Of a DNA stretch of 64,000 bases, positions 1 to 64,000 are shown piece after piece (positions within the stretch are counted from its first letter, which is position 1; every line of letters starts with the position of its first letter). The DNA is taken from positions 1-64,000 of the forward strand of contig JAUIJB010000004.1 in assembly GCA_030430455.1 (NCBI GenBank), written 5' to 3'. The notes beneath the pieces were generated by a model, which was given only the letters and a program-made list of their open reading frames with translations, was not told the origin of the DNA and ran no database searches. The DNA is from Verrucomicrobiia bacterium (GTDB lineage: Bacteria > Verrucomicrobiota > Verrucomicrobiia > Verrucomicrobiales > Akkermansiaceae). Both the position numbers and the translations under genes were made by a program.

Positions 1-1
1 C

Positions 2-325
2 TACCTGATCATCGGCGCGATCCTGTTCGCCGGCACGGTGGCGACGGTGATGGTGGCGACCGTGCCCGCGCTCGACATCGGCGGGCACGGATTCGACCAC
101 TGGGACATGTGGCTCGGCCTGGCGATCGCCACGACCAAGGCGTCGCTGGTGGCGCTGGTCTTCATGCACCTCAACCACGAGCGCGGCTGGGTCTACTTCC
201 TCTTCGCCACCGGCCTGTTCTTCGGCGTCGCCATGGTCGCCCTGATCTTCCTCGCGAAGGGCGACCCGATCCACTACGACAACTTCTCCACCGGCGAGCC
301 CTCGGCGGCCGTGATCGGCGACTGA
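2..325 (+). CDS. Cytochrome c oxidase subunit IV (C-terminal part)
   Basis: The reading frame is already open at the left edge, so the N-terminus lies outside the window. The 107 visible residues form three hydrophobic segments, with the signature ATTKASLVALVFMHLNHE in the middle one, which is typical of the prokaryotic subunit IV family (COX4-like) of aa3/caa3 oxidases. It is a small inner-membrane accessory subunit that helps assembly or stability of the proton-pumping oxidase. It lies 5' of two small membrane proteins and subunit II on the same strand, so it belongs to one oxidase operon. Subunits I and III are presumably upstream, outside the window. Confidence 0.85.
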   Translation, partial: YLIIGAILFAGTVATVMVATVPALDIGGHGFDHWDMWLGLAIATTKASLVALVFMHLNHERGWVYFLFATGLFFGVAMVALIFLAKGDPIHYDNFSTGEPSAAVIGD

Positions 326-365
326 CGCCGGTTGCGCCCGGCCAACTCCCGCCTACCTTTCCGAC

Positions 366-566
366 ATGTCCCTGCGAGCCTTCCACATCGTCTTCGTGAC
401 CCTGGTGACCCTGATGTTCGCCTTCCTGGCGGTCTGGTCCTTCGTCATCGCCGAGGACCGCGGGGGGCTGGTGACGGCCCTCGGGGTGATCGGCGTCGCC
501 GGAGCGCTCGGCATGCCGGTCTACGGCGTCTACTTCTACCGCAAGGCCCGCAACATCCTGCTCTGA
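366..566 (+). CDS. Small two-helix membrane protein in oxidase operon
   Basis: This 66-residue protein has two predicted membrane helices (about residues 8-28 and 34-55) and a short basic C-terminal tail. It matches no family I can name. It sits 40 bp after oxidase subunit IV and before subunit II on the same strand, so it is probably an oxidase assembly factor or accessory subunit, by location only. The start ATG follows a short gap without a strong Shine-Dalgarno sequence. Confidence 0.6.
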   Translation: MSLRAFHIVFVTLVTLMFAFLAVWSFVIAEDRGGLVTALGVIGVAGALGMPVYGVYFYRKARNILL

Positions 567-618
567 CCCTGCTTCGATCCTTCCCCGACCCTGCCCTGAA
601 CTCCGACCCGAAGAAGCC

Positions 619-840
619 ATGCTCGATTCGCTGATCCTTTCCTGCTCGACCTGCGCCAACAACTTCATCGATGGCGAGACGGACGCGGCCGGTTGGTCGA
701 TCCTGTTCCTGCTCGCGGTGATCGTCCCGGTTCTTTTCGGCGTGATCTTCTGCATGGTCCGGATTGCCCGCCGCGAGCAGGCCGACCTCGATCCCGAGCT
801 TCGCGACGACTACCACCCCGGCCTGCCCGACCCCCACTGA
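619..840 (+). CDS. Small single-helix membrane protein in oxidase operon
   Basis: This 73-residue protein begins with a short stretch holding two cysteines (SCSTCANNF, residues 8-16), followed by one membrane helix (about 27-49) and a charged acidic tail. The C-x2-C pair before the helix would lie outside the membrane if the basic residues after the helix stay in the cytoplasm, which could suit metal handling. That role is inference. It ends 6 bp before subunit II, which supports shared transcription and translation. Confidence 0.6.
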   Translation: MLDSLILSCSTCANNFIDGETDAAGWSILFLLAVIVPVLFGVIFCMVRIARREQADLDPELRDDYHPGLPDPH

Positions 841-846
841 TTTCAG

Positions 847-1647
847 ATGAATCCCCTGAGCCCATCCCAGTTCCTCAGCATCCCGGAGAACCACGCGGCC
901 CACGGCGGCCGGGTCGATCACATGATCGACGTGGTCCACTGGCTGATGATCGCCTTGTTCGTCGGCTGGACGCTGTTCTTCCTCTTCACCCTCTTCCGCT
1001 TCCGCCAGTCGGCGAATCCCAAAGCCAGCTACGTCGGGGTGAAGAACCACATCTCGAGCCACCTCGAGATCGGCATCATCATCCTCGAGGCCGTGCTCCT
1101 GCTCGGCTTCGCCTTCCCGCTGTGGAAGGAGCGCACCGACAGCTGGGAGCAGGTGCAGCGGCTCGACCCGGCGCGGGTGCGGGTGATCGGCTGGCAGTTC
1201 GGCTGGACCTACCACTACCCGGGCGAGGACGGCAAGTTCGGCCGCATCGACCACCGCCTCAAGGCCAGCAACTCGGACCCGGGCATCGACCTGACCGACC
1301 CGAACGCGCTCGACGACTTCACCACCTCGGTGCTCAGGCTGCCGAAGGGTCGGCCTTCGATCCTCAACATCACCTCGAACGACGTGATCCACAACTACGC
1401 GATCATCCCGATGCGCATCCAGCAGGATGCCATCCCGGGTCGTGAGATCCCGATGTGGTTCACCGCCAACAGCGAGCTGGAGACCTCGGTGGTCTGCGGC
1501 CAGCTGTGTGGCGAGGGCCACGGCAACATGGCCGGACAGATGGAGGTCATCTCCGACGGCAACTACCGCGAGTGGGCGAAGCAGCAGTCCGACGCCGCGA
1601 TCGAGCGCAACAGCCCGGAAGAGCCGGTGGCGCAGGTCGTCGAGTGA
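847..1647 (+). CDS. coxB: Cytochrome c oxidase subunit II
   Basis: This 266-residue subunit receives electrons from cytochrome c at its binuclear CuA centre and passes them to subunit I. Two N-terminal membrane helices are visible (about 30-52 and 73-92), followed by a cupredoxin domain. The CuA ligands are all present: H182 (in DVIHNYA) and the cluster CGQLCGEGHGNM giving C217, C221, H225 and M228. The WQFGWTYHYPG motif (about 116-125) is the aromatic patch of this family. There is no C-terminal haem c domain, so it is of the aa3 rather than caa3 type. It is the last gene of the operon; a hairpin follows at 1679-1699. Confidence 0.95.
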   Translation: MNPLSPSQFLSIPENHAAHGGRVDHMIDVVHWLMIALFVGWTLFFLFTLFRFRQSANPKASYVGVKNHISSHLEIGIIILEAVLLLGFAFPLWKERTDSWEQVQRLDPARVRVIGWQFGWTYHYPGEDGKFGRIDHRLKASNSDPGIDLTDPNALDDFTTSVLRLPKGRPSILNITSNDVIHNYAIIPMRIQQDAIPGREIPMWFTANSELETSVVCGQLCGEGHGNMAGQMEVISDGNYREWAKQQSDAAIERNSPEEPVAQVVE

Positions 1648-1678
1648 TCCGGGGCGGTCGATCCGCCGGTCCGTGGCG

Positions 1679-1699
1679 TTGGCGCCAGCAAGGCGCCAA
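1679..1699 (+). terminator. Hairpin after oxidase operon
   Basis: A perfect inverted repeat TTGGCGCC/GGCGCCAA with a 5-nt loop (AGCAA) lies 32 bp after the coxB stop. It has no T tract, so intrinsic termination is uncertain; it could also be an mRNA 3' stabiliser. Confidence 0.5.
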
Positions 1700-1734
1700 T
1701 TGACCGCCGCGTTTCGCGATCCCTCGTGGCCATG

Positions 1735-1804
1735 TCCGGTTCGCTCCGGTTCGCTCCGGTTCGCTCCGGTTCGCTCCGGTTCGCTCCGGTTCGCTCCGGT
1801 TCGC
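1735..1804. repeat. Seven-copy 10-bp tandem repeat
   Basis: The unit TCCGGTTCGC is repeated seven times without error. It is flanked on both sides by the same 11-mer TTCGCGATCCC (1713-1723 and 1800-1810), so the array looks like an expansion inside a short direct repeat. It is non-coding: a 10-bp unit would give a different reading frame in each copy. It lies in the convergent gap between coxB and the tricorn protease gene. Confidence 0.9.
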
Positions 1805-1818
1805 GATCCCGGATCGGA

Positions 1819-2057
1819 GCCATTAGCCGGGGGTCGAGCGCAGCGACACCCCCGGAAGGAGGCGCGAAGGCGAGCGCATCCTGGAGGGAGGCCAGCCGGG
1901 CCCGGGGTGCCCACCAGACGTCGCGTCCATCTCACCCCTTGCGGGACCGGTCGAGCCTGCTGGCGCGCTGGCTGCGACCCCTGCCGGGGTCGGGATGAGA
2001 GGGGTGCTCCATGCCCGGGGGTGTCGTCGCGGTGCTCCTCAACCCCCGGCTAATGGC
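1819..2057. repeat. Long imperfect intergenic palindrome
   Basis: The two ends are a perfect 16-bp inverted repeat (1819-1834 GCCATTAGCCGGGGGT; 2042-2057 its complement). Inside them the next 25-30 bp of each arm also pair imperfectly, including the segments AGCGACACCCCCGG (1844-1857 area) and its counterpart near 2016-2028. The centre holds smaller GC-rich inverted repeats. Nothing codes here with convincing codon structure. It resembles dispersed intergenic palindromes I associate with PVC genomes, from memory and not checked. Confidence 0.7.
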
Positions 2058-2256
2058 TTTCATCCCTCCGGGATGGAAGAGAAGGGCTGCCTGTCATCCC
2101 TCCGGAGTGGGAAGAGAAGGGTGCCTGTCATCCGGGATCGAAGAGACATTTCGCTGTTCCTGATGCGTGTCCCGGGAAACAACCGGGCTCGACAAGCTCC
2201 GGGACCGAAGAGGTCTACTTCCGGGCCTGATGGGAGTTCCGCGGAACGACCGGCCC
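2058..2256. terminator. Hairpin-rich convergent 3' region
   Basis: Several hairpins lie between the palindrome and the tricorn stop codon: CATCCC-TCC-GGGATG at 2061-2075, a nested GTCCCGG/CCGGGAC pair at 2169-2205, and the palindrome GTTCCGCGGAAC at 2236-2247. A roughly 35-bp segment containing GAAGAGAAGGG and TGCCTGTCATCC is imperfectly duplicated between about 2077 and 2133. The position at the 3' ends of two convergent transcription units suggests a two-way terminator. No T tracts were seen. Confidence 0.35.
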
Positions 2257-5200
2257 CTACTTCCGGCCGCTGTAGTTCGCCTTGAACGGCTTCCGCTCGA
2301 CGGACTCGACATCGGCGAGCAGGACTTCGACGGCCTTGGCCAGCTGCGGGTCCTCGCCCTGGATGAGCTGGCCGGGGTGGGGCCAGACGACGTGGTCGGG
2401 CATCGCGCCGTTCATCTCCATGTCCTCGCCGCTCGAGGCGAGGAACCAGCCGCGGAAGGGGACGCGCAGCGTGCCGGCGTCGAGGATCCGGTCCTTGCCG
2501 GCCGAGATCACCCCGCCGGCGGTCTGCACCCCGACGATCTTCCCCCGGTCCAGGGTCTTGATCGCATGGGCGAAGATCTCCGCGTTGGAGTAGGAGTTCT
2601 GGTTGCACAACACCACCAGCGGCTTGTGCCAGGAAGCGTAGACCTTGCGGTCCTGCGGGTAGCCGGGGCCGCCGTCGCGCGGGATGGTCACCGCGTGCCG
2701 CGGCTGGCAGAGCACGGTGAGGAGGTGGTCGGTGATGGTGCCGCCGCCGTTGTCGCGGATGTCGATCACCAGGCCCTCCTTGCCGTGCCCCGCGGCGTAG
2801 ATCTGCCGCTCGAACTGCTCGAACTCGTCCCAGTTCATCCGCTCGATGTGGATGTAGCCGAGGCGTCCCCCCGAGAGCTCCTCGACCCGCAGGCGGTTGT
2901 TGGAAATCATCTCGTCCTCGGCGAGCAGGGTGGCCTTGTTGTAGGTGATCGGCTCGAGCCGGTGGCCGTGGGTCCTGCCCTCCGCATCGCGCACGACGAG
3001 CTCGATGTCGCGGTCGAGGCGTCCGTTCATGAAGCGGTGCACGGGCGTCGAGCCGTCGACGCGGCGTCCGTTCACCTTGACGATGGTGTCGCCCTCGCGG
3101 ATCGGCGGGGAGGCGTTGGCCGCCGGGCTGTCGGCGATCACGTGCGCCACGGTCAGGGGGTCGCCGGGCCCGCTGCGGGCGAAGCGGATCCCGACGTGGC
3201 GGGTGTGCTGGAACTCGGCGCCCTCGTTCTCCCAGGGCCGCGGCCAGACCTCGGAGTCGAAGCTCAGGTGCGAGGCGTTGAGCTCGCCCAGCAGCATGCT
3301 GACGATGACGTCGAAGCTCGCCGAGTCGGGCGCGGTCGCGGCGGCCTCCTCGTACTTCGCCAGCATCCGCTTCCAGTCGAGCCCGTTGAGATGCTCGTCG
3401 TAGAAGCGGTCGCGCAGGGTGCGCCAGACCAGGCGGTAGCACAGCCGCTGGTGGGCCACCCGGTCGCGCTCCATCCGGGCGCGGATGCGGAACGAGCTGA
3501 GCTTGCCCTTGCGGAGGATCGAGGGGTCGCGGCTGACGATCCAGTAGAGCGTGCCGTCGCGGTCCACCCGGATCGGCAGGCCGCGGTGCTTGGCCACGAC
3601 CGTCATGTCGCCCTTGCGGCTGGCCTCGATGCGGTAGAGCTTCTCGTTGTTGCTGTTCTTGCTCTGGAACAGCAGGCTCTCGGAGTCGTGGGACCAGATC
3701 ACCCGCTCGGGTTCGATGCCCCGCGTGTTGAGCCGGACGATGCGGTCGCTGAGGCCGGCGAAGTCGATCTGCAGCCGGCTGCGCGGGGGGCGGACGTCGA
3801 GCGGTTCCTCCCGCTCCGGCAGGTCGAGCATCTCGCTCGCGCCGTCGTCCGGCTCATCGTCTGGCTCGTCGTCGCCCTCGCTGGTCTCGTGCTCCTGGTA
3901 GAGCGGGTCCTCGCGCATCATCTCCTCGGCCTCGAGCTCCTTGCGGTCGCGGCTGCTGCGCACGGCCTCGCGCAGCCGGAGGTCGACGAAGAACAGGCCC
4001 ATCTCGTTGTTCAGGCGGCGGCCGGTGAAGGCGATTCGGCGGCCGTCGGGTGACCACCGCGGCGAGCCCTCGAAGTCGGGATGGCGGGAGACGTTGAAGG
4101 GCTCGCGCGAGCCGTCGACCGGGACGATGTAGATGTCGCGGTTGAAGTTCTGGTCCTGGGCCGCGAAGACGATCCACTGCCCGTCGGGCGACCAGTCGTA
4201 GGTCGGCGGGTTCCAGCATGAGAACAGCACCCGCGGCTCGCTGCCGTCGGCACGGGCGACGGTGAGCTTGCCGCTGCCGGCGACCCACGCGAGATGACTG
4301 CCGTCCGGGCTCAGCTGGAAGCGGCTCTTCGCCTCGGGCCCGTGGGTCACCTGCTCGCGCTCGAAGGAGTCGGCGCGCCACCAGAATTCCTCGTCATCCC
4401 TGCGCGAGAGCCGCCAGATGTTGGCCTCGATGCCGTCGTCGTAGTGGAAGTAGACATGGCGGCCGTCCTTCGAGAAGACCGGGTCGTCCTCGTTCCCCGG
4501 CGTGCGGGTGATGCGGTTCGGCTCGCGCAGGACGGTGTCCATCGCCCACAGTTCACCCTCGGCCTTGAAGACGATCTCGAGGCCGGAGGCGGAGAAGTCG
4601 CAGTCGACGGTGCCCGTGATCTTGCGCAGCTCGCTGCTGGTGTCGGCGAGGTCCTCGCGCTGGTGGATGTCGATCCGTTCCGGCTCGGCCCCGTCCGTCG
4701 TCCGCAGGCGCCACAGGTGGAAGCCGCGGCGGAAGACGATCGTGCCGCCGTCGCGGGAGATGGTAGGTCGAACCACGCCGTCGCCCTCGAAGTCGGTGAC
4801 CTGGCGGTCGGCGCCGGTGCCCAGCTCGCGTTGCCAGAGGTTGAAGCAGCCGTCGCGCTCGGAGACGTAGTAGAAGCCGGCCCCGTCCGGTTGCCAGACC
4901 GGCGAGCGGGCCTCGATCTCCTCCTTGACCACCGGCACGAAGCTGCCGCTGGCGACGTCGTGGAGCCAGATCGAGGATGCCCTCGGTCCGCGGTATCCCT
5001 TGCGGTAGAGCTGCTCGCCCTCGCGGCAGAACAGGACCCGGGAGCCGTCGGGCGAGTAGCTCGCCGAGTGACCGGTGGCATCGAAGAGGTAGGACTCCGG
5101 CGCCTCGCGCTGGAGGTTGATCTCGATCAGCCGCCAGGGCCGGAAGCCGGGGGCGTCGCGCTTGCCGCGGACCAGCGCGGTGGTGCCGTCCGGCGAGATC

Positions 5201-5574
5201 GACTCGAGGTTGGCACCCTCCGAGTGGAAGGTGTGCTGGGTCGCCGGGCCGCCGCCGGCGGGCATCGAGAACAACTGCAGGACGCCCTCGCGCGTGCTGC
5301 AGAACAGCAGGGTGCTGCCGTCGGGCGAGAACATCGGGTAGCTGTCGCGCGCCGGGTGGGCGGTCAGCCGGGTGGCACGGCCGCCGTCGATTCCGACCGA
5401 CCAGAGGTCATCGCGCCACTCGAAGACGACCTTGCTGCCGTCCGGCGACAGGCAATGCCAGCTTGCCAGGGTGATCTCGCCGCTGCCGGGCGTGCCGGCC
5501 GTGGCCCCGAGTGCGGGCGTCGACGTGGCGAGCAGGGAGGAAACCAGGAGATGACGGACGAAGCCGCTGAGCAT
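2257..5574 (-). CDS. Tricorn-type S41 protease, exported
   Basis: This 1105-residue protein has the architecture of tricorn proteases: an N-terminal signal peptide (about 1-23), two propeller regions rich in SPDG motifs (residues about 30-650), then a tricorn C1 domain, a PDZ domain (about 785-880) and an S41 peptidase domain. The catalytic histidine is in GELNASHL (about residue 768) and the nucleophile serine in NSYSNAEIF (about 990), close to the spacing of the archaeal enzyme. An acidic insert rich in DDEPDDE lies in the middle. The start was placed at the ATG at 5574 because a signal peptide begins there; the open frame continues upstream into a repeat element. It probably degrades peptides in the periplasm. 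Confidence 0.9.
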   Translation of the reverse strand: MLSGFVRHLLVSSLLATSTPALGATAGTPGSGEITLASWHCLSPDGSKVVFEWRDDLWSVGIDGGRATRLTAHPARDSYPMFSPDGSTLLFCSTREGVLQLFSMPAGGGPATQHTFHSEGANLESISPDGTTALVRGKRDAPGFRPWRLIEINLQREAPESYLFDATGHSASYSPDGSRVLFCREGEQLYRKGYRGPRASSIWLHDVASGSFVPVVKEEIEARSPVWQPDGAGFYYVSERDGCFNLWQRELGTGADRQVTDFEGDGVVRPTISRDGGTIVFRRGFHLWRLRTTDGAEPERIDIHQREDLADTSSELRKITGTVDCDFSASGLEIVFKAEGELWAMDTVLREPNRITRTPGNEDDPVFSKDGRHVYFHYDDGIEANIWRLSRRDDEEFWWRADSFEREQVTHGPEAKSRFQLSPDGSHLAWVAGSGKLTVARADGSEPRVLFSCWNPPTYDWSPDGQWIVFAAQDQNFNRDIYIVPVDGSREPFNVSRHPDFEGSPRWSPDGRRIAFTGRRLNNEMGLFFVDLRLREAVRSSRDRKELEAEEMMREDPLYQEHETSEGDDEPDDEPDDGASEMLDLPEREEPLDVRPPRSRLQIDFAGLSDRIVRLNTRGIEPERVIWSHDSESLLFQSKNSNNEKLYRIEASRKGDMTVVAKHRGLPIRVDRDGTLYWIVSRDPSILRKGKLSSFRIRARMERDRVAHQRLCYRLVWRTLRDRFYDEHLNGLDWKRMLAKYEEAAATAPDSASFDVIVSMLLGELNASHLSFDSEVWPRPWENEGAEFQHTRHVGIRFARSGPGDPLTVAHVIADSPAANASPPIREGDTIVKVNGRRVDGSTPVHRFMNGRLDRDIELVVRDAEGRTHGHRLEPITYNKATLLAEDEMISNNRLRVEELSGGRLGYIHIERMNWDEFEQFERQIYAAGHGKEGLVIDIRDNGGGTITDHLLTVLCQPRHAVTIPRDGGPGYPQDRKVYASWHKPLVVLCNQNSYSNAEIFAHAIKTLDRGKIVGVQTAGGVISAGKDRILDAGTLRVPFRGWFLASSGEDMEMNGAMPDHVVWPHPGQLIQGEDPQLAKAVEVLLADVESVERKPFKANYSGRK

Positions 5575-5659
5575 GAAAGGGTGAGCGAAGCGGGACGCCA
5601 GGGGTTGTGACGCAATATTTCGGAAAACTAAAGCATAAATCCCAGCGATTTGGAGGATT

Positions 5660-6144
5660 TTCGGGTTGGGGGCAGGGGGGCGGAGCCGTTTGGCAGCGCG
5701 GGCCGGGTGGAAAGCGCCGCGCGGGCAACCAAGCGGCTGAAGAGAACAAGCGGAGCACAGGGCATAAGACCTATAGGACCGATGGGACCGATATGGCGTG
5801 AGGCTGCGCCTCACCCTTGAGCGCAGGTCGCCGCCGGACGGCAAGCTCGCGCCTCGCCCATCTTCGGAGCGCAGGGACCGACACTGCGGAGCCCAAGAGG
5901 TGCTCCCATAGGTCCTATAGGTCCCATCTGTCCTATTCCCTGCACTCCGCGACCTCTTCACAGCCGCTAAGTCGCCCAACCAGCGCTTTCCAGCCGGTCC
6001 GCACCGCCAACACGCCTCACGACACCTTCACTCCCCAGCCACTCACTGCCCAACCAGCGCTTTCCAGCCGGTCCGCACCGCCAACACGCCTCACGACGCC
6101 TTCACTCCCCAGTCGCTCACTGCCCAACCAGCGCTTTTCAGCCG
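5660..6144. repeat. Long nested palindromic element, copy 1
   Basis: The core at 5689-6011 is an imperfect palindrome. Its outer arms (5689-5716 and 5983-6011) pair at about 24 of 28 positions. Its inner arms carry repeated TAGGTCCTATAGG-like words (about 5763-5793 and 5907-5936), and a perfect hairpin GTGAGGC-TGC-GCCTCAC lies at 5798-5814. A matching element lies at 61747-62067; the segment around 5858-5920 is almost identical between the two. The right arm is tandemly amplified with a 74-bp period (see separate entry). It fills the 607-bp gap between the methyltransferase and tricorn genes. Open frames across it are Arg/Ser/Tyr-rich artefacts of the repeat. Confidence 0.85.
5974..6144. repeat. 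74-bp tandem repeat (2.3 copies)
   Basis: Units start at 5974, 6048 and 6122, each opening with GCCCAACCAGCGCTTT. The first two copies are full length with a few substitutions; the third breaks off after about 23 bp. Each full unit contains the right outer arm of the long palindromic element, so this end of the element has been amplified. The second copy of the element at 61747 does not show this. Confidence 0.9.
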
Positions 6145-6181
6145 CCACCTCACCCCAGCCGTGCCGCTCCGCCGCCCACCC

Positions 6182-6994
6182 CTACAGCAGGCCCTCGCAG
6201 CGCTCTCGGGCGACGCCGAGGTAATGCTCGTCGAGCTCGATGCCGGCAAACCCGGCGAGCCCCATCCGCCGGGCGGCGACGGCCGAGGAGCCGATGCCGA
6301 GGAAGGGGTCGAGCAGGCGGGTGGCCTCGCCCTTGCCGTGGATGAGGACGCACTGCTCGACCAGTGCCACCGGGAAGGTCGCCGGGTGGGGGCGTTGCGA
6401 GTCGCGCGACTTGATCGTCTCGTAGGGGATGAACCAGGTGTTGCCGCGGCAGCGCCGGTCGACCCCGCCGGTGTGACCCCAGCGGGCGATGTTCGACTTG
6501 TCCTGGTAGGGGACCCCGGCGGCGCGGCGGTCCAGCGGGACCTTCCCCGTCTTGCTCAGGTGAAAGACATACTCGTGGCAGTCGTTGACGAAGCGCTTCG
6601 AGTTGATCGGCTTGAAGTGACCCGCGCTGACCGTTTCCCCGCCGCGGGTCCGGACGCTGATCGACTTGATCCAGTGGAAGCTGTTCTGCAGCACGAAGAG
6701 CGGCTCCGGACCGCCGGTCAGGGCCAGGATCACCTGGTGGGGGAAGAGCGGGTTCGAGGGCGCGGCGCCGACGTTGAGGAAGAACGAGCCGTCGTCGGCA
6801 AGAACCCGCCGGACCTCGGCACACCAGCGCCGACACCAGACGAGGAAATCGTCGCGGCTGGCCGTGTCGTCGTAGCTGCGGTAGTCGATGCCGAGGTTGT
6901 ACGGCGGCGAGGTGACGACGAGGTCGAAGGATCCCGCCTCCAGGGTGGGGAGGATCTCGAGGCAGTCGCCGTGAAGGAGCTGGTGGCGGGGCAT
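6182..6994 (-). CDS. Site-specific DNA methyltransferase (beta class)
   Basis: This 270-residue enzyme should transfer a methyl group from S-adenosylmethionine to the exocyclic amine of adenine (N6) or cytosine (N4). The catalytic motif TSPPYNLG is near the N-terminus (about residues 28-35), and the SAM-binding motif DPFLGIGSSAVAA is near the C-terminus (about 228-240). This order defines the beta class. No restriction endonuclease or specificity gene lies beside it, so it looks like an orphan methylase, perhaps regulatory. It lies 40 bp downstream of gatB on the same strand. Confidence 0.9.
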   Translation of the reverse strand: MPRHQLLHGDCLEILPTLEAGSFDLVVTSPPYNLGIDYRSYDDTASRDDFLVWCRRWCAEVRRVLADDGSFFLNVGAAPSNPLFPHQVILALTGGPEPLFVLQNSFHWIKSISVRTRGGETVSAGHFKPINSKRFVNDCHEYVFHLSKTGKVPLDRRAAGVPYQDKSNIARWGHTGGVDRRCRGNTWFIPYETIKSRDSQRPHPATFPVALVEQCVLIHGKGEATRLLDPFLGIGSSAVAARRMGLAGFAGIELDEHYLGVARERCEGLL

Positions 6995-7034
6995 CGGGGT
7001 GGTCGTCGGAAGCGGGGCGCGCCAGCGACACGGG

Positions 7035-8489
7035 CTAGAGCAGCTTGTCGCGCAGGATCTGGGTGACCTGCTTGGGGTTGGCCTTGCCCTTGGAGAGCTT
7101 CATGACCTGGCCGGTGAGGAAGTTGACCAGCTTCTCGTTGCCGCCCCGGATCTCCTCGACCTGCTTCGGGTTGGCCTCGATCGCCTGGTCACAGAAGGCC
7201 TCGATCTCGCCGGCCTCGGCCGGCTCGAAGCCCATCTCCTTGGCCACTGCGGCGGGATCCTTGTCGGGCGACTCCAGCAGCACCAGCAGCACCTCCTTGG
7301 CCTGGTTGAGGGCGAGTTGGCCCGATTCGACGAGCTCGAGCAGCTGCCCGGCCCGGGCCGCCGGCAGCGGCGAGTCGGCGATCGTGGTCTGCTGCTCGTT
7401 CAGAATTCCCAGCAAGGTGTTGATCAGAAAGTTGGCCGCCTTTTTCCCGGGAACGGCGGGATTGGCGGCGAGGGCCTCGAAGTAGTTCGCCAGCGGGACG
7501 TCGGCGGCCAGAACCGAGGCATCGTAGGCGGTGATTCCGTGGTCCTTCTCGTAGCGCGCGGCGCGCTCGTGGGGACGCTCGGTGACCAGCTCGCGGACCT
7601 TTTCCAGCAGCGGCCCGGTACGGATCGGCAGCAGGTCGGGACAGGGGAAGTAGCGGTAGTCGTGGGCGTCCTCCTTGGTGCGCAGCAGCTGCGACTCGCC
7701 GCGGTCGTCGTCCCAGCGGCGGGTCGACTGGACCTGCTCGATGCCCTCGTCGAGGTCGGCCGACTGGCGCTCGACCTCGTAGTCGATCGCCCGGCGCACC
7801 GCCGAGATCGAGTTGAGATTCTTGAGCTCGATGCGGTTGCCGTAGGGGTCCTCCTCGCGGCGGCGGATCGAGATGTTCACGTCGCAGCGCAGCTGGCCCT
7901 TCTCCATGTCGGCGTCCGACACGCCGCCCTGCTGGAGGATCATCTGCAGCGATCGAAGGTAGGCGAAGGCCTCGGCCGAGGATTCGAGGTCCGGCTCACT
8001 GACAATCTCCATCAGCGGCGTGCCGGCGCGGTTGAAGTCGATCAACGAGGCGTTGCCGAGGTGGGTCGACTTGGCGACGTCCTCCTCGAGGTGGATGCGG
8101 TTGAGCCGGACGCGGTGGCCCGGGCGCGGGATGTCCTTGCGGACGTCGGTCGGGTAGCAGAAGTCGTACAGCGGGACCGACCCGCCGAGGCACAGCGGGG
8201 CCTCCATCTGGGTGGTCTGGTAGTTCTTCGGCATGTCCGGGTAGAAGTAGTTCTTGCGGTCCCAGCTGGAGACCTCCGGCGAGTCGCAGTCGAGCAGCAG
8301 CCCGGCGAGCAGGGTCTTCTCGATGCCGTGGCGGTTGAGCACCGGCAGGGCACCCGGGAGGCCGAGGCAGACCGGGCAGGTGTGGGTGTTGGGCTCGTCG
8401 GCGAAGGAGGTCCGGCAGGCGCAGAACATCTTGGTTTCGGTCTTCGCCTGGCAGTGGACTTCGAGGCCGATGGTGACGAGGTAGGACAT
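7035..8489 (-). CDS. gatB: Asp/Glu-tRNA(Asn/Gln) amidotransferase subunit B
   Basis: This 484-residue protein is the kinase/tRNA-binding subunit of the GatCAB transamidosome, which converts misacylated Glu-tRNA(Gln) or Asp-tRNA(Asn) to the amide. The N-terminal signature IGLEVHCQ and the zinc-type motif CACRTSFADEPNTHTCPVC (about 23-41) are clear, and the C-terminal YqeY-like tail ends in KQVTQILRDKLL as expected. Length is normal. gatA and gatC are not adjacent. Its leader contains an 8-bp tandem repeat next to the start codon. Confidence 0.97.
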   Translation of the reverse strand: MSYLVTIGLEVHCQAKTETKMFCACRTSFADEPNTHTCPVCLGLPGALPVLNRHGIEKTLLAGLLLDCDSPEVSSWDRKNYFYPDMPKNYQTTQMEAPLCLGGSVPLYDFCYPTDVRKDIPRPGHRVRLNRIHLEEDVAKSTHLGNASLIDFNRAGTPLMEIVSEPDLESSAEAFAYLRSLQMILQQGGVSDADMEKGQLRCDVNISIRRREEDPYGNRIELKNLNSISAVRRAIDYEVERQSADLDEGIEQVQSTRRWDDDRGESQLLRTKEDAHDYRYFPCPDLLPIRTGPLLEKVRELVTERPHERAARYEKDHGITAYDASVLAADVPLANYFEALAANPAVPGKKAANFLINTLLGILNEQQTTIADSPLPAARAGQLLELVESGQLALNQAKEVLLVLLESPDKDPAAVAKEMGFEPAEAGEIEAFCDQAIEANPKQVEEIRGGNEKLVNFLTGQVMKLSKGKANPKQVTQILRDKLL

Positions 8490-8500
8490 GTGGGGAAGAA

Positions 8501-8532
8501 GCTGAAAAGCTGAAAAGCTGAAAAGCTGAAAC
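8501..8532. repeat. 8-bp tandem repeat in gatB leader
   Basis: GCTGAAAA is repeated about four times (8501-8532, the last copy ending in C). On the gatB strand the unit reads TTTTCAGC and ends 11 bp upstream of the start codon at 8489. A change in copy number would alter promoter or leader spacing by 8 bp without touching the protein. Confidence 0.9.
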
Positions 8533-8558
8533 TTTGAGGAATCGGCTTCTGGGGGTGG

Positions 8559-9383
8559 TCAGAGCTCGGTGTCTGCCAGCAATTCGCGGAGGTCGGGGTT
8601 CTCGAGGACGCGGTCGAGGCGCGGGTCGCGGAGGATCTCGGAGTAGCGGCCCTGTGCGGCGAGGCGGCGCAGCCCCGGGTCGCCGAGGACCAGCGCGCGG
8701 ACCTCGTCCTCCTCCATCACCGGGATCGCCTTGGGTGGCTCGCTGTCACCGAGCGCGAGGAGCTTGGCCAGGTTGACCCGGGCCCGGTCGCTGAGCGGGT
8801 CGACCGCCTCGAACCACTCGGCGGGGATCGATTGCTCGATGCGGTCCTTGAGCTTGGCGAGGAAGGCGGCGCGGTCGGGGACGGGTTGGTCGTCGATGCT
8901 CGAGGCGAAGGCCTTCACTTCGGCGATCGAGCCGAAGTGGCGCAGCAGGGTGGCGCCGGAGAACCACAGCAGGGCGGTCGGGATGAGGCTGAGGAGCAGG
9001 GTGGCCGCCCAGCGTGCCGGCGAGCGACGGTTCTTCTCGGCGCTCTCCTCGTCCGGGCTGCCCAGCGGGCGGACCAGGAAACGGCCGATGGCGCGGAGCA
9101 GGAAGAAGGCCAGCAGGAAGACAACGGCCGGGACCACGATCGACGGCCAGCGGGCCTCGCTGCCGAGGATCTCGTGGGCGAGCGCGGGGGTGTGGCGCCA
9201 GGCCAGGAAGGCGAGGAATCCGGCGAGGCAGAGAACCAGGGTACCCCACAGGATCCGCAACAGCCCGCGCAGCACCGCAAGACTCGCGATGGCGCCGAAG
9301 ACCAGCAGCGCGGCGGTGCCGAGGCTGATGTCCGGGATGCTCTCGAGGTTCAGGGCGAGCGGGCTCATGGGGTCGGGCGGCAA
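8559..9383 (-). CDS. Four-helix membrane protein, unknown (CvpA-like?)
   Basis: This protein of about 274 residues has four hydrophobic segments in its N-terminal half (about 23-40, 43-62, 81-102 and 130-152), then a soluble C-terminal region. The tail repeats a short pattern (DPGLRR, DPRLDRV, NPDLREL), reminiscent of short helical repeats of the STI1 kind. The layout recalls CvpA-family proteins, but I cannot confirm it. A second in-frame ATG at 9368 is an alternative start. It precedes gatB on the same strand with a 69-bp gap. Confidence 0.65.
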   Translation of the reverse strand: MPPDPMSPLALNLESIPDISLGTAALLVFGAIASLAVLRGLLRILWGTLVLCLAGFLAFLAWRHTPALAHEILGSEARWPSIVVPAVVFLLAFFLLRAIGRFLVRPLGSPDEESAEKNRRSPARWAATLLLSLIPTALLWFSGATLLRHFGSIAEVKAFASSIDDQPVPDRAAFLAKLKDRIEQSIPAEWFEAVDPLSDRARVNLAKLLALGDSEPPKAIPVMEEDEVRALVLGDPGLRRLAAQGRYSEILRDPRLDRVLENPDLRELLADTEL

Positions 9384-9452
9384 GGCCGCCGGGGCCGCGA
9401 GCGTGAGGCATCCGCCGGTCGAGGCAAGCCGCCATGGCGCCCGACCGTGCGC

Positions 9453-10124
9453 TCAGTTCTTGTCCTTGCCGCCGAGCGAGCGCAGCGAGCGGACCAGGCC
9501 GTCGTAGAGGCCGAGTGCCTTGCGCGGGTGGTTCTCGCGGGCGGTCACCATCAGCGCGCGGCAGCCCTGGCGGCTGACGGCCTTGTGGTGGCGGGTTCCC
9601 GGGGCGGCGCGCATGTAGTCGCCGGGCCCCAGCGTGCGGCCCTCGGTCTCGAGGTCGCCGCGGATCAGGAAGACCTCCTCCATGCCCTTGTGGGCGTGGG
9701 GAAAGAAAACCCCGCCGGGGTCGGCCTCGAGCAGCACCAGGGTGTGGCCGCTTTCCTCCAGGTCGGAGAGCACCTTGAGGCGGACCTTGCCGCCGGGGAG
9801 GGGGGTCCACTCGCCCTCGTCCTCGCCCATGAAGAAGTAGCCGCCCTGCTTTTCCGCCTGCTCGGCTTCCACCTGGGCGTCGACCTTGGCCATGATCGAG
9901 TCCTTCAGCTCGGCCGGCGGCTCGATCGGCGGAAAGCTCGCCGCGGTCAGCGCGGCGGTGGCCTCGTCGAAGCCGAGCGCCGCGCGGGCGAGCTGGCCGA
10001 AGGGGCAGTCGTCGCAGTGCTCCATGCCGGCGGCATCCGCGCCGTCGAGAGCCTCGAGGCTCGTCAGCGCGGCGAACTCCGCGGCGAGGTCGCGGGGGCC
10101 GGGGTTGGAGGATGCTTCGGTCAT
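9453..10124 (-). CDS. ChrR-like anti-sigma factor with cupin domain
   Basis: This 223-residue protein should hold the partner ECF sigma factor inactive until a signal is sensed. It has an N-terminal helical region with a Cys pair in EHCDDC (about residues 35-40), where ChrR-type factors carry a zinc site; the spacing is not the standard H-x3-C-x2-C. The C-terminal half is a cupin with metal ligands in FPHAHKGMEEVFLIRG and GTRHHK. The start ATG overlaps the sigma gene stop by 4 bp (ATGA), so the two are translationally coupled. In ChrR, the cupin senses singlet oxygen or related oxidants; the signal here is unknown. Confidence 0.85.
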   Translation of the reverse strand: MTEASSNPGPRDLAAEFAALTSLEALDGADAAGMEHCDDCPFGQLARAALGFDEATAALTAASFPPIEPPAELKDSIMAKVDAQVEAEQAEKQGGYFFMGEDEGEWTPLPGGKVRLKVLSDLEESGHTLVLLEADPGGVFFPHAHKGMEEVFLIRGDLETEGRTLGPGDYMRAAPGTRHHKAVSRQGCRALMVTARENHPRKALGLYDGLVRSLRSLGGKDKN

Positions 10125-10687
10125 GGCACGTCTTGGGCGAGGTCGGTCACCACAGAACGAACGCGCTCCATGGCTCTTCGGATGCGTGATTTCACCGTTC
10201 CCAGCGGTTCGTGCAGGTGCTCGGCGATCTGGGATTGGGACATTCCTCGGTAGAATGCAAGCTCGAGGGCGATGCGCTGGTCGTCCGGCAGGTCCGCCAG
10301 CGCCCGGCGGACCCTCGCGGCGGCCTCCTTGGAAATCAACCGTCCGACCGGGTCCTTCGGGCTGCTTTCGTGCGAGGGCTCGTCGCGCAGCCGCTCGCGG
10401 CCGGCGTCTTGGCGCTGGCGCTTGCGCAGGTGGTCGATGGCGAGGTTGCGCGTCACCTGGATGATCCAGGTGGTCGCCTTGCCGAGCTTCGGGTCGTAGC
10501 GGTCGGCCTTGTTCCAGATGGCGAGGAAGGCCTCCTGGAGGATCTCCTGGGCCTCGGCATGGTTGCGGGTCACGCCGTAGGCGATGCCGAACAGCGAGGC
10601 GCTGAACCGGTCGTAGAGGGTCGAGAACGACTCCCGGGAACCACCGGCAATGGCGCTGAGTAGGTCCTCGGGGCTGGCTTCGCTCAT
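10121..10687 (-). CDS. ECF-family RNA polymerase sigma factor
   Basis: This 188-residue protein has region 2 (YGVTRNHAEAQEILQEAF, about 37-54, with the DNA-melting stretch following) and region 4 with a helix-turn-helix (MSQSQIAEHLHEPLGTVKSR). It lacks regions 1 and 3, as expected of extracytoplasmic-function sigma factors. The overlapping downstream gene is its cupin anti-sigma, the arrangement seen in SigK/ChrR-type pairs. Likely targets include its own promoter and possibly the nearby FadL, DUF4331 and TPR genes, which is inference from proximity. Confidence 0.93.
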   Translation of the reverse strand: MSEASPEDLLSAIAGGSRESFSTLYDRFSASLFGIAYGVTRNHAEAQEILQEAFLAIWNKADRYDPKLGKATTWIIQVTRNLAIDHLRKRQRQDAGRERLRDEPSHESSPKDPVGRLISKEAAARVRRALADLPDDQRIALELAFYRGMSQSQIAEHLHEPLGTVKSRIRRAMERVRSVVTDLAQDVP

Positions 10688-11155
10688 CTTGGGGGACGCG
10701 TGCGAAGCTGCCCGCGCTGTCCATGGACCGCCAACCTTTTTTGTGCATCCGACCGGAGCCCCGCGGCGTTGCTACGGATGAAGGACTGAAATCCCTTCCC
10801 CGGTGGCCCCCGCGGAACTCAATCGTTCCTGGGGGGGCGGAGAACCGCGTCGGGCCATCGCAGGGGGAGGGAGATCCCTAGAAAATCTTCGCAACCCGTC
10901 GTTCGCCATGAACCTGATGGTGCCGCAATTCCTGCTCAAGCTGCGCTGCCGGCCGCCCGGCGGGCGACGTGGCCGCTGACTCTCTCCCCGGTGGACCGGA
11001 AGCCCGCCTCGGGCGGCGCGACCGGACCAAAAAACCCACCGCTGCGGCAGGTCTCCGTCGCGGGACCCTCCAGGTCCCGCCGGCGGGGTGCCTGCCGTGG
11101 CGGACCGCCGTCGCCAAGCGGGGGCTCGACAAGGGGAGGGCGCCGGTGAGAGGTC
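10688..11155. other. Gene-free divergent region with hairpins
   Basis: These 468 bp separate the sigma factor gene and the FadL-type gene, which diverge. I see no credible coding frame. A perfect hairpin GCGGGACC-CTCCA-GGTCCCGC lies at 11060-11080, and GC-rich short inverted repeats surround it. Promoters for both sides should lie here, but I cannot point to a convincing -10/-35 or ECF consensus. Confidence 0.5.
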
Positions 11156-12499
11156 ATGGGGGTGCCCCCGATGTCCCGCCTGCCCGCTTCCGTGAAGGCC
11201 CGCCCGGCGGCCATGATGATCTCGCTCCTCGCCCTCGTGCATGCGGAGGCCAACGGGGTGCTGCGCCATGGATTCGGCGCCCGCGACGCCGGCTCGGCCG
11301 GTGCGTTGGCCGGAACTTCCGGGGATGCCTTGGCGGCCCTCCAGACGAACCCGGCGGCGCTGGCTGGACTCGAAGGGGACGAGTGGACCTTCGCGCTGCG
11401 CGGTGGCCGGGTCGAGGGCGAGTTCACCCGCGCGGGGATCCGCAGCGACGGCGACGTGCTCGGAGGCTTCCCGGAGCTCGGGATTGCCTGGCGGGCGGGA
11501 AAGGCCACGACTTTCGGCATGTCGCTGGCGCCGATCGCAGCCGCGGCGACCGACTGGGTCTATGCCGACGCGCCGGGCGGCATCGGCGGGATCTCCTACG
11601 GCAACGCGCTGGCCCACTCGAGCGGTTTCCAGGCGCTGCGTGCCAATGCCGGCCTGGCCGTCGAGATCAACCCGGCCTGGTCCGTCGGTGCCAGTGTCGG
11701 CGCGGTCTACAGCCGGGTCGACTTCGACGCCCCGTTCATCTTCCAGAGCAACCCGGCACTCGCCGGCGCCAAGGTGAACCTCGATCTCGAGACCGATGGC
11801 TGGCAGCCGAGCGCACAGCTCGGGATGCTGTGGCGGCCGTCCGAGTCATTCCGCGTGGGCCTGCACTACCGCCCGCGGATCGACCTCGAACTCGACGGCA
11901 CTGCAGCGGTCGACTTCTCCGCCCAGCTCCCGCCGCTTGGTCTCGGCGGAACGCCGCCGCTGGCGAACTACGCCGCCACGACCCGCAATGCGCTGCCCGA
12001 CGTGATCGGCGCGGCGCTGGCCTGGCAGCCGACCGATCGACTGAGCGCCGGCCTGCGGGTCGACTGGATCGGCTGGGCGCGTGCCTTCGACGAGCTCGAG
12101 GTCGGGCTGGCGGGAGGTTCGAATCCGGCGATCAATGGTGCGATCGGCGCGAATGTCGCCGACCGCGTGCCGGTGCGCTGGAAGGACGTGTGGATGATCG
12201 CGGTCGGTGGCGAGTATCGGCTCAACGACTGCCTGACCCTGCGCGGCGGCTGGCGCTGGGGCGAGTCGCCGGTGGCGACCCCCTGGGTGACGCCGCTGAA
12301 CGGCTCGCTGCTCGAGCACGCGCTGACCTCCGGCCTGGGCTGGGAACGCGGCAATTGGCGGGTCGACCTCAGCTACGAGTACCAGTTCGGACCGGCGGCG
12401 AAGGTGCTCGCCAGCGGCTACCGGGCCGGCGAGTATGCCAACAGCAAGAGCGACTTCACGGCCCACGTGCTCGGGCTCGGGGTGACGCGGCGCTACTGA
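11156..12499 (+). CDS. FadL/TodX-family outer-membrane transport protein
   Basis: This 447-residue protein is predicted to be a beta-barrel that lets long-chain fatty acids or other hydrophobic compounds cross the outer membrane. An N-terminal signal peptide (cleavage about residue 32, after HAEA) precedes the family's NPAAL motif (in ALQTNPAALAGLE). Alternating hydrophobic strands run to a terminal aromatic residue (final Tyr), as barrel-insertion signals require. An in-frame ATG at 11171 is an alternative start. The gene ends by overlapping the convergent gene at 12493. Confidence 0.85.
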   Translation: MGVPPMSRLPASVKARPAAMMISLLALVHAEANGVLRHGFGARDAGSAGALAGTSGDALAALQTNPAALAGLEGDEWTFALRGGRVEGEFTRAGIRSDGDVLGGFPELGIAWRAGKATTFGMSLAPIAAAATDWVYADAPGGIGGISYGNALAHSSGFQALRANAGLAVEINPAWSVGASVGAVYSRVDFDAPFIFQSNPALAGAKVNLDLETDGWQPSAQLGMLWRPSESFRVGLHYRPRIDLELDGTAAVDFSAQLPPLGLGGTPPLANYAATTRNALPDVIGAALAWQPTDRLSAGLRVDWIGWARAFDELEVGLAGGSNPAINGAIGANVADRVPVRWKDVWMIAVGGEYRLNDCLTLRGGWRWGESPVATPWVTPLNGSLLEHALTSGLGWERGNWRVDLSYEYQFGPAAKVLASGYRAGEYANSKSDFTAHVLGLGVTRRY

Positions 12500-12921
12500 G
12501 TCCCCGGGGCGTCGGGCGGCTGTCGCGCGATGCCGGGAGCGTGGTCCGCCAGCAGCACCTGGATGGCCTCGACGTAGGCGAGTTGTTCCTCGTTGGCAGC
12601 GCCGCCTTCGGTGATTTGGTCGAGTTCGGCGACGAGTCCGAGGACCTCCTCGCGGATGTCCCCGGGAACCTTCGCCGCGCGGAACAGCTCGCTCCAATCG
12701 CCGCTGTCCATGCCGCGGAGCGATGCCGGCGGCGGCAACTCGACGGCGGGCTGTGCCCGCGGCCGCGGGCGCTCGACACGGAGCTCCGGGTCGCGCGGGT
12801 CGCGCGGGTCGATCGGCGTGGCGCCGTCGTCGCTGCGGTCCGAGGTCACCCAGAAGAGCGCCGCGGCCACGGCCACAAGGAGGCTGGCGGCGAGGTTGAG
12901 TCGGTTGGAGGGCTTCATCAT
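12493..12921 (-). CDS. Small membrane-anchored protein, unknown
   Basis: This protein of 142 residues has an N-terminal hydrophobic anchor or signal (about 9-26), a proline/arginine-rich linker (PIDPRDPRDPELRVERPRP) and an acidic helical C-terminal region. I recognise no family. Its 3' end overlaps the FadL-type gene by 7 bp in convergent orientation. The start is one of two consecutive ATG codons. A much longer open frame through this gene continues antisense to the DUF4331 gene and is not credible. Confidence 0.55.
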   Translation of the reverse strand: MMKPSNRLNLAASLLVAVAAALFWVTSDRSDDGATPIDPRDPRDPELRVERPRPRAQPAVELPPPASLRGMDSGDWSELFRAAKVPGDIREEVLGLVAELDQITEGGAANEEQLAYVEAIQVLLADHAPGIARQPPDAPGTQ

Positions 12922-13059
12922 CGGGGATACGTCGCGGAAATTGTTTCGGATTCCATGCATCCGAAGCCGGACGGCGCCCGTTGCCATCGGATGAAGTGCC
13001 GCGTGTGGCGGACCCCCGACACCCGTCGCGCACTCCGACCAAGCAACTCCAAGAGAACG

Positions 13060-14592
13060 ATGAAACACAATCCGATGCCCCTTGCGGCACCCCTTTTCCT
13101 GTTCGCGGCCTGCGCGGTCACCCCGGTGACGGCCTCGAGCCACAGCGACGCCCCGCTGATCAAGCAGGACCCCCAGGCCAACCTCACCGACGTCTATGCC
13201 TTTGTCGGCACGAAGTATGACGATGACGCGACCGAGGTTCTCAACGTGATCGTCAGCGTCCGTCCCTTCTCGGATCCCGGCGACGGCCTGATCTACGAGC
13301 GCTTCGCCGACGACGCACGCTACAGCATCCACCTCACCGATCCGGTCACCGGGCTGGAGACGATGCGCTACGACTTCGAATTCTCCGCGGTCGACGAAAA
13401 CGTCAAGAATCCCGACACGATCCTGTCCTACGGGCGTGGTGCGGAAGTCGGGCCGATCCAGGACATCGGCGACGCCCGCCAGAACTTCACCCAGAGCTAC
13501 GAGGTCACCAAGTCGGTCGTGACGCGGCCGGCCTTCCGCTTCAACAATCCCTTCTTCGCGGCGCGCTTCTTCGCCGCGCGGGCCCGCCCGGTCCTCGTCG
13601 AGGACGGCTTGCCCGTGCCGCCGCCGAATGTCGGCCCGCGGACGACCCCGGCCTACAACGGTCCGGACGGCCGGGCGGTCTCCGGGGCGGCCAGCCTCGC
13701 CGAGCTCGACGACCTCACCGCGCAGGGGATCGCCGAACTCTCGGACGGCACGGTCGTCTGGGCCGGTCCGCGCGAGGACGGCTTCTACGCCGATACCCCG
13801 GGGATCTTCGACTTCCTCGACCCTCGCATCATCGGCGGCGATAGCCCGGACGGGCTGGGCCAGTCCGGTGGGGGTATCGACGGCTTCATGGGCTTCAATG
13901 TGCTCAGCTTCGCGGTGCAGATCCCGCTCAGCCAGCTGGACCCGGTCGCCTACAACAACCCCTTGCTCGGCGCCCAGGAGGGGGTCGGGGTCTACGCCTC
14001 GGTCAGCCGTCCCCGCCTGACCCTCCGCCGCACCGGCCAGGGCGCGCGCAGCGCCGGCCCCTGGGTGCAGGTGAACCGCCTCGGCAACCCGCTCTTCAAC
14101 GAGGTCCTGGTGGCCCTGCGGGACAAGGACAACTACAACCAGTCCACCCCCGCGAGCGACGAGGACTATCGGACTTATGCCGAGAATCCCGAGGTGGCCT
14201 TCCTGATCAACGCGGTGCTGTTCGGGACCGATGGCAGCGGGCCGCTGGCAACCACCGGGCGAACCGACCTGGCCGCGATCTTCCTGCCCGACGTCATCCG
14301 GGTCGACCTCAACACCGGCCCGGTGCCGCTGCCGGGAGACGAGGCGTTCAGCCGCCTCAGCCTGCTGGGCGGTGACACGGCCGGCTGGCCCAACGGCCGC
14401 CGCCCCGGCGACGACGTGGTCGACATCGCGCTCTCGGCCGTGGCCAGCGGTCCGGGCTACGACCCGATCACCGTGGTGGGCGACAACGTCAATGCCAACG
14501 ACCAGCTCTACAACCGGGTGTTCCCGTACCTCGGAACGCCGCATTCCGGTCCTGCCGTCGACCAGCGCCAGGCACCCGTGGTTGCTGACTGA
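13060..14592 (+). CDS. DUF4331 family secreted protein
   Basis: This 510-residue protein has a signal peptide (about 1-25, cut after VTAS) followed at once by SSHSDAPLIKQDPQANLTD, the conserved opening of DUF4331 proteins. The rest matches the family's pattern of Asp-rich motifs, ending in a GYDPITVVGDNV segment. The molecular function of DUF4331 is not established. It is followed 43 bp later by a TPR protein, and an ECF sigma/ChrR pair lies upstream. This grouping suggests a regulated envelope stress or metal/lipid response, by inference. Confidence 0.88.
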   Translation: MKHNPMPLAAPLFLFAACAVTPVTASSHSDAPLIKQDPQANLTDVYAFVGTKYDDDATEVLNVIVSVRPFSDPGDGLIYERFADDARYSIHLTDPVTGLETMRYDFEFSAVDENVKNPDTILSYGRGAEVGPIQDIGDARQNFTQSYEVTKSVVTRPAFRFNNPFFAARFFAARARPVLVEDGLPVPPPNVGPRTTPAYNGPDGRAVSGAASLAELDDLTAQGIAELSDGTVVWAGPREDGFYADTPGIFDFLDPRIIGGDSPDGLGQSGGGIDGFMGFNVLSFAVQIPLSQLDPVAYNNPLLGAQEGVGVYASVSRPRLTLRRTGQGARSAGPWVQVNRLGNPLFNEVLVALRDKDNYNQSTPASDEDYRTYAENPEVAFLINAVLFGTDGSGPLATTGRTDLAAIFLPDVIRVDLNTGPVPLPGDEAFSRLSLLGGDTAGWPNGRRPGDDVVDIALSAVASGPGYDPITVVGDNVNANDQLYNRVFPYLGTPHSGPAVDQRQAPVVAD

Positions 14593-14635
14593 GCAAGGAA
14601 CATCGGGCAGACCGATCACCTGAAGACACGAGACC

Positions 14636-15925
14636 ATGAAGACGAAGCACTGGTTGATGGTGTGGTTGCTGGGCATCTCCCCGCTCGCCGGGGAGGTGCC
14701 GAACCGCGCCGGGGGAATGGACGGGTTGCGTCGTGCCGCCGCGGCTCCGAATGCCGGGGCGGCGGACTGGGTGAGGCTCGGCGATGCGCTGATGCAGCGC
14801 TCGCGAGAGACCCAGGACCACGATTTCAGCGCCGCCCGCGAGGCCTACGAACGGGCCCTCGAGCACGACGAGGGGAACCTCGACGGCCTCGTCGGCATGG
14901 CCTGGGTGGGCAACTCGGAGCACGACTTCGCGGCTGGCGCCCAGTGGGCGGAGCGGGCGCTCGAGGCCGATCCGCGCTGCCTGCGCGCCCACGCGCTGCT
15001 GGGTGACGGGGCGATGGAGCTCGGCGAGTATGACCTCGCCCGCGACCACCTCCAGCAGGCGCTCGACCTCCGCACCGACCTGTCGACCCTGAGCCGGGCC
15101 GCCCACCTGCTGTGGCTGACCGGCGACCCCAACCGGGCCAAGGTCCTGATGGCGCGGGCCATCCGCGCCGGCGGAACGGCGCCCGAGCACGTCGCGTGGT
15201 GTCGGGCGGAGCTCGCCGGGATGCACTTCAAGACCGGTGCCATGCTGCCGGCGGAGCAGGAGGCCGAGCTCGCCCTCGAGCTTGCCCCGGAGAACCCGCG
15301 GGTCCTGGTGGCGGCGGCCCGCATCCGTGCCGCACAGGGTCGGGCAGCGGAAGCGGTGAAGTTGCTGGAAAGGTCACTCGCGGTGAGCACCACCCACGAG
15401 GCGCTGGAAGGACTGGTCCGCCTGCACCTTGCCGCCGGCGACGAGGCGACGGCGAAGACGCGGAGCGGCGAGTTGCTCCGCTTCCACGGCCACGGCCATC
15501 ACTCGCACGGCCACGGTCATTCCCACGGCCATTCCCATGGTCACTCGCACGGCGGGGGCAATGCCCAGCTGGCCGAGTTCATGGCCGACCGGGGGATCGA
15601 TCCCGGGCAGGCCCTGCACCTCGCGGAGCACGACTACGAGACCTATCCGAACATCCAGGTGGCCGATGCCGTGGCCTGGTGCGCCTACCAGGCCGGCGAC
15701 CTCGCGAAGGCGCGCCGGATGATCCGCCGGGCACTTCGGTGGCAGACCGCCGAGCCCGAGTTCCACTACCACGCCGGAGCCATCCTGGAGGCGTCGGGGG
15801 ACACCCGTGGGGCGATCCGCCACTGGAACCAGGCGCTGAGCCTGAACCCGCGCTTCGATCCCCTGATGGCCGACCGGGCACGCGAGGGAATCGAGCGGCT
15901 GCGGGCACTCGCCGGCGGACGCTGA
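14636..15925 (+). CDS. TPR protein with histidine-rich linker
   Basis: This 429-residue protein has a signal peptide (about 1-19) and two blocks of tetratricopeptide repeats (about 45-275 and 330-420). Between them lies a striking His/Gly/Ser run (about 282-306) of HGHSHG-type repeats, likely to bind Zn, Ni or Cu. TPR units such as DLARDHLQQALDLR and DLAKARRMIRRALRW are clear. It follows the DUF4331 gene by 43 bp and is probably co-transcribed, so the two secreted proteins may act together. The coding repeat at 15481-15556 could vary in length. Confidence 0.85.
   Translation: MKTKHWLMVWLLGISPLAGEVPNRAGGMDGLRRAAAAPNAGAADWVRLGDALMQRSRETQDHDFSAAREAYERALEHDEGNLDGLVGMAWVGNSEHDFAAGAQWAERALEADPRCLRAHALLGDGAMELGEYDLARDHLQQALDLRTDLSTLSRAAHLLWLTGDPNRAKVLMARAIRAGGTAPEHVAWCRAELAGMHFKTGAMLPAEQEAELALELAPENPRVLVAAARIRAAQGRAAEAVKLLERSLAVSTTHEALEGLVRLHLAAGDEATAKTRSGELLRFHGHGHHSHGHGHSHGHSHGHSHGGGNAQLAEFMADRGIDPGQALHLAEHDYETYPNIQVADAVAWCAYQAGDLAKARRMIRRALRWQTAEPEFHYHAGAILEASGDTRGAIRHWNQALSLNPRFDPLMADRAREGIERLRALAGGR
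15481..15556 (+). repeat. His-codon repeat within TPR gene
   Basis: A run of CAC/CAT GGC and CAC/CAT TCG/TCC codon pairs encodes about 12 histidines in 25 residues. It is in frame with the TPR gene and forms a linker between two TPR blocks. Confidence 0.85.
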
Positions 15926-16070
15926 GGCACCCACAACGTCGCGCGGCGCGGTGGCTGGGTCCGCTGCCGCGCGGCGGATGGTGCCGCGGGCTCATGCCGT
16001 GTCCGGGAACCGACCTGACGCCCCGGATCGCGATGCATGACCGCACATGGAAGCAGAGGAATCCACCTGA

Positions 16071-16097
16071 TCTGCGTCCATCTGCGTTCATCTGCGG
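16071..16097. repeat. TCTGCG triple repeat (dispersed-repeat type)
   Basis: Three 10-bp-spaced words TCTGCGTCCA, TCTGCGTTCA and TCTGCGG lie in the 196-bp gap between the TPR and aroC genes. I recall the same wording in intergenic DNA of many environmental bacteria, but this was not checked. No gene is seen in this gap. Confidence 0.6.
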
Positions 16098-16121
16098 TTT
16101 CCCAATCCGAACCCTGTCGAG

Positions 16122-17249
16122 TCAGACGGTTTCCTGGCGCACGGATCCGAGCTCCGGCGCCGGGAAGCCGCCGCACTGGCCGCGCTGGCGCAGCAGGTGG
16201 TCGGTGACAACCAGCAGGGCCATCGCGTCGACCATCGGCACCGCGCGCGGCAGCACGCAGGCGTCGTGGCGGCCCTTGCCCTTGAGCTCGGTGTCCTCGC
16301 CGGCCGAGGTGACGGTTTCCTGCGAGCTCATGATGGTCGCGGTCGGCTTGAAGCCGACGCGGAACAAGATGTCCTCGCCATTCGAGATCCCGCCCTGGAT
16401 GCCGCCGGAGCGGTTGCTGGTGGTGCGCACCTTGCCATCGACCATGCGGAAGGGGTCATTGTGCTCGCGGCCGGTCATGCGGGTGCCGGCGAAGCCGGAT
16501 CCGACCTCGAAGCCCTTGGTCGCCGGCAGCGACATCATCGCCCGCGCCAGTTCCGCCTCGAGCTTGTCGAAGACCGGCTCGCCGAGCCCCGGCGGGCACC
16601 CCCGGATCAGTCCCTCGACCGTGCCGCCGATCGAGTTGCCGTCGGCGCGCACCTCCTTGATCCGGGCGATCATCCGTTCGGCCGTCTCCGGATCGGGGGT
16701 GCGCACCGGGTTGGCCTCGATGTCGTCCGCGGTCACCCGGGAGGGGTCCACGTCCGCGACGATGTCGTGGATCGCGCCGACCCAGGACAGAACCTCGATG
16801 TCCGGCGCCAGCACCGCGAGGACCCGGCGCGCCACGGCGGAGGCGGCGACACGGCCGATGGTCTCCCGCGCCGAGGCCCGGCCACCGCCGGAGAGGGCCC
16901 GGACGCCGAACTTGGCGTCGTAGGTGAAGTCGGCATGCGAGGGGCGGTACTTGGTCGCCATCTCGTCGTAGGACCCGGGCCGCTGGTCCTCGTTGCGGAC
17001 CAGGATCGCGATCGGGGTGCCGAGGGTGACGCCGTCGGCGACTCCCGAGAGGATGCGGGCCGTGTCGCTCTCCTTGCGCGGGGTGACGATGTCGCTCTGG
17101 CCGGGACGGCGGCGGTCGAGGTCGCGCTGGATGTCCGCGGGCTCGAGCGGGATGCGCGGCGGGCAGCCGTCGATGATCACGCCGACGCCGCCGCCGTGCG
17201 ACTCGCCGAAGGTGTGGATGCGGAAGGCCTGCCCGAAGCTCGATGACAT
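16122..17249 (-). CDS. aroC: Chorismate synthase
   Basis: This 375-residue enzyme makes chorismate from 5-enolpyruvylshikimate 3-phosphate, the last shared step of aromatic biosynthesis, using reduced FMN. All three family signatures are visible: [17 protein letters not shown] near the N-terminus, [16 protein letters not shown] (about 47-62) and the C-terminal region [12 protein letters not shown]. Length is typical. It is monocistronic or leads its operon; the upstream gene on the same strand starts 53 bp away. Confidence 0.97.
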
Positions 17250-17301
17250 GCGCGCAGTGTAGGGGGGCGGGGCGGCGCGCCAAGAGCAGATGCAGGCGCT
17301 G

Positions 17302-18573
17302 TCAGCGCCGTTCTCCCTGCAGCTGTTCGCGGCGGGACCGGACCCGCTGGGCGACGTCGTCGGGCAGCGGGTTGGAGTCGATCCACTGCGTGGCGGCGTC
17401 GAAGTCCTGGCGCATCCAGTATTCGAGCGTCCGCCGGTAGGTCGACGATCGCGCGCCGCTGTCCTGAATCGGGTCGATGTAGCTCACCGCCAGCTCCGGG
17501 TCGCCGCGGAAGGAGTGCCAGACGAACTGGTTGTAGGTCCGGTCGGTGGCATCGGCGGCGTGCCGGTCGAGGAAGTCGGCGGCGGCCCGCGGGTCCTGTG
17601 TGGCCATGCTGTTGGTGATGCCGCGCAGGGCGCTGCTGCGGATGTCGCCGCTTGGCAGGCTCTGGTAATAGGCGAGGGCCTCGCCCTCGGACTCGCGGAG
17701 CCAGCCGCCGATCACGTCGTCGATGACGCCGCCGGCATGTTCGGGATGCTGGTTGACCACCCAGTCGGCGGTCCCGCGCGGGTCGTCCTTGGCGAGCTCG
17801 CCGGCGGCGCGCCGGATCACGCCGCCCTGCAGGCGGCTGTCATCGATCGAGGCGACCCAGGACTTCGTCGCCTCGGGACCGTCGCGGAGGATCCGCGGGA
17901 GGATCGCGCCGAGCGCCTCGCCGCGGCGTTCCGAGTAGGGCATGGCGGCCATCAACTCGGTCGCCCGGGCGGGGTCGTCGGGCGCGAGGCCGCGGATCAC
18001 CCCGATCATCCAGGGGTTGGCGTCGTCGCCCTCGTGGTTGGACTCGGCCCAGGCGATCGCGCCCTCCGGGTCGCTTGATGCCCAGGTCTCGAGGATGGTG
18101 TTGCGGGCGAAGGGGCCGCCGGTATTCTCCTTGGCGTAGTCGAGCGCGGCGTAGGGGTCGAGCTTGGCCCAAGCGGTGAGGATCATGCGATACTCGGAGG
18201 CGCGCGAGTCCTGCAGTCCGAGGTCGCGGAAGGCGTCGACCGCCGACTCGAGCTCGGCGCCGTCGAGCCCGTCGAGAAAGGCGAGCCACGATTCCGCGCG
18301 GGCGATCGCATCGGGCGATTCGAGGAGGTCGGAAATCCGCCGCTGGATCGCCTCCTCATGGCTCTCGCCGGCGGCGGGACGGATGCGCGAGCCGCCCTCG
18401 CGCCCGGCTGCGGTGGCTCTTGGCGGAGTGCGCTCGCGCGACAGCTTGGCAGTTCCCGTGGCGATGGCGGGTCCGTCGTCCGGGTTGGCCGGGGGAGCTG
18501 TGCTGCGGCCGAGGAAGAACGAAGCGGTTGCGGTGGCGAGCAATCCGGCGAACGTGAGCCAGCGGGCGTTCAT
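17302..18573 (-). CDS. WA/DP-repeat protein of verrucomicrobial type, unknown
   Basis: This 423-residue protein has an N-terminal signal or anchor (about 5-22) and a linker rich in Pro and Arg. Then come about eight helical repeats of roughly 30-35 residues built around W(A/V)...DP.(A/G)A..W (for example [14 protein letters not shown]). Such repeat proteins are common in Verrucomicrobiota and have no assigned role; a scaffold for protein contacts is a guess. The mature protein should be outside the cytoplasm. Confidence 0.8.
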
Positions 18574-18751
18574 GCCCTATCAACGTTGCCGTCGCGTGGA
18601 TTCGTTCACCGGCGACGGGCGCGGCCAAGGACCACCCCGAGAGCCACCACGAGAGCCGCCCCGAGGCCCACCGGCTGGTCCGCTGCGAAGAAGTGGCGGG
18701 TGCGACCAAGGCGCCCGATTGACACCCTTTAGGTCGGGTGAAACAAGTTTT

Positions 18752-18767
18752 TCAATCAAGTGTTTGA
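18752..18767. promoter_or_regulatory. Candidate TetR operator and promoter
   Basis: The 16-mer TCAATCAAGTGTTTGA is an imperfect palindrome (TCAA-n-CA/TG-n-TTGA) placed 15 bp upstream of the TetR start. It overlaps a TTGACA hexamer at 18764-18769. A regulator bound here would shut off its own operon, the usual autoregulation of TetR-linked efflux operons. This is inference from position and symmetry only. Confidence 0.4.
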
Positions 18768-18782
18768 CAGCTGGTGGCAGCC

Positions 18783-19481
18783 ATGGATGGTCGCGGAGTC
18801 GTGACGAGGCAGGCTGCGCAGGGAAAACAACGCGGGGCGACCCGCCGGGAGAGTGGGGCGGAGACCCGCCGCCGGCTGCTCGAGGCGGCCGAGGAGTTGT
18901 TCTCACAGGAGGGCTTCGAGCGCGTCTCGGTTCGCGACATCACCGAGCGGGCCTCGGCCAACGTCGCGGCGATCAATTACCACTTCGGTAGCCGCGAGGG
19001 CCTGGTCGGCCAGGTGATGGCCCGCTACATCAACCCGATCAACGAGGAGCGACTGCGCCTGCTGGATGAGATCGAGGCCCGCCATGGCGACTCACCGCCA
19101 CCACTCGAGGAGGTGATGGATGCCTTCGTCAGGCCCTTCGCCACCCAGGTCAGCCGCAGCGAGTTGTCCGAGCGCTTGTTCTTCAAGTTGATGGCGCGGG
19201 TCTGCGGTGACCAGCTCGCCGAGTTGCCGGCCGAGGTCGAGCGCGGGTTCGAGACGATGCTGGCGCGCTTCCGCGCCGCCTTCCGGCGCTGCCTTCCGGA
19301 GGTGCCCGAGGAGGAACTCACCTGGCGGATCCACTTCGCCGTCGGGGCGATGCTCCACAGCATGGCGCACTGGGAGATGCTGAATCGCTTCTCGCAGGGC
19401 GCGGCGGGGTCGCCGACCACCGAAACCATTCTCAACCGGCTGATCCAGTTCGCCGTCGCCGGCATGAACCAGGGCAGATGA
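18783..19481 (+). CDS. TetR/AcrR-family repressor of RND operon
   Basis: This 232-residue regulator has an N-terminal helix-turn-helix (FERVSVRDITERASANVAAINYHF, split here: VSVRDITERA and VAAINYHFGS, about residues 43-65), where the NYHFGSREGL stretch is the TetR signature. The C-terminal ligand domain resembles that of CecR-like regulators. The ATG at 18783 was chosen over a GTG at 18774. Its stop overlaps the start of the outer-membrane factor gene by 4 bp, so it heads the efflux operon and probably controls it. Confidence 0.92.
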   Translation: MDGRGVVTRQAAQGKQRGATRRESGAETRRRLLEAAEELFSQEGFERVSVRDITERASANVAAINYHFGSREGLVGQVMARYINPINEERLRLLDEIEARHGDSPPPLEEVMDAFVRPFATQVSRSELSERLFFKLMARVCGDQLAELPAEVERGFETMLARFRAAFRRCLPEVPEEELTWRIHFAVGAMLHSMAHWEMLNRFSQGAAGSPTTETILNRLIQFAVAGMNQGR

Positions 19482-20929
19482 AGGCGCGCGTCCCCCACAC
19501 CCTCGCGGGTCCCGGAATCCTCGCCACCGGGATCGTCCCGCTGCTGCTGGCCTCCTGCGTGGTGACCCCGCCGGGGAGCCGGATGAACGAGGCCGGCGCG
19601 GCGCCGGGTGCCTGGACGGCGACCCGCCAGGCCTCCAGCGGGATCGACACCGAGTGGGTCGACCGCTTCGGCGACCGCCGGCTCGGGCAACTGGTCGGCG
19701 AAGCCTACGAGTCCAACCGCGACCTTCGCGCCGCGGCCGCCCGCGTCGAGCGCGCCGCGGCGGTGGCACGCGGTGCCGGGGCGGCCGCCAAGCCGCAGGT
19801 CAACGCCGCGCTCGACGCCAGCCGCCGCAAGCAGAACTTCATCGGCCTGCCGATCGGCGGCGCGCCGGCCGGCGCCGTCCTCAGCTCGATCGCCGAGTCC
19901 TACGGCGCCTCGCTCAACGTCTCGTGGGAGCCGGACCTGTGGGGGCGCATCCGCGCCGGCGAGCAGGCCGCCGTGGCCGAGCTCGAGGGCCAGGGGTGGA
20001 GCTACCGCGCGGCCCGTGCCTCGCTGGCCGCGCAGGTGGTCCGCTCGTGGCTGCTGCTCGCCGAGAGCAACGAGCAGATCCGGCTCGCCGGCGAGGCCCT
20101 GCAGGTGCGCCAGGATACGGCGGATCTCGTACGTGGGCGCTTCGAGAGCGCGGTGGGCGACGGCAGCGGCTCGGCGTCCCAGCTGAGGCTGGCGGAGACC
20201 GACGTGGCCACCGCGCGGGCGGCGCTCGAGCAGCGTCGCGGCGATCGCGACCAGGCCCGGCGCCAGCTCGAGATCCTCCTCGGCCGCTACCCCTCGGCCG
20301 CGCTCAGTGGCGCCGCGGAGCTACCGGGGGTCCCGGCGGTGCCTCCGGCCGGGCTGCCCTCCGAGCTGCTGCTGCGGCGCCCGGACCTGCTCGCCGCCGA
20401 GCGCCGCCTGGCCGCGGCCGGCAAGCGCGAGGACGAGGCGCGGCTCGCGTTCTACCCGAGCTTCCCGCTGACCGCCTCGGGCGGGACCACGACCAGTGCC
20501 CTGCGCAGCATCCTCGACAGCGACTTCGGCGTCTGGTCGATCGCCGGCCGCGCGGCGCAGCCGATCTTCACCGGCGGCCAGCTGAACTCGCAGCTCGACG
20601 CCCGCAGCGCCGAGGAGCAGGAGGCGCTCGCCAACCTCCAGCAGACGGTGCTGAACGGCTTCGGCGAGGTCGAGACCGCGCTGGCGGCCGAGCAGTACCT
20701 GGCCGCCCGGGAGAAGGCGATCGGCGAGGCGCTGGAGCTCGCCCGCGACGGCGCCGAGTCGGCCGAGCGCGACTTCTCGCTCGGCACCGGCGACGTGCTG
20801 ACGCTGCTGGCGTCGCAGAACCGGCGGATCGACCTGGCCACCCAGCAGATCACGCTGCGGCGGCTGCGCCTCGACAACCGGGTGAACCTGCACCTCGCCC
20901 TCGGCGGCGACTACAAGATCCGAAAATGA
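19478..20929 (+). CDS. RND efflux outer-membrane lipoprotein (NodT/OprM type)
   Basis: This 483-residue protein is the outer-membrane channel of a tripartite efflux pump. It has a lipoprotein signal with lipobox LASC (Cys about residue 27), followed by two OEP/TolC repeats with long coiled-coil helices rich in Ala, Glu and Arg. The typical motif SELLLRRPDLLAAERRLAAA (about 292-311) is present. It overlaps both neighbours by 4 bp (ATGA), showing tight coupling with the TetR gene and the membrane fusion protein. Confidence 0.94.
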   Translation: MKARVPHTLAGPGILATGIVPLLLASCVVTPPGSRMNEAGAAPGAWTATRQASSGIDTEWVDRFGDRRLGQLVGEAYESNRDLRAAAARVERAAAVARGAGAAAKPQVNAALDASRRKQNFIGLPIGGAPAGAVLSSIAESYGASLNVSWEPDLWGRIRAGEQAAVAELEGQGWSYRAARASLAAQVVRSWLLLAESNEQIRLAGEALQVRQDTADLVRGRFESAVGDGSGSASQLRLAETDVATARAALEQRRGDRDQARRQLEILLGRYPSAALSGAAELPGVPAVPPAGLPSELLLRRPDLLAAERRLAAAGKREDEARLAFYPSFPLTASGGTTTSALRSILDSDFGVWSIAGRAAQPIFTGGQLNSQLDARSAEEQEALANLQQTVLNGFGEVETALAAEQYLAAREKAIGEALELARDGAESAERDFSLGTGDVLTLLASQNRRIDLATQQITLRRLRLDNRVNLHLALGGDYKIRK

Positions 20930-22185
20930 ACGAAGAGGAAGTGACCAACCACGAGGAGAGCCGCACCGGAGCGATTCATGCGGTGTTCTCCTTCGTGATC
21001 GCGCTGGCGCTGCTGCTGGCCGGCATCGGCTCGATCATCGCCTTCGTGGTGACCAAGCCGGAGCCCGAGAAGAACCCGGGGACCGAACTGGTGCCCACCG
21101 TGAGGGCGCGGCCGATCGAGGAAGTCGACCACCCGGTGGTGATCGAGACCCAGGGCGTGGTGCGCAGCGTGCGCGAGGTCTCGTTGGCGGCGGAGGTGGC
21201 GGGTCGCGTCGTCGCGATCGACCCCCAGCTGATCGAGGGTGGCCGGGTCGAGGAGGGGCAGGTCCTCGTCGAGATCGACTCGGCCGACTACCAGGCCGCC
21301 GTGGCGCGGGCCCGCTCGAACCTCGCCGACGCCGAGCTGGCGCTGGCCCAGGAGCAGGCCCGCCGCAAGCAGGCCGAGCTCGACTGGGCCAAGCTCGGCC
21401 GTGGCGAGCCCGGCGATCTGGTCCTGCGCAAGCCCCAGATCATCGCCGCGGAGGCGCGCATCGACTCGGCCCGCGCCGAGGTCGAGCGTGCCGAGCGCGA
21501 CCTGAGCCGGACCTCGATCGAGGCGCCCTTCGACGCCCGGGTCCGGCGGGCCCAGGTCGAGGTGGGCGCGGTGGTCTCGCCGGGCGCGCCGGTGGCGGAG
21601 TTGTATTCCGGCGACCAACTCGAGGTGCGACTGCCCTTCAGTCTGCTCGACTACGGTTACCTCGACCCCGGTGGCGCGCCCGAGTTCTCGGTGAGCGCGC
21701 GGATCGGCGGCGAGGAGCAGCGCTGGCCGGCGCGGATGGAGCGGCTCGAGGGCGAGGTCGAGAGATCGACGCTGTCCGGCTACGGCATCGCCCGGGTGCT
21801 GCCGAACGAGGCTGGCGGACTGCCGCCGGTCGGCCTCTTCGTCGAGGCCCGGGTCCCCGGCAGGACGCTGGAGGACGCCGTCCAGTTGCCCCGCGCCGCG
21901 GTGCGCGGACGCAACGAGGTGTGGGTCGTCGGCGACCGCGAAACCGGGGAGCCGGGCGATGAATCGGGCGCGGACGGGGACCGCAAGGTGCTCGCCAAGC
22001 GCCGCGTCGACATCCTCCGCTCGGGACGCGACGAGCTGATCGTGACGGGCGACTTCGCCCCCGGCGACATGCTGGTCTTGACCCGCCTCGCCGCCCCGCT
22101 GGTGGGGATGGAGGTCGCGGTGGAGACGGATGGCGGGGAGGGAGCACCATCCGCGGACGGCGGCAACGGAGGGAGGGAGGAGTAG
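20926..22185 (+). CDS. RND efflux membrane fusion protein
   Basis: This 419-residue adaptor bridges the inner-membrane pump and outer-membrane channel. One N-terminal membrane helix (about 20-42) is followed by a lipoyl-like half motif (VSLAAEVAGRVVAIDP), a coiled-coil hairpin (about 120-190) and the second lipoyl half (TSIEAPFDARVRRAQVEVGA). Beta-barrel and membrane-proximal regions follow. An acidic insert (GEPGDESGADGD) interrupts the membrane-proximal domain, and the C-terminus is Gly/Glu-rich. The ATG overlaps the upstream stop by 4 bp. Confidence 0.93.
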   Translation: MNEEEVTNHEESRTGAIHAVFSFVIALALLLAGIGSIIAFVVTKPEPEKNPGTELVPTVRARPIEEVDHPVVIETQGVVRSVREVSLAAEVAGRVVAIDPQLIEGGRVEEGQVLVEIDSADYQAAVARARSNLADAELALAQEQARRKQAELDWAKLGRGEPGDLVLRKPQIIAAEARIDSARAEVERAERDLSRTSIEAPFDARVRRAQVEVGAVVSPGAPVAELYSGDQLEVRLPFSLLDYGYLDPGGAPEFSVSARIGGEEQRWPARMERLEGEVERSTLSGYGIARVLPNEAGGLPPVGLFVEARVPGRTLEDAVQLPRAAVRGRNEVWVVGDRETGEPGDESGADGDRKVLAKRRVDILRSGRDELIVTGDFAPGDMLVLTRLAAPLVGMEVAVETDGGEGAPSADGGNGGREE

Positions 22186-22188
22186 GCG

Positions 22189-25100
22189 ATGGAAGGGGCA
22201 ATCCGATGGTTCAGCCGGAATCACGTCGCCGGCAACTTCCTGATGCTGGCGGTGATCCTCGCCGGCTTCTCGTCGTGGTTCCAGCTGCGCAAGGAGATCT
22301 TCCCCGAGCTGGCGATCGACGCCGTGCTGGTCTCGGTGCCATACCCCAACGCCACCCCGGTCGAGGCCGAGCGCGGCGTCAACGTGCCGGTCGAGGAGGC
22401 GGTGGCCGACCTCGCCGGCATCAAGAAGATCAGCTCGACCGCGGCGCAGAACATCGGAACGGTGACCATCGAGGCCGAGACCGGCACCGACGTCAGCAAG
22501 CTCCTCGACCAGGTGAAGAGCCGGGTCGACGCGATCGACAACTTCCCCGAGGAGGCGGAGAAGCCGATCATCGAGGAGATCGTGGTGAAGAGCCCGGTGC
22601 TCAAGATCGCCATCACCACCGACCGGGTGGCCGACGAGATGACGATGAACCGCCTCGCCGAGCAGATCCGCGACGACCTCCTCGTCCACGAGATGCCGCC
22701 GGCCGAGGGGGTCTTCGGGTTCCTCGCCAACCTGTTCGCCGGCAAGGCGAGGATCTCACAGGTCGAGGTCTCGGGCACGCGCGACTACGAGCTCTCCATC
22801 GAGGTGTCCGAGGAGCGCCTGCGCGAGCTCGGCGTGAGCCATGCCGAGGTCGCCGAGGCCGTGCGGCGGACCTCGGTCGACCTGCCCGGCGGGTCGATCC
22901 GCACCGAGGGCGGCGAGATCATCCTGCGCGCGCTCGGCAAGCGCTTCACCGCCGAGGAGTTCCGCACCGTGCCGGTGGCGACCCGCGAGGACGGCTCGCG
23001 GATCCTGCTCGAGGAGGTCGCGACGGTGATCGACGGCTTCGAGGACGTCGACCTGTCGACCCGCTTCGACGGCAAGCCCACCGCGCTGGTGAACGTGTTC
23101 CGCGTCGGCAACGAGGACACCCTGCGGCTGGTGAAGGTCGTCGAGGACTACATCGAGACCTCGGCCGGCCGGCTGCCCGAGGGCGTGACCTTGTCGATCT
23201 GGAACGACCAGAGCGAGTACCTCCAGGGGCGCCTCGACCTGCTGTTCAAGAACGCCGGCTTCGGCCTGCTGCTGGTGCTGCTCGTGCTCGCCCTGTTCCT
23301 GAGGCCCTCGCTGGCCTTTCTCGTGGCGCTGGGCATCCCGGTGTCCTTCGCCGGCGGCCTGTGGCTGATGCCGATGCTCGGGATCTCCATCAACATGATC
23401 TCGCTGTTCTCCTTCATCCTGGTGCTGGGGATCGTGGTCGACGACGCCATCGTGACGGGCGAGAATGTCTACTCGCGGATTCAGCACGGCGAACACCCGC
23501 AGGTGGCCAGCTGGAAGGGGACCCACGAGGTCGGCACGGTGGTCGTCTTCGGCGTGCTCACGACCATGGTGGCCTTCACCCCGATGCTCGGCCTGAGCGG
23601 CGTGAGCGGCAAGATCTGGCCGAACATCCCGCTGGTGGTGATCCCGACCCTTGCCTTCTCGCTGGTGCAGTCGAAGTTCGTGCTTCCGGCCCACCTCGCG
23701 CTGCTCGCACCGCGCCGCGAGGAGCGCCCGCGCAACCCGATCTTCCGCCTGCAGCGCCACGTCGCCGACGGCCTCGAGCGCTTCATCGACAAGGTCTACC
23801 GCCCGGCGCTCGGCTTCTGCCTGAACTGGCGCTACGTCACCATCGCCGGCTTCATCGCGCTGCTCTTCGCGACGCTCGGCTTCGTCGCCGGCGGGCGGAT
23901 GAAGTTCAAGTTCTTCCCCGACGTCGAGGGCGACGTGGTCTCGGCGAAGTTCGAGCTCGGCCTCGGCGCCCCCTTTGCCGACACGCAGGACGCCGCGCGC
24001 CGGATCGAGGCGGCGGCCGAGGCCGCGGCGGCGCACTTCGGGGAGCTCGAGGGCAAGCCGGCGCTGCGTCACTTCCTGACCAGCGCGGGGAACCAGCCCT
24101 TCATCACCAGCTTCGCGCCCGACGGCCCGCCGCGCGGCACCCACCTCGGCGAGGTCACCGTGGAACTGATCCCGGCGGCCGACCGGGACTTCGGCTCCGA
24201 CGAGTTCATCGACATCTGGCGCGGGAAGATGGGCAACATCCCCGGGCTCGCCGAGCTGACGGTGACCACCGAGACCGCGGCCGGGGGCAATGCCATCGAC
24301 CTCAACCTCACCGGCGACGACCTCGGCCGCCTGCGCGAGGCGACCGAGTGGGTCAAGCAGCGCCTCGACGACTTCGAGGGCGTGGTCGAGATCTCCGACT
24401 CCGACCGCGTCGGCAAGGACGAGCTGCAGCTGATCCGGCTGACCCCGGCCGGGCGCGCCGCCGGCTTGACGCTGCGCGACGTCGCCGCGCAGGTGCGCGC
24501 CGCCTTCTACGGCGACGAGGCCCAGCGCCTGCAGCGCGGCCGCGACGAGGTGAAGGTGATGATCCGCTTCCCGGAGGAGGACCGGCGCACGCTGGACTCG
24601 CTCGAGGAAATGAAGATCCGCACCCGGCTCGGCGAGGAGATCCCCTTCCGCCAGGTCGTCGAGTACGACTTCGGCCGCGGCCCCGCGGTGATCAATCGCA
24701 CCGACCGCCGGCGCTCGATCAAGATCACCGCGGACACCGTGGGGGAGACCAACGGCACCGAGGTCTCGGCCGACCTGGAGGCGAACACCCTCTCCCAGCT
24801 GTCATCCCGCTTTCCCGGGGTCAACTACGCCTTCGAGGGCGAGCAGAAGGACCAGGCCGACAGCGTGCGCGAGATCGGCACCGGCTTCCTCGGCGCGCTG
24901 GTGATCATGTACGTGCTGATCGCCGTCCCGCTGCGCTCCTACTGGCAGCCGCTGATCATCATGTCGGTGATCCCCTTCGGCATCATCGGCGCGATCGGCG
25001 GCCACGTGCTGCTCGGCATGAACCTGTCGATCATGTCGATGTGCGGTCTGGTCGCGCTGGCCGGGGTGGTGGTGAACGACTCGCTGGTGCTGGTCGACTA

Positions 25101-25416
25101 CGTCAACCGCCACCGCAGCGAGTCGGCGACCATCCGCGAGGCGGCGGTGACCGCCGGCGGGCGCCGGTTCCGGGCGATCCTGCTCACCTCGCTGACCACC
25201 TTTGCGGGCCTCATGCCGATGCTGCTCGAGACCGACATGCAGGCGCGCTTCCTGATCCCGATGGCGGTCTCGCTCGGCTTCGGCATCCTCTTCGCCACGG
25301 TCATCACCCTGTTCCTGGTGCCGAGCATTTACCTCCTGCTCGAGGACGTCCGCCGCCTGCCCGGGCGGCTGCGACGCCGCTTCGGCTCGCGGGGCGGGGT
25401 GGCGGAGGGCGCCTGA
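22189..25416 (+). CDS. RND efflux transporter permease (AcrB-type)
   Basis: This 1075-residue inner-membrane protein is the proton-driven pump of the system. It has the RND pattern of one N-terminal helix, a large periplasmic loop, six helices, a second large loop and six more helices. Helix 4 carries the conserved acidic pair in LGIVVDDAIVTGENV (about 411-425), needed for proton relay. The opening FSRNHVAGNFLML groups it with acriflavin-resistance-like pumps rather than the heavy-metal CusA type. It starts 3 bp after the fusion-protein stop. The substrate cannot be inferred. Confidence 0.95.
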   Translation: MEGAIRWFSRNHVAGNFLMLAVILAGFSSWFQLRKEIFPELAIDAVLVSVPYPNATPVEAERGVNVPVEEAVADLAGIKKISSTAAQNIGTVTIEAETGTDVSKLLDQVKSRVDAIDNFPEEAEKPIIEEIVVKSPVLKIAITTDRVADEMTMNRLAEQIRDDLLVHEMPPAEGVFGFLANLFAGKARISQVEVSGTRDYELSIEVSEERLRELGVSHAEVAEAVRRTSVDLPGGSIRTEGGEIILRALGKRFTAEEFRTVPVATREDGSRILLEEVATVIDGFEDVDLSTRFDGKPTALVNVFRVGNEDTLRLVKVVEDYIETSAGRLPEGVTLSIWNDQSEYLQGRLDLLFKNAGFGLLLVLLVLALFLRPSLAFLVALGIPVSFAGGLWLMPMLGISINMISLFSFILVLGIVVDDAIVTGENVYSRIQHGEHPQVASWKGTHEVGTVVVFGVLTTMVAFTPMLGLSGVSGKIWPNIPLVVIPTLAFSLVQSKFVLPAHLALLAPRREERPRNPIFRLQRHVADGLERFIDKVYRPALGFCLNWRYVTIAGFIALLFATLGFVAGGRMKFKFFPDVEGDVVSAKFELGLGAPFADTQDAARRIEAAAEAAAAHFGELEGKPALRHFLTSAGNQPFITSFAPDGPPRGTHLGEVTVELIPAADRDFGSDEFIDIWRGKMGNIPGLAELTVTTETAAGGNAIDLNLTGDDLGRLREATEWVKQRLDDFEGVVEISDSDRVGKDELQLIRLTPAGRAAGLTLRDVAAQVRAAFYGDEAQRLQRGRDEVKVMIRFPEEDRRTLDSLEEMKIRTRLGEEIPFRQVVEYDFGRGPAVINRTDRRRSIKITADTVGETNGTEVSADLEANTLSQLSSRFPGVNYAFEGEQKDQADSVREIGTGFLGALVIMYVLIAVPLRSYWQPLIIMSVIPFGIIGAIGGHVLLGMNLSIMSMCGLVALAGVVVNDSLVLVDYVNRHRSESATIREAAVTAGGRRFRAILLTSLTTFAGLMPMLLETDMQARFLIPMAVSLGFGILFATVITLFLVPSIYLLLEDVRRLPGRLRRRFGSRGGVAEGA

Positions 25417-25459
25417 TTCGAACCTTGAGCGGGGTTCTCCGGACGGCTTCAATGGCCGG

Positions 25460-25939
25460 ATGAATCCGCGGTTCGCCGGGCTTCCGGTCCTTCTGCTCAC
25501 GGTGCTGCCGGCGACCGGCGCGAGCCTGTTTCCACAGCCGGGCGAGGAGGCCCGTCTCTCGACCGAGTTCCACGAGGTTTCCGGAACCCTGCGGGTGATC
25601 GACGGCGACAGCCTGATGGTGGAGAACTTCACCTACGACGGCGGCGGCCCGGCGGTTTATTTCTACCTCGGTGAGAGCGACAGCCCCGCGGCCTTCGGCT
25701 CCGGCATCCCGATCGGCCCGCTGCTCTCCGGGACGGTCTTCGATGGCAGCCAGGCGTCGTTCGCCGTCGACCTCCCGGCCGGGCAGACCTTTGAGGGCTA
25801 CGGCGCGGTGTCGGTGTGGTGCGTCGACTTCCAGGTGTCCTTCGGCTCAGGTGCCTTCGCGCCGGTGCCGGAGCCGGCCGCCGCGGGTTGGCTCGGGATG
25901 GGCGCGGCCTGCGCCATGCTGCGGCGGCGGCGCAGGTGA
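25460..25939 (+). CDS. DM13-domain PEP-CTERM protein
   Basis: This 159-residue exported protein has a signal peptide (about 1-21), a DM13 domain (about 35-130) and a C-terminal PEP-CTERM sorting signal (VPEPAAAGWLGMGAACAML then RRRRR). The DM13 hallmarks are visible: VSGTLRVIDGDSLMVENFTY, GPAVYFYLG and SVWCVDFQVSFG, the last with the single conserved cysteine. DM13 domains have been proposed to be redox or electron-transfer modules. The protein is probably anchored or released at the cell surface by an exosortase, which is not in this window. Confidence 0.85.
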   Translation: MNPRFAGLPVLLLTVLPATGASLFPQPGEEARLSTEFHEVSGTLRVIDGDSLMVENFTYDGGGPAVYFYLGESDSPAAFGSGIPIGPLLSGTVFDGSQASFAVDLPAGQTFEGYGAVSVWCVDFQVSFGSGAFAPVPEPAAAGWLGMGAACAMLRRRRR

Positions 25940-25990
25940 GGGGCGCCGGGTCGCGGGATGGTCGCGTGCCGCAACGCACCGATCCGGCTC

Positions 25991-28432
25991 CTAGCGGGGA
26001 AAGCGCAGCTCGAAGGTGGTGCCCGGGTCGGATCCGTCGGTGACGGAGATCGTCCCGTCGTGGGATTCCATGATCCGCCGGCAGAAGGCCAGGCCCAGGC
26101 CGCTTCCCGGCGTGCCGGAGGCGTTCGATCCACGCGTCGCGGGCTGGAAGATCTTCTCGCGGTCCTCCGGCTGGACGCCGCGGCCGTTGTCGGCGACCCG
26201 GAGCAGGTGCCAGTCCGGGTCGTCCGCGGACTCGATCCGGATGAGGGGAACCTCATCGGCGCGATACTTCACGGCATTGTCGATGAGGTTGGTGAAGAGC
26301 TGGACGAGCAGCACCGGATTGCCGCGGACGGTGGGCAGCCCGCCGTCGACCTCCACCCGGGCGCCGTGCTCGCCGATGAGGTGGGAGGTGTTCCTGCGGG
26401 CGTCGGCCAGGACCGCGTCCAGCGCGATGTCCTCGAGCTCCTCGTCGTTGCGGCGGCTCATCGCCTGGGAGTGGAGCTCCTTCACCAGCTGGTCCATCTG
26501 GCGGAGCGCGCCGTGGAGGACCTCGACCTGCTTTTCCAGCGGCGCGGAGTCGCCGGATGACAGGCTTTCCCGCATCAGCTCCACCGTGAACATCGCGCTG
26601 CCCAGCGGGTTGATCAGGTCGTGCGTGACGATGCCGGTGAACTCCTCGAGGTCGCGGTTGCTGCGCCGCAGTTCCCTCTCGGTCTTCCGCGTCAGCTCGA
26701 GCTGGGTGGCGAGTCGCTCGGCCCACTCCTCCCGCTGCCGCTCCGCGCGCTTGTGCGCCGAGATGTCCTGGACGGTGCCCACCATGCGCTGCGGGTGCTC
26801 CGCGACGAAGCTCACCTGGCCGGTGGCGGCGATCCAGCGGACGATGCCGTCGCGGTCGTTGCGGACCCGGTACTCGGCATGGAACCGGCCGCCTCCGCAC
26901 GGGTCGAGTGAGCGGTCGACCGCGGCCCCCAGCGCCGCCAAGTCCTCCGCCTCGACTCCGGCCAGGAATCGCTCGTAGTCGACGTCCTCGTCCTCGGCGA
27001 CTCCCCAGATCGACCGGGTGCGGTTGTCCCAGCGGATCTCGTTGCGGCTGATGTCCCAGTCGAAGATCCCGATCTCGGCCGCCTCGGTGGCGACATGGAG
27101 GCGTTCCTCGCTCTCGCGCATCGCCCGCTCGGCGCGGCGGAACACGCTGAGGTCGTGGGCGACCGCCGACGCCCCGAGAAGCTGTCCGCCGGGCCCGCGG
27201 ATCGGCGAGACGGTGACGATCACCTCGACTCGCTGGCCATCCTTGCGAACGCGGATCGTCTCCCGCGCGTGCACCGCCTCACCGCGGCGGATCGTGGCGA
27301 GGATCGAGTCCAGCTCGTCCTTGTGGTCGTCCGGAAACAGCAGGTCGATCGAGCGGCCGACGACCTCCTCCGGGCGATAGCCGTACATCCGCTCGGCCGC
27401 GGCGTTCCAGCTGGTGATGCGCCCGTCGAGGTCCTTGCCGATGATCGCGTCGTGGGAGTGCTCGACGATCGACGCCAGCCACGCCCGCGGCGCCTCGGCG
27501 CGGACGCGCTCGGAAATGTCGACGATCATGGCGTAGAAGCCGACCACCTCGCCGCCGGCCGAGCGGTGGGGCATGTAGTCCACCTGCACGTCGCGCGGCG
27601 GGCCGTGGCGATACGGCAGGTGGGCCTCGAAGCTCACCGGTTCCCCGGACAGCACGCGGCCGATCGGGGCCTCGACCGTCGCGTAGGCCTCGGGCCCGAC
27701 GAGTTCGGCGACGGTCCTGCCGACGACCTCTTCCTGCCCGAGTCCGAACCACTCGGTGTAGCGGGCGTTGCAGTAGCGGTAGACCTCGCCGCGGTCGCAG
27801 TAGGCGATGAGCACCGGGATGGCGTCGGTGACGAGTTGCAGGCGGTGTTCGCGATCGCGCAGTTCCCCCTCGTTGCGCACCCGTCCGATCGCCTCGCTGA
27901 GGATGTTGGCCACGGCCTCGAGGAAGTGGACGTCGTCGGGTGTGAAGGCGCGATGCTGGCGGGAATGGACCCCGAGCACTCCCCAGGGATCGCGGTCGCT
28001 GCCGATGATCACGCTCATGCCGCTGACCACGCCGTTTTCAGTGAGCAGCGGGGGACCCTGGAAGCGCTCGTCCTCGGCCAGGTTCTCGACGACCACCGCG
28101 CCGCGGCGGCCGAGGGTGTAGCCGGCCTGCGACCCGCACCCGGAAGAGACCGCGGCGGACCCGACCAGCCCGGGCGGCCAGCCGGCGCCGGCGGTCAACA
28201 ACAGGGACTCGCCGCCGGGTTGGAGTTCGAGGATCTTGGCGAGCTCCACGTCGAGCACCTGGCGGAGGGTCTCGAGGGCCTCTTCGAAGAGCGGCGCGAG
28301 GACGCCCGTGCGCAAGGCCGAGCGACCCAGGCGGGCGATCGCGACGATCCGGTCGTAGGGCATCGTCGGGTCGCCACCCGGTCGGTATCCGGCGGGGGCC
28401 GAAAGCGGGGGGGGATGCGGCTCGGAGGGCAT
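25991..28432 (-). CDS. GAF/PAS multi-sensor histidine kinase
   Basis: This kinase of about 813 residues has no membrane helices. In order it carries a GAF domain (about 25-185), three PAS domains with PAC motifs (about 195-315, 325-440, 450-570), a dimerisation/phospho-acceptor domain with the H-box THDLINPLGSAM (about 605-616), and an ATPase domain. The ATPase has N-box NLIDNAVKY, G1 DNGRGV and G2 GSGLGLAFCRRI. No response regulator is adjacent, so it is an orphan sensor. The start at 28432 was chosen for length of the GAF region; an ATG near 28360 is possible. The GAF region resembles those that sense small molecules or light in bacteriophytochrome-like kinases. Confidence 0.9.
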   Translation of the reverse strand: MPSEPHPPPLSAPAGYRPGGDPTMPYDRIVAIARLGRSALRTGVLAPLFEEALETLRQVLDVELAKILELQPGGESLLLTAGAGWPPGLVGSAAVSSGCGSQAGYTLGRRGAVVVENLAEDERFQGPPLLTENGVVSGMSVIIGSDRDPWGVLGVHSRQHRAFTPDDVHFLEAVANILSEAIGRVRNEGELRDREHRLQLVTDAIPVLIAYCDRGEVYRYCNARYTEWFGLGQEEVVGRTVAELVGPEAYATVEAPIGRVLSGEPVSFEAHLPYRHGPPRDVQVDYMPHRSAGGEVVGFYAMIVDISERVRAEAPRAWLASIVEHSHDAIIGKDLDGRITSWNAAAERMYGYRPEEVVGRSIDLLFPDDHKDELDSILATIRRGEAVHARETIRVRKDGQRVEVIVTVSPIRGPGGQLLGASAVAHDLSVFRRAERAMRESEERLHVATEAAEIGIFDWDISRNEIRWDNRTRSIWGVAEDEDVDYERFLAGVEAEDLAALGAAVDRSLDPCGGGRFHAEYRVRNDRDGIVRWIAATGQVSFVAEHPQRMVGTVQDISAHKRAERQREEWAERLATQLELTRKTERELRRSNRDLEEFTGIVTHDLINPLGSAMFTVELMRESLSSGDSAPLEKQVEVLHGALRQMDQLVKELHSQAMSRRNDEELEDIALDAVLADARRNTSHLIGEHGARVEVDGGLPTVRGNPVLLVQLFTNLIDNAVKYRADEVPLIRIESADDPDWHLLRVADNGRGVQPEDREKIFQPATRGSNASGTPGSGLGLAFCRRIMESHDGTISVTDGSDPGTTFELRFPR

Positions 28433-28623
28433 CGCGTTTCGAGGTGGCGAGGTGGCGGCCACCGGCACGGCGGCATGGCGCCGGTCGTCCCGACCGTATG
28501 GGCTCAACGCGGCCGGAAGGCGAGCAAAATGAGCCGTCCCGGGGCCTCCGTCCTCGATTGAGGATTGCGCCGCCCGGGCCTTGCCCCTGAAATGCGCCGC
28601 CCGGCGACGGGCCACCGAAACTC

Positions 28624-29808
28624 ATGGATTACACGCAGAAGATCGCGCGGCAGGTCGCGGAGATCCCCCGCTCGGGGATCCGCGACTTCTTCGAGCTCGT
28701 CCAGGGCCGCGAGGGGGTGATCTCCCTCGGGGTCGGCGAGCCCGACTTCGTCACCCCCTGGCACATCCGCGAGGCCGCCATCTACGCCCTCGAGAAGGGC
28801 CACACCAGCTACACCTCGAACCTCGGCCTGCCCGAGCTGCGCAAGTCGATCGCCCGATACGTGGGCAACTTCTTTCACGTCGACTACGAACCGCTCAGCG
28901 AGGTGCTGGTCACCGTCGGCGTCTCCGAGGCCATCGACATCGCCCTTCGCGCGCTGGTCAATCCGGGCGACGAGGTGATTTTCCACGAACCCTGCTACGT
29001 GTCGTACTCGCCGAGCATCGCGCTGGCCTACGGCAAGGCGGTCGCCGTCGAGACCCGCAAGCGCAACGGCTTCGCCCTCAAGGCCGACGAACTGCGCAAG
29101 GCGATCACGCCGAGGTCGCGGGTGCTGATGCTGAACTTCCCGACCAACCCGACGGGGGCGACGATCGACCGCGCCGACCTCGAGGAAATCGCCGCCCTGT
29201 GCATCGAGCACGACCTGATGGTGCTCAGCGACGAGATCTACTGCGAGCTGCGCTACGACGACAATGGCGGCGACGGCGGCGTGGAGCATGTCTCGATCGC
29301 CTCGCTGCCCGGCATGCGCGAGCGCACCGTGCTGCTCCACGGCTTCTCCAAGGCCTTCGCCATGACCGGTTTCCGCCTCGGCTACGCCTGCGCGCCGAAG
29401 CCGGTGGTCGAGGCGATGATGAAGATCCACCAGTACTCGATGCTCTGCGCGCCGATCATGAGCCAGATGGCCGCGATCGAGGCGCTCGAGAACGGCGCCG
29501 AGCCGGTCGCGCGGATGCGCGAGAGCTACCGCCAGCGGCGCGATTTCGTCGTCCGCCGGCTCAACGAGATGGGCCTCGAGTGTCACTCGCCGGGTGGCGC
29601 CTTCTACGTCTTCCCGGACATCCGCAGGACCGGGCTGGCGAGCCGCGACTTCGCGATGCGCCTGCTTGACGAGGAGGGCGTCGCGGCCGTCCCGGGCACC
29701 GCCTTCGGTGCCTCGGGCGAGGGCTTCCTGCGCTGCTGCTACGCGACGAGCTTCGACGAGCTGCGCCTGGCGATGGACAAGATGGAGGCCTTCGTCGGCC
29801 GGCTGTGA
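28624..29808 (+). CDS. PLP-dependent aminotransferase class I/II
   Basis: This 394-residue enzyme is a fold-type I aminotransferase. The PLP lysine lies in HGFSKAFAMTGFRLGY (about residue 243) and the substrate-carboxylate arginine region is in the C-terminal FLRCCYA stretch. NFPTNPTGA and LSDEIYCEL are the expected asparagine and aspartate motifs. It resembles aspartate/aromatic or PatA-type enzymes; the substrate is not clear. The stop overlaps the next gene's GTG start by 4 bp, so the two are coupled. Confidence 0.92.
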   Translation: MDYTQKIARQVAEIPRSGIRDFFELVQGREGVISLGVGEPDFVTPWHIREAAIYALEKGHTSYTSNLGLPELRKSIARYVGNFFHVDYEPLSEVLVTVGVSEAIDIALRALVNPGDEVIFHEPCYVSYSPSIALAYGKAVAVETRKRNGFALKADELRKAITPRSRVLMLNFPTNPTGATIDRADLEEIAALCIEHDLMVLSDEIYCELRYDDNGGDGGVEHVSIASLPGMRERTVLLHGFSKAFAMTGFRLGYACAPKPVVEAMMKIHQYSMLCAPIMSQMAAIEALENGAEPVARMRESYRQRRDFVVRRLNEMGLECHSPGGAFYVFPDIRRTGLASRDFAMRLLDEEGVAAVPGTAFGASGEGFLRCCYATSFDELRLAMDKMEAFVGRL

Positions 29809-30593
29809 GCACCATGGACCGGGTCGACCAGCTGAGGCTCGAGCAACCCGGCCGCTGGGCGGTCGCCCAGGTGGTGCCCTTCGGCGCCTTCATGCTGCTG
29901 CTGCTCGGCTTGCAGCTCTTCGCCAGCTTCCTCCAGCTCGAGGCCCCGTCGGCGCCGTGGTGGCGGCGGACGCCGGAGCAGTGGCTCTATCCGCTCCAGG
30001 TGATCGTCTGCCTGCCGTTGCTGGCCCGCTGGTGGCGCTGGTACGAGTTCCGCTGGTCGTGGAAGTGGTCGGCGGTCGGCGTGCTGTTCGGTGCGGTGGG
30101 GATCGGCTTCTGGCTGCTGCCCAGCTTCCTCTACGACCGCATGGGCCTCGAGGGCGAGGCGGCGGGGATCCTCAAGTGGCTCGGCCTCGCCGAGCGCAAC
30201 GAGGGCTTCAACCCGGGCGATGTCTTCGCCCCGGGAAGCGCCGGCTGGTGGACCTCGCTGGTGGTGCGCTTCATCCGAGCGGCGGTGGTGGTGGCGCTGG
30301 TCGAGGAGATCTTCTGGCGCTCCTTCGTGATGCGCTACGCGCTCGACTGGGACGGCGACTACTGGAAGCAGCCCTTCGGCAAGCCCTCCTGGCTCAGCTA
30401 CGGCGTGGTGACGGGGATGTTCGTCTTCGCCCACCAGGCCGTCGACCGCCCGGCCGCGGTCATCTACGGCAGCATGACCTACGCGCTCTGCGTGTGGAGC
30501 CGCAACCTCGGCGCCTGCGTCGTGATGCACGCGGTGGCCAATTTCCTCATGGGCCTCTACATCATGGGGACCGGGAACTACGGCCTGTGGTGA
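29805..30593 (+). CDS. CAAX-protease-related (CPBP) membrane protein
   Basis: This 262-residue protein has about seven membrane helices and the metal-protease motifs of the CPBP family: EEIFWR (about 167-172), FVFAH (about 206-210) and HAVANF (about 243-248). It resembles the CAAX prenyl protease-related subgroup found with PEP-CTERM/exosortase systems, and two PEP-CTERM proteins and a polysaccharide cluster are nearby. The likely role is processing or sorting of surface proteins, by inference. A GTG start gives a 4-bp overlap with the aminotransferase; an ATG at 29814 is the alternative. Confidence 0.85.
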   Translation: MSTMDRVDQLRLEQPGRWAVAQVVPFGAFMLLLLGLQLFASFLQLEAPSAPWWRRTPEQWLYPLQVIVCLPLLARWWRWYEFRWSWKWSAVGVLFGAVGIGFWLLPSFLYDRMGLEGEAAGILKWLGLAERNEGFNPGDVFAPGSAGWWTSLVVRFIRAAVVVALVEEIFWRSFVMRYALDWDGDYWKQPFGKPSWLSYGVVTGMFVFAHQAVDRPAAVIYGSMTYALCVWSRNLGACVVMHAVANFLMGLYIMGTGNYGLW

Positions 30594-30645
30594 ACCGGGC
30601 GGTGGCGGGGTCCGTGCCCGAGTTCCGCGGCGGCGGTGGATTCCC

Positions 30646-32004
30646 TCAGCCCGGCTCCCGCATCCTGGCGACCATCTCGGCAAGCAGTTGGTCGAGGCGA
30701 CCGATGCTGTGATCGTCGCGGAAGCTGGCATAGTCCGGGTCGAGCGGGCGGCGGTTCCAGTCGGCGCCGTCCAGCAGGCGTCCGATCGCCTCGAAGGCTG
30801 CCTCGCTGTCGCCTTCCTGGATGGTCAGCCCGATGCGGTAGCGGGCGACGCGCTCGCCGATGCACTCGCCGGCCGTCGCGAGGGTTGGGATCTCGAAGGC
30901 GGCGGCCTTGCTGAGGGTGCCGCTGCTGCCCTGGAAACCCTCGTAGGCGGCCCAGGCGAGGTCGAAGCTGGCGAACAGGGCGTTGAATTCGGCCTCGGTC
31001 GGGATCCGCGGGGCTTCGGGGTCGAAGTGGACGTTGTCGAGCACGCCGCTGGCCATGTCGTCGATGAAGCGCTCGATCCAGCGCTGTTCCCCGGGGGAGA
31101 ACTCGGCCAGTCCGAAGGTCCCGGCAAAGACGAAGTACCAGGGCTTGCCCGCCTCGGCGGCCAGTCGGGCGACGCGCATCATGTTGAGCGCCCCCTTGCG
31201 CTTCTCGAGCCCGATCAGGCCGATGATCCGGCGGCCGGCGGCGGCGGCGAGGACCTCGTTGACGCGGGCAGGCGGCTGCTCGGGGCGCTCCGTCCGGGTG
31301 GCGTCGGGAAAGGCGTCGACCCGCAGCCCGGAGTAGCGCTCCATGGTTTCGATGAAGCGCTCGTCGAGCACGCCGATGCCCCGGCACAGCGGACTGCGCA
31401 GGATCGCGTCGCCCTTGGCGATGAGCCTCAGGCGGTGAAGCAGCGAGGGGGCGTGGCGGTGGTGGTGGTTGCGCAGGTAGAGCCCGCTCCACGGCCGGTC
31501 GATGGTGACCTCCGGGATGGAGGAAAGCGGCAGGAAGCGGAGGAAGCTGTCGAGGTACGGGAAATACACGAGGTCGGCGTGCCAGCCGGTCGCCTTCTCG
31601 GCGGCGCGCAGCCGCTCCGCGGTGCGTTGCCAGCGCTGCAGGGTGCGCAGCGGGTCGCCCTCGAAGCGGCCGTTGAACCAGCTGCGCCCGCCGGCCGGAA
31701 GCTCGTGCATCGAGACGTGGTCGCGCCGGTCCGCGGGCACCCCGGCGTGCTCGGCCTCGCGCACGGCGGCATCGGGGTCCGGGCAGAGGCCGATCACCCG
31801 GGCCCCGGCGCGCAGGAAGGACGCGGTGAACTGGCCGAAGTACATCGGATGGTGGCCGATCCACAGCGTGTCGACCAGCGCCACGGTGGGACGGGTGGGT
31901 TCCCCAGAGGTGGGGCGGGCGGGCTCCCCGGTGGCTGGGCGGGAGGGCTCCCCGGTGGCTGGGCGGGCGGGCTCCGGTTCAAGGGGCTGGAGGTTCTCAA
32001 CCAT
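30646..32004 (-). CDS. Glycosyltransferase with N-terminal repeat tail
   Basis: This 452-residue protein looks like a GT-B fold glycosyltransferase, with the sugar-nucleotide region around RRIIGLIGLEKRKGA and a C-terminal acceptor/donor region GFQGSSGTLSKAAAFEIP. Its first 40 residues are a low-complexity tail of repeated (A/S)RP(A/T)(T/S)GEP units encoded by a 24-bp tandem repeat. It is the last gene of the polysaccharide cluster and overlaps the ligase-like gene by 8 bp. The donor sugar is unknown. Confidence 0.75.
   Translation of the reverse strand: MVENLQPLEPEPARPATGEPSRPATGEPARPTSGEPTRPTVALVDTLWIGHHPMYFGQFTASFLRAGARVIGLCPDPDAAVREAEHAGVPADRRDHVSMHELPAGGRSWFNGRFEGDPLRTLQRWQRTAERLRAAEKATGWHADLVYFPYLDSFLRFLPLSSIPEVTIDRPWSGLYLRNHHHRHAPSLLHRLRLIAKGDAILRSPLCRGIGVLDERFIETMERYSGLRVDAFPDATRTERPEQPPARVNEVLAAAAGRRIIGLIGLEKRKGALNMMRVARLAAEAGKPWYFVFAGTFGLAEFSPGEQRWIERFIDDMASGVLDNVHFDPEAPRIPTEAEFNALFASFDLAWAAYEGFQGSSGTLSKAAAFEIPTLATAGECIGERVARYRIGLTIQEGDSEAAFEAIGRLLDGADWNRRPLDPDYASFRDDHSIGRLDQLLAEMVARMREPG
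31885..31980. repeat. 24-bp coding tandem repeat (4 copies)
   Basis: Four 24-bp units start at 31885, 31909, 31933 and 31957, and the last three share GGGCGG and GGCTCC. They lie in frame at the 5' end of the glycosyltransferase gene and encode an eight-residue RPATGEP-type unit. A change in copy number would lengthen or shorten the N-terminal tail without a frameshift. Confidence 0.9.
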
Positions 32005-33373
32005 GGCTGGGGGAGCGGCGGATCAGTGAGGCGCGGACGAAGAAACACTGCGGCAGTCCCACCATCACGCCGAAAATCAGCCCGGCGAGGCGTTCGTCGA
32101 AGGGGTTCGAGGTGGCCGACTCGCTGATCAGGCAGCAGGCGGCGATGAAAGGCAGGAAGGCGAGCCACTGGTCGGGACCGGCGCGGGCGGCGTTGGCGCG
32201 GGCGGCGACCAGGCTCGAGGTCATGGTCCCGCCGAGGAGCAGGACGTAGGCGCCCAGCGCGATCACCCCGCCGGAGAACAGCGAGTAGGTCCACACCGAG
32301 TGGCCGGCGAACCAGACCTCGTCGCCGAGCGGCTCGTCGGACGGGTAGACCAGGTAGAGCTCCGGCAGGTAGGCCGGGTCCCAGTAGTACGAGGCACCGA
32401 TGCCGTGACCGAAGAGGTAGTGGATCTTGTCCTCGTTGAGGATCTTGAAGATCGCCTTGGCCTCGGCCTCGCGGGTCAGCCAGGAAACGTCGCGCGAGAT
32501 GTTGCGGTCCTCGGCATGGTGGAACAGGCGCTCGTTCCAGCGCTCGATCAGGAAGGGCTTGGCCAGCGCGGCCACCCCCACGGCGAAGAGCGCCAGGCCG
32601 ATCGCCGCGGCCACCGGGATCATCCGTCGCGGGACCTCGCCGAAGCGGTGCAGCCCCCAGCGCACCCCGAGCGTGAAGCACAGGATCGAGGCAGCGGCCG
32701 AGGCAGCGATGGGAAAAAGCAGCGAGCGGGTGACGGTGATCAGGATGCCGGTGAAGAGCACGCCGCAGGCGACCAGCAGGGTCCAGTGGAAGCGCGGCCG
32801 CAGCATCAGCGAACAGCCGATCCACGCCGCGATCCAGTTGTTCGCCGGGCTCTGCACCTCGACCCGGGCGATCTCCAGGGTGATGTCCTTGAAGACGAAG
32901 CCGTGGACCATGCGCCACAGCACGTTGGTGCAGGCGGCGACGAAGACCGGGGCGACGATGCGTGACGGCCGGACCCCCGCGCAGGCGGCGATGTGGGCAT
33001 TGAGCATCCCGGCGAAGCACAGGCAGAGCGGCAGGATGATCCGCAGCGAGCGACCCGGGGCGACGCCCTGGACGACGGCATTGCCGAGCATGAAGGCGAG
33101 GAAGGAGGCCCAGAAGATCAACAGCCAGGCGCCCGGGCGGACCAGCAGGTGGCGCCAGCCGAGCAGCAGGATGCCGCCGGTGGAGCCGAGCGCCGCGGCG
33201 AGGAAGACGAGTTGGTCGATGCCGGCGCCACCACCACCGGCGCGGGCCTCGTCGGCGCGGTAGTCGAGGGCGAAGGCGAGCAGGAAGACCCACAGCAGCC
33301 GCTCGATCCACCTCGCCTCCGGCGCGGCGGGGATCGCCACGGGGTCGTCGTCGGCATGGCTGGCGGCGGGCAT
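31997..33373 (-). CDS. O-antigen ligase/polymerase-like membrane protein
   Basis: This 458-residue protein has ten or more membrane helices and a large soluble loop (about 265-350) before the last helices, as in the Wzy/WaaL family. The loop holds IHYLFGHGIGASYYWDP and the following GHSVWTYSLFSGG, whose histidine matches the catalytic region of O-antigen ligases. It should polymerise or ligate surface sugar chains. The ATG at 33373, 11 bp after the upstream glycosyltransferase stop, was chosen. It overlaps the downstream gene by 8 bp. Confidence 0.8.
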   Translation of the reverse strand: MPAASHADDDPVAIPAAPEARWIERLLWVFLLAFALDYRADEARAGGGGAGIDQLVFLAAALGSTGGILLLGWRHLLVRPGAWLLIFWASFLAFMLGNAVVQGVAPGRSLRIILPLCLCFAGMLNAHIAACAGVRPSRIVAPVFVAACTNVLWRMVHGFVFKDITLEIARVEVQSPANNWIAAWIGCSLMLRPRFHWTLLVACGVLFTGILITVTRSLLFPIAASAAASILCFTLGVRWGLHRFGEVPRRMIPVAAAIGLALFAVGVAALAKPFLIERWNERLFHHAEDRNISRDVSWLTREAEAKAIFKILNEDKIHYLFGHGIGASYYWDPAYLPELYLVYPSDEPLGDEVWFAGHSVWTYSLFSGGVIALGAYVLLLGGTMTSSLVAARANAARAGPDQWLAFLPFIAACCLISESATSNPFDERLAGLIFGVMVGLPQCFFVRASLIRRSPSHG

Positions 33374-33383
33374 GGCGGCGGGG

Positions 33384-34556
33384 TCAGGAGGAACGCAGCG
33401 CCCCGGCCAGCGCGGCACCGCGGTCGCTCCAGTGGAAGGCATCGCGGCACCGGGCGTGGGCCGCGGTGGCCGCGGCGGCGAGAAAGTCGACGTCGTCGAT
33501 CCGCCGCGCCACCGCCGTGACGAGCCCGGCGGGGTCGTCGGCGACGATGGCCTCGCGCTCGTGGTCGAGCGGCAGGCCGCTGAGCGCCGGGGCGATCGAG
33601 GCGACCGGCAGGCCGCGGAAGATGTAGTCGAGCGCCTTCAGCTTGAAGCCGCCGCCGAGCGCCTCGGGGATCAGGCCGATGCGGGCGGACCCGAGGATGG
33701 GGTCCATCGACGGCACGTTCGCCCGGAACTCCGCCCAGGGGTGGCGCGCGGCCAGCTCGCGGAAGTATTCCGGGTCGGTCTTGCCGGCCACGGTGAAGGC
33801 GATGCCGCGTGCGGGGAAGACGCCCGCGGCCGCGTCCAGGAAGGTCTCGAGGTTGCGCCGCTTGGCGATCCACTGGAAGGCGCCGGCGAGTACGACCCGG
33901 CGCGGGGTGTCGGCGCCGGGAGGTGAGGGGGCCTCCTCCGGGGCGTCGTAGCCGGGCGGAAGCACGAGGTAGTCCGGATCGGGAAACTCGCGGCGGAAGG
34001 CGTCGCGGTCGCGCGGGGTGATCGCGGTGACCAGGTCGGCCCGGCGGCACAGCTCCCGCTCGAGGATGCCGTACTTGCGGGCGTCGCCACGCAGCAGGAT
34101 GCCGAGCAGCGGCGAGCCGGTGTTGCCCGCGGCGACCTCGGCACGGACGCTTGCCTCGTGGTTGTGGGCGACGTAGGCGATCCGGGTGCCCGGCGGCGGG
34201 ACGCGCAGCTCGCCGAGCGCCCAACCGCAGGCAGCCTGGTCGATGAGGATCCAGTCCCAGCTGCGCGCCGCCAGCAGCTGGCGCAGCATCCGCCGCATCG
34301 GCGGATTGCCGAGGCGGTGGGCGTCGCTCGGCAGGCGCGAGAAGACGGAGTGCGGCGACTTGCCCGGGATCGGCCCGCACAGCGTCCAGCCGGACGGCGC
34401 CGGGGCCCCGGCATCGGCCGGCCCGGCGGAGTGGGCCAGCAGCGCCAGGTCGACGTCGGGCTGGGCCGCGAGCGCCCCGACCAGCCCCCGGGTGTAGATC
34501 AACTCGCCGCTGTCGGCCGGTCGCGGGTCCTGCCGGGTGATCCAGAGGCAGTGCAT
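33384..34556 (-). CDS. Glycosyltransferase family 4-like protein
   Basis: This 390-residue protein opens with a GT-B N-terminal domain (LWITRQDPRPADSGELIYTR) and has a C-terminal donor domain with the pattern IGLIPEALGGGFKLKALDYI (about 307-326), the E-x7-E-like region of GT4 enzymes. It transfers a sugar to the growing polysaccharide. Its start codon shares one base with the stop of the upstream glycosyltransferase. The motif HEASVRAEVAAGN may place the acceptor site. The linkage is unknown. Confidence 0.85.
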   Translation of the reverse strand: MHCLWITRQDPRPADSGELIYTRGLVGALAAQPDVDLALLAHSAGPADAGAPAPSGWTLCGPIPGKSPHSVFSRLPSDAHRLGNPPMRRMLRQLLAARSWDWILIDQAACGWALGELRVPPPGTRIAYVAHNHEASVRAEVAAGNTGSPLLGILLRGDARKYGILERELCRRADLVTAITPRDRDAFRREFPDPDYLVLPPGYDAPEEAPSPPGADTPRRVVLAGAFQWIAKRRNLETFLDAAAGVFPARGIAFTVAGKTDPEYFRELAARHPWAEFRANVPSMDPILGSARIGLIPEALGGGFKLKALDYIFRGLPVASIAPALSGLPLDHEREAIVADDPAGLVTAVARRIDDVDFLAAAATAAHARCRDAFHWSDRGAALAGALRSS

Positions 34557-35752
34557 CAGCTCGAGAGGATGCGTTCGAAGGTGTCCGCCGTGAGCTCGAT
34601 GGGGAAGGTCGCCTCGGCGTAGGCGCGGGCCTTGCCGGCGAGGCGCCCGCGAAGTTCCGCCGACTCGCGGAGCCGGTCGGCGGCGGCGAGGAAGCCCTCA
34701 CGGTCGGCCGGCGCCACGGTCAGGCCGGCCTGGTGGTCGCGGGTGATGCGTGCGGCGAGGTTCGGCGGCGGCACGGCGAGCAGCAGCGGCCGGCCGGCGC
34801 AGAGGTAGCTGAGTGTCTTGGAGGGCACCGAGAACACCCCGGCGTCCTCCTCGAGCAGGCCGACCAGGACGTCCCCGCTGGCGAGCACCTCGGGGAGGCG
34901 ATCGATCGGCTGGTACGGCAGCAGGACGAGGTTGTCGGCAGCGGTCTTATTCTTCTGCTCGGCGAGCCACTTGGCGCCGATGCCCTCGGAGACGACGACG
35001 ATGCGCACCGCGGGGTCGTCGCGGTAGCGCTCGGCGAGCTCGAGCAGGCGCGCCGGGTTGTGCTTCATTCCGATCGTGCCGGAATAAAGGAAGACGAACT
35101 TGTCGTCGAGTCCGTGCTCGCGGGCCCAGGCGTTGTCGCGGGGATGGGCGGGGATCTCCTCGATGATCGCCCAGTTCGGCACGACGTCGACCCCGGCCGG
35201 ATCGACGTCGAACTCGCGCGCGAGGATCGGCGTGAAGTCCTCGGTGATCACCACCACCCGCGTGCTGCGGCCGAACTGGCGACGGTCGAGCCGGCGGTAC
35301 CAGCCGCCGACCCAGCCGCCGGCGAGCGGGATCTTGCGCCGCAGCAGCTTGTCGACCGCCAGGCTGTAGAAGTCCTGGACCCAGTAGTAGAACCGGCCAC
35401 CGGCATCGACCGTGGCCCGGCTGATCGGTTCCTGGGTCTCGGTGGGCGTGTTCCCCGACAGCACGGCGTCGGGTTTCCACTCGCGGATGAAGTCGGCCGC
35501 CGCCCGGCCATAGCGGACCTCCATGTTGCGGCGCCGCAGGAAGGAGTACTTGTAGCGGGGATACTCCGGATCCATCGGGATCTCGCGGAACTCGAGCCCG
35601 GCGGCATCGCCCTCGCGGCGGCGCAGGTCGCCGCGGGGGGTCTGCAGGGCGCTGGCGAAGGCGTGGACCACCTCGTGGCCGCGCGCGGCGAGGGCGCGGC
35701 TGAGGGATGTCGGGAAGGGATGCCCGGCGTAGTCGTGGACCACGATTCTCAT
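34556..35752 (-). CDS. Glycosyltransferase family 4 protein
   Basis: This 398-residue enzyme is the first gene of the polysaccharide cluster. The N-terminal acceptor domain (VVHDYAGHPFPTSLSRAL) and the C-terminal donor domain are both recognisable, the latter with FLYSGTIGMKHNPARLLE (about 232-249) and the motif GVFSVPSKTLSYLCAGRP (about 318-335). This resembles WbuB-like and other lipopolysaccharide/EPS transferases. The promoter must lie in the 135-bp gap upstream (35753-35887), where no clear consensus was found. Confidence 0.88.
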   Translation of the reverse strand: MRIVVHDYAGHPFPTSLSRALAARGHEVVHAFASALQTPRGDLRRREGDAAGLEFREIPMDPEYPRYKYSFLRRRNMEVRYGRAAADFIREWKPDAVLSGNTPTETQEPISRATVDAGGRFYYWVQDFYSLAVDKLLRRKIPLAGGWVGGWYRRLDRRQFGRSTRVVVITEDFTPILAREFDVDPAGVDVVPNWAIIEEIPAHPRDNAWAREHGLDDKFVFLYSGTIGMKHNPARLLELAERYRDDPAVRIVVVSEGIGAKWLAEQKNKTAADNLVLLPYQPIDRLPEVLASGDVLVGLLEEDAGVFSVPSKTLSYLCAGRPLLLAVPPPNLAARITRDHQAGLTVAPADREGFLAAADRLRESAELRGRLAGKARAYAEATFPIELTADTFERILSS

Positions 35753-35887
35753 TCGGGGTGGAGCGGGGGAGACCCCGGCTCACCCGGAGATCGGGCAGAG
35801 TTTAAGAAACCTGAAGCATCCGTCAATGACGCGGCGGCCACGCGATCGCGGGGGACGGGCGCTTCCCGGCGCGTTGCCGGCCGCCTC

Positions 35888-36745
35888 CTAGCGCCGGCGG
35901 CGCAGCACCGCGGCGCCCAGGCCGAACAGCGCGAGCAGCGCCGTGGAGGGCTCGGGGACGAGGATCAGGCTGGATCCCGAGGGATTGAGGGTGATCACCG
36001 AGCCCTTGTTGGCGGTGTGGTCCGGGTCGAGCCAGAAGATCACCCGGTTGCCGGGATCGTAGCCCGGTCCGCCCCAGTTGTTGAGCTCGGCCTCGGCGAT
36101 CCAGGCGTTGGCGGTGGCGATCACCGCGTTGGCCTCGTCCTGCTGGATGCTGGAGCCGACGTTGTTGCGGACGTAGTAGTTGCCCGCGCCGGTGCCGACG
36201 TCGGGAACCAGGTCGTAGAGCACCTCCCAGATCGCCGCCTGCATGGCCGCGGCATCGAGGCGGTTCCCGGAACTCGCCGCCGCGTAGTAGTTCTCGAGGA
36301 GGTAGGCGGCGCGGAGCAGCCGGCCGGCGATGTAGTGGCTCACGCCGTCGGCCTGGAAGATCGCGTTGGCCGAGGCAAAGTCGAGCGCCTGGTAGATGTG
36401 GGTCTCGCCGAGGCTGGCCGAGGCGTGGAAGGGGGTCTCGGAGTCGATGTCGAAACCGACCAGGCCGCGGGTGCCGGAGAACAGCCCGCCGGGATCGCCC
36501 TCGAAGGTGCCCGGAGTCCCGGGCGCGACCGAGGAAAGCGCGCCCGGGTTGGTGGGAAGCAGGCCGACCTCGCCGACGAAGCCGGAGTAGTCGCTGCTGA
36601 CCAGGTGATCACTGATCGAGGCGCCGTCGAGCGCGGCGTCGACGCTCGACGAGGAACCGGCAGCGGTCCAGAACTCGAGGGATTGGGCGTGGCCGAAGAC
36701 CGTCAGGGAGACGGCGAGGGCAGCGCGGGCGATGATGCGGAACAT
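35888..36745 (-). CDS. PEP-CTERM exported protein
   Basis: This 285-residue protein has a signal peptide (about 1-20, cut after GHAQ) and a C-terminal PEP-CTERM signal (VPEPSTALLALFGLGAAVL then RRRR). The body is rich in Ala, Gly, Asn and Ser and shows no recognised enzymatic motif. Exosortase would remove the C-terminal signal after export. The coding strand opposes the DUF1549 gene across a 249-bp AT-richer region that should carry divergent promoters. Confidence 0.85.
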   Translation of the reverse strand: MFRIIARAALAVSLTVFGHAQSLEFWTAAGSSSSVDAALDGASISDHLVSSDYSGFVGEVGLLPTNPGALSSVAPGTPGTFEGDPGGLFSGTRGLVGFDIDSETPFHASASLGETHIYQALDFASANAIFQADGVSHYIAGRLLRAAYLLENYYAAASSGNRLDAAAMQAAIWEVLYDLVPDVGTGAGNYYVRNNVGSSIQQDEANAVIATANAWIAEAELNNWGGPGYDPGNRVIFWLDPDHTANKGSVITLNPSGSSLILVPEPSTALLALFGLGAAVLRRRR

Positions 36746-36994
36746 GGACTTGGTGAGTGGTTGACCGAGTCCGGTTCTAGGACGGAAATTATCCGGGGCA
36801 ACCAATTTTTCGGGAGCCCAAACCATCCGGATTTACTATCACTCCAAATAGCCAAAACGATCGCCGAATCGGGCCTAACTTTTTACTCTTCGAAAGGATC
36901 GGGAAGGGTCGGCGTATCGGAGCGTTGCGCGGGCGGTGCCGGGCGACGGGTTTGACCGGCCGCCAGTTGTCGCTTAAGTTTTTTAAATAAACCC
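36746..36994. promoter_or_regulatory. AT-rich divergent promoter region
   Basis: This gap is clearly richer in A/T than the surrounding genome, for example TTTTTTAAATAAACCC just before the DUF1549 start and TAACTTTTTACTC near 36875. It separates two genes that diverge, so it should hold their promoters. The DUF1549 start lacks a Shine-Dalgarno sequence, as is common in this phylum. No exact -35/-10 pair is claimed. Confidence 0.4.
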
Positions 36995-38917
36995 ATGAGG
37001 CGATTTTTTTTCCTGAGTCTGGCCTTCTGCGCCCTCAGCGGGGGGCTGCCAGCCCTTGAGCCCGCGGCGAAGCTGTCGAGGGGCGAGGACCCGGAATACA
37101 TCCGCGAGGCGGCGATGCGGGTCGATCGGCTGGTCGCCGGCTGGTACCGCAGCAGGGACTTCGCGGTGCCCGAGGTGACGGACGACGCGACCTTCCTGAG
37201 GCGTGCCTTTCTGGTGGCGATCGGCCGGATTCCGACGGCCGAGGAGGCCTTGTTCTTCATCGAGATCGACGACGCGGACAAGCGCCGCCAGCTCGTCGAC
37301 TACCTGTTGGCGAGCCCCGGCTACGGCAGCCACATGAGCAACTGGGCCTTCGACCTGCTGCGCGTGACCGATGGCAAGACCGGCTTCGGCGGCACCTTCG
37401 AGCCGTACCGCCAGTGGGTGCGCGAGGCGATCGATGCGAACATGCCGTGGGACGAGTTCACCCGCGAGCTGCTCGCCTCGGGCGGCAGCGGCTGGGACCC
37501 GGAGACCGCCGCGGTCGGTTACTACGTGCGCGACCGCGGCATGCCGCTCGACAACCTCGCCAACACCACCCGGATTTTCCTCGGTTCGCGGATGGAGTGC
37601 GCGCAGTGCCACGACGACCCCTTCGGTGACACCGAGAGGCTCGACTTCTACGAGCTCGCCGCCTTCACCAACGGCCAGGGCGAGGGCGGCAAGGGCCTGA
37701 TGCGCGAGTTGTGGAACGAGCTGCGCGACGAGCGCAGCGAGCGCGGCCTCGACTACCGCGTCGGACAGATCCTGTGGGACCGCGTCTACGGCATGGCGCT
37801 CAGCGGCGGCGGCAGCGGCCGGATCGAGCTGCCGCATGACTATCAGTACCGTGACGGCCAGCCCGGCGAGCTGGTCGGCGGGCGCACGCCCTTCGGCAAG
37901 ACGGTGCGGATGTCGGAGCGCGACGACGCCGACGACGGCCGCGAGCAGCTGGCCGACTGGGTCACCACGCGGACCGGCGAGCAGTTCGCCTCGGTCATCG
38001 CCAACCGAATGTGGGAGCGGGTGATGGGGCGTGGGGTCTACGAGCCGGTCGACGAATACAAGCCCTCGGCCGAGACGCACCTGCCGGAGCTGATGAACCT
38101 GCTGGTGGTGCTGATGCGCGAGGTCGACTACGACCTTCGTGCCTTCCAGAAGATCCTCCTCAACACCAAGACCTTCCAGTTCGTGCCCAACCCGAAGCCG
38201 TCGAAGGTGGCCGGCGGCGACGACTTCCACGGTCGCCAACTCGGCCGGCTCACGGCCGAGCAGATCTGGGACTCGCTGATCACGCTGGCTTCGGGCGACC
38301 CCGACGGGAAGCCGCGGCGCAAGGCCGACCTCCGGGTCCGCGTCGGCGGCAAGCCGGTGCTCGAGGGAAGGACCGACATGGTGGAGCTGTCCCGCGAGGT
38401 GCTCGAGCTGAAGAGCGAGGGCGAGGTCCGGGACTACTTCGAGAACCTGCTCGCCGAGGTGAAGGAGGGCGGTGCCTCGGCGTCCGATGCGGGGAGCTCG
38501 ATGATGATGTCGGTGCAGCGCGGCAAGAGCTACGGCCGCAACGCGCAGGTGCGGGCCTCCGAGTTGCCGAGCCCGGCGCCGCGCGACCACCTGCTCTACC
38601 TCTTCGGCCAGTCGGATCGCGAGGTGGTCGAGGGCGCCAGCCGCGAGCCGAACGTCGGCCAGGTGCTGACCCTGATGAACGGCTTCGTGCAGGAGCAGCT
38701 GGTCAACAACCGCAATGCCCACGTCTACAAGAGTCTCGAGGGCGTCGATGACGACCAGGAGAAGGTCCGCCGGCTCTACCTCGCCGTGCTCGGCCGCCCG
38801 CCGTCGGACGAGGAGATGGGCTGGATGGTCGACGAAATCGGAGCGGCCGGGGAGTCGGGCATCCGCAACATCGTCGCCGCCCTCGTGATGAGCTCCGAAT
38901 TCCTCTTCCTGCAGTAA
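36995..38917 (+). CDS. DUF1549 domain-containing secreted protein
   Basis: This 640-residue protein has a signal peptide (about 1-20) and the DUF1549 domain, whose core contains VTDDATFLRRAFLVAIGRIP and the motif CAQCHDDPFGDTE (about 204-216), a C-x2-C-H haem-type sequence. The C-terminal part resembles DUF1553. Such proteins pair with DUF1501 proteins in Planctomycetota and Verrucomicrobiota; their biochemical role is not settled, although a link to polysaccharide breakdown is often suggested. The next gene starts 14 bp later, so they form an operon. Confidence 0.9.
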   Translation: MRRFFFLSLAFCALSGGLPALEPAAKLSRGEDPEYIREAAMRVDRLVAGWYRSRDFAVPEVTDDATFLRRAFLVAIGRIPTAEEALFFIEIDDADKRRQLVDYLLASPGYGSHMSNWAFDLLRVTDGKTGFGGTFEPYRQWVREAIDANMPWDEFTRELLASGGSGWDPETAAVGYYVRDRGMPLDNLANTTRIFLGSRMECAQCHDDPFGDTERLDFYELAAFTNGQGEGGKGLMRELWNELRDERSERGLDYRVGQILWDRVYGMALSGGGSGRIELPHDYQYRDGQPGELVGGRTPFGKTVRMSERDDADDGREQLADWVTTRTGEQFASVIANRMWERVMGRGVYEPVDEYKPSAETHLPELMNLLVVLMREVDYDLRAFQKILLNTKTFQFVPNPKPSKVAGGDDFHGRQLGRLTAEQIWDSLITLASGDPDGKPRRKADLRVRVGGKPVLEGRTDMVELSREVLELKSEGEVRDYFENLLAEVKEGGASASDAGSSMMMSVQRGKSYGRNAQVRASELPSPAPRDHLLYLFGQSDREVVEGASREPNVGQVLTLMNGFVQEQLVNNRNAHVYKSLEGVDDDQEKVRRLYLAVLGRPPSDEEMGWMVDEIGAAGESGIRNIVAALVMSSEFLFLQ

Positions 38918-38931
38918 ACCCGCACCCCGCC

Positions 38932-40230
38932 ATGAATCCACGCGACATCCACCGCCACGACGAGCTGACCCGCCGCCAGTTCGTCTCCAACGCCGCCCGC
39001 TGGTACCTCGGGGTCAACCTGTTCCCGATGCTCGGCAGCAGCGTCGCCTCCGCCGCGACCGGGACACCGGGGAAGGCGAGGGCGAAGAACGTCATCTACC
39101 TGTTCATGTCGGGCGGCATGAGCCACCTCGACACCTTCGACCCGAAGACCAAGAAGGACGTCATGGGCGAGACCGAGCCGATCGCGTCGAGCGCCGATGA
39201 CATCTTTGTCGGCAACCAGCTGCCCAAGACCGCCGGGGTCATGGACAAGGTCTGCGTGGTCAACTCGATGAACTCGCGGCAGGGCGCCCACGAGCAGGGC
39301 TCCTACATCATGCACACCAGCTACGCCATGCGCGGCACGGTGCGGCACCCATCGCTCGGGGCCTGGGTGCTCAAGCTCGGCGGCCGGCTGAACCCGGAGA
39401 TCCCGGGCTACGTCGCGATCGACTCCTCGCCCGAGCTCACCGGCGGCGGCTTCTTTGGCGCCAAGTATGCCGCCGCCCCGGTCGGTAGCGCCAGCGAGGG
39501 CCTCAAGGACAGCCATCGCTCGCCGGCCGTGAGCGAGGACGATTTCAATCGCCGCCTTGCCCTCGCCGACCGGCTCAACCGCCAGTTTCACGGCCGCTAC
39601 GAGAATGCCGACGTCAAGGCCTACGAGGAGCTCTACCAGGAGGCGATCAAGCTGATGAAGAGCGAGGACCTCAAGGCCTTCGACATCCGCAAGGAGTCGG
39701 GTGGGACCCGCAAGCTCTACGGCGACGGCCGCTTCGCCCAGGGCTGCCTGCTGGCGCGGCGGCTGGTCGAGCACGGGGTCCGCTTCGTCGAGGTCCAGCT
39801 CGGCGGCTGGGACACCCACTACGACAACTTCGCCGGCGTCGCCGGGCGCTGCCGCGAGTTCGACCAGGCCTACGCCGGCCTGATCACCGACCTCGCCAAG
39901 CGCGGCATGCTCGACGACACCCTGGTGGTGGTTGCCACCGAGTTCGGCCGCACCCCGGAGATCAAGACCGAGCACAACAACGGCCGTGACCACCATCCCT
40001 CGGCCTTCACCTGTCTGCTTGCCGGTGGCGGTGTGAAGGGGGGCTACCGCCACGGCGAGACCGACCCGAAGGGCAACAAGGTGCGCAAGGACCCGGTCAG
40101 CGTGCAGGACTTCAACGCCACCATCGCCCACGCCCTCGGCATTCCCCATGAGCTGGTGGTCATGTCGCCCAGCCAGCGCCCCTTCCGCATCTCCGACAAG
40201 GGCACGCCGGTGATGGGGGTGTTTGCCTAG
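38932..40230 (+). CDS. DUF1501 family exported protein
   Basis: This 432-residue protein opens with a twin-arginine-like signal (TRRQFVSNAARWYLGVNLF), indicating folded export. It carries the DUF1501 motifs VIYLFMSGGMSHLDTFDPK and TEFGRTPEI, with a likely metal-binding centre of the alkaline phosphatase/sulfatase fold. It forms a pair with the preceding DUF1549 protein. No cellular role is firmly established. Confidence 0.92.
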   Translation: MNPRDIHRHDELTRRQFVSNAARWYLGVNLFPMLGSSVASAATGTPGKARAKNVIYLFMSGGMSHLDTFDPKTKKDVMGETEPIASSADDIFVGNQLPKTAGVMDKVCVVNSMNSRQGAHEQGSYIMHTSYAMRGTVRHPSLGAWVLKLGGRLNPEIPGYVAIDSSPELTGGGFFGAKYAAAPVGSASEGLKDSHRSPAVSEDDFNRRLALADRLNRQFHGRYENADVKAYEELYQEAIKLMKSEDLKAFDIRKESGGTRKLYGDGRFAQGCLLARRLVEHGVRFVEVQLGGWDTHYDNFAGVAGRCREFDQAYAGLITDLAKRGMLDDTLVVVATEFGRTPEIKTEHNNGRDHHPSAFTCLLAGGGVKGGYRHGETDPKGNKVRKDPVSVQDFNATIAHALGIPHELVVMSPSQRPFRISDKGTPVMGVFA

Positions 40231-40350
40231 GGGGGAAGGGCTGGCCGGCACCGCTGCGCCCCGGCCGGGGTCGGATGGCGTGACGGCACCCACGGCAACG
40301 TCGCGTTGCTCCCCAAAGTTTCGCTACCGAAAGCCGAGATCCTAATAACA

Positions 40351-40400
40351 GGACACACCTTTAATCGGGACACACCTTTAATCGGCAATGATTCTTGCCG
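40351..40400. repeat. 17-bp direct repeat and hairpin before RAYT
   Basis: The 17-mer GGACACACCTTTAATCG occurs twice in tandem (40351-40367 and 40368-40384). It is followed by a hairpin CGGCAA-TGATTC-TTGCCG at 40383-40400. This lies 30 bp upstream of the RAYT gene, where such transposases usually have their recognition palindromes. It may be the left end of the element. Confidence 0.7.
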
Positions 40401-40429
40401 GTGGTTGGGGTGGGTAGTAGGGGTGGGGC

Positions 40430-41476
40430 ATGGCGAGGGCACGGTGGATCGCTCCGTGGAGCGAATCGAAGAGCAAGCCGGCGGTGTATCACCTGATTTC
40501 ACGGGTGGTGGAGCGGCGCTTCGCCTTCGGGGCGGAGGAAAAGGAGAAGTTCCGCACGCTGATGCGCATGACCGAGAAGTTTACCGGCTGCCGGGTGCTG
40601 AGCTACTGCATCATGTCCAACCACTTCCACATCCTGTTGGAAGTCCCACCCAAGGGTGCCCTGGCGCTTTCCGACGAGGATCTGCTGCGCCGGGTCGCGG
40701 TGTTTTATCCGAAATGGAAGGTCGCCGAGTTGGAGGAACGGCTCGCGGCGGCAGCGGACTCGCCGGCGCTGCACGCCGAGCTGGTCGAGGCCTACGCCTA
40801 CCGAATGCACGACCTCAGCGAGTTCATGAAGATGCTGCTGCAGCGCTTCTCAAGCTGGTTCAACCGCCGGCACGAGCGTCGCGGACGGTTGTGGGAGCAG
40901 CGCTTCAAGAGCGTGCTGGTGGAGAACGGCACGGCGGCGCGGACGATGGCCACCTACATCGACCTGAATCCCGTAAGGGCCGGCATTTCCCAGGATCCGG
41001 CGGAATATCGCTGGAGCAGCTACGGCGAGGCGGTGGGCGGGGGAGGAAAGGCGCGTGCCGGCCTGGTGCGGGCGTGGCGTGGTCACGAGGGCGTGGCGGG
41101 AACGGCCCGCGGCTGGTCGCAGGGCGGGCTGTCGCGGCAGTATCGGATGGTGCTGATCGGGCAGGCGGCGGAAGTCCGGGCGAATGGCGAAGTCCGCCGG
41201 ATCGGCATGCCGGTGGAACGGGCGAGGCGCGAGCGTGCCGAGCTGGATGCCACGGAGCGCGACCTGCGGATCTCGCGGGTGATCCGACACCGGGTGCGCT
41301 ATTTCACGGATGGGGCCGTGATCGGCGGGCGCTCGTTTGTGGACGAAGTGTTCGCGGAGTGCCGGGAGTTCTTCGGTCCGAGGCGCAAGAGCGGCGCGCG
41401 GAAGCCGCGCGGGTCGCTGTCAGAGCTGGCCGGCGAATTGTGGACCGCGCGGGATTTGCGGGTCGAGACAGGTTAG
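40430..41476 (+). CDS. REP-associated tyrosine transposase (RAYT)
   Basis: This 348-residue protein belongs to the Y1/IS200-like HUH transposase superfamily. The metal-binding motif MSNHFHILLEVP is at about residues 59-70, and the catalytic tyrosine is probably that of ATYIDLNPVRAGI (about 165-177). Length and layout fit the RAYT clade, which is thought to have been domesticated and to act on REP palindromes. A single intact copy is present, with repeats on both sides. Confidence 0.9.
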   Translation: MARARWIAPWSESKSKPAVYHLISRVVERRFAFGAEEKEKFRTLMRMTEKFTGCRVLSYCIMSNHFHILLEVPPKGALALSDEDLLRRVAVFYPKWKVAELEERLAAAADSPALHAELVEAYAYRMHDLSEFMKMLLQRFSSWFNRRHERRGRLWEQRFKSVLVENGTAARTMATYIDLNPVRAGISQDPAEYRWSSYGEAVGGGGKARAGLVRAWRGHEGVAGTARGWSQGGLSRQYRMVLIGQAAEVRANGEVRRIGMPVERARRERAELDATERDLRISRVIRHRVRYFTDGAVIGGRSFVDEVFAECREFFGPRRKSGARKPRGSLSELAGELWTARDLRVETG

Positions 41477-41514
41477 GCGATGGGCCGACGGGCCTCGGTG
41501 GCGAATGGAGGTGC

Positions 41515-41575
41515 CTGGGACGGTGACTCGCCCCTTGCGGCATTTCCCGTATGAGCTAGGGGTTGCGGAGCGTAA
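41515..41575. repeat. Possible RAYT 3' flanking repeat
   Basis: The stretch from TGCCTGGGACGG to CTAGGGGTTGCGG just after the RAYT gene resembles dispersed intergenic sequences I recall around PVC genes. Only a short CCCCT/AGGGG pair is visible as secondary structure, so this is weakly supported. It may be the right end of the transposase element. Confidence 0.3.
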
Positions 41576-41587
41576 ATCCCAGCGTCC

Positions 41588-42685
41588 ATGAGCAGCCTCA
41601 CCGCCACCACCAGCCCCGCCACGACCCCACCGACTCCCGCCGAGGCCGCCGCGGCGCTCGATGCCCACGTCCGCGAGATGGTCGCCTGGCACTTTTCGCC
41701 CGAAACCGGCTGCCCCTACTGGCTCGAGCGCGCCGCGGAGCTCCCCTTCGACCCCCGCGAGATCGACACCTTCGCCGACCTGCTGCAGTTCCCGCACTTC
41801 GACGACGAGGTGCTGCGCAAGGAGGACCCGGCGCGATTCATCCCGAAGGCCTTCTCCGGGCGGCCGTACAACGTCTTCGAGACCGGGGGCACCACCGGGA
41901 TGCCCAAGCAGCGGATCGGCTGGGACGACTTCCGCACCGACTACACCGAGTTCTCCGAGCACTACGGGCCGGACTTCTTCCCGCAGGGCGCCAACTGGCT
42001 GATGGTCGGGCCGACCGGGCCACGGCGGCTGCGGCTGGCCATCGAGCACCTCGCCAACCTCCGCGGCGGCGCATGCTACTTCATCGACCTCGACCCGCGC
42101 TGGGTGAAGCGCCTGATCGGGATGGGCGAGATGCGCATGGCCAAGCTCTATCAGGAGCACGTCATCGACCAAGCCGCGACGATCATCCGCCACCGCGACA
42201 TCGGCTGCCTGTTCACCACGCCCAAGCTGCTCGAGTCGCTCGCCGAGCGGATGTCGCTCGCCGATGCCGGCATCCGCGGGGTCTTCGCCGGCGGCACCAC
42301 GATGACCCCGCAGTACGTCCGCTTCATCGAGGAGGAGGTGCTCGAGGGGAAGATCAACTTCGCGCCGACCTACGGCAACACCCTGATGGGCCTGGCGATC
42401 AGCCGCCGGCGCGGACCGGGCGAGTACTCGCTGACCTACCACGCGCCGCAGCCGCGCGCGGTGCTGCGGATCGTCGATCCCGAGGCGACCACCGAGCTCG
42501 TGCCCTACGGCGAGTATGGCCGGGTCGAGCTCACCACCCTGACCAAGGAGTTCTTCATGCCGCGCTTCCTCGAGCGCGACGAGGCGATCCGCCGGGAGCC
42601 CTGCGACGAGTTCCCCTGGGACGGGGTCGGTGACGTTCGGCCGTTCCAGAGCGGGAGCAAGACGGTGATCGAGGGAGTTTACTGA
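41588..42685 (+). CDS. EhpF-like acid-adenylating enzyme
   Basis: This 365-residue protein is in the AMP-binding (ANL-like) superfamily but is short. It has the phosphate-binding loop ETGGTTGMPKQR (about 98-109), the second motif GVFAGGTTMTP (about 234-244) and the adenine site APTYGNTLMG (about 258-267). The usual C-terminal lid is largely missing. Size and sequence recall EhpF of D-alanylgriseoluteic acid biosynthesis, which adenylates a phenazine carboxylic acid before its reduction. It should activate a carboxylic acid with ATP. It is separated from the dehydrogenase by one small gene on the same strand. Confidence 0.7.
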   Translation: MSSLTATTSPATTPPTPAEAAAALDAHVREMVAWHFSPETGCPYWLERAAELPFDPREIDTFADLLQFPHFDDEVLRKEDPARFIPKAFSGRPYNVFETGGTTGMPKQRIGWDDFRTDYTEFSEHYGPDFFPQGANWLMVGPTGPRRLRLAIEHLANLRGGACYFIDLDPRWVKRLIGMGEMRMAKLYQEHVIDQAATIIRHRDIGCLFTTPKLLESLAERMSLADAGIRGVFAGGTTMTPQYVRFIEEEVLEGKINFAPTYGNTLMGLAISRRRGPGEYSLTYHAPQPRAVLRIVDPEATTELVPYGEYGRVELTTLTKEFFMPRFLERDEAIRREPCDEFPWDGVGDVRPFQSGSKTVIEGVY

Positions 42686-42719
42686 TTTCCGATCGATGAT
42701 TGCCGATTGCCGATTTCTC
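42684..42719. repeat. GATTGCCGATTGCCGATT repeat at gene start
   Basis: Tandem GATTGCCGATTGCCGATT wording runs across the end of the adenylating gene and the start of the next one. I recall this unit as a dispersed repeat in many bacteria, not verified here. It supplies the ATG assigned to the next gene, so that start is uncertain. Confidence 0.6.
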
Positions 42720-43382
42720 GCCCGGCCCGGGGTTGTGGCGCTGGGAAGGGCCGTGCTGGCGACTCTCGCGACCGGGATCGGGCTGGCCGGCGGGATTCCG
42801 AAGATGGAGGAGAACCACCAGCTGCTCCGATCGACGCGGGTCGGCCCGGTGGAGTTCGAGCGGATCCATTTCGATGAGGCATTCGCGTGGCTCGAGTCCC
42901 GCTGGAAGGAGATCCATCCGGGCCGCGACTTTCCGGTCGCGGTTACCGACTTTGAGTTCGACTTTCCCCATGGCGAGCATGGGACGATCGTCACGCTGCG
43001 CCTCGCCAACCCGACGGCGTGGGACGCGCTGGACCACCTGGCATCGGCCTCGCGGCGTTCGATCCGGGTGGAGAACGGACTCGCCGGATTGGAAACCGCC
43101 TACCAGACGGTCGCGTCGAACCCGTGGTGGCCCGAGCTTCACGGGCCGTCGGAGGCGGTGCTGGGCAAGCTCGGAATCGGCCCGGCGTCCTCCGCCGAGG
43201 AAATTCATGCGGCCTACGGGAAGTATGATATTTGTTTCGACGCCTGGATGCCCGCCAGGATCGACGAGCAGGGGTGGCTGATCCTCACGGCACGGCGGTC
43301 CGAGCATCGCAAGATCGAGGGCCTCCACCATCTGCTGCGATCCGGCTTCTCGATTTCAAGGAACCCGCAACCCGGCAAGTGA
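42696..43382 (+). CDS. Secreted protein, unknown (STN-like fold?)
   Basis: This 228-residue protein has an N-terminal hydrophobic signal (about 10-30) and a central region (about 45-130) with the rhythm of STN/secretin N-terminal modules (HFDEAFAWLESRWKE, then WDALDHLASASRRSIRVENG). The start codon sits inside a dispersed repeat, so a later start is possible. It lies between the adenylating enzyme and the dehydrogenase with gaps of 10 and 14 bp. No function is known. Confidence 0.55.
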   Translation: MIADCRFLARPGVVALGRAVLATLATGIGLAGGIPKMEENHQLLRSTRVGPVEFERIHFDEAFAWLESRWKEIHPGRDFPVAVTDFEFDFPHGEHGTIVTLRLANPTAWDALDHLASASRRSIRVENGLAGLETAYQTVASNPWWPELHGPSEAVLGKLGIGPASSAEEIHAAYGKYDICFDAWMPARIDEQGWLILTARRSEHRKIEGLHHLLRSGFSISRNPQPGK

Positions 43383-43396
43383 AGCATCATCCAACC

Positions 43397-44824
43397 ATGA
43401 GCATGCAGATTCCCATCCTCCGCCTCGGGCGCGAATACGAGTCGTACGACCGGGTCGAGCTGGACCTCGGCGGCGGCCGCGGGCTGGTGACCCACACGGC
43501 GAACCCCGGCCTGATCCGCCGTGACCTGCTGCGCATCGGCGAGGCCAGGGCGGCGCTGGACGCGATCCCGGCGGAGACCCTGGCCGCATACTGCGAGAAG
43601 GCCGCGGAGCTCTTCATGGAGGCGGAGCTGCCGGTCGGCGACGGCCGCCAGTCGCCGCGCGAGTATGTCGAGTCGCTCTCCGCGCTGACCCGCCTGCCGT
43701 ACTCGCTGGTGCGAATGAACATGACGAAGATCCACGCCGCGATGTCGCAGGTGCGCACGGTGATCGGCGGGCTGACCCGGGGAATGCCGCTGGAGATCTT
43801 CGACCGCGGCCTGACCGAGCTCGGCGACCTGGCGGTGAACTATTTCCCCACCACCGACAGCCTCGGCGTGTCGCTGCCGAGCAACGCGCCGGCGGTCAAC
43901 TCGCTGTGGATCCCGGCCCCGGTGATGAAGGTCCCGGTGCTGCTCAAGCCCGGGCGCGAGGACCCCTTCACTCCGCTGCGGATCGTCCAGGCGATGATTG
44001 CGGCCGGCTTCCCGCGGGAGGCCTTCGGCTTCTACCCGACGACCCACGAGGGCGGCGATACCCTGCTGACCACCTGCGGGCGGGGGATCGCCTTCGGCTC
44101 GGACGCGACGGTGAAGAAGTACTCCGTCTTCCCGAGCATCTCGGTGCACGGCACCGGCCGCTCGAAGATCCTGATCGGCGAGGACCTGATCGACCGCTGG
44201 GAGGAGTTCCTGCCGGTGCTGGTCGAGTCGGTCTCGGCCAACGGCGGCCGCTCGTGCATCAACACCTCGGCGATCCTGGTGCCGCGGCACCGCGACGCCA
44301 TCGCCGACGCCTTGGCGGCGGAGCTGGCGAAGATCGAGCCGCGGGCGCGCGACGACGAGCAGGCGCTCTTGTGCGGCTTCGCCAATGCGGCGCTGGCGGA
44401 GGGCATCGACGGGCGGATCGGGTCGCTGCTGAAGGAGGCGGGGGCGGAGGACTTCACGGCGCGGCACCGCGAGGGCCCGCGGCGGGTCGAGGCCTTTGAC
44501 CAGGTCTACCTCCAGCCAACCCTGGTGGCCTGCAGCGACCCGGACCATCCGCTGGCCAACACCGAGTTCATGTTCCCCTACGCGAGCATCGTCGAGCTGC
44601 CGCAGGCCGCGATGCTCGGAAAGATCGGCCAGACCCTGGTCGTAAGCGCCATCACGGAGGATCCGGACTTCATCGCCGACCTGCTGCTGAGCCCCGACAT
44701 CGAGCGCCTGAACCTCGGGCCCTACCCGACCAACCGGGTGCAGTGGGAACAGCCGCACGAGGGCAACCTGTTCGAGTTCCTCTACCACCGCCGGGCGATC
44801 CAGGGGGATGTCGCGGGTGTGTAG
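43397..44824 (+). CDS. Acyl/aldehyde dehydrogenase of carboxylate-reducing type
   Basis: This 475-residue protein is in the aldehyde dehydrogenase superfamily. The cofactor region (PAVNSLWIPAPVMKVPVLLK, about 165-184) and the catalytic cysteine in NGGRSCINTSAI (about 283-294) are present. Instead of the usual ELGGK glutamate motif it has HGTGRSKILIGED (about 252-264), like LuxC-type or acylating reductases. With the adenylating enzyme just upstream, it could reduce an activated acid to the aldehyde, matching the EhpF/EhpG pair in phenazine synthesis. The ATG at 43397 follows the previous stop by 14 bp. Confidence 0.75.
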   Translation: MSMQIPILRLGREYESYDRVELDLGGGRGLVTHTANPGLIRRDLLRIGEARAALDAIPAETLAAYCEKAAELFMEAELPVGDGRQSPREYVESLSALTRLPYSLVRMNMTKIHAAMSQVRTVIGGLTRGMPLEIFDRGLTELGDLAVNYFPTTDSLGVSLPSNAPAVNSLWIPAPVMKVPVLLKPGREDPFTPLRIVQAMIAAGFPREAFGFYPTTHEGGDTLLTTCGRGIAFGSDATVKKYSVFPSISVHGTGRSKILIGEDLIDRWEEFLPVLVESVSANGGRSCINTSAILVPRHRDAIADALAAELAKIEPRARDDEQALLCGFANAALAEGIDGRIGSLLKEAGAEDFTARHREGPRRVEAFDQVYLQPTLVACSDPDHPLANTEFMFPYASIVELPQAAMLGKIGQTLVVSAITEDPDFIADLLLSPDIERLNLGPYPTNRVQWEQPHEGNLFEFLYHRRAIQGDVAGV

Positions 44825-44940
44825 TCCATCCAGGCCGCTTCCCGGGACTCCGGGGACGGTTGTTGGAATGCTAGCGCGCCCCGAGCCTCTAATTTCCCGA
44901 ACCAAGCGTGGTTCCGCCCAATTTGGTTTCAACGCACGGA

Positions 44941-45009
44941 GGCCGCAGGCTTCGCAGACTTTCGCGGGTGGGGAAACCCGGCCGCGGGGGACCTGCGGGG
45001 CCTGCGGCC
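44941..45009. promoter_or_regulatory. Inverted-repeat leader before ADH operon
   Basis: The 10-bp arms GGCCGCAGGC (44941-44950) and GCCTGCGGCC (45000-45009) pair perfectly. Between them is a smaller stem CGGGT-GGGGAA-ACCCG (44965-44980). It lies in the 222-bp gap before the alcohol dehydrogenase start. It could be an attenuator, an RNA processing site, or a REP-type element. Confidence 0.4.
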
Positions 45010-45046
45010 ATCGCCATTCCCCGGGAGCCCGCCACAAGCCCACGAA

Positions 45047-46174
45047 ATGAACCCCTTCGAGACACGACCCAGCCCGCGCATCCTCTTCGGCGACGGCCGC
45101 CTGGCCGACCTGCCGGCGTGCGTGCGGGAGCTCGGCGCGTCGCGGCCGCTGCTGGTGACCGACCCGGGCATTGTCGCCGCCGGTCACGTCGGGCGGGCGG
45201 TCGACCTGCTGCGCGGGGCGGGCATCGGGGTCGAGGTCTTCGAGGGCGCCCACGTCAATCCCGCCGAATCCGACATCGAGGCCTGCCGCGCCTTCGCCGC
45301 CGAGCTCGCGCCGGACCTGATCATCGGCCTCGGCGGTGGCAGCAGCATGGACACGGCGAAGGGCTGCAATTTCCTCCTCAACAATGGCGGCCGCATGGGC
45401 GACTACCGCGGCTACGGCCATGCGCGCGAGCCGATGCTGCCCTTCATCGCCGTGCCGACGACCGCCGGGACCGGCAGCGAGTGCCAGTCGTACGCGGTGG
45501 TGTCGCGCGACGGCAGTCATGAGAAGATGGCCTGCGGCGACCCCAAGGCGCTGGCTCGGGTGGCGATCCTCGACCCCGAGTTGACCGCCTCGCAGCCGCT
45601 CGCGGTGGCCCGCCTGACGGCCCTCGACGCGCTGAGCCACGCGGTCGAGTCGGCGGTCTGCACGCGGCGCAACCCGGTGTCGATCGCCTCCTCGCGCCAG
45701 GCCTTCCGCCTGATCAAGGGGGTGATCGGGGAAGTCATCGCCGGCGAGGCGGGGGCGGCCTCGCGCGGCCGGATGCTGCTGGGCGCGGCCATGGCCGGCT
45801 CGGCGATCGAGAACAGCATGCTCGGTGCGGCCCATGCCACGGCGAACCCGTTGACGGCGCGCTACGGCGTGCCCCACGGCCATGCGGTGGCGCGGATGCT
45901 GCCCGCGGTGGTGCGCTTCAACATGGCCGCGGCCGAGGCGGCGGCGACCTACCAGGAGTTCTCCGGCTGGCTCGGCCGTCCGCTCGACGAGTGGCTCGAG
46001 GAACTGGTGGCGGCGGCGCAGCTCGATCCCGTGATGGTGCCGCTGGAGGACTTCGGCGAGTTGGTCGGGCTGGCGATGGAACAATGGACCGGCCAGTTCA
46101 ACCCGCGTCCGCTCGATCGCGAGGGCGTCGCCGAGCTCTACGGCGAGTTGGTGGTGAAGGAGGTGGGGGCATGA
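45047..46174 (+). CDS. Iron-containing alcohol dehydrogenase
   Basis: This 375-residue enzyme should reduce aldehydes to alcohols (or the reverse) with NAD(P)H. The dinucleotide site is DLIIGLGGGSSMDTAKG (about 88-104), and the Fe ligands lie in the stretch DALSHAVES and in AAHATANPLTARYGVPHGH (about 261-279). Length is usual. It overlaps the lipoprotein gene by 4 bp (ATGA). With the upstream acid-activating and dehydrogenase genes it could complete a three-step acid to alcohol route, which is inference. Confidence 0.9.
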   Translation: MNPFETRPSPRILFGDGRLADLPACVRELGASRPLLVTDPGIVAAGHVGRAVDLLRGAGIGVEVFEGAHVNPAESDIEACRAFAAELAPDLIIGLGGGSSMDTAKGCNFLLNNGGRMGDYRGYGHAREPMLPFIAVPTTAGTGSECQSYAVVSRDGSHEKMACGDPKALARVAILDPELTASQPLAVARLTALDALSHAVESAVCTRRNPVSIASSRQAFRLIKGVIGEVIAGEAGAASRGRMLLGAAMAGSAIENSMLGAAHATANPLTARYGVPHGHAVARMLPAVVRFNMAAAEAAATYQEFSGWLGRPLDEWLEELVAAAQLDPVMVPLEDFGELVGLAMEQWTGQFNPRPLDREGVAELYGELVVKEVGA

Positions 46175-47367
46175 GGCGGCTGGCCTGGGTGATCCTGCTG
46201 GCGGCCTGCAGCCCGGAGGAGAAGGGCGGAGGGTCCGTCGGTGGCGCTGAAGCCGGTGCCGAGCCGAGGGCGTGGAACACCGTCGAGTGGACGGTGACCC
46301 GCGGTGGCGGCGGCCTCACCGGTCGCGTGTCCGACCCGCTCCCGAGGGCCCTTGAGCTCGCCTGGACCTACGAGGCCGTCGCCGGCGTCACGGCCGAGGC
46401 GGTGATCGGCGGGGGCCGGGTTTTCGTCGGCGATGTCACCGGGATGTTTCATGCCATCGACCTCGCGGACGGCGGCAAGCTGTGGGAGTTCGAGACCGGC
46501 GACAGCATCGAGGCCGCAGCCTGCCTGGCCGGCGGGCTGGTGATCTTCGGGTCGAACGACGGCTGGCTGCGCGCGCTCGAGCAGGACAGCGGCAAGCTGG
46601 TGTGGCAGGTCGAGGGCGAGGACAAGTTCACCTCCGGGGCGAACCCGGTCGAAGTCGGCGGCGAGGACTGCCTGCTGGTGAACGGCTACGACGGCATCGC
46701 CCGCTGCCTGCGGCTCGCCGACGGCTCGGTGGTCTGGGAATACCCGACCTCCAACTACATCAACGGCAGTCCGGCGGTGGTCGACGGCAAGTGGACCGTC
46801 TTCGGCGGCTGCGACGCGATGCTGCACTGGGTCGGGATCGGGGACGGCGAGCTGGAGGCATCGGTCGAGACCGAGGCCTACATCACCAGCACCGTGGCGA
46901 CGCTCGGCGACCGGGTCTTCAGCGGCAACTACGCCAACCAGGTGGTCGCGGCCACGGCCGCCGAGGAGGCCCCGCTGTGGGTCTACACCGACCGCGATTT
47001 TCCGTTCTTCTCCGCCCCGGCGGTCGGCGAGGAGGCTGTGTTCATCGGCTCGCGGGACAAGGCGCTGCATGCGATCGGGCGCGACAGCGGCGAGGGACTC
47101 TGGAAATTTCCCACCGGGGGCCGGGTCGAGAGCTCGCCGCTGGTGTTTGACGACGCCGTGGTTTTCGGGTCGAGTGATGGCAGGCTGTACGCGCTCGACC
47201 CGGCCGACGGCAGCGAGATCCTCGCCGTCGACCTCGGCGAGGAGCTGGTCGCCGCCCCGGCCTTCGCGGGCGGCACGATCGTGATCGGGGGCGGCGACGG
47301 ATCCGTCTTCGCCCTCGCGGAGGCCCACAGCGAGAACCCGGCGGAGCAGAGCCAGACGAAACCATGA
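46171..47367 (+). CDS. PQQ-like beta-propeller lipoprotein
   Basis: This 398-residue protein starts with a lipoprotein signal (lipobox LAAC, Cys about 13). It then has about seven propeller blades of the type VFVGDVTGMFHAIDLADGGK and VFGSSDGRLYALDPADGSE, each with the G-D...A-D pattern of PQQ-binding-like repeats. It shows no membrane anchor besides the lipid and no obvious catalytic ligands, so it may be a scaffold or sensor rather than a dehydrogenase. It overlaps both neighbours by 4 bp, so its synthesis is coupled to the alcohol dehydrogenase and the radical SAM protein. Confidence 0.85.
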   Translation: MRRLAWVILLAACSPEEKGGGSVGGAEAGAEPRAWNTVEWTVTRGGGGLTGRVSDPLPRALELAWTYEAVAGVTAEAVIGGGRVFVGDVTGMFHAIDLADGGKLWEFETGDSIEAAACLAGGLVIFGSNDGWLRALEQDSGKLVWQVEGEDKFTSGANPVEVGGEDCLLVNGYDGIARCLRLADGSVVWEYPTSNYINGSPAVVDGKWTVFGGCDAMLHWVGIGDGELEASVETEAYITSTVATLGDRVFSGNYANQVVAATAAEEAPLWVYTDRDFPFFSAPAVGEEAVFIGSRDKALHAIGRDSGEGLWKFPTGGRVESSPLVFDDAVVFGSSDGRLYALDPADGSEILAVDLGEELVAAPAFAGGTIVIGGGDGSVFALAEAHSENPAEQSQTKP

Positions 47368-48686
47368 GTGACACGAAGACCGAAAAGAAAGGCGCCACCA
47401 GGGCGGGGAACTACTTCATCTCGAACTACCCGCCGTTCTCGTTCTGGTCCGACGAGGAGAACCGGCAGGTCGAGGAGGCGTACGCGCGCAAGCCGGAGGC
47501 CGATGTCGACCTCGGGGTCTACCACCACATCCCCTTCTGCCGGCGGCGTTGCCACTTCTGCTACTTCCGCGTCTACACCGACAAGAACGCCGACGAGATC
47601 AAGCACTACCTCGACTGCACGATGCGCGAGCTCGAGGACCTCGGTCGCCGCCCGCTGATGGAGGGCCGCAAGCCACGCTTCGTCTACTTCGGCGGCGGCA
47701 CGCCCTCGTACCTTTCCGCCAAGCAGCTGGTCGAGCTGACCGACCGGATGAAGGCGGTGCTGCCGTGGGACGCGGCGGAAGAGGTCGCCTTCGAGTGCGA
47801 GCCGGGCACCCTGAACCCCGGCAAGCTGAGCGCCATCCGCGACATCGGCGTGACCCGCGTCAGCCTCGGCATCGAGAACTTCGACGACCGGATCCTCGAG
47901 ATCAACGGCCGCGCCCACCGCACCAAGGAGGTGTTCCGCGCCTACGAGCGCGCCAAGGCGGAGGAGTTCGAGCAGATCAACATCGACCTCATCGCCGGCA
48001 TGCTCGAGGAGACCGAGGAGAACTGGCGCCGCAACATCGAGCGCACCCTCGAGCTGCTTCCCGACAGCGTGACCATCTACCAGATGGAGATCCCGTACAA
48101 CACGACGATCTACCGCGAGATGAAGGACAGCGGCAAGCTGGTGGCCCCGGTGGCCGACTGGGAGACCAAGCGGCGCTGGGTGCGCGAGGCCTTCGAGCAG
48201 CTCGAGTCCGCCGGCTACACGATCAGCAGCGGCTACACCGCGGTGCTCGACCCGGAGCGGACCAAGTTCATCTACCGCGACTCGCTGTGGAGCGGGGCGG
48301 ACCTGCTCGGGCTCGGCGTCGCCTCGTTCTCGCACGTCGCCGGGGTCCACTACCAGAACCTCACCGAGATCGGCGACTACACCGCGGCCATCGAGGCCGG
48401 CCGTCCGGCCCTCAAGCGCTCGCTCAAGACCACGCCGGAGGAGCGCATGATCCGCGAGTTCATCCTGCGCATGAAGCTCGGCCACGTCGAGGCGGGCGAC
48501 TTCCGCGACAAGTTCGGCGTCGACATCCTCGAGCGCTTCGCCGCGCCGCTCGGTGAGCTCCAGGACGAGGGACTGCTGCGGGTCGAGGACGGGCGGATCC
48601 TGCTCGATCGCGAGGGCCTGCTCTGTGTCGACAACCTGCTGCACGACTTTTTCCTGCCCCAGCACCAGACCGACCGGATCGTCTGA
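47364..48686 (+). CDS. HemW/HemN-like radical SAM protein
   Basis: This 440-residue protein has the radical SAM cluster C59-x3-C63-x2-C66 in the context YHHIPFCRRRCHFCYF. The fourth cysteine typical of coproporphyrinogen dehydrogenase HemN is absent. The GGTPS motif is intact (YFGGGTPSYLSAKQL) and a HemN C-terminal domain follows (EERMIREFILRMKLG). This is the layout of the HemW/class C methylase group, so haem handling or methyl transfer is possible. It is the last gene of the coupled operon. Its substrate is unknown. Confidence 0.82.
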   Translation: MSDTKTEKKGATRAGNYFISNYPPFSFWSDEENRQVEEAYARKPEADVDLGVYHHIPFCRRRCHFCYFRVYTDKNADEIKHYLDCTMRELEDLGRRPLMEGRKPRFVYFGGGTPSYLSAKQLVELTDRMKAVLPWDAAEEVAFECEPGTLNPGKLSAIRDIGVTRVSLGIENFDDRILEINGRAHRTKEVFRAYERAKAEEFEQINIDLIAGMLEETEENWRRNIERTLELLPDSVTIYQMEIPYNTTIYREMKDSGKLVAPVADWETKRRWVREAFEQLESAGYTISSGYTAVLDPERTKFIYRDSLWSGADLLGLGVASFSHVAGVHYQNLTEIGDYTAAIEAGRPALKRSLKTTPEERMIREFILRMKLGHVEAGDFRDKFGVDILERFAAPLGELQDEGLLRVEDGRILLDREGLLCVDNLLHDFFLPQHQTDRIV

Positions 48687-48691
48687 GCCGT

Positions 48692-48729
48692 GGCCGGGAA
48701 ATCCCCCCGGGTCCGGGGGATTCGCGGCC
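48692..48729 (+). terminator. GC-rich hairpin after radical SAM gene
   Basis: An 8-bp stem AATCCCCC/GGGGGATT (48700-48707 and 48715-48722) is framed by an outer GGCCG/CGGCC pair (48692-48696 and 48725-48729). It starts 6 bp after the stop codon. There is no T tract. It probably ends the operon. Confidence 0.5.
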
Positions 48730-48808
48730 GCCGGGCCTGCCGGCAGGGGCGGAAGGTCGGGAAATTCCCGGACTGGCCAAGTGCCGCCGGGCATTCTAGC
48801 GTCCCGCG

Positions 48809-49501
48809 ATGCCCACTGAATTCTTCGATCCCGCCGGCCTCCTCGAGAAGGGGGGACTGGTGATCTGGCTGCAGCTCGGGCTGGCCTTCTTCGGCGTGGT
48901 GTTCGTGATTGAGCGGATGTTCTTCTTCCACCGCGCCCGGATCAATGTCGGCGACCTGCTCGTCGGGCTCTCCAACCACGTCCGCCGCAAGGCCTATGCC
49001 GAGGCGATGCACGAGGCGGCCCGCGCGCCCGGGCCGGTGGCGCGGGTCAGCCACGCGATCCTGTTCCGCCACGACCTCGACCGCTCCGACCTGCGCGACG
49101 TCGCCCAGGAGGCGGGCCAGATGGAGGTCCCGCGGATCGAGAAGAACATCCGGGCGATCCTGGCGGTGGCGCTGCTGGCGCCGCTCACCGGGATGCTCGG
49201 CACGGTCATCGGCCTGTCCGAGACCTTCCAGCAAATGACGGCGCGCGGCGGCTACGCCGGACCCGGCGAACTCTCGGCGGGGGTTTTCGAGGCGCTGATC
49301 ACCACCGCCTTCGGCCTGATCGTCGCCATCCCGGCCTACCTGTTCTACCTGTATTTCCTCGGCCGGGCGAAGCGCCTGTTCCACCGCATCGAGCGGACCG
49401 GGATCGAGATGGTGAACATCATCTGCGACGCCCGCTCGGACACCGGGATCGTCTCGATACGCGATGAGATCGAGTCACGCGGGAGGGAGAAGAAGGGATG
49501 A
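48809..49501 (+). CDS. ExbB/TolQ/MotA-type proton channel
   Basis: This 230-residue membrane protein has three helices (about 17-37, 107-132 and 158-182). The characteristic TolQ-like segment is LLAPLTGMLGTVIGLSETF (about 122-140), followed by FEALITTAFGLIVAIPAYL. It uses the proton gradient to drive an ExbD-type partner. The stop overlaps the next gene by 4 bp. Confidence 0.92.
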   Translation: MPTEFFDPAGLLEKGGLVIWLQLGLAFFGVVFVIERMFFFHRARINVGDLLVGLSNHVRRKAYAEAMHEAARAPGPVARVSHAILFRHDLDRSDLRDVAQEAGQMEVPRIEKNIRAILAVALLAPLTGMLGTVIGLSETFQQMTARGGYAGPGELSAGVFEALITTAFGLIVAIPAYLFYLYFLGRAKRLFHRIERTGIEMVNIICDARSDTGIVSIRDEIESRGREKKG

Positions 49502-49920
49502 AGCTCCACAGCACGCTGCCACAGCGCCCGGGGTTCATGAACGTGATCCCCGCCTTCGACCTGTTCGCCCTGCTGCTGGTGTTCTTCCTGCTCGGGCCCT
49601 CGTTCCTCAGCCAGTCGGGCGTGGCGGTCGAGTTGCCGGTGTCGCGCTTCGGCGTCGATCGCGACGCCGACGCCAGCGTGGTCACCCTGACCCCGGGAAA
49701 TCCCCCGGTCATCTGGCTCGACCGCGAGCGGGTCGACCTGAGGCGGCTGGTCGTCGCCTTGCGTGAGCGGCGCGAGGCGAGCGAGGGGGTGCCGACGCTG
49801 CTGCTGCGCAGTGACCGCAGCATCGAGGCCGGTCTCGAGCGCCAGGTCGCCGAGAAGGCCCTCCAGCAGGGTTACCGGGTGATCCTGGTCGGGCGCAATC
49901 CGGAGGCGGGGAGCGAGTGA
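49498..49920 (+). CDS. ExbD/TolR-type motor partner
   Basis: This 140-residue protein has one N-terminal helix holding the key aspartate (NVIPAFDLFALLLVFFLL, Asp about residue 21) and a periplasmic ExbD domain (about 45-135) with TLLLRSDRSIEAGLERQV. It forms the energy-transducing complex with the preceding channel. It overlaps the next gene by 1 bp. Confidence 0.88.
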   Translation: MKLHSTLPQRPGFMNVIPAFDLFALLLVFFLLGPSFLSQSGVAVELPVSRFGVDRDADASVVTLTPGNPPVIWLDRERVDLRRLVVALRERREASEGVPTLLLRSDRSIEAGLERQVAEKALQQGYRVILVGRNPEAGSE

Positions 49921-50684
49921 TGTTCCGGTCGCGCAAACGCCTCCGCGAGAAGGACCGCGACTGCGGCCTGATGTTCCACTGGCGCCACCCGGTGAGCGAG
50001 GTGAGCCCGCTGGCGGCGGCCGCCGTGCTGGCCGGCCTGCTCGCCGTGGGTGTCGCCGCGACGGTCCGGGTCCGCGTCGGTGAGGGGGTCGTGCGCAGCC
50101 GTCCGGTGGGCAAGCTGCTCCTCGTCGAGGACGGTGCCGCCGCCTCCTACCTCGAGCGCGAGGCCCGCGAGCGCGGTCCCTTCCCGTTTCGCTGGCAGCG
50201 CGAGGAGGATGCCACCTACCGCAAGCAACTCGAAATCGCCATGCGCCGGGTCGGCCGCGGTGGCGTGGACTACCGTCCGAGCCTGGTCCCGGTCGAGGTC
50301 GCTGCCGGCGGGGCGAGCGCGGACCCGGTCCCCGCGGGCGGCCTGCCACCCTTGCCGCGCCGCGGCGAGGCGCCGGCGGTCGCCGCCGGGAACCCTGCCC
50401 ACCTCGGCCTGTTCGTGGTCCGCTCGGGCTCGCTGCTGGCGCTCGAGGTGCCCGATCTGGCCGATTCGGTGAAGCTGGACCCGGAGATCGTCGGGCGACG
50501 CTTCCTGCTCGAGCACGACCGCGCCGGGCGGATCCGCCGGGTGATCCCGTGGGAACCCCGCGAGGTCTCCCCGGCGGTCATGAAGTGGCTCGGCAGCTGC
50601 ACCGTCACGCTGGACGCCGATGACGGCGGGGTCGGGGTGGGCGATGAGGGCTGGCTGATGGTGGAAACCCGCATGGAGCGATGA
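49920..50684 (+). CDS. Membrane-anchored protein at TonB position, unknown
   Basis: This 254-residue protein has a basic N-terminus, one membrane helix (about 32-49) and a long periplasmic region. It occupies the place where a TonB or TolA would be expected, but lacks their Pro-Lys-rich linker and C-terminal domain. Its two soluble halves (about 60-130 and 155-250) match no family I know. The ATG at 49920 overlaps the ExbD stop; a GTG at 49917 is also open. Confidence 0.6.
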   Translation: MFRSRKRLREKDRDCGLMFHWRHPVSEVSPLAAAAVLAGLLAVGVAATVRVRVGEGVVRSRPVGKLLLVEDGAAASYLEREARERGPFPFRWQREEDATYRKQLEIAMRRVGRGGVDYRPSLVPVEVAAGGASADPVPAGGLPPLPRRGEAPAVAAGNPAHLGLFVVRSGSLLALEVPDLADSVKLDPEIVGRRFLLEHDRAGRIRRVIPWEPREVSPAVMKWLGSCTVTLDADDGGVGVGDEGWLMVETRMER

Positions 50685-50923
50685 TCGAACTGAACCTCGG
50701 TGAGCTGGCGGTGGCGGTGATCGGCGTGGCGATGGTCCTGGTGGTCTACTTCGAGTGGGTCTCCCGCTGGACCCACGCCAACGCCCGGCGCCGCGCCGCA
50801 CGCAAGCGGATGGTCTGTCGGCTCTGCCTCGCCGTGTTTTCCAACCCGGGCAACGGGAAAACCGCGGATTGCCCGGTCTGCGGGGCCCGCACCGACTGCC
50901 GCGGGCCGTCGGCGCTTGGATGA
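50681..50923 (+). CDS. Small membrane protein with zinc ribbon
   Basis: This 80-residue protein has one N-terminal helix (about 8-27), a basic stretch (ARRRAARKRM) and four cysteines as two C-x2-C knuckles, MVCRLCL and CPVCGA, spaced as in a zinc ribbon. It overlaps the previous gene by 4 bp, making a four-gene coupled unit with the ExbB/ExbD pair. The metal site suggests a zinc-dependent contact on the cytoplasmic side; the role is unknown. Confidence 0.7.
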   Translation: MIELNLGELAVAVIGVAMVLVVYFEWVSRWTHANARRRAARKRMVCRLCLAVFSNPGNGKTADCPVCGARTDCRGPSALG

Positions 50924-51005
50924 GGCTTGCCACCACGCGGGAGAGCCCTTAAGCAGCCGAAACTTTACGCGAGACTTCGAAACTCCCTCACATCCAGCGA
51001 AGAAC

Positions 51006-52253
<1,248 letters not shown>

Positions 52254-52286
52254 GGCCCCGGAAACCCGCCACCGAACGACCACGTC

Positions 52287-52994
52287 ATGGGAAGAGCGTT
52301 TGAATGCCGCCGCCGGGCCAAGGAGGCACGCTGGGACAAGATGTCCAAGGTGTTCCCGAAGCTGGCCAAGTCGATCACGATGGCCGCCAAGGAGGGCGGC
52401 GCCGACCCCGACGCGAACGCCCGGCTCCGCGTCGCGATCGCCAACGCCAAGGCGGAGAACCTGCCGAAGGACAAGATCGACGCCGCGATCAAGCGCGCCG
52501 AGGGCAAGGGTGCCGACGAGATCGTCGAGATCAGCTACGAGGGCAAGGGGCCGCACGGCTCGCTGTTCTTCATCGAGTGCGCCACCGACAACTCCAACCG
52601 CACCGTCGGCAACCTCAAGACGATCTTCAACAAGAACGGCGGCCAGATGGTCAACAGCGGCCAGCTCGACTTCATGTTCACCCGCAAGGCGGTCGTCGAG
52701 TTCCCCGCCGGCGGCGTCGCGCTGGACGAGGTGGAGCTCGAGTTGATCGACTACGGCCTCGAGGAGCTCGAGGTCGAGGACGGCGTGGCCCGGGCGGTCG
52801 GTGACTACACCGCCTTCGCCACCCTCAACGAGGGCGTCGAGAAGCTCGGCATCGCCGCGACGCGGTCGAAGCTCGAGCGGATCCCGACCCAACCGGTCGA
52901 GCTGAGCGACGAGCAGATGGGCGAGGTCGAGGAGTTGCTCGAGAAGATCGAGGATGACGACGACGTCCAGGCGGTCTTCACCAACATCGGCTAG
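52287..52994 (+). CDS. yebC: YebC/PmpR family protein
   Basis: This 235-residue protein belongs to the YebC/TACO1 family, whose members have been described as transcriptional regulators and as translation factors. The N-terminal signature [20 protein letters not shown] is a variant of the usual GHSKWANIKHRK, so the opening is divergent. The middle IEYGGEG-like region appears as [20 protein letters not shown]. It lies 33 bp after fabF and 7 bp before folP. Confidence 0.93.
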
Positions 52995-53001
52995 GCCTCC
53001 G

Positions 53002-53907
53002 ATGCGGGCGATGACCTGGAAGCTGCCGCGGCGGGAGGTCCGCTTTCCCCGCCGGCCGCTGGTGATGGGAATCGTCAACGTCAACGACGACTCCTTCTGC
53101 GGCGACGGCAGCCTCGACCCGGGTGCGGTGCTGCGCCAGGTCCGCGAGCAGGCGGAGGCCGGCGCCGACGTCATCGACATCGGTGCGGAAAGCGCCCGCA
53201 CCAACCGCGCGGCCATCCCGGTGGACGACGAGGTCGCCCGGCTGGGGCCGGTCCTGGCGGGTTGGCGGGACGCCATCGGCAAGGTGGTCCCGCGCGACGG
53301 CGAGCAGGTCTGGCCCCCGGTCCTATCGGTCAACACCTGGCGCCCGCAGGTGGTCGATGCGGTGCTGGGGCACGCCGCCGGGGTCGAGCTGATCAACGAC
53401 ATGGGCGGTTTGCCGGACGATGCCAACGCGCGGCACTGCGCCGCGTCGGGGGCCTCGCTGCTGGTGATGCACACGGCGGGCGAGCCCAAGCTCGCGCGGA
53501 CCGAGCAGCGGTGGGAGTGCCTGATGGAGGAGATGGTGGCGTTCTTCGCCGAGCGGATCGAGCGGGCCCGCGCGGCCGGCATGGCCACGGAGTCGATCGT
53601 GCTCGACCCGGGAATCGACTTTGCCAAGCAGCGCGACGACAACCTCGAGATCTACCGCGAGCTCGACGCGATCACCGCGCTGGGTCGGCCGGTGCTGGTT
53701 CCGGTGAGCCGCAAGACGGTGATCGGCGAGGTGCTCGGGATCGACCGTCCCGCCGATCGCGATGCCGGCACGATGGCCTGCGTGGCCGCGGCGATGCACC
53801 GGGGAGGGGCCATCTTCCGGGTCCACGACGTGGCCGCCACCTGGTCCGTGGTGAGGGTCCTGTCGCGGCTGGGAGGGGAAACTAACCCATTTGGGTCGGG
53901 TTGGTGA
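53002..53907 (+). CDS. folP: Divergent dihydropteroate synthase
   Basis: This 301-residue enzyme should join p-aminobenzoate to the pterin diphosphate in folate synthesis. Most active-site motifs are present: IVNVNDDSF, INDMGG, DPGIDFAK, VSRKTVIG and RVHDV. Three usual residues differ. The NVTPDSF loop reads NVNDDSF, the T of ESTRP reads A (ESARTN), and the pterin-binding Asp of SVDT reads Asn (SVNTW). The coding triplets confirm these. It may be a lineage-specific form, possibly less sensitive to sulfonamides, or a paralogue. The ATG at 53011 is an alternative start. Confidence 0.85.
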   Translation: MRAMTWKLPRREVRFPRRPLVMGIVNVNDDSFCGDGSLDPGAVLRQVREQAEAGADVIDIGAESARTNRAAIPVDDEVARLGPVLAGWRDAIGKVVPRDGEQVWPPVLSVNTWRPQVVDAVLGHAAGVELINDMGGLPDDANARHCAASGASLLVMHTAGEPKLARTEQRWECLMEEMVAFFAERIERARAAGMATESIVLDPGIDFAKQRDDNLEIYRELDAITALGRPVLVPVSRKTVIGEVLGIDRPADRDAGTMACVAAAMHRGGAIFRVHDVAATWSVVRVLSRLGGETNPFGSGW

Positions 53908-53955
53908 GATTTTACCGGTTGGATTCAGCGGCCGGCTTGGCTATGACCCACGGTC

Positions 53956-54945
53956 GTGAGCTCCAACGATCCCAAGCGCGTGCACCAGCTCTCCAGCGAA
54001 CCGGAGCGCCTCAGGCCGAGCCGGGGACCCGACGTCACGCACCTGCGGGGCGGACTGTCGGGAACCGGCGAACGGCGACGTTCGCGGCGATTCCGGCAGG
54101 AGACTTCGTCGGCGCGGGCGAACCCGTTCATCCGGGCGGTCTGGTCCATCCTGATCGTCCTGCTGATCTGCGGCGGGGGCCTCGTGATGCTGCTGAAGAT
54201 GAGGCGCTCGGGTGGCGAGCGGGTCGCGTCGGCGGCATCCTCCGAAGAGTTCCTCCAGGTCCGGGCCGGGGAGGCGGAGCCGGAAGCGGCGGAGTGGCAG
54301 GGTCCGATGCCAGCCGAGCTTGCGGAGCGTTTCACGTCGTCGATTCCCCCGGAGGAGAAGGTGCCGCTCGTCATCAATCCCGGCGAGATCGAGGAGGAGG
54401 TGCTCAAGTTCTTCCGTGAGGGCGCAGGTTCCCGGGAGGTCGTCAAGGAGGTCTCCGAACCGGTGGGCTTCGCGACCGCGCGGGGGGTCTACGAGGGCTT
54501 CAAGATCGACTTCGAGAATGCCCCGCCGCGCGTCCTCTGCGTCCTCATCACCGAGGAGGGGGGCAAGGTCGATTTCAAGAGCTACGCCCGCTGGAATTCG
54601 GTGCCGTGGAAGAAGATCGTCGCCGGGGAGGCCGAGCGGGTCGATGAGCTGAGGGTCAAGGTCGACCCCGGGAACTACTACAACGGCGACCATTCGGATG
54701 ACGGCAAGTGGTTCCACCTGATTGCCAGCACCGACGGCGAGGAGGAGACCCTCGACCTCTACGTGAAACGGGGTGGCCTCGCGGAGCGGATCCTCAAGGA
54801 CATGTTGCGCATCGGCAAGAATGCGGTGACCATCACGGTGAAGGTGGTCGACGGTCCCGGGTCCAAGCCCGTGCTCGAGCTGGAGAAGCTCGTGGCGCTC
54901 GGCTGGAACGAGGGGCTCGACCTGCCCGGGGTCGACGAGAGCTAG
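53956..54945 (+). CDS. Membrane-anchored protein, unknown
   Basis: This 329-residue protein starts with a GTG and has an Arg-rich cytoplasmic stretch of about 55 residues, one membrane helix (about 58-80) and a large periplasmic region of mixed alpha/beta character. The C-terminal part (about 185-300) contains FKIDFENAPPRVLCVLITEE and DGKWFHLIAS, which match no family I know. It lies 48 bp after folP. Codon use is like its neighbours. Confidence 0.65.
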   Translation: MSSNDPKRVHQLSSEPERLRPSRGPDVTHLRGGLSGTGERRRSRRFRQETSSARANPFIRAVWSILIVLLICGGGLVMLLKMRRSGGERVASAASSEEFLQVRAGEAEPEAAEWQGPMPAELAERFTSSIPPEEKVPLVINPGEIEEEVLKFFREGAGSREVVKEVSEPVGFATARGVYEGFKIDFENAPPRVLCVLITEEGGKVDFKSYARWNSVPWKKIVAGEAERVDELRVKVDPGNYYNGDHSDDGKWFHLIASTDGEEETLDLYVKRGGLAERILKDMLRIGKNAVTITVKVVDGPGSKPVLELEKLVALGWNEGLDLPGVDES

Positions 54946-54979
54946 TCCCGTCTGGTGTCGTCTCCTTGGCGGGATGGCG

Positions 54980-55207
54980 CTAGAGCAGATCGTCGCGGAA
55001 GGCCTCGAACAGCGGGTCGGCCGGGGGTGCCGGACGAGGTGGGTCGGGCGGACCGGGACTGACTTCCGGTGGGGCGGCGACTCCGGCGGGCGCCGGGTCG
55101 GCCGGGATTCGGCGCGGTGATTTGCCTCGGCAGCCGCTCGCGGATCGCGCCGCCGGCTCCAGCCCGCAACCGAACTGCCAGCGCAGCGTGGTGAGGTGGC
55201 GATTCAC
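54980..55207 (-). CDS. Small Pro-rich protein coupled to membrane gene
   Basis: This 75-residue reading frame begins at a GTG that overlaps the stop of the upstream membrane protein by 4 bp (GTGA, 55204-55207), the same coupling seen across this window. It ends at a TAG at 54980. The body has an N-terminal basic/Cys stretch (RWQFGCGLEPAARSASGC), a proline-rich middle and an acidic tail DPLFEAFRDDLL. Third-position G/C is high, which fits coding. No family is known. Confidence 0.45.
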   Translation of the reverse strand: MNRHLTTLRWQFGCGLEPAARSASGCRGKSPRRIPADPAPAGVAAPPEVSPGPPDPPRPAPPADPLFEAFRDDLL

Positions 55208-56022
55208 CGGCCGGGCAGGTGGGGGTTGTCCTGCCACGCGCGGTCGCCCGCGCCCGGGCGGGTCGGCTCGGTCGGCTCGGGGGGCGCCTGCGCCGTCCGC
55301 GAGTCCCCGCTGCCCGGAAGGCTGGTGGCCATGGTCTCGCCCCAGTGCTGGAGGAAAAACTTCTTCTCCTCGGTCAGCAAGCGGTCGGACCGCCCGAGGA
55401 TCGGGCGCAGCGAGGTGGTGAGCTGGAGGGTGACCAGCAGGAAGACGATGCACCAGATGGTGAGCGGCGCGCGGCGGCTGGCCGAGTGCTGGGCGAGCGC
55501 GGCCTTGAGGAAGCGGAAGCCGAAGCCCAGCGCCACCAGCCAGGCGGCGAGGGCGAGCGTGCCCATGAATCCGAACGAGGTGGTCCCCTGGGTGAAGATC
55601 CACACCGCGGGGGCGAAGCCGAGCAGCAGCAGGCCGGCCAGGGCGAGCATGCCGCCGAGGATCGCGGCGAGGCGCGTGGCGGATGCCGACGAGCCGGCGA
55701 GGCAGGAGAAGATGTAGAGGCTGGGGTAGCAGATCAGGCCGGCGAAGATGAGACCCGCGGCAACCTTCAGCGGCGCCGCCCAGAGCTGCTCATGGCAGGC
55801 GAAGGTGCCGAGCACGAAGCCGTAGACGGCGAGCGAGAGCAGCGCGATCAGCGCGAAGATGCCAATCACCCACCCGCCCGAGGTCCCCGGGTGGGCGGCG
55901 ATGGCCGCGGGGTTGCGCAGCAGCGCCTCGAAGAGGTCGCGCAGGCCGGGGGATTCGGGCAGCGGGGGAGGGTCCGCGGGACGGCTCTCGGGGACGGGAT
56001 GTTCGTTTGGTTCCGGGTTCAT
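55204..56022 (-). CDS. Multi-helix membrane protein downstream of CreC
   Basis: This 272-residue protein has about six predicted membrane helices after a Pro/Glu-rich N-terminal segment of 30 residues. No motif is recognised. The ATG overlaps the upstream membrane gene by 4 bp and the gene lies in the creB/creC operon direction, so it may take the place of CreD or another effector, which is inference. Confidence 0.65.
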   Translation of the reverse strand: MNPEPNEHPVPESRPADPPPLPESPGLRDLFEALLRNPAAIAAHPGTSGGWVIGIFALIALLSLAVYGFVLGTFACHEQLWAAPLKVAAGLIFAGLICYPSLYIFSCLAGSSASATRLAAILGGMLALAGLLLLGFAPAVWIFTQGTTSFGFMGTLALAAWLVALGFGFRFLKAALAQHSASRRAPLTIWCIVFLLVTLQLTTSLRPILGRSDRLLTEEKKFFLQHWGETMATSLPGSGDSRTAQAPPEPTEPTRPGAGDRAWQDNPHLPGR

Positions 56023-56771
56023 GATGGGAGCGGTTTGCGTTGGGAGTGAAGCAGCATGCCGAGCCCTGCGGTCACGGCGATGACCACGGCGGCGACGGCG
56101 ATCGCGCCCGCCGGGAGCAGCTGCCGCAGGGCGTTCCAAAGCGCCTCGTAGAAGTTGCCCTGCAGCGGGTCGTCGCGGAGGAAGGCGACCCGCAGTCTCG
56201 GGCTGCCGAAGAAGGGGCGCAGGATCCACGAGAACTGCGCGCCGATGAAGGCGTTGCCGGCGATCCAGGCGAGCAGGGTCTGGCGGGCGATGCGGCGGGT
56301 CCGGCAGTGGTTGCGCATCAGCGACTTAAGCCGCAGCACCCCGATGACCCCCGCCACCGCGATCAGCAGGGTGTGGCTCAGCAGGAAGGAGGCATGCGCC
56401 GTCGCCGCCCCCGGCGCGTCCGGGGGCGGCGCGTTGAGCGCGAGGAAAAAGGTGACCGGCGCCAGCGAGGCGAGCACGAGCGCCGCGACCGCGAAGGCGG
56501 AAAGCAGCGCCTGGGCCGACTGGCGGAAGCCAAGCCCGCTGCCGAGCAGGCCGCCGAGCAGCCCATTGAGGAAGCCGTTGCAGCCGAGGGTCAGCAGGAC
56601 CAGCAGCGGCAGCTTGATCGCGACGTAGACCCCCATCAGCGGCGAGCGCCAGAAGCCGACGGTGAAGCCGTAGAGCGCGAGGCCGGCCACGGTGACCCCC
56701 AGGGAACGGACCAGGGGTCCGCGGTCGCGGGCGGCAAGCAGGGCCGGGCTGGGCTCGAGGTGGCTGCGCAT
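56019..56771 (-). CDS. Multi-helix membrane protein, unknown
   Basis: This 250-residue protein has about six membrane helices and a basic loop (SLMRNHCRTRRIARQ, about 151-165) in the middle. It lies 78 bp downstream of creC and overlaps the next gene by 4 bp, forming a membrane pair. The families are not recognised. Both could be envelope proteins controlled by CreBC. Confidence 0.65.
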   Translation of the reverse strand: MRSHLEPSPALLAARDRGPLVRSLGVTVAGLALYGFTVGFWRSPLMGVYVAIKLPLLVLLTLGCNGFLNGLLGGLLGSGLGFRQSAQALLSAFAVAALVLASLAPVTFFLALNAPPPDAPGAATAHASFLLSHTLLIAVAGVIGVLRLKSLMRNHCRTRRIARQTLLAWIAGNAFIGAQFSWILRPFFGSPRLRVAFLRDDPLQGNFYEALWNALRQLLPAGAIAVAAVVIAVTAGLGMLLHSQRKPLPS

Positions 56772-56849
56772 CGGAGTCGGCCACCAGCCAGACCCGGCCC
56801 GGTGAAGCGCCGATGAACGTCCAGTGAATTCGTCCGCCCGGCCGGCGGC

Positions 56850-58298
56850 TCAGCTGACCGGAAGGGTCAGGACGGCCCGGGTTCCGCCGCCGGGGGCCTG
56901 CTCCAGGGTGATCGTGCCCCCGTGCAGCTCGACGGCCTCGCGCACCAGCGTCAGGCCGAGGCCGGTGCCCTTTTGGCCGCTGTCGTGGTGGCGCAGCGAG
57001 AAGAAGCGCTCGAAGACCCGCTCGCGGGCGTAGTCGGGGATTCCCGGGCCCTCGTCGCTGATCCGCAGCACCAGGTGGCCATCGTCGGCCGCCAGTTCGA
57101 TCGCGACGCGCCCCCCGCGGGGCGAGAATTGGATGGCGTTCTCGAGCAGGTTGGTGACCGCGGCACGCAGCACGAAGGCGTCGCCGAAGAGGCGCGCGGG
57201 CCGGTCGGGAAGCTCGGCTGCCAGCCGGACGCCGGCGAGGTCGGCGGTCGGCTCGGCCTGCCGGACCGCGCGCCCGACCAGTTCGCGGAAGTCGATCCCG
57301 CTGCGCGAGTCGAGCCGGCTCCGCCCCTCGATGGCGGAGAGCTCGAGCAGGCGGCTGAGCAAGCGCTCGGCGCGGCGGGTCTCCGCCCGGATGTTGGCGA
57401 GGAAGTGCGCGCGGTCGGCGGCCGGCATCGACTCGTCGAGCAGCTCGGCCGCGCCCTGGATCGCCGCCAGCGGGCTCTTCATCTCGTGGGTCAGCGTCTG
57501 CACGAAGTTCTCGACGTAGCGGCGGCCCTCGAGCGACTCGCGCATCGACTCCAGCGCGTGCGCCAGGGTGTTGACCTCGCGGCCCGCGCCGAGCCTGGGC
57601 AGCGGCGGTCGCTTGCCGTGCTCGACGGCCCGCGCGTACTCGGTCAGGCGGCTGATCGGGCGGTACTGCCAGATGAACACCGAGATCACCAGGATCAGGA
57701 TGCCGCCGCCGATCAGCCAGGTGCCCCACCAGATCTCCAGCTCGCGCTGGCGCACCACCGGCATCACGTCGCGCTGCGGCTTGGAGACGGTGAGAACGCC
57801 GTCCGGGCTCGCGGGGTCGCCGATCGGGGCGGCGATGTAGAACACCGACGACGCGGGGTCGTCCTCGTTCTCGCGACTACTACGCGCGCCATACTCGCCG
57901 CGCAGGACCCGGGCGACGTCGCGGTAGTTCGAGAAGTCGATGCCCTCCCGCCAGCCGTTGTCGGAGTCGAAGATGACGACCCCCTTGGCGTCGGTGATGT
58001 AGGCATGGAGGCCGACCCCGGTCTTGAGGTGGCTGTAGATCCTCGCCTCGAACTTCCGCCGCCGTGCCGAGGAGAAGGCGTCGCGCAGCTCCTCGGGGTC
58101 GAACTCGCCGCGCGCCATCTCCTCCTCGACCATCGCGGCGAGCAGGTTGGCGGTGTCGACCAGGGTCTCCTCGGTGGCGAGGAAGGTGTGCGGCTCGACC
58201 TCGGCGAGCTGCTGCCGCACCAGGAGGTAGATCCCGGCGCCGATGATCGCGGCGACGATGATCAGGGTCACCCGGGTGAGGCGCATCGTGGCGGGCAT
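56850..58298 (-). CDS. creC: CreC-like sensor histidine kinase
   Basis: This 482-residue kinase has two membrane helices (about 7-25 and 191-211) bounding a periplasmic/Cache-like sensor region of about 165 residues. A HAMP segment follows, then a phospho-acceptor H-box TLTHEMKSPLAAIQGA (about 268-283) and an ATPase domain with NLLENAIQF, DEGPGI and GTGLGLTLVR. The region just after the first helix matches CreC (VEPHTFLATEETLVDTANLL). CreC in other bacteria responds to carbon metabolism. It follows creB by 42 bp. Confidence 0.9.
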   Translation of the reverse strand: MPATMRLTRVTLIIVAAIIGAGIYLLVRQQLAEVEPHTFLATEETLVDTANLLAAMVEEEMARGEFDPEELRDAFSSARRRKFEARIYSHLKTGVGLHAYITDAKGVVIFDSDNGWREGIDFSNYRDVARVLRGEYGARSSRENEDDPASSVFYIAAPIGDPASPDGVLTVSKPQRDVMPVVRQRELEIWWGTWLIGGGILILVISVFIWQYRPISRLTEYARAVEHGKRPPLPRLGAGREVNTLAHALESMRESLEGRRYVENFVQTLTHEMKSPLAAIQGAAELLDESMPAADRAHFLANIRAETRRAERLLSRLLELSAIEGRSRLDSRSGIDFRELVGRAVRQAEPTADLAGVRLAAELPDRPARLFGDAFVLRAAVTNLLENAIQFSPRGGRVAIELAADDGHLVLRISDEGPGIPDYARERVFERFFSLRHHDSGQKGTGLGLTLVREAVELHGGTITLEQAPGGGTRAVLTLPVS

Positions 58299-58302
58299 GG
58301 GA

Positions 58303-58338
58303 AAGCGGGAGAAGCGGGAGAAGCGTGTGAAGCGGGAG
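58303..58338. repeat. 9-bp tandem repeat between creB and creC
   Basis: Four 9-bp units begin at 58303, 58312, 58321 and 58330; three read AAGCGGGAG and one AAGCGTGTG. They fill the 42-bp gap between creB stop and creC start. Copy number would set the spacing between the two genes. Confidence 0.85.
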
Positions 58339-58340
58339 GA

Positions 58341-59036
<696 letters not shown>

Positions 59037-59137
59037 GGTTCCCAGCAAACCGGGTTGGCGGAGGATTCCCAGCGGAATTTCCCGCCGGCGCCGCCGGTCG
59101 ACCGGGACGTGCCGCCGGCCGGCGCGGTGAGCGGGGC

Positions 59138-59539
59138 TCAGTGCGACGGCGCGGCCGGCCCGGCGAGGGCGGCGAGCTTGAGGCCGGCGAGGACCAGCAG
59201 GATGCCGCCGATGGTCGAGGCCAGCACGTACGCGAAGCCCTGGCCCTGCTCGCCGAGCGAGAACAGCGTCTGGGCATCCTTGCCGAAGGTCGAGAAGGTG
59301 GTGAAGCCGCCGAGGAAGCCGGTGACCAGCAGCGGGAACAGCCAGGCGGGGGTGCGCGAGGTGACCAGCCCGAAGACCACCCCGATGGCGAGGCAGCCGA
59401 GCAGGTTGCAGGCGAGGATGCCCCAGGGAAAGCCCTCGTGCGGGCTGCGCAGGACCAGCCGCTCGATGCGCGTCGACAGGCCCCAGCGGCAGACGGCGCC
59501 GAGGCCGCCGCCGAGGAAGATCAGGAGGAACTGGGGCAC
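59138..59539 (-). CDS. crcB: Fluoride channel/exporter CrcB
   Basis: This 133-residue protein has four membrane helices and the Fluc motifs GFLGGFTTFSTF (about 78-89) and NLLGCLAIG. It exports fluoride as a dimer. The GTG at 59539 was chosen because it gives the family's start (VPQFLLIFLGGGLGA). I looked for a fluoride riboswitch upstream and saw none. It stands alone between the regulator and the metal transporter. Confidence 0.92.
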   Translation of the reverse strand: MPQFLLIFLGGGLGAVCRWGLSTRIERLVLRSPHEGFPWGILACNLLGCLAIGVVFGLVTSRTPAWLFPLLVTGFLGGFTTFSTFGKDAQTLFSLGEQGQGFAYVLASTIGGILLVLAGLKLAALAGPAAPSH

Positions 59540-59610
59540 GCCGCAGGCTGGCCGAGGCGCCGCGGCGATCCAAGGGCAAAGAAGCAGCGGCGCCGCGGGG
59601 AAGGGGGTGG

Positions 59611-60453
59611 TCAGGCGGATGTGCGGCGGGCGAACAGCCCGTAGCGCGGGCTCAGCAGCCAGGCCAGCAGGAAGGCCGTGCCGAGGACGATCACGATGGC
59701 CGGCCCGGCGCTGATCGACAGCGCGGCGGCGAGCACGATGCCGGCCAGCGCGCCGAGCGCGCCGAGCAACCCGCCGCCCCAGAACAGCAACGGGGTGCGG
59801 TTGGTGAGCAGCGAGACCGTCGCCGCCGGGGCGACCAGCAGGCCGACCGAGAGGACGCAGCCGACCGCCTGGAGCGAGGCGACCAGCGAGAGCACCAGCA
59901 GCGCGAAGACGAGATACTGGATGCTCCGTACCGGAACCCCCTGCGCCGCCGCCACGTGCGGCTCGAACAGGGTGAGCAGGATCGGGCGCATCAGCAGGTT
60001 GGCCGTGAGCAGGGTCACCGCGCCGATGGCGAAGGCGGTCCACAGGTCGGCCGGGCCGACCGCGAGGATGTCGCCGAAGAGCCAGTGCTCGAGCTCCTGG
60101 CGGGTGTCGAGGCGCGGCAGGATGGCGACCCCGATGGCGAAGGCGGTGGTGTAGATCACCGCCAGCGCGGTGCCCTGGGCGACGCGCTCGCCTCGGGCCA
60201 CGGCCACCGAGCCGAGGCCGACGACCAGGGCGGCGAACAAGGCGCCGAGGAAGGCGCTGAGCTGGGTCAGGGCGCCGGCGGCGAGGATGCCGAAGGCGAT
60301 CCCGGGAAGCATGGTGTGCGACAGCGCGCTGACCGACAGCGCGTGGCGGCGCAGCACGACGAAGCCGCTGAAGAAGCCGTTGGCGAAGCCGATCAGCAGC
60401 CCGGCGGCGAGGGCCCGCTGGAAGAACGGGTTCTGGAGCAGTTCGGCGGTCAT
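59611..60453 (-). CDS. ABC-3 type metal transporter permease
   Basis: This 280-residue inner-membrane protein has eight helices and matches the ZnuB/MntB family, with the early motif SGFVVLRRHALSVSALSHTML (split: SGFVVLRRHALSV, SALSHTML) and the later LLVAPAATVSLLT. It forms the channel for a zinc, manganese or iron importer. Its ATG overlaps the ATPase gene by 4 bp. The substrate-binding protein is not next to it. Confidence 0.92.
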   Translation of the reverse strand: MTAELLQNPFFQRALAAGLLIGFANGFFSGFVVLRRHALSVSALSHTMLPGIAFGILAAGALTQLSAFLGALFAALVVGLGSVAVARGERVAQGTALAVIYTTAFAIGVAILPRLDTRQELEHWLFGDILAVGPADLWTAFAIGAVTLLTANLLMRPILLTLFEPHVAAAQGVPVRSIQYLVFALLVLSLVASLQAVGCVLSVGLLVAPAATVSLLTNRTPLLFWGGGLLGALGALAGIVLAAALSISAGPAIVIVLGTAFLLAWLLSPRYGLFARRTSA

Positions 60454-61223
60454 GGCTGGCCCACGGGGAGGGTGACGGCGGTGAAGAAGGGGTCGAGCGA
60501 GGGGTCGTCGAGCGCGGTCTCCGCCGCGCCGAAGGCGAGCTGGCGGGTGTCCAGCAGCAGGGCCTCGTCGAACAGCGCGGGCAACGACTCGAGCTGGTGG
60601 TGGGAGGCGATGATCAGGCGGCCCTCGTGCGACAGGCGGTGGAACAGCTCGCCGAGGTGGCCGGCGGCGCGGCGGTCGAGTCCGCTGAAGGGTTCGTCGA
60701 GCAGGAGGACGTGGGCTTCCTGGGCGAGCGCGCGGGCGAGGAAGGCGCGCTGCTGCTGGCCGCCGGAGAGCTCGCGGATCTGGCGCCCGGCCAGGTCGGC
60801 CAGCTCGAGCGTCTCGAGCGCCGCGTCGACGGCGTCGTCGTCGTCGCGGCCGAAGCGACCCCACCAGCCGGTCTGCGGGTAGCGCCCCATCTCGACGAGT
60901 CCGCGCACGGTGATGGGGAAGGACCAGTCGACCTGCTCGCGCTGCGGCAGGTAGGCGAACTCGCGCGACCAGCGCTTCACCGCCGTGCCGCGCCAGCGGA
61001 TCGTGCCGCCGGCGCGCGGGACCAGGCCGGCGATCGCCTTGATCAGCGTGCTCTTGCCGGCCCCGTTCGGGCCGACCAGCGCGAGGCGGTTGCCGCAGGA
61101 GGTGCCGAAGGTGATGCCATCGAGGGCGAGCACCTCGCCGTAGCGCACGCTCAGGCCGTCGACGACCAACTCGTGATGGTGGGCGTGGTGCTCGCAGCAG
61201 TCGTGGTGGACCTCGTCGCTCAT
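60450..61223 (-). CDS. ABC-type metal transporter ATPase
   Basis: This 257-residue ATPase has Walker A GPNGAGKST, signature LSGGQQQR, Walker B VLLLDEPF and an H-loop (IIASHH). It pairs with the permease above. Its first 20 residues are unusual: a His/Cys cluster (HHDCCEHHAHHH, about 6-17) that could bind zinc or copper and sense cytoplasmic metal. It starts 4 bp after the upstream gene's stop. Confidence 0.95.
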   Translation of the reverse strand: MSDEVHHDCCEHHAHHHELVVDGLSVRYGEVLALDGITFGTSCGNRLALVGPNGAGKSTLIKAIAGLVPRAGGTIRWRGTAVKRWSREFAYLPQREQVDWSFPITVRGLVEMGRYPQTGWWGRFGRDDDDAVDAALETLELADLAGRQIRELSGGQQQRAFLARALAQEAHVLLLDEPFSGLDRRAAGHLGELFHRLSHEGRLIIASHHQLESLPALFDEALLLDTRQLAFGAAETALDDPSLDPFFTAVTLPVGQP

Positions 61224-61227
61224 GCGC

Positions 61228-61668
61228 TCATGGATGGAGGTGGATTTCCCAGGCGTCGGAGATCGGGCCGTCGGAATCGAAGTAGTGCGTCGCGGTCGGG
61301 TGACCGCTGGGTTCGAGGACGAGCTTGGCGAAGCGCGGCCGCGGCTCGCGGTCGCGCCAGGTCACGTCGATGAACACGCTCGGGTGACCGGGCTCGAGCT
61401 CGAGGGTGCCGCTGAGGGTCTCGGCCGCGGGATCGATGGCCTGAACCGCACCGCCCGCCTCGAGCGTGACGGACTCCGCCGGCTCGGAGAGGGTGAGGAC
61501 GAAGGGCGTCGGAATGCCGGGCTCCGCGGCCGCCTCGTGCGGCGCGGTCGCGTCGCCCGGCGGCACGACCGCCGGCTTCGGCCGGCGGTTGAGGTGAACC
61601 AGGACCATCGCCGCCAGGATCAGGGCGATCCCGGTGGCCAGCGTCCGGATCAGGGGTGAGCCGCGCAT
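61228..61668 (-). CDS. Membrane-anchored protein next to metal ABC genes, unknown
   Basis: This 146-residue protein has one N-terminal helix (about 8-25) and a periplasmic beta-rich domain that ends in histidines (SDAWEIHLHP). It is the first gene of the metal transporter unit, upstream of the ATPase. It does not look like a ZnuA-type binding protein, being far too short and without the His loop. Possibly a periplasmic accessory, but no family is recognised. Confidence 0.6.
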   Translation of the reverse strand: MRGSPLIRTLATGIALILAAMVLVHLNRRPKPAVVPPGDATAPHEAAAEPGIPTPFVLTLSEPAESVTLEAGGAVQAIDPAAETLSGTLELEPGHPSVFIDVTWRDREPRPRFAKLVLEPSGHPTATHYFDSDGPISDAWEIHLHP

Positions 61669-61719
61669 CGGGGGCTAGGGTGACGTCGATGGGGCTTTGT
61701 GCAAGAAAGATGCGTTTGC

Positions 61720-62112
61720 GGGGTGGGGTGGGTGGGGTGGGGGCCGGTTGGCGGTGCGGACCGGCTGGGAAGCGCGGGTTGGGTGGTGAGCGGCTGCGAG
61801 AACAAGCGGAGCACAGGGCATAGGTCCTATGGGTCCTATGGGACCTATCTGGTGTGAGGCTGCGCCTCACCCCTTTAGTTGGGGCGGCGCCGGAAGGTGA
61901 GGTCCCGCCCCACCCATCTTCGCAGCGCCAGGGCCGACACTGCGGAGCTCAAGAGGTGCTTCCATAGGTCCTATAGGACCCATAGGACCTATTTCTTGCG
62001 CTCCGCCACCTCGCCCCAGCCGCTTGGTCGCCAAGGCGGCGCTTTCCAGCCGGTCCGCACCGCCAACACGCCCCACGCCACCTCCACCCCGAGCCGCTCA
62101 CCGCCTGCCCCA
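61720..62112. repeat. Long nested palindromic element, copy 2
   Basis: The core at 61747-62067 is an almost perfect palindrome at its ends: the outer arms (61747-61775 and 62039-62067) pair at 28 of 29 bases. The inner arms of TAGGTCCTAT words (61820-61848 and 61964-61992) also pair at 28 of 29. A central hairpin GTGAGGC-TGC-GCCTCAC lies at 61854-61870. The flanking G/C-rich tails resemble those of copy 1. It fills the 477-bp gap between trpF and the gene ending at 61228. Reading frames across it are repeat artefacts. Confidence 0.9.
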
Positions 62113-62145
62113 CGACACCAGCCCCCGCCCCCGCCACCACCGGTC

Positions 62146-62805
62146 TCATTGCTTGGCTGGCTGCACCGCCTCCAGCAGCCTCGCGACCTTGTCGAAGTCC
62201 TTGATGCCCGGGGCGGACTCGGCCCCGGAGGCGATGTCGATCGCGGCCGGGCTCACCCGGGCGACAGCATCGGCGGCGTTGTCCGGGGTGATTCCGCCGG
62301 CGAGGATGACCGGGCGTTGCGGATGCCCGGCGATGAAGCGGGCGACCGCGTCCCAGTCGATGGTCCGGCCGGTGCCGCCATAGACCCCCGGCGCGTGGGC
62401 GTCGAGCAGCAGGGCATCAGCCGGGAAGCCAGCGGCCTGCTCCAGGTCGGCGTCGTCGCGGATGCCCAGCGCCTTGATCACCGGGATCCCGACCTCGCGC
62501 AGGCAGCGGGCGTCCGCCGGCGACTCGTCGCCGTGGAGCTGCACCGCATCGATCAGCCCGTGGTCGATGAGCCGGCGCGGCTGGTCGAGCGGGGGATTCA
62601 CGAACACGCCGACGCGCAGGATCCGGCCGGCCAGCTCACGCAGGAAGCCGGCGTCGGTCTCGGCGAGGAAACGCTTCGACTGCGGCCAGAAGTTGGCCCC
62701 CAGGGCGTCGACGCCGAGATCGGCGAGACGCCGGGCGTCATCGGGCCGGGTCACGCCGCAGATCTTCAGGGCCGTGGCCGAGGGGTCGAGGAAGCGCTTG
62801 AGCAC
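62146..62805 (-). CDS. trpF: Phosphoribosylanthranilate isomerase
   Basis: This 219-residue TIM-barrel enzyme makes the third step of tryptophan synthesis. The motif KICGVTRPDDARRLADLGVD (about 14-33) contains the catalytic cysteine, and the general-acid aspartate is in LLLDAHAPGVYGGTG. The phosphate-binding region is ILAGGITPDNA and IDIASGAESAPGIKD. No other trp gene is adjacent. It diverges from uvrA with a 65-bp gap. Confidence 0.95.
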   Translation of the reverse strand: MLKRFLDPSATALKICGVTRPDDARRLADLGVDALGANFWPQSKRFLAETDAGFLRELAGRILRVGVFVNPPLDQPRRLIDHGLIDAVQLHGDESPADARCLREVGIPVIKALGIRDDADLEQAAGFPADALLLDAHAPGVYGGTGRTIDWDAVARFIAGHPQRPVILAGGITPDNAADAVARVSPAAIDIASGAESAPGIKDFDKVARLLEAVQPAKQ

Positions 62806-62870
62806 GCCGAATCCTCGTTGGCGGAACTTTGAACTTCAAACCCGAAAGCCGGGCGGGGGAAGCTGCGCGG

Positions 62871-64000
62871 GTGATCCGGATCCGCGGCGCGCGCCAGCAC
62901 AACCTGAGGGGGATCGACCTCGACATCCCCAGGGAGCAGCTGGTGGTGATGACCGGCCCGAGCGGATCCGGCAAGTCCTCGCTGGCCTTCCACACCCTGT
63001 TCGCCGAGGGCCAGCGGCGCTTTGTCGAGTCGCTGTCGGTCTACGCCCGGCAGTTCCTCGACCAGCTCGAGAAGCCGGAGGTCGAGTCGATCGAGGGCCT
63101 CAGCCCGGCGATCGCGATCGAGCAGCGCAGCGGCGGGCTCAACCCGCGCTCGACGGTGGCGACGGTGACCGAGACCTACGAGTACCTTCGCGTGCTGTGG
63201 TCGGCGGCCGGGGTGCCGCACGACCCGCAGACGGGCGAGCGGCTCGAGCGCATGACCGCCGCGGACATGGTCGCCGCGCTCGAGGACCTGCCGGAGCGCA
63301 GCAAGGTCGTGCTGCTGGCACCGGTGCCGCGCGAGGAGGGCCACGACCCGGCCGGCCTGATCGAGCGCCTGCGCCGGCAGGGCTACGTCCGGGGGCGGGT
63401 GAATGGGGCGATCCTCGACCTCGACGAGGCCCTCGAGGCATGGCCGGAGGAGGCCGTGGCGATCGAGGTGGTGATCGACCGCCTCGTGATCCGCGAGGGG
63501 GTCGGCTCGCGCCTGGCCGACTCGGTCGAGACGGCGCTGAGGATCTGCGGCAGCGAGGCGCGGGTGCTGGTGCAGGTCCCCGATGCCGAGGACTTCGAGG
63601 AGCGCTCGTTCCAGACCAGCTACCGCAACCCGGCGACCGGCTTCGTGCTCGGCGAGCTCAGCCCGCGCCACTTCTCCTTCAACTCCCACCTCGGCGCCTG
63701 CCCGGCCTGCGAGGGGCTCGGCAGCGAGCGCTACTGCGATCGCGGCCTGCTGGTCGACGATCCCGGGCTGCCGCTCGCCGCGGCGGTGACCGGCTGGTGG
63801 AAGCCGAAGGCCCGCCGCGGCAGCGCCTTCGCCCGCGAGGCCGAGGCCATCCTGCGGCAGTTCGGCCTGCCCGCGGAGACCCCCCTTGGCGAGCTCCCCG
63901 ACGAGGCCCGCGAGCTGGTCTTCCAGGGCGGGAGGATCGACACCGGATGGCGGGTCGGCGCCGAGAAGCGCAAGCAGTGGAAGCGCTTCGAGGGCCTCTG
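62871..64000 (+). CDS. uvrA: UvrA excinuclease subunit A (N-terminal part)
   Basis: The gene starts with GTG at 62871 and stays open to the right edge, so only about 377 residues are visible. The opening VIRIRGARQHNLRGIDLDI is the UvrA start, followed by Walker A TGPSGSGKSSLAF (about 28-40). The stretch YARQFLDQLEKPEVESIEGL lies at about 58-77, and a zinc-type CPACEGLG near 277 is the first insertion-domain motif. A GGGGGA Shine-Dalgarno lies about 10 bp upstream. The protein recognises DNA damage in nucleotide-excision repair. It diverges from trpF. Confidence 0.95.
   Translation, partial: MIRIRGARQHNLRGIDLDIPREQLVVMTGPSGSGKSSLAFHTLFAEGQRRFVESLSVYARQFLDQLEKPEVESIEGLSPAIAIEQRSGGLNPRSTVATVTETYEYLRVLWSAAGVPHDPQTGERLERMTAADMVAALEDLPERSKVVLLAPVPREEGHDPAGLIERLRRQGYVRGRVNGAILDLDEALEAWPEEAVAIEVVIDRLVIREGVGSRLADSVETALRICGSEARVLVQVPDAEDFEERSFQTSYRNPATGFVLGELSPRHFSFNSHLGACPACEGLGSERYCDRGLLVDDPGLPLAAAVTGWWKPKARRGSAFAREAEAILRQFGLPAETPLGELPDEARELVFQGGRIDTGWRVGAEKRKQWKRFEGL

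What the first reader, a model, noticed from the sequence alone, without database searches (positions are those of the whole stretch)
5689..6011. Nested ~320-bp palindrome with TAGGTCCTAT words, matching copy at 61747-62067
Two distant intergenic gaps hold elements of the same design: outer arms of about 29 bp, inner arms of repeated TAGGTCCTATAGG-like words, and a shared central hairpin GTGAGGC-TGC-GCCTCAC. The inter-arm segment around CACTGCGGAGC...CAAGAGGTGCT is nearly identical between copies. Copy 1 has diverged at its left arm (24/28), while copy 2 keeps 28/29 in both arms. No gene explains them, they are much longer than REP hairpins, and I know no named family. They may be non-autonomous mobile elements, structured RNAs, or chromosome-organisation sites.
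Basis: seen in the sequence. Interest (0 to 1): 0.72.

Follow-up and report, generated by a model that had tools for sequence, protein, structure and literature searches.

The report
Dispersed intergenic palindrome, probably mobile repeat
The two look-alike palindromes are members of a family of 29 full-length DNA repeats, found only in this bacterium, that have spread into gaps just behind genes, probably as small passenger mobile elements that depend on an enzyme not yet identified.

Summary
Both copies belong to a dispersed repeat with 29 full-length members in this 4.22-Mb draft genome, plus solo arms and short derivatives. Each is ~335 bp: two inverted ~110-bp arms, each ending in a 9-bp word array (ATAGGWCCY), around an asymmetric ~115-nt core. 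The core is absent from 17 congeners and 240 genomes of the order. Copies sit just behind stop codons. Orthologous sites in congeners are empty: trmB-comEC spacer 358 bp here against -24 to +18 nt in 9 of 12 relatives; trpF spacer 478 against 58-61 nt in 7 of 9. So it inserted and multiplied recently, as a MITE/REPIN-like non-autonomous element would. No enzyme was found: 0 of 20 local Y1-transposase (RAYT) loci carry its motifs. Copies are mosaics, with linkage lost beyond ~100 nt. Selected RNA pairing is not supported for the arms and at most weak in the core. Unexpectedly, the word arrays alone recur in unrelated phyla, 2-77 matches per genome, reversed control zero.

The parts
5682..6016 (+). 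Copy 1 of the composite palindromic repeat (orientation set by its core)
   Evidence: 81% to copy 2 over 1-333 of 335; core 129 bits with model R1
5690..5792 (+). Copy 1 left arm, ending in degenerate words
   Evidence: inverted repeat I1, 73% with 5908-6010
5790..5912 (+). Copy 1 core with hairpin GTGAGGC-TGC-GCCTCAC at 5798-5814
   Evidence: model R1 match; exact hairpin
5908..6010 (+). Copy 1 right arm, starting with the word array ATAGGTCCTATAGGTCCCAT
6017..6147 (+). Extra outer-arm (74-bp) units tandemly repeated outside copy 1
   Evidence: direct repeat 5974-6026 / 6048-6100, 98%; sequence
61740..62074 (+). Copy 2 of the composite palindromic repeat
   Evidence: query; one of 29 full-length copies in the genome
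61740..61848 (+). Copy 2 left arm: outer arm plus words 61819-61848
61846..61968 (+). Copy 2 core; hairpins 61854-61870 and GGAGC..GCTTC 61944-61962
   Evidence: model R1, 146 bits; alignment A1
61964..62074 (+). Copy 2 right arm: words 61964-61992 plus outer arm
62146..62805 (-). trpF (PRAI); its stop codon borders copy 2 on one side
   Evidence: Pfam PF00697; empty orthologous sites
61228..61668 (-). Small conserved gene downstream of trpF; its native upstream region (CCGCAAAC...CTTGCA) is retained beside the insertion

Best explanation
A lineage-specific, non-autonomous, MITE/REPIN-like mobile repeat. The unit is an inverted dimer of a ~110-bp arm around an asymmetric ~115-nt core. It carries no gene and multiplied to 29 full copies by copying into intergenic gaps, with survivors just behind stop codons because insertions elsewhere are selected against. 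A trans-acting enzyme, not identified, moved it. Afterwards copies exchanged segments by recombination or gene conversion, so they are mosaics. SHOWN: copy number, genome specificity, empty sites in relatives, position behind stop codons, mosaicism. INFERRED: transposition as the copying route, an enzyme acting in trans, purging by selection, and DNA-level (cruciform or single-strand) recognition of the inverted arms.
For: 29 cores in the own genome and none above chance in 17 congeners and 39 other relatives; no core in 240 genomes of the order. Flanks unrelated between copies. Empty sites: trmB-comEC spacer 358 here vs -24..+18 in 9 of 12 congeners; trpF-to-next-gene 478 here vs 58-61 in 7 of 9, native GACCGG...CCGCAAAC flanks retained. 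Position: about 17 of 28 copies lie within 25 bp of a stop codon; 12 convergent, 13 tandem, 3 divergent, convergent share above the window baseline (p 0.02). Sense:antisense to tandem genes 6:7, so no strand preference. Mosaics: L002/L007 have 0 differences in 187 columns and 29 in the other 125 (P 3e-13); r2 falls from 0.082 to 0.046, the unlinked level. Solo arms and core-less hairpins exist.
Against: No transposase, no autonomous relative, no clean target-site duplication: the outer ends are blurred by variable 74-bp units. None of 20 own Y1-transposase loci carries the motifs. The PHI test for recombination was not significant, and low linkage could partly reflect a star-like burst with recurrent mutation. 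The baseline for gene context comes from one window and a home-made gene caller. The genome is a 150-contig draft, so an autonomous copy may be unassembled.
Confidence: 0.75

Rival explanations
1. A functional bidirectional transcription terminator or 3'-end insulator that was recruited behind genes; the palindrome works at the RNA level in either direction.
For: Position directly behind stop codons and in convergent gaps; strand-neutral palindrome; no orientation preference (6:7).
Against: No U-tract: 0 and 1 terminator-like sites in the two copies, near shuffles. Relatives do without any element at the same gene pairs. Own arms pair no better than foreign arms, and GU:AC mismatches are 169:144, so pairing is not visibly selected in RNA.
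Confidence: 0.12
2. A canonical REPIN/BIME moved by a RAYT (REP-associated Y1 transposase).
For: Inverted doublets with a conserved spacer, solo arms as remnants, intergenic; the genome has 21 Y1_Tnp matches, one in the window.
Against: 0 of 20 own Y1 loci and 0 of 30 from word-bearing genomes hold the motifs. Two word-bearing Desulfomicrobium MAGs have no Y1_Tnp match. Arms are ~110 bp, not 20-40 bp, and have no GTAG/CGTC tag in what was read.
Confidence: 0.1
3. A conserved structured RNA (the core) carried by the repeat.
For: Core is the best-conserved part (88% mean column identity); helices 8, 9 and 11 have compensatory changes, e.g. G-C to A-U in L024 and G-C to C-G in L025/L028; helix H2 own-vs-cross p 0.002.
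Against: Core alone folds no better than shuffles (z -0.84); few independent events; no Rfam match; no homologue in relatives.
Confidence: 0.08
4. A chromosome-organisation or protein-binding site (e.g. nucleoid protein, recombination site).
For: Palindromic 9-bp words repeated with constant spacing; nearly constant element length (301-303 in most copies).
Against: Absent from all 17 congeners, which is odd for a core chromosomal function; order and replichore position not testable on 150 contigs.
Confidence: 0.04

Closest known systems
REPIN (REP doublets forming hairpins, PMC3116915)
   Same: inverted doublet with spacer, gene-less, intergenic, many copies, singlets as remnants, tandem clusters
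   Different: arms ~110 bp with nested words; no RAYT flanked by the motifs
MITEs and intergenic repeat units such as ERIC/RU-1 (127 bp) (PMC10969869, PMC2229807, PMC2759123)
   Same: small, non-coding, inverted terminal repeats, intergenic, mobile in trans
   Different: no parent transposon found, no clear target-site duplication, variable outer 74-bp units
GTAG-/CGTC-tagged REP dimers (PMC3733652), reported there also in O. terrae
   Same: palindromic units paired as dimers, often with conserved spacers
   Different: much larger; tag not recognised here
Pneumococcal BOX elements (from own knowledge)
   Same: modular, with repeated inner units, intergenic
   Different: unrelated sequence; here an inverted dimer

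Membership tests
REPIN/RAYT system | REP unit present in the non-coding flanks of a RAYT gene | tested here: not met
   0 of 20 own Y1_Tnp loci
REPIN/RAYT system | Inverted doublet with spacer, dispersed in intergenic space | tested here: met
REPIN/RAYT system | GTAG- or CGTC-type tag beside a 20-40-bp hairpin | tested here: inconclusive
   no tag recognised by eye at the words or the outer arm; no systematic test
MITE | Non-coding, under ~600 bp, multi-copy, inverted repeats at both ends | tested here: met
MITE | Insertion difference between relatives (empty orthologous sites) | tested here: met
MITE | Target-site duplication | tested here: inconclusive
   ends blurred by variable 74-bp units
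MITE | Ends shared with an autonomous transposon | tested here: inconclusive
   no pair of arms far enough apart to enclose a transposase gene was seen in the draft; DDE transposases were not searched
Structured non-coding RNA | Rfam family match | tested here: not met
Structured non-coding RNA | Covariation beyond chance | tested here: inconclusive
   10 pairs with double changes vs 5.2 shuffled, but arms uncorrelated within copies

The most novel reading that the evidence does not exclude
The 9-bp word array (ATAGGWCCY)3, a 29-bp nested palindrome, is itself an undescribed class of dispersed miniature repeat shared by unrelated phyla (Verrucomicrobiota, Planctomycetota, Acidobacteriota, Aminicenantes, Desulfomicrobium, WOR-3) and spread by an unknown, widely distributed machinery that does not need a Y1 transposase; the 335-bp element is a lineage-specific composite that captured it.
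Probability: 0.3. Interest if true: 0.75.

Novelty: new member of a known kind. Interest (0 to 1): 0.5.

Why it matters
It adds a genome-specific family of composite palindromic repeats with direct empty-site evidence and strong signs of exchange between dispersed copies, a handle on how gene-less repeats persist. The cross-phylum word arrays raise a testable question: what machinery writes the same 29-bp sequence into genomes of unrelated phyla, including in frame within peptide-synthetase genes?

Tried and rejected
RAYT link: scanned 20 own and 30 other Y1_Tnp loci for words and arms, none. Y1_Tnp counts across the order: nearly ubiquitous (197 of 230) while words are in 28 of 230. Neighbour genes shared by word loci of different phyla: none apart from peptide synthetases and chance pairs. 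Viral contigs, phages, plasmids: no match. Rfam: nothing. Covariance-model search for diverged cores in 57 relatives: two E ~0.007 hits treated as chance. Arm pairing as selected RNA: rejected. PHI recombination test: not significant; linkage decay and pairwise mosaics used instead. Word sequence in papers: 0 hits. Gene context of the word arrays in other phyla could not be judged with a crude ORF caller.

Full report
OBSERVATION. The two palindromes are present at the stated places and are far beyond chance: the exact 17-nt hairpin occurs only at 5798-5814 and 61854-61870 (expected 0.04) and the words 13 times (expected 0.13). The arms are longer than reported: 103 nt at 73% in copy 1, and 43 nt at 88% plus 36 nt at 92% in copy 2. 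One DNA strand of copy 2 folds with z -10.1.

FAMILY. In the window's own genome (4,224,097 bases, 150 contigs) the 335-bp sequence has 29 full or nearly full copies, and a model of the core finds exactly 29. There are also solo arms (L044-L049) and short forms such as L043, a near-perfect ~107-bp hairpin without core. Orienting all copies by the core gives one layout: left arm, word array, hairpin GTGAGGC-TGC-GCCTCAC, ~115-nt core ending in GGAGC..GCTCC, word array, right arm. The arm-to-arm length is 301-303 in most copies, about 293 where one 9-bp word is missing. Mean column identity is 88% for the core and 81% overall. Outside the arms a 74-bp unit (the outer arm) is repeated up to about twice.

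DISTRIBUTION. The core is absent from the 17 congeners and other relatives searched and from 240 genomes of the order (best hits E about 0.003, short). No match in plasmids, phages or viral contigs.

INSERTION. Between trmB and comEC this genome has a 358-bp spacer holding the element; nine of twelve congeners have -24 to +18 nt. Between trpF and the next gene, where copy 2 of the window sits, the distance is 478 here and 58-61 nt in seven of nine congeners; the native GACCGG after the stop codon and CCGCAAAC...CTTGCA before the next gene are retained on either side. In other congeners the same gaps hold different palindromic or unrelated insertions. These are insertions of this lineage in gaps that tolerate them. 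Neither ancestral spacer shows an obvious terminator hairpin, so a taste for terminators as targets is not supported there.

POSITION. Copies lie just behind stop codons: about 17 of 28 within 25 bp, 12 in convergent gaps, 13 tandem, 3 divergent, of which one follows a tRNA gene. Convergent share is above the window's baseline (p 0.02, rough). Against tandem genes the orientation is 6 sense and 7 antisense. Neighbours include nadA, trmB, comEC, efp and trpF, so copies sit in the core genome.

STRUCTURE TESTS. If the arms were kept paired by selection, arms of one copy should fit each other better than arms of different copies. They do not (0.938 and 0.938, p 0.6). On the strand defined by the core, G-U and A-C mismatches are 169 and 144 (28 and 25 columns), so no RNA strand is favoured. 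The arms look like two inverted copies of one repeat that drift independently. The core shows a few double changes consistent with small hairpins, with helix H2 better within than between copies (p 0.002, but from two related copies). The core alone is no more stable than shuffles (z -0.84).

MOSAICISM. Pairwise identities of neighbouring segments are nearly uncorrelated (Spearman -0.16 to 0.38). L002 and L007 are identical in core and most of the right arm (0 differences in 187 columns) while the rest has 29 in 125 (P 3e-13). Linkage between variable sites drops from r2 0.082 within 30 nt to 0.046 beyond 100 nt, the level of unlinked sites (none of 2000 permutations as steep). The PHI test was not significant; a star-like burst with recurrent mutation could give part of the pattern, but not the block identities.

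MECHANISM. The best reading is a gene-less element that copied itself with an enzyme acting in trans, was kept where harmless, and was shuffled by recombination. The enzyme is not identified. The obvious candidate, a RAYT, was tested: the genome has 21 Y1_Tnp matches, one in the window at 40430-41476, but none of 20 such loci holds a word array, outer arm or GCGGAGCRCAGGG motif, nor do 30 loci from other genomes with words. Two word-bearing Desulfomicrobium MAGs have no Y1_Tnp match. So it works like a REPIN or MITE but fails the defining test of the REPIN/RAYT system (definition: PMC3116915).

THE WORDS ELSEWHERE. A degenerate 29-mer of three words hits 23 contigs from Sedimentisphaerales, other Planctomycetota, Acidobacteriota, Aminicenantes, Desulfomicrobium, Opitutaceae, a deltaproteobacterium and WOR-3. 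In 13 of these genomes the two-word pattern has 2-77 matches with zero for the reversed pattern, and in this order 28 of 230 genomes have it. Flanks differ. Six arrays lie in frame inside peptide-synthetase adenylation regions, encoding RSYRTYRTY-like inserts before YKTGDL, possibly spread there by module duplication. No paper in the library prints the sequence. Whether these arrays share a machinery with the present element is open.

Noticed in passing
L097, L100, L102, L105, L107, L110: ATAGGWCCY word arrays lie in frame in peptide-synthetase adenylation regions of Acidobacteriota and Aminicenantes, always in the loop before YKTGDLARW.
   Followed up: partly
window 40340-41476: A RAYT-like Y1_Tnp gene (40430-41476, +) is preceded by a direct repeat GGACACACCTTTAATCGG; the genome holds 21 Y1_Tnp matches.
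   Followed up: partly
L148 and L149, trmB-comEC gap: Two congeners carry a different palindrome (GTACTGGACCGCGGACTTTAGTCCGC...) in the same gap where this genome has its element.
   Followed up: no
L178, trpF-downstream gap: Congener G007 has an unrelated ~385-bp insertion at the site of window copy 2.
   Followed up: no
L040 and L041: A second, related short repeat (words plus GGGGTTCGGCTNGGCCTCACCC), tandem with 133-bp period in L040.
   Followed up: no

Follow-up and report, generated by a model that had tools for sequence, protein, structure and literature searches.

An ECF sigma factor and a ChrR-type anti-sigma factor lie beside a FadL-type protein and two exported proteins in this genome of a Verrucomicrobiia bacterium, which raises the question of what the sigma switch controls and to which signal it responds. 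One of the exported proteins belongs to DUF4331, an exported family that is widespread but has no assigned function; our literature search found no paper naming DUF4331, PF14224 or IPR025566. The original prediction for the 64,000-nucleotide stretch of DNA that was analyzed (the window) was of one regulon for membrane oxidation, metal or lipid stress with singlet-oxygen-type sensing. Our analysis instead favors, with a probability of roughly 0.6, a sigma-controlled envelope system that binds nickel or copper and is switched by the ChrR-type anti-sigma/ECF pair.

Gene content of the locus

The predicted ECF sigma factor, ChrR-type cupin protein, FadL-type protein, DUF4331 protein, and His-rich TPR protein were all found at their predicted positions (Table 1). 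All module proteins, including the TPR protein with several TPR models, scored above the Pfam curated cut-offs (24 bits for Sigma70_r2, 27 for Cupin_7, 29.7 for Toluene_X, and 27 for DUF4331). The FadL-type protein passed the Toluene_X gathering score (123.8 versus 29.7 bits), and the DUF4331 profile was matched over its whole length, at positions 1 to 421 of 421 (273.1 versus 27 bits). The sigma factor contains sigma-70 regions 2 and 4, and its gene overlaps the linked anti-sigma gene as ATGA. We also observed a 143-aa reverse-strand gene that had not been described for this DNA, whose product matched nothing in Pfam or NCBIfam at an E value of 0.1.

Table 1. Positions of genes, sites and motifs of the module in the window
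Feature	Position	Strand	Basis
ChrR-type anti-sigma factor with cupin domain, 223 aa	9453-10124	-	Cupin_7, 62.1 bits
EHCDDC; CxxC kept, both ZAS histidines absent	10005-10022	-	Ligand positions from PMC6852236
ECF sigma factor, 188 aa	10121-10687	-	Sigma70_r2, 70.1 bits; r4_2, 52.8 bits
GCATCCG-N15-CGTTG promoter-like site, sigma/fadL intergenic region	10745-10771	+	Exact match
FadL/OmpP1-type outer-membrane protein	11156-12499	+	Toluene_X, 123.8 bits
143-aa protein with hydrophobic N-terminal stretch, no family	12493-12924	-	No Pfam/NCBIfam match
GCATCCG-N15-CGTTG promoter-like site before DUF4331	12957-12983	+	Exact match
DUF4331 exported protein, 510 aa	13060-14592	+	PF14224, 273.1 bits
Ser-Ser-His codons directly after the predicted signal-peptidase site (A|SSHSDAP), predicted ATCUN type	13135-13143	+	Pattern
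Exported TPR protein, DUF4331 partner	14636-15925	+	TPR models
His-rich stretch in TPR protein	15486-15554	+	12 His in 30 residues

Evidence for a single regulon

Co-occurrence of an ECF/anti-sigma pair with DUF4331 and TPR genes, which the original prediction implied, was borne out across phyla. Among 91 DUF4331 loci, a TPR gene lay nearby in 71 and an ECF sigma gene in 38, with a ChrR- or RskA-type anti-sigma gene accompanying the sigma gene in 33 of those 38. Neither a sigma nor an anti-sigma gene was close by in 51 loci, many of which lie on cut contigs; when only the 48 loci flanked by 5 kb of sequence on either side were considered, 24 still lacked a sigma gene. Sigma genes were nevertheless concentrated around DUF4331, with a density of 74 per Mb of flank at 0 to 3 kb versus 10 per Mb at 6 to 10 kb, and the background in nine related genomes was about 6.6 per Mb (334 matches in about 50.4 Mb). 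In six relatives, the sigma gene lies directly 3' of the TPR gene on the same strand, accompanied in five of them by chrR. Cultured relatives that carry the complete module include Roseibacillus persicicus (L034) and Luteolibacter marinus (L032). Linkage of FadL is restricted to close relatives (7 of 91 loci), and in one genome, G319, FadL also adjoins a second ECF-ChrR pair away from DUF4331. A cluster of neighbors in 8 loci resembles ABC-transporter ATPases, and a search of phages for DUF4331 gave no match.

The bipartite sequence GCATCCG-N15-CGTTG further connects these genes. It occurs exactly twice within the window, once 103 bases ahead of the DUF4331 start and once reading towards fadL, 411 bases ahead of its start; a site placed like the latter is present in the related locus L029. 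A promoter motif shared with the sigma gene had been expected before both genes, and the expectation held for the DUF4331 and fadL sides, whereas no copy in the window is directed towards the sigma gene. Such copies exist in some relatives, and L059 and L061 carry the motif ahead of both the sigma gene and the DUF4331 operon. The CGTT form is found at only four places in the 4.22-Mb genome (backwards control, 0), namely the two window sites, one on contig C25, and one inside the sigma gene (positions 10160-10185, reverse strand). We regard this intragenic match, which recurs in L020 and L029, as a coding coincidence because it follows conserved codons.

The motif was first spotted by eye in 16 loci, including that of the window, so the other 75 loci served as a held-out set. 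In this set it was present ahead of module genes in 8 of 113 upstream regions, which belong to 5 of the 75 loci; shuffled motifs gave a mean of 0.015 and the backwards control 0. A strict match was absent from 7 of the 16 discovery loci and from the remaining 70 held-out loci. The exact motif also has a background, amounting to 0 to 4 copies in each genome: across 16 related genomes, we found 33 exact matches (backwards control, 3). Of these, 17 fall in 10 genomes that lack DUF4331, and a single one, in G237, could be placed ahead of a DUF4331 operon. Nearly all of the 22 matches whose surroundings were inspected lie inside an open frame of more than 150 codons, but both window sites do so as well by this crude criterion, which is therefore uninformative; we claim no further regulon members from these matches. 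Together, the shared motif, the co-occurrence across phyla, and the position of the sigma gene downstream of the TPR gene in six relatives make a single regulon, as originally proposed, well supported, and the sigma factor probably uses this motif.

Exported proteins with predicted metal-binding N termini

The predicted mature N terminus of DUF4331 has a fixed pattern. X-X-His directly follows the predicted signal-peptide site in all 91 readable copies, or 91 of 93 open reading frames; of the two exceptions, one starts too near the motif and one is a fragment. The residue before the predicted cleavage site is Ala, Ser, or Gly in 89 copies, the site being placed by an AxA-type pattern alone. 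X-X-His was also present in all five distant plasmid-borne members that we opened. We therefore predict from sequence patterns that the DUF4331 N terminus is an ATCUN-type Cu/Ni site. ATCUN sites generally favor copper over nickel by about six orders of magnitude (PMC7701195), which is at odds with a purely nickel reading. An AlphaFold2 model of DUF4331 (pLDDT 83, pTM 0.87) led to no fold assignment: a sequence profile against the PDB gave nothing credible (one match at an E value of 0.16), Foldseek searches, run on the whole model and on residues 26 to 345, returned nothing at an E value of ≤0.001, and the best VIA-align 2 match, to antibody domains, had a Z of 6.3 over 123 residues, which is within the usual background for models of this kind.

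The His-rich stretch of the TPR protein had been taken as a hint of metal binding. The stretch is real, but at least 8 His in 30 residues occurred in just 8 of 72 TPR proteins, so this local, lineage-specific feature is no general basis of function.

Metal-protein families recur as neighbors of DUF4331. HupE/UreJ_2, DUF4198, or NicO was found near DUF4331 in 47 of the 91 loci, and in no locus was the nearest copy at 5 to 10 kb. A His occupies predicted mature position 1 in 28 of 29 HupE proteins (one doubtful), 13 of 13 DUF4198 proteins, and 5 of 5 NicO proteins (three by pattern, two by eye). DUF4198 binds nickel in vitro with a Kd of 18 nM, and the HupE-linked Ang-1 domain binds copper at 74 nM and nickel at 220 nM (PMC12537917). 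Among distant plasmid loci (five opened of 31 records), four of five had a TPR gene and/or a HupE/UreJ or nickel transporter gene within three genes downstream of DUF4331. The window locus itself is without a metal permease, and mapping of the window's first 27 kb revealed no HupE; the single HupE_UreJ_2 match of the genome is on another contig, C147, where the motif was not found in the stretch examined. The recurrence of the DUF4331/TPR pair near nickel/copper-type transporters in several phyla suggests an undescribed metal-handling system. Of the stresses originally offered, metal is favored over lipid by the neighbor families and N-terminal His patterns, and the lipid reading is unsupported.

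Nickel enzymes were set aside as evidence. Of 12 DUF4331 genomes, 6 have strong urease matches, 4 have Ni-SOD, and 8 have at least one of the two; however, the four sampled genus mates that lack DUF4331 (G178, G251, G277, and G327) each have urease or Ni-SOD too.

The same proteins might instead serve metal defense, sequestering toxic copper or nickel in the periplasm rather than feeding an uptake permease. Copper is the best ligand of Ang-1 (PMC12537917) and the preferred metal of ATCUN sites (PMC7701195), and sigma control would suit a stress response; however, the HupE/UreJ_2 and NicO partners are annotated as importer families, and no efflux family was present among the neighbor clusters found in at least 10 loci, so we consider defense unlikely.

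The sigma switch and its signal

The original prediction of singlet-oxygen-type sensing found no support in our analysis. A profile of the window anti-sigma factor and two orthologues matched ChrR (2z2s/2q1z) across positions 31 to 196, and the match of the window protein to TIGR02451 was 33.6 bits, below the cut-off of 124.5. According to PMC6852236, zinc in the ChrR anti-sigma domain (ZAS) is bound by His6, His31, Cys35, and Cys38, and the cupin metal by His141, His143, Glu147, and His177, with a cupin Glu and His required for the singlet-oxygen response of Rhodobacter sphaeroides. Measured against these positions, the window protein (numbering +2) retains two of four zinc ligands, C37 and C40, the two histidines being replaced by P8 and G33, and all four cupin ligands, H143, H145, E149, and H179. 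The EHCDDC sequence noted earlier is indeed present, at residues 35 to 40 of the ChrR-type protein; its CxxC is kept and both ZAS His positions are changed.

Among solved structures, the window sigma factor is nearest to SigK (4nqw, 81.4 bits) and RpoE (2q1z, 80.1 bits). We built a tree of 55 sequences, comprising 36 module sigma factors scoring at least 140 bits (weaker ones were excluded) and 19 of the 20 background ECF factors that had been retrieved from a pair of genomes. One group (support, 92/82) had 29 members, of which 28 were module sequences and one was a background sequence. Since the six planctomycete RskA-type sigma factors and those of L040 and L031 fell outside this group, a dedicated clade of single origin is unsupported; the L031 sigma gene, at a distance of about 7 kb from DUF4331, probably does not belong to the module.

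These results bear on the possibility of an ECF11-like (RpoE-ChrR) regulon for photo-oxidation or lipid peroxides, in which the cupin would sense singlet oxygen or organic peroxides and FadL and the secreted proteins would protect or remodel the envelope. The intact cupin site, including the Glu and His of the R. sphaeroides response (PMC6852236), and the FadL linkage, repeated beside the second ECF-ChrR pair of G319, are what such a regulon would have. Against it, half of the ZAS ligands are missing, the sigma factor is no nearer to RpoE than to SigK, RskA-type anti-sigma factors accompany the same exported family in 14 of 91 loci, and no lipid or photolyase family was present among neighbor clusters in at least 10 loci (smaller clusters were partly identified). 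We judge this regulon still less likely than metal defense. A surface or secreted structural DUF4331-TPR pair without a metal role, linked to permeases through shared envelope stress only, would fit the short PEP-CTERM-like neighbors in 16 of 91 loci and the absence of a fold match, but is similarly improbable given the invariant X-X-His where cleavage is predicted and the alternation of three different metal-protein families as partners.

Proposed model

In the metal-binding envelope system that we favor, the ChrR-type cupin anti-sigma factor would hold the ECF sigma factor until envelope metal status, the favored signal and one possibly sensed at the intact cupin site, frees it. GCATCCG-N15-CGTTG would serve the freed sigma factor as the promoter of DUF4331-TPR and probably also of fadL. 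Once its signal peptide is cleaved, exported DUF4331 would begin with (S/A)SH as an ATCUN-type Cu(II)/Ni(II) site, and with its TPR partner may bind the metal, either in the periplasm or on the surface, handing it to, or buffering it for, permeases with a predicted N-terminal His (HupE/UreJ_2 and NicO). We infer the metal role, and its direction, whether uptake, buffering, or detoxification, from these patterns.

A broader version of this model seems to us evenly balanced. It holds that DUF4331-TPR is the core of a multi-phylum envelope metal system with an ATCUN carrier and interchangeable N-terminal-His partners (HupE/UreJ_2, NicO, and DUF4198). Verrucomicrobiota, Planctomycetota, and some other lineages would further possess a dedicated ECF sigma factor for it, paired interchangeably with a ChrR-type or an RskA-type anti-sigma factor, and at least in Verrucomicrobiota this sigma factor would recognize GCATCC-N16-CGTT. 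The ties of DUF4331 to a conserved TPR partner, to metal-binding families with experimental support, and to its own sigma switch make its function directly testable. The exchange of ChrR and RskA anti-sigma factors around similar targets provides a natural experiment in which the ECF input changes and the output is kept.

Comparison with known systems

Like RpoE-ChrR of R. sphaeroides (ECF11, singlet oxygen), the window locus has an ECF sigma gene followed by one for a ChrR-like cupin anti-sigma factor with four cupin ligands. It differs in lacking two of four anti-sigma zinc ligands, in a sigma factor equally close to SigK, in its neighbor genes, and in its candidate target motif, which is GCATCC-N16-CGTT rather than the TGATC-N18-TAA of the ECF11 consensus. 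SigK-RskA of Mycobacterium tuberculosis resembles the module in that SigK is, by a narrow margin, the closest match of the window sigma factor among solved structures and RskA-type proteins occur in some loci, but the window anti-sigma factor is a cupin protein rather than RskA and the neighbor genes differ. CnrYXH of Cupriavidus metallidurans, an ECF switch for nickel and cobalt with efflux and a dedicated periplasmic sensor, would be a parallel case of ECF control over metal handling in the envelope, provided that our metal interpretation holds, although CnrH scores just 37.7 bits against the window sigma factor.

The anglerase (Ang-1)-HupE/UreJ_2 and DUF4198 systems of PMC12537917, whose main text mentions neither DUF4331 nor ATCUN, differ in that the His of DUF4331 is at position 3 (ATCUN type) rather than position 1 and that the window locus has no HupE/UreJ_2 permease with an N-terminal-His domain. 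HupE/UreJ_2 and DUF4198 nonetheless recur beside DUF4331 elsewhere and, like the module, include exported proteins for which a metal-binding His is predicted at the N terminus.

Genomic neighborhood of DUF4331 genes

In our reading, the window locus belongs to a wider DUF4331-TPR metal-handling system and is under sigma control. The window genome (90.9% complete) contained a single DUF4331 match and a single Cupin_7 match, and the sigma pair in the window was divergent from fadL.

Genes and motif copies of the window locus
Feature	Position	Strand	Remark
ChrR-like anti-sigma gene	9453-10124	-	
ECF sigma gene	10121-10687	-	overlaps ChrR-like anti-sigma gene
Motif copy 1	10745	+	exact match; sigma/fadL gap, towards fadL, 411 bases before fadL start
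FadL-type porin gene	11156-12499	+	
Orphan gene (143 aa)		-	between FadL and DUF4331 genes
Motif copy 2	12957	+	exact match; 103 bases before DUF4331 gene
DUF4331 protein gene	13060-14592	+	
TPR protein gene	14636-15925	+	

DUF4331 was rare in the phylum sample (12 of 387 genomes, including the window genome), and a TPR gene adjoined it in all 12 fetched neighborhoods (11 other genomes). A one-genome-per-species scan supplied 80 further loci, the best 80 of at least 456 confirmed, from Verrucomicrobiota, Planctomycetota, Armatimonadota, Acidobacteriota, Pseudomonadota, and others. With duplicates L034 and L075 dropped, the final set comprised 91 loci, counting the window; ranked by similarity to DUF4331, these sample the family unevenly, many contigs are truncated, gene starts were picked by rule, and neighbor families were named via Pfam hits of representatives.

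The original prediction had proposed looking for ECF-ChrR pairs together with DUF4331 and TPR genes across genomes, and this co-occurrence was found: within 5.5 kb of DUF4331, TPR genes were present in 71 of 91 loci and ECF sigma genes in 38 (19 with a ChrR-type anti-sigma, 14 with an RskA-type, and 5 with neither). ChrR without sigma was found in 2 loci at this distance, and 51 had neither sigma nor anti-sigma. HupE/UreJ_2, DUF4198, or NicO genes lay equally close in 47 loci, with DUF4198 in 13 and never alongside TPR. At 5 kb and stricter scores, the counts among the 91 loci were TPR 69, sigma 38, HupE 28, short PEP-CTERM-like proteins 16, DUF4198 13, FadL 7, and NicO 5; flanks of 5 kb or more on each side were available for 48 loci, of which 39 had TPR, 24 sigma, and 22 sigma plus anti-sigma. 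In no locus did the nearest TPR, HupE, DUF4198, NicO, PEP-type, or FadL copy lie beyond 5 kb.

With the window and duplicates left out, sigma gene density was 74 per Mb at 0 to 3 kb from DUF4331 (35 in 474 kb of flank) and 10 per Mb at 6 to 10 kb (4 in 398 kb), against a background of 6.6 per Mb in nine related genomes (334 sigma region-2 matches in ~50.4 Mb). TPR, sigma, and chrR genes were consecutive on the same strand in L020, L022, L032, L033, and L035, and TPR preceded sigma on the same strand in L042, where the contig ends soon after; the order in these six loci fits a single operon.

The short exported PEP-CTERM-like family in 16 of 91 loci (L033, L022, L020, L035, L036, L037, L039, and others) was encoded directly before DUF4331 except in L041; the first 27 kb of the window contained none. 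L024 (genome G234) carried a tandem pair of DUF4331 genes (8663-11622) with TPR on one side and an ECF/RskA pair on the other, and Streptomyces plasmid p65_CHABEC (L169) carried a second DUF4331 gene ~5.6 kb downstream.

Sigma and anti-sigma proteins

The sequence EHCDDC in the window ChrR-like protein, which had been flagged as a nonstandard zinc motif, proved a real, lineage-specific oddity. By the ligand list in PMC6852236, the cupin site is complete and the zinc site of the anti-sigma domain (ZAS) is incomplete. Among 21 ChrR-type proteins of such modules, CxxC was absent in 9, H-x3-C-x2-C occurred in L040, L085, and L095, and the cupin H-x-H-x3-E was kept in 19. Since the helical bundle of the anti-sigma domain can be held by zinc or by protein contacts, according to that review (PMC6852236), losing histidines need not abolish sigma binding.

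The window sigma was not assignable to ECF11 from nearest-structure comparison, and ChrR- and RskA-partnered sigmas were intermixed, with weak support, in the sigma tree. In genome G319, the single DUF4331 match (3.51 Mb) is far from a FadL-ChrR-sigma cluster (5.41 Mb), so FadL there goes with the sigma pair and not with DUF4331. That cluster, L163 (G319:C1:5402000-5414000), is a second FadL-ChrR-ECF cluster, in a genome of the same genus, and the tree grouped its sigma with the L074 sigma.

A promoter-like motif before module genes

The motif GCATCCG-N15-CGTTG was spotted by eye in upstream sequences from 16 loci, the window among them. The exact motif occurred twice in the window. Two-mismatch matches numbered 19, versus a shuffled mean of 12.8, a count reached by 6 of 100 shuffles and thus not unusual, so the claim depends on the exact matches and their places. 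GCATCCG-N15-CGTT occurred four times in the whole window genome (the two window sites, one within the sigma gene, and one on contig C25) and its backwards control 0 times. Sixteen related genomes together had 33 matches to the exact CGTTG form, each genome having 0 to 4, against 3 for the backwards control. Ten genomes lacking DUF4331 accounted for 17 of the 33, and only one match (G237 C59:41102) could be placed before a DUF4331 operon. A handful of chance matches per genome is therefore normal, and location is what counts.

For the strict test, the 450 bases preceding each sigma, DUF4331, FadL, or PEP-type gene were searched for GCATCC[GA]-N15-CGTT. The 16 derivation loci gave matches in 11 of 40 regions and 9 loci (shuffled mean, 0.01; opposite strand, 5), and the 75 held-out loci, which are relatives and not independent draws, in 8 of 113 regions and 5 loci (shuffled mean, 0.015; maximum, 1; opposite strand, 2). 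Read backwards, the form had 0 matches in both sets. Held-out matches were in L036, L039 (two), L059 (two), L061 (two), and L078, and all strict-match loci belonged to Verrucomicrobiota. The 7 derivation and 70 held-out loci missing a strict match either use different or degenerate promoters or lack this kind of control. In the 1.46 Mb of loci, a slightly looser form, G[CA]ATCC[GA]-N14-16-CGTT, had 39 matches: 21 were correctly oriented and no more than 600 bases ahead of a module gene, and the other 18 lay elsewhere.

The motif preceded the sigma gene itself in L057, L059, and L061, and in L059 and L061 it also preceded the DUF4331 operon, despite an RskA-type anti-sigma. The proposed search upstream of fadL and DUF4331 for a motif shared with the sigma promoter was positive: the window has copies before DUF4331 and towards fadL and none before its sigma gene. 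From sequence, we place the probability that this sigma controls DUF4331-TPR at about 0.85, lowered from 0.9 because the motif background in other genomes was recounted; it would also quite likely control fadL.

At window positions 10745-10790 and 12957-12996, the -10-like CGTTG is followed after 3 to 4 bases by CGGATGAAG, which forms an inverted repeat with GCATCCG in both copies; this repeat was not seen in L029 or L032. A full motif match also lies within the sigma gene 3' end, shortly before chrR, in the window (10160-10185, minus strand), L020 (6882), and L029 (7261). Conserved codons probably account for this internal match, a promoter inside the gene being the lesser possibility.

N-terminal histidines and a possible metal role

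The pattern X-X-H-x-D-[AS]-[PA] was present in 91 of 93 DUF4331 ORFs; of the others, one reads AADHADAP too near the ORF start and one is a fragment. X-X-H was SSH (77), ASH (12), or ADH (2). The residue directly before it was A (84), S (3), or G (2) in 89 of 91, and position -3 was A/L/T/V/S/I/G in 87 of 91. At constant distance, these residues are the usual signal-peptidase signature, with predicted cleavage before X-X-H. All five distant plasmid-borne members, hand-picked from 31 records (Marinobacter, Jannaschia, Miltoncostaea, Lichenicola, and Streptomyces), had ASSHREAP at the equivalent place; in four of them the next three genes downstream included one for a TPR protein, one for a HupE/UreJ or nickel transporter, or both, and the Jannaschia member had neither.

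Histidine at predicted mature position 1 was found in 28 of 29 HupE/UreJ_2 proteins by pattern (the L096 match is doubtful; the unmatched L090 sequence is cut, yet reads SHDPGLS), in 13 of 13 DUF4198 proteins, and in 3 of 5 NicO proteins by pattern, with the remaining two by eye. The neighbors and the N terminus together tilt us modestly towards a metal role.

An N-terminal X-X-His is an ATCUN Cu/Ni site, and Cu is strongly preferred by such sites, as described in PMC7701195. NicO-type nickel transporters beside DUF4331-TPR in L043, L051, L056, L058, and L065 have a mature N terminus predicted to read HP(M/L)G. They add another transporter family with an N-terminal His, one that does not occur in the passages of PMC12537917 consulted. 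Neither DUF4331 nor ATCUN appears as a term in the main text of that paper, which shows that a DUF4198 protein binds Ni and that the HupE-linked Ang-1 domain binds Cu and Ni.
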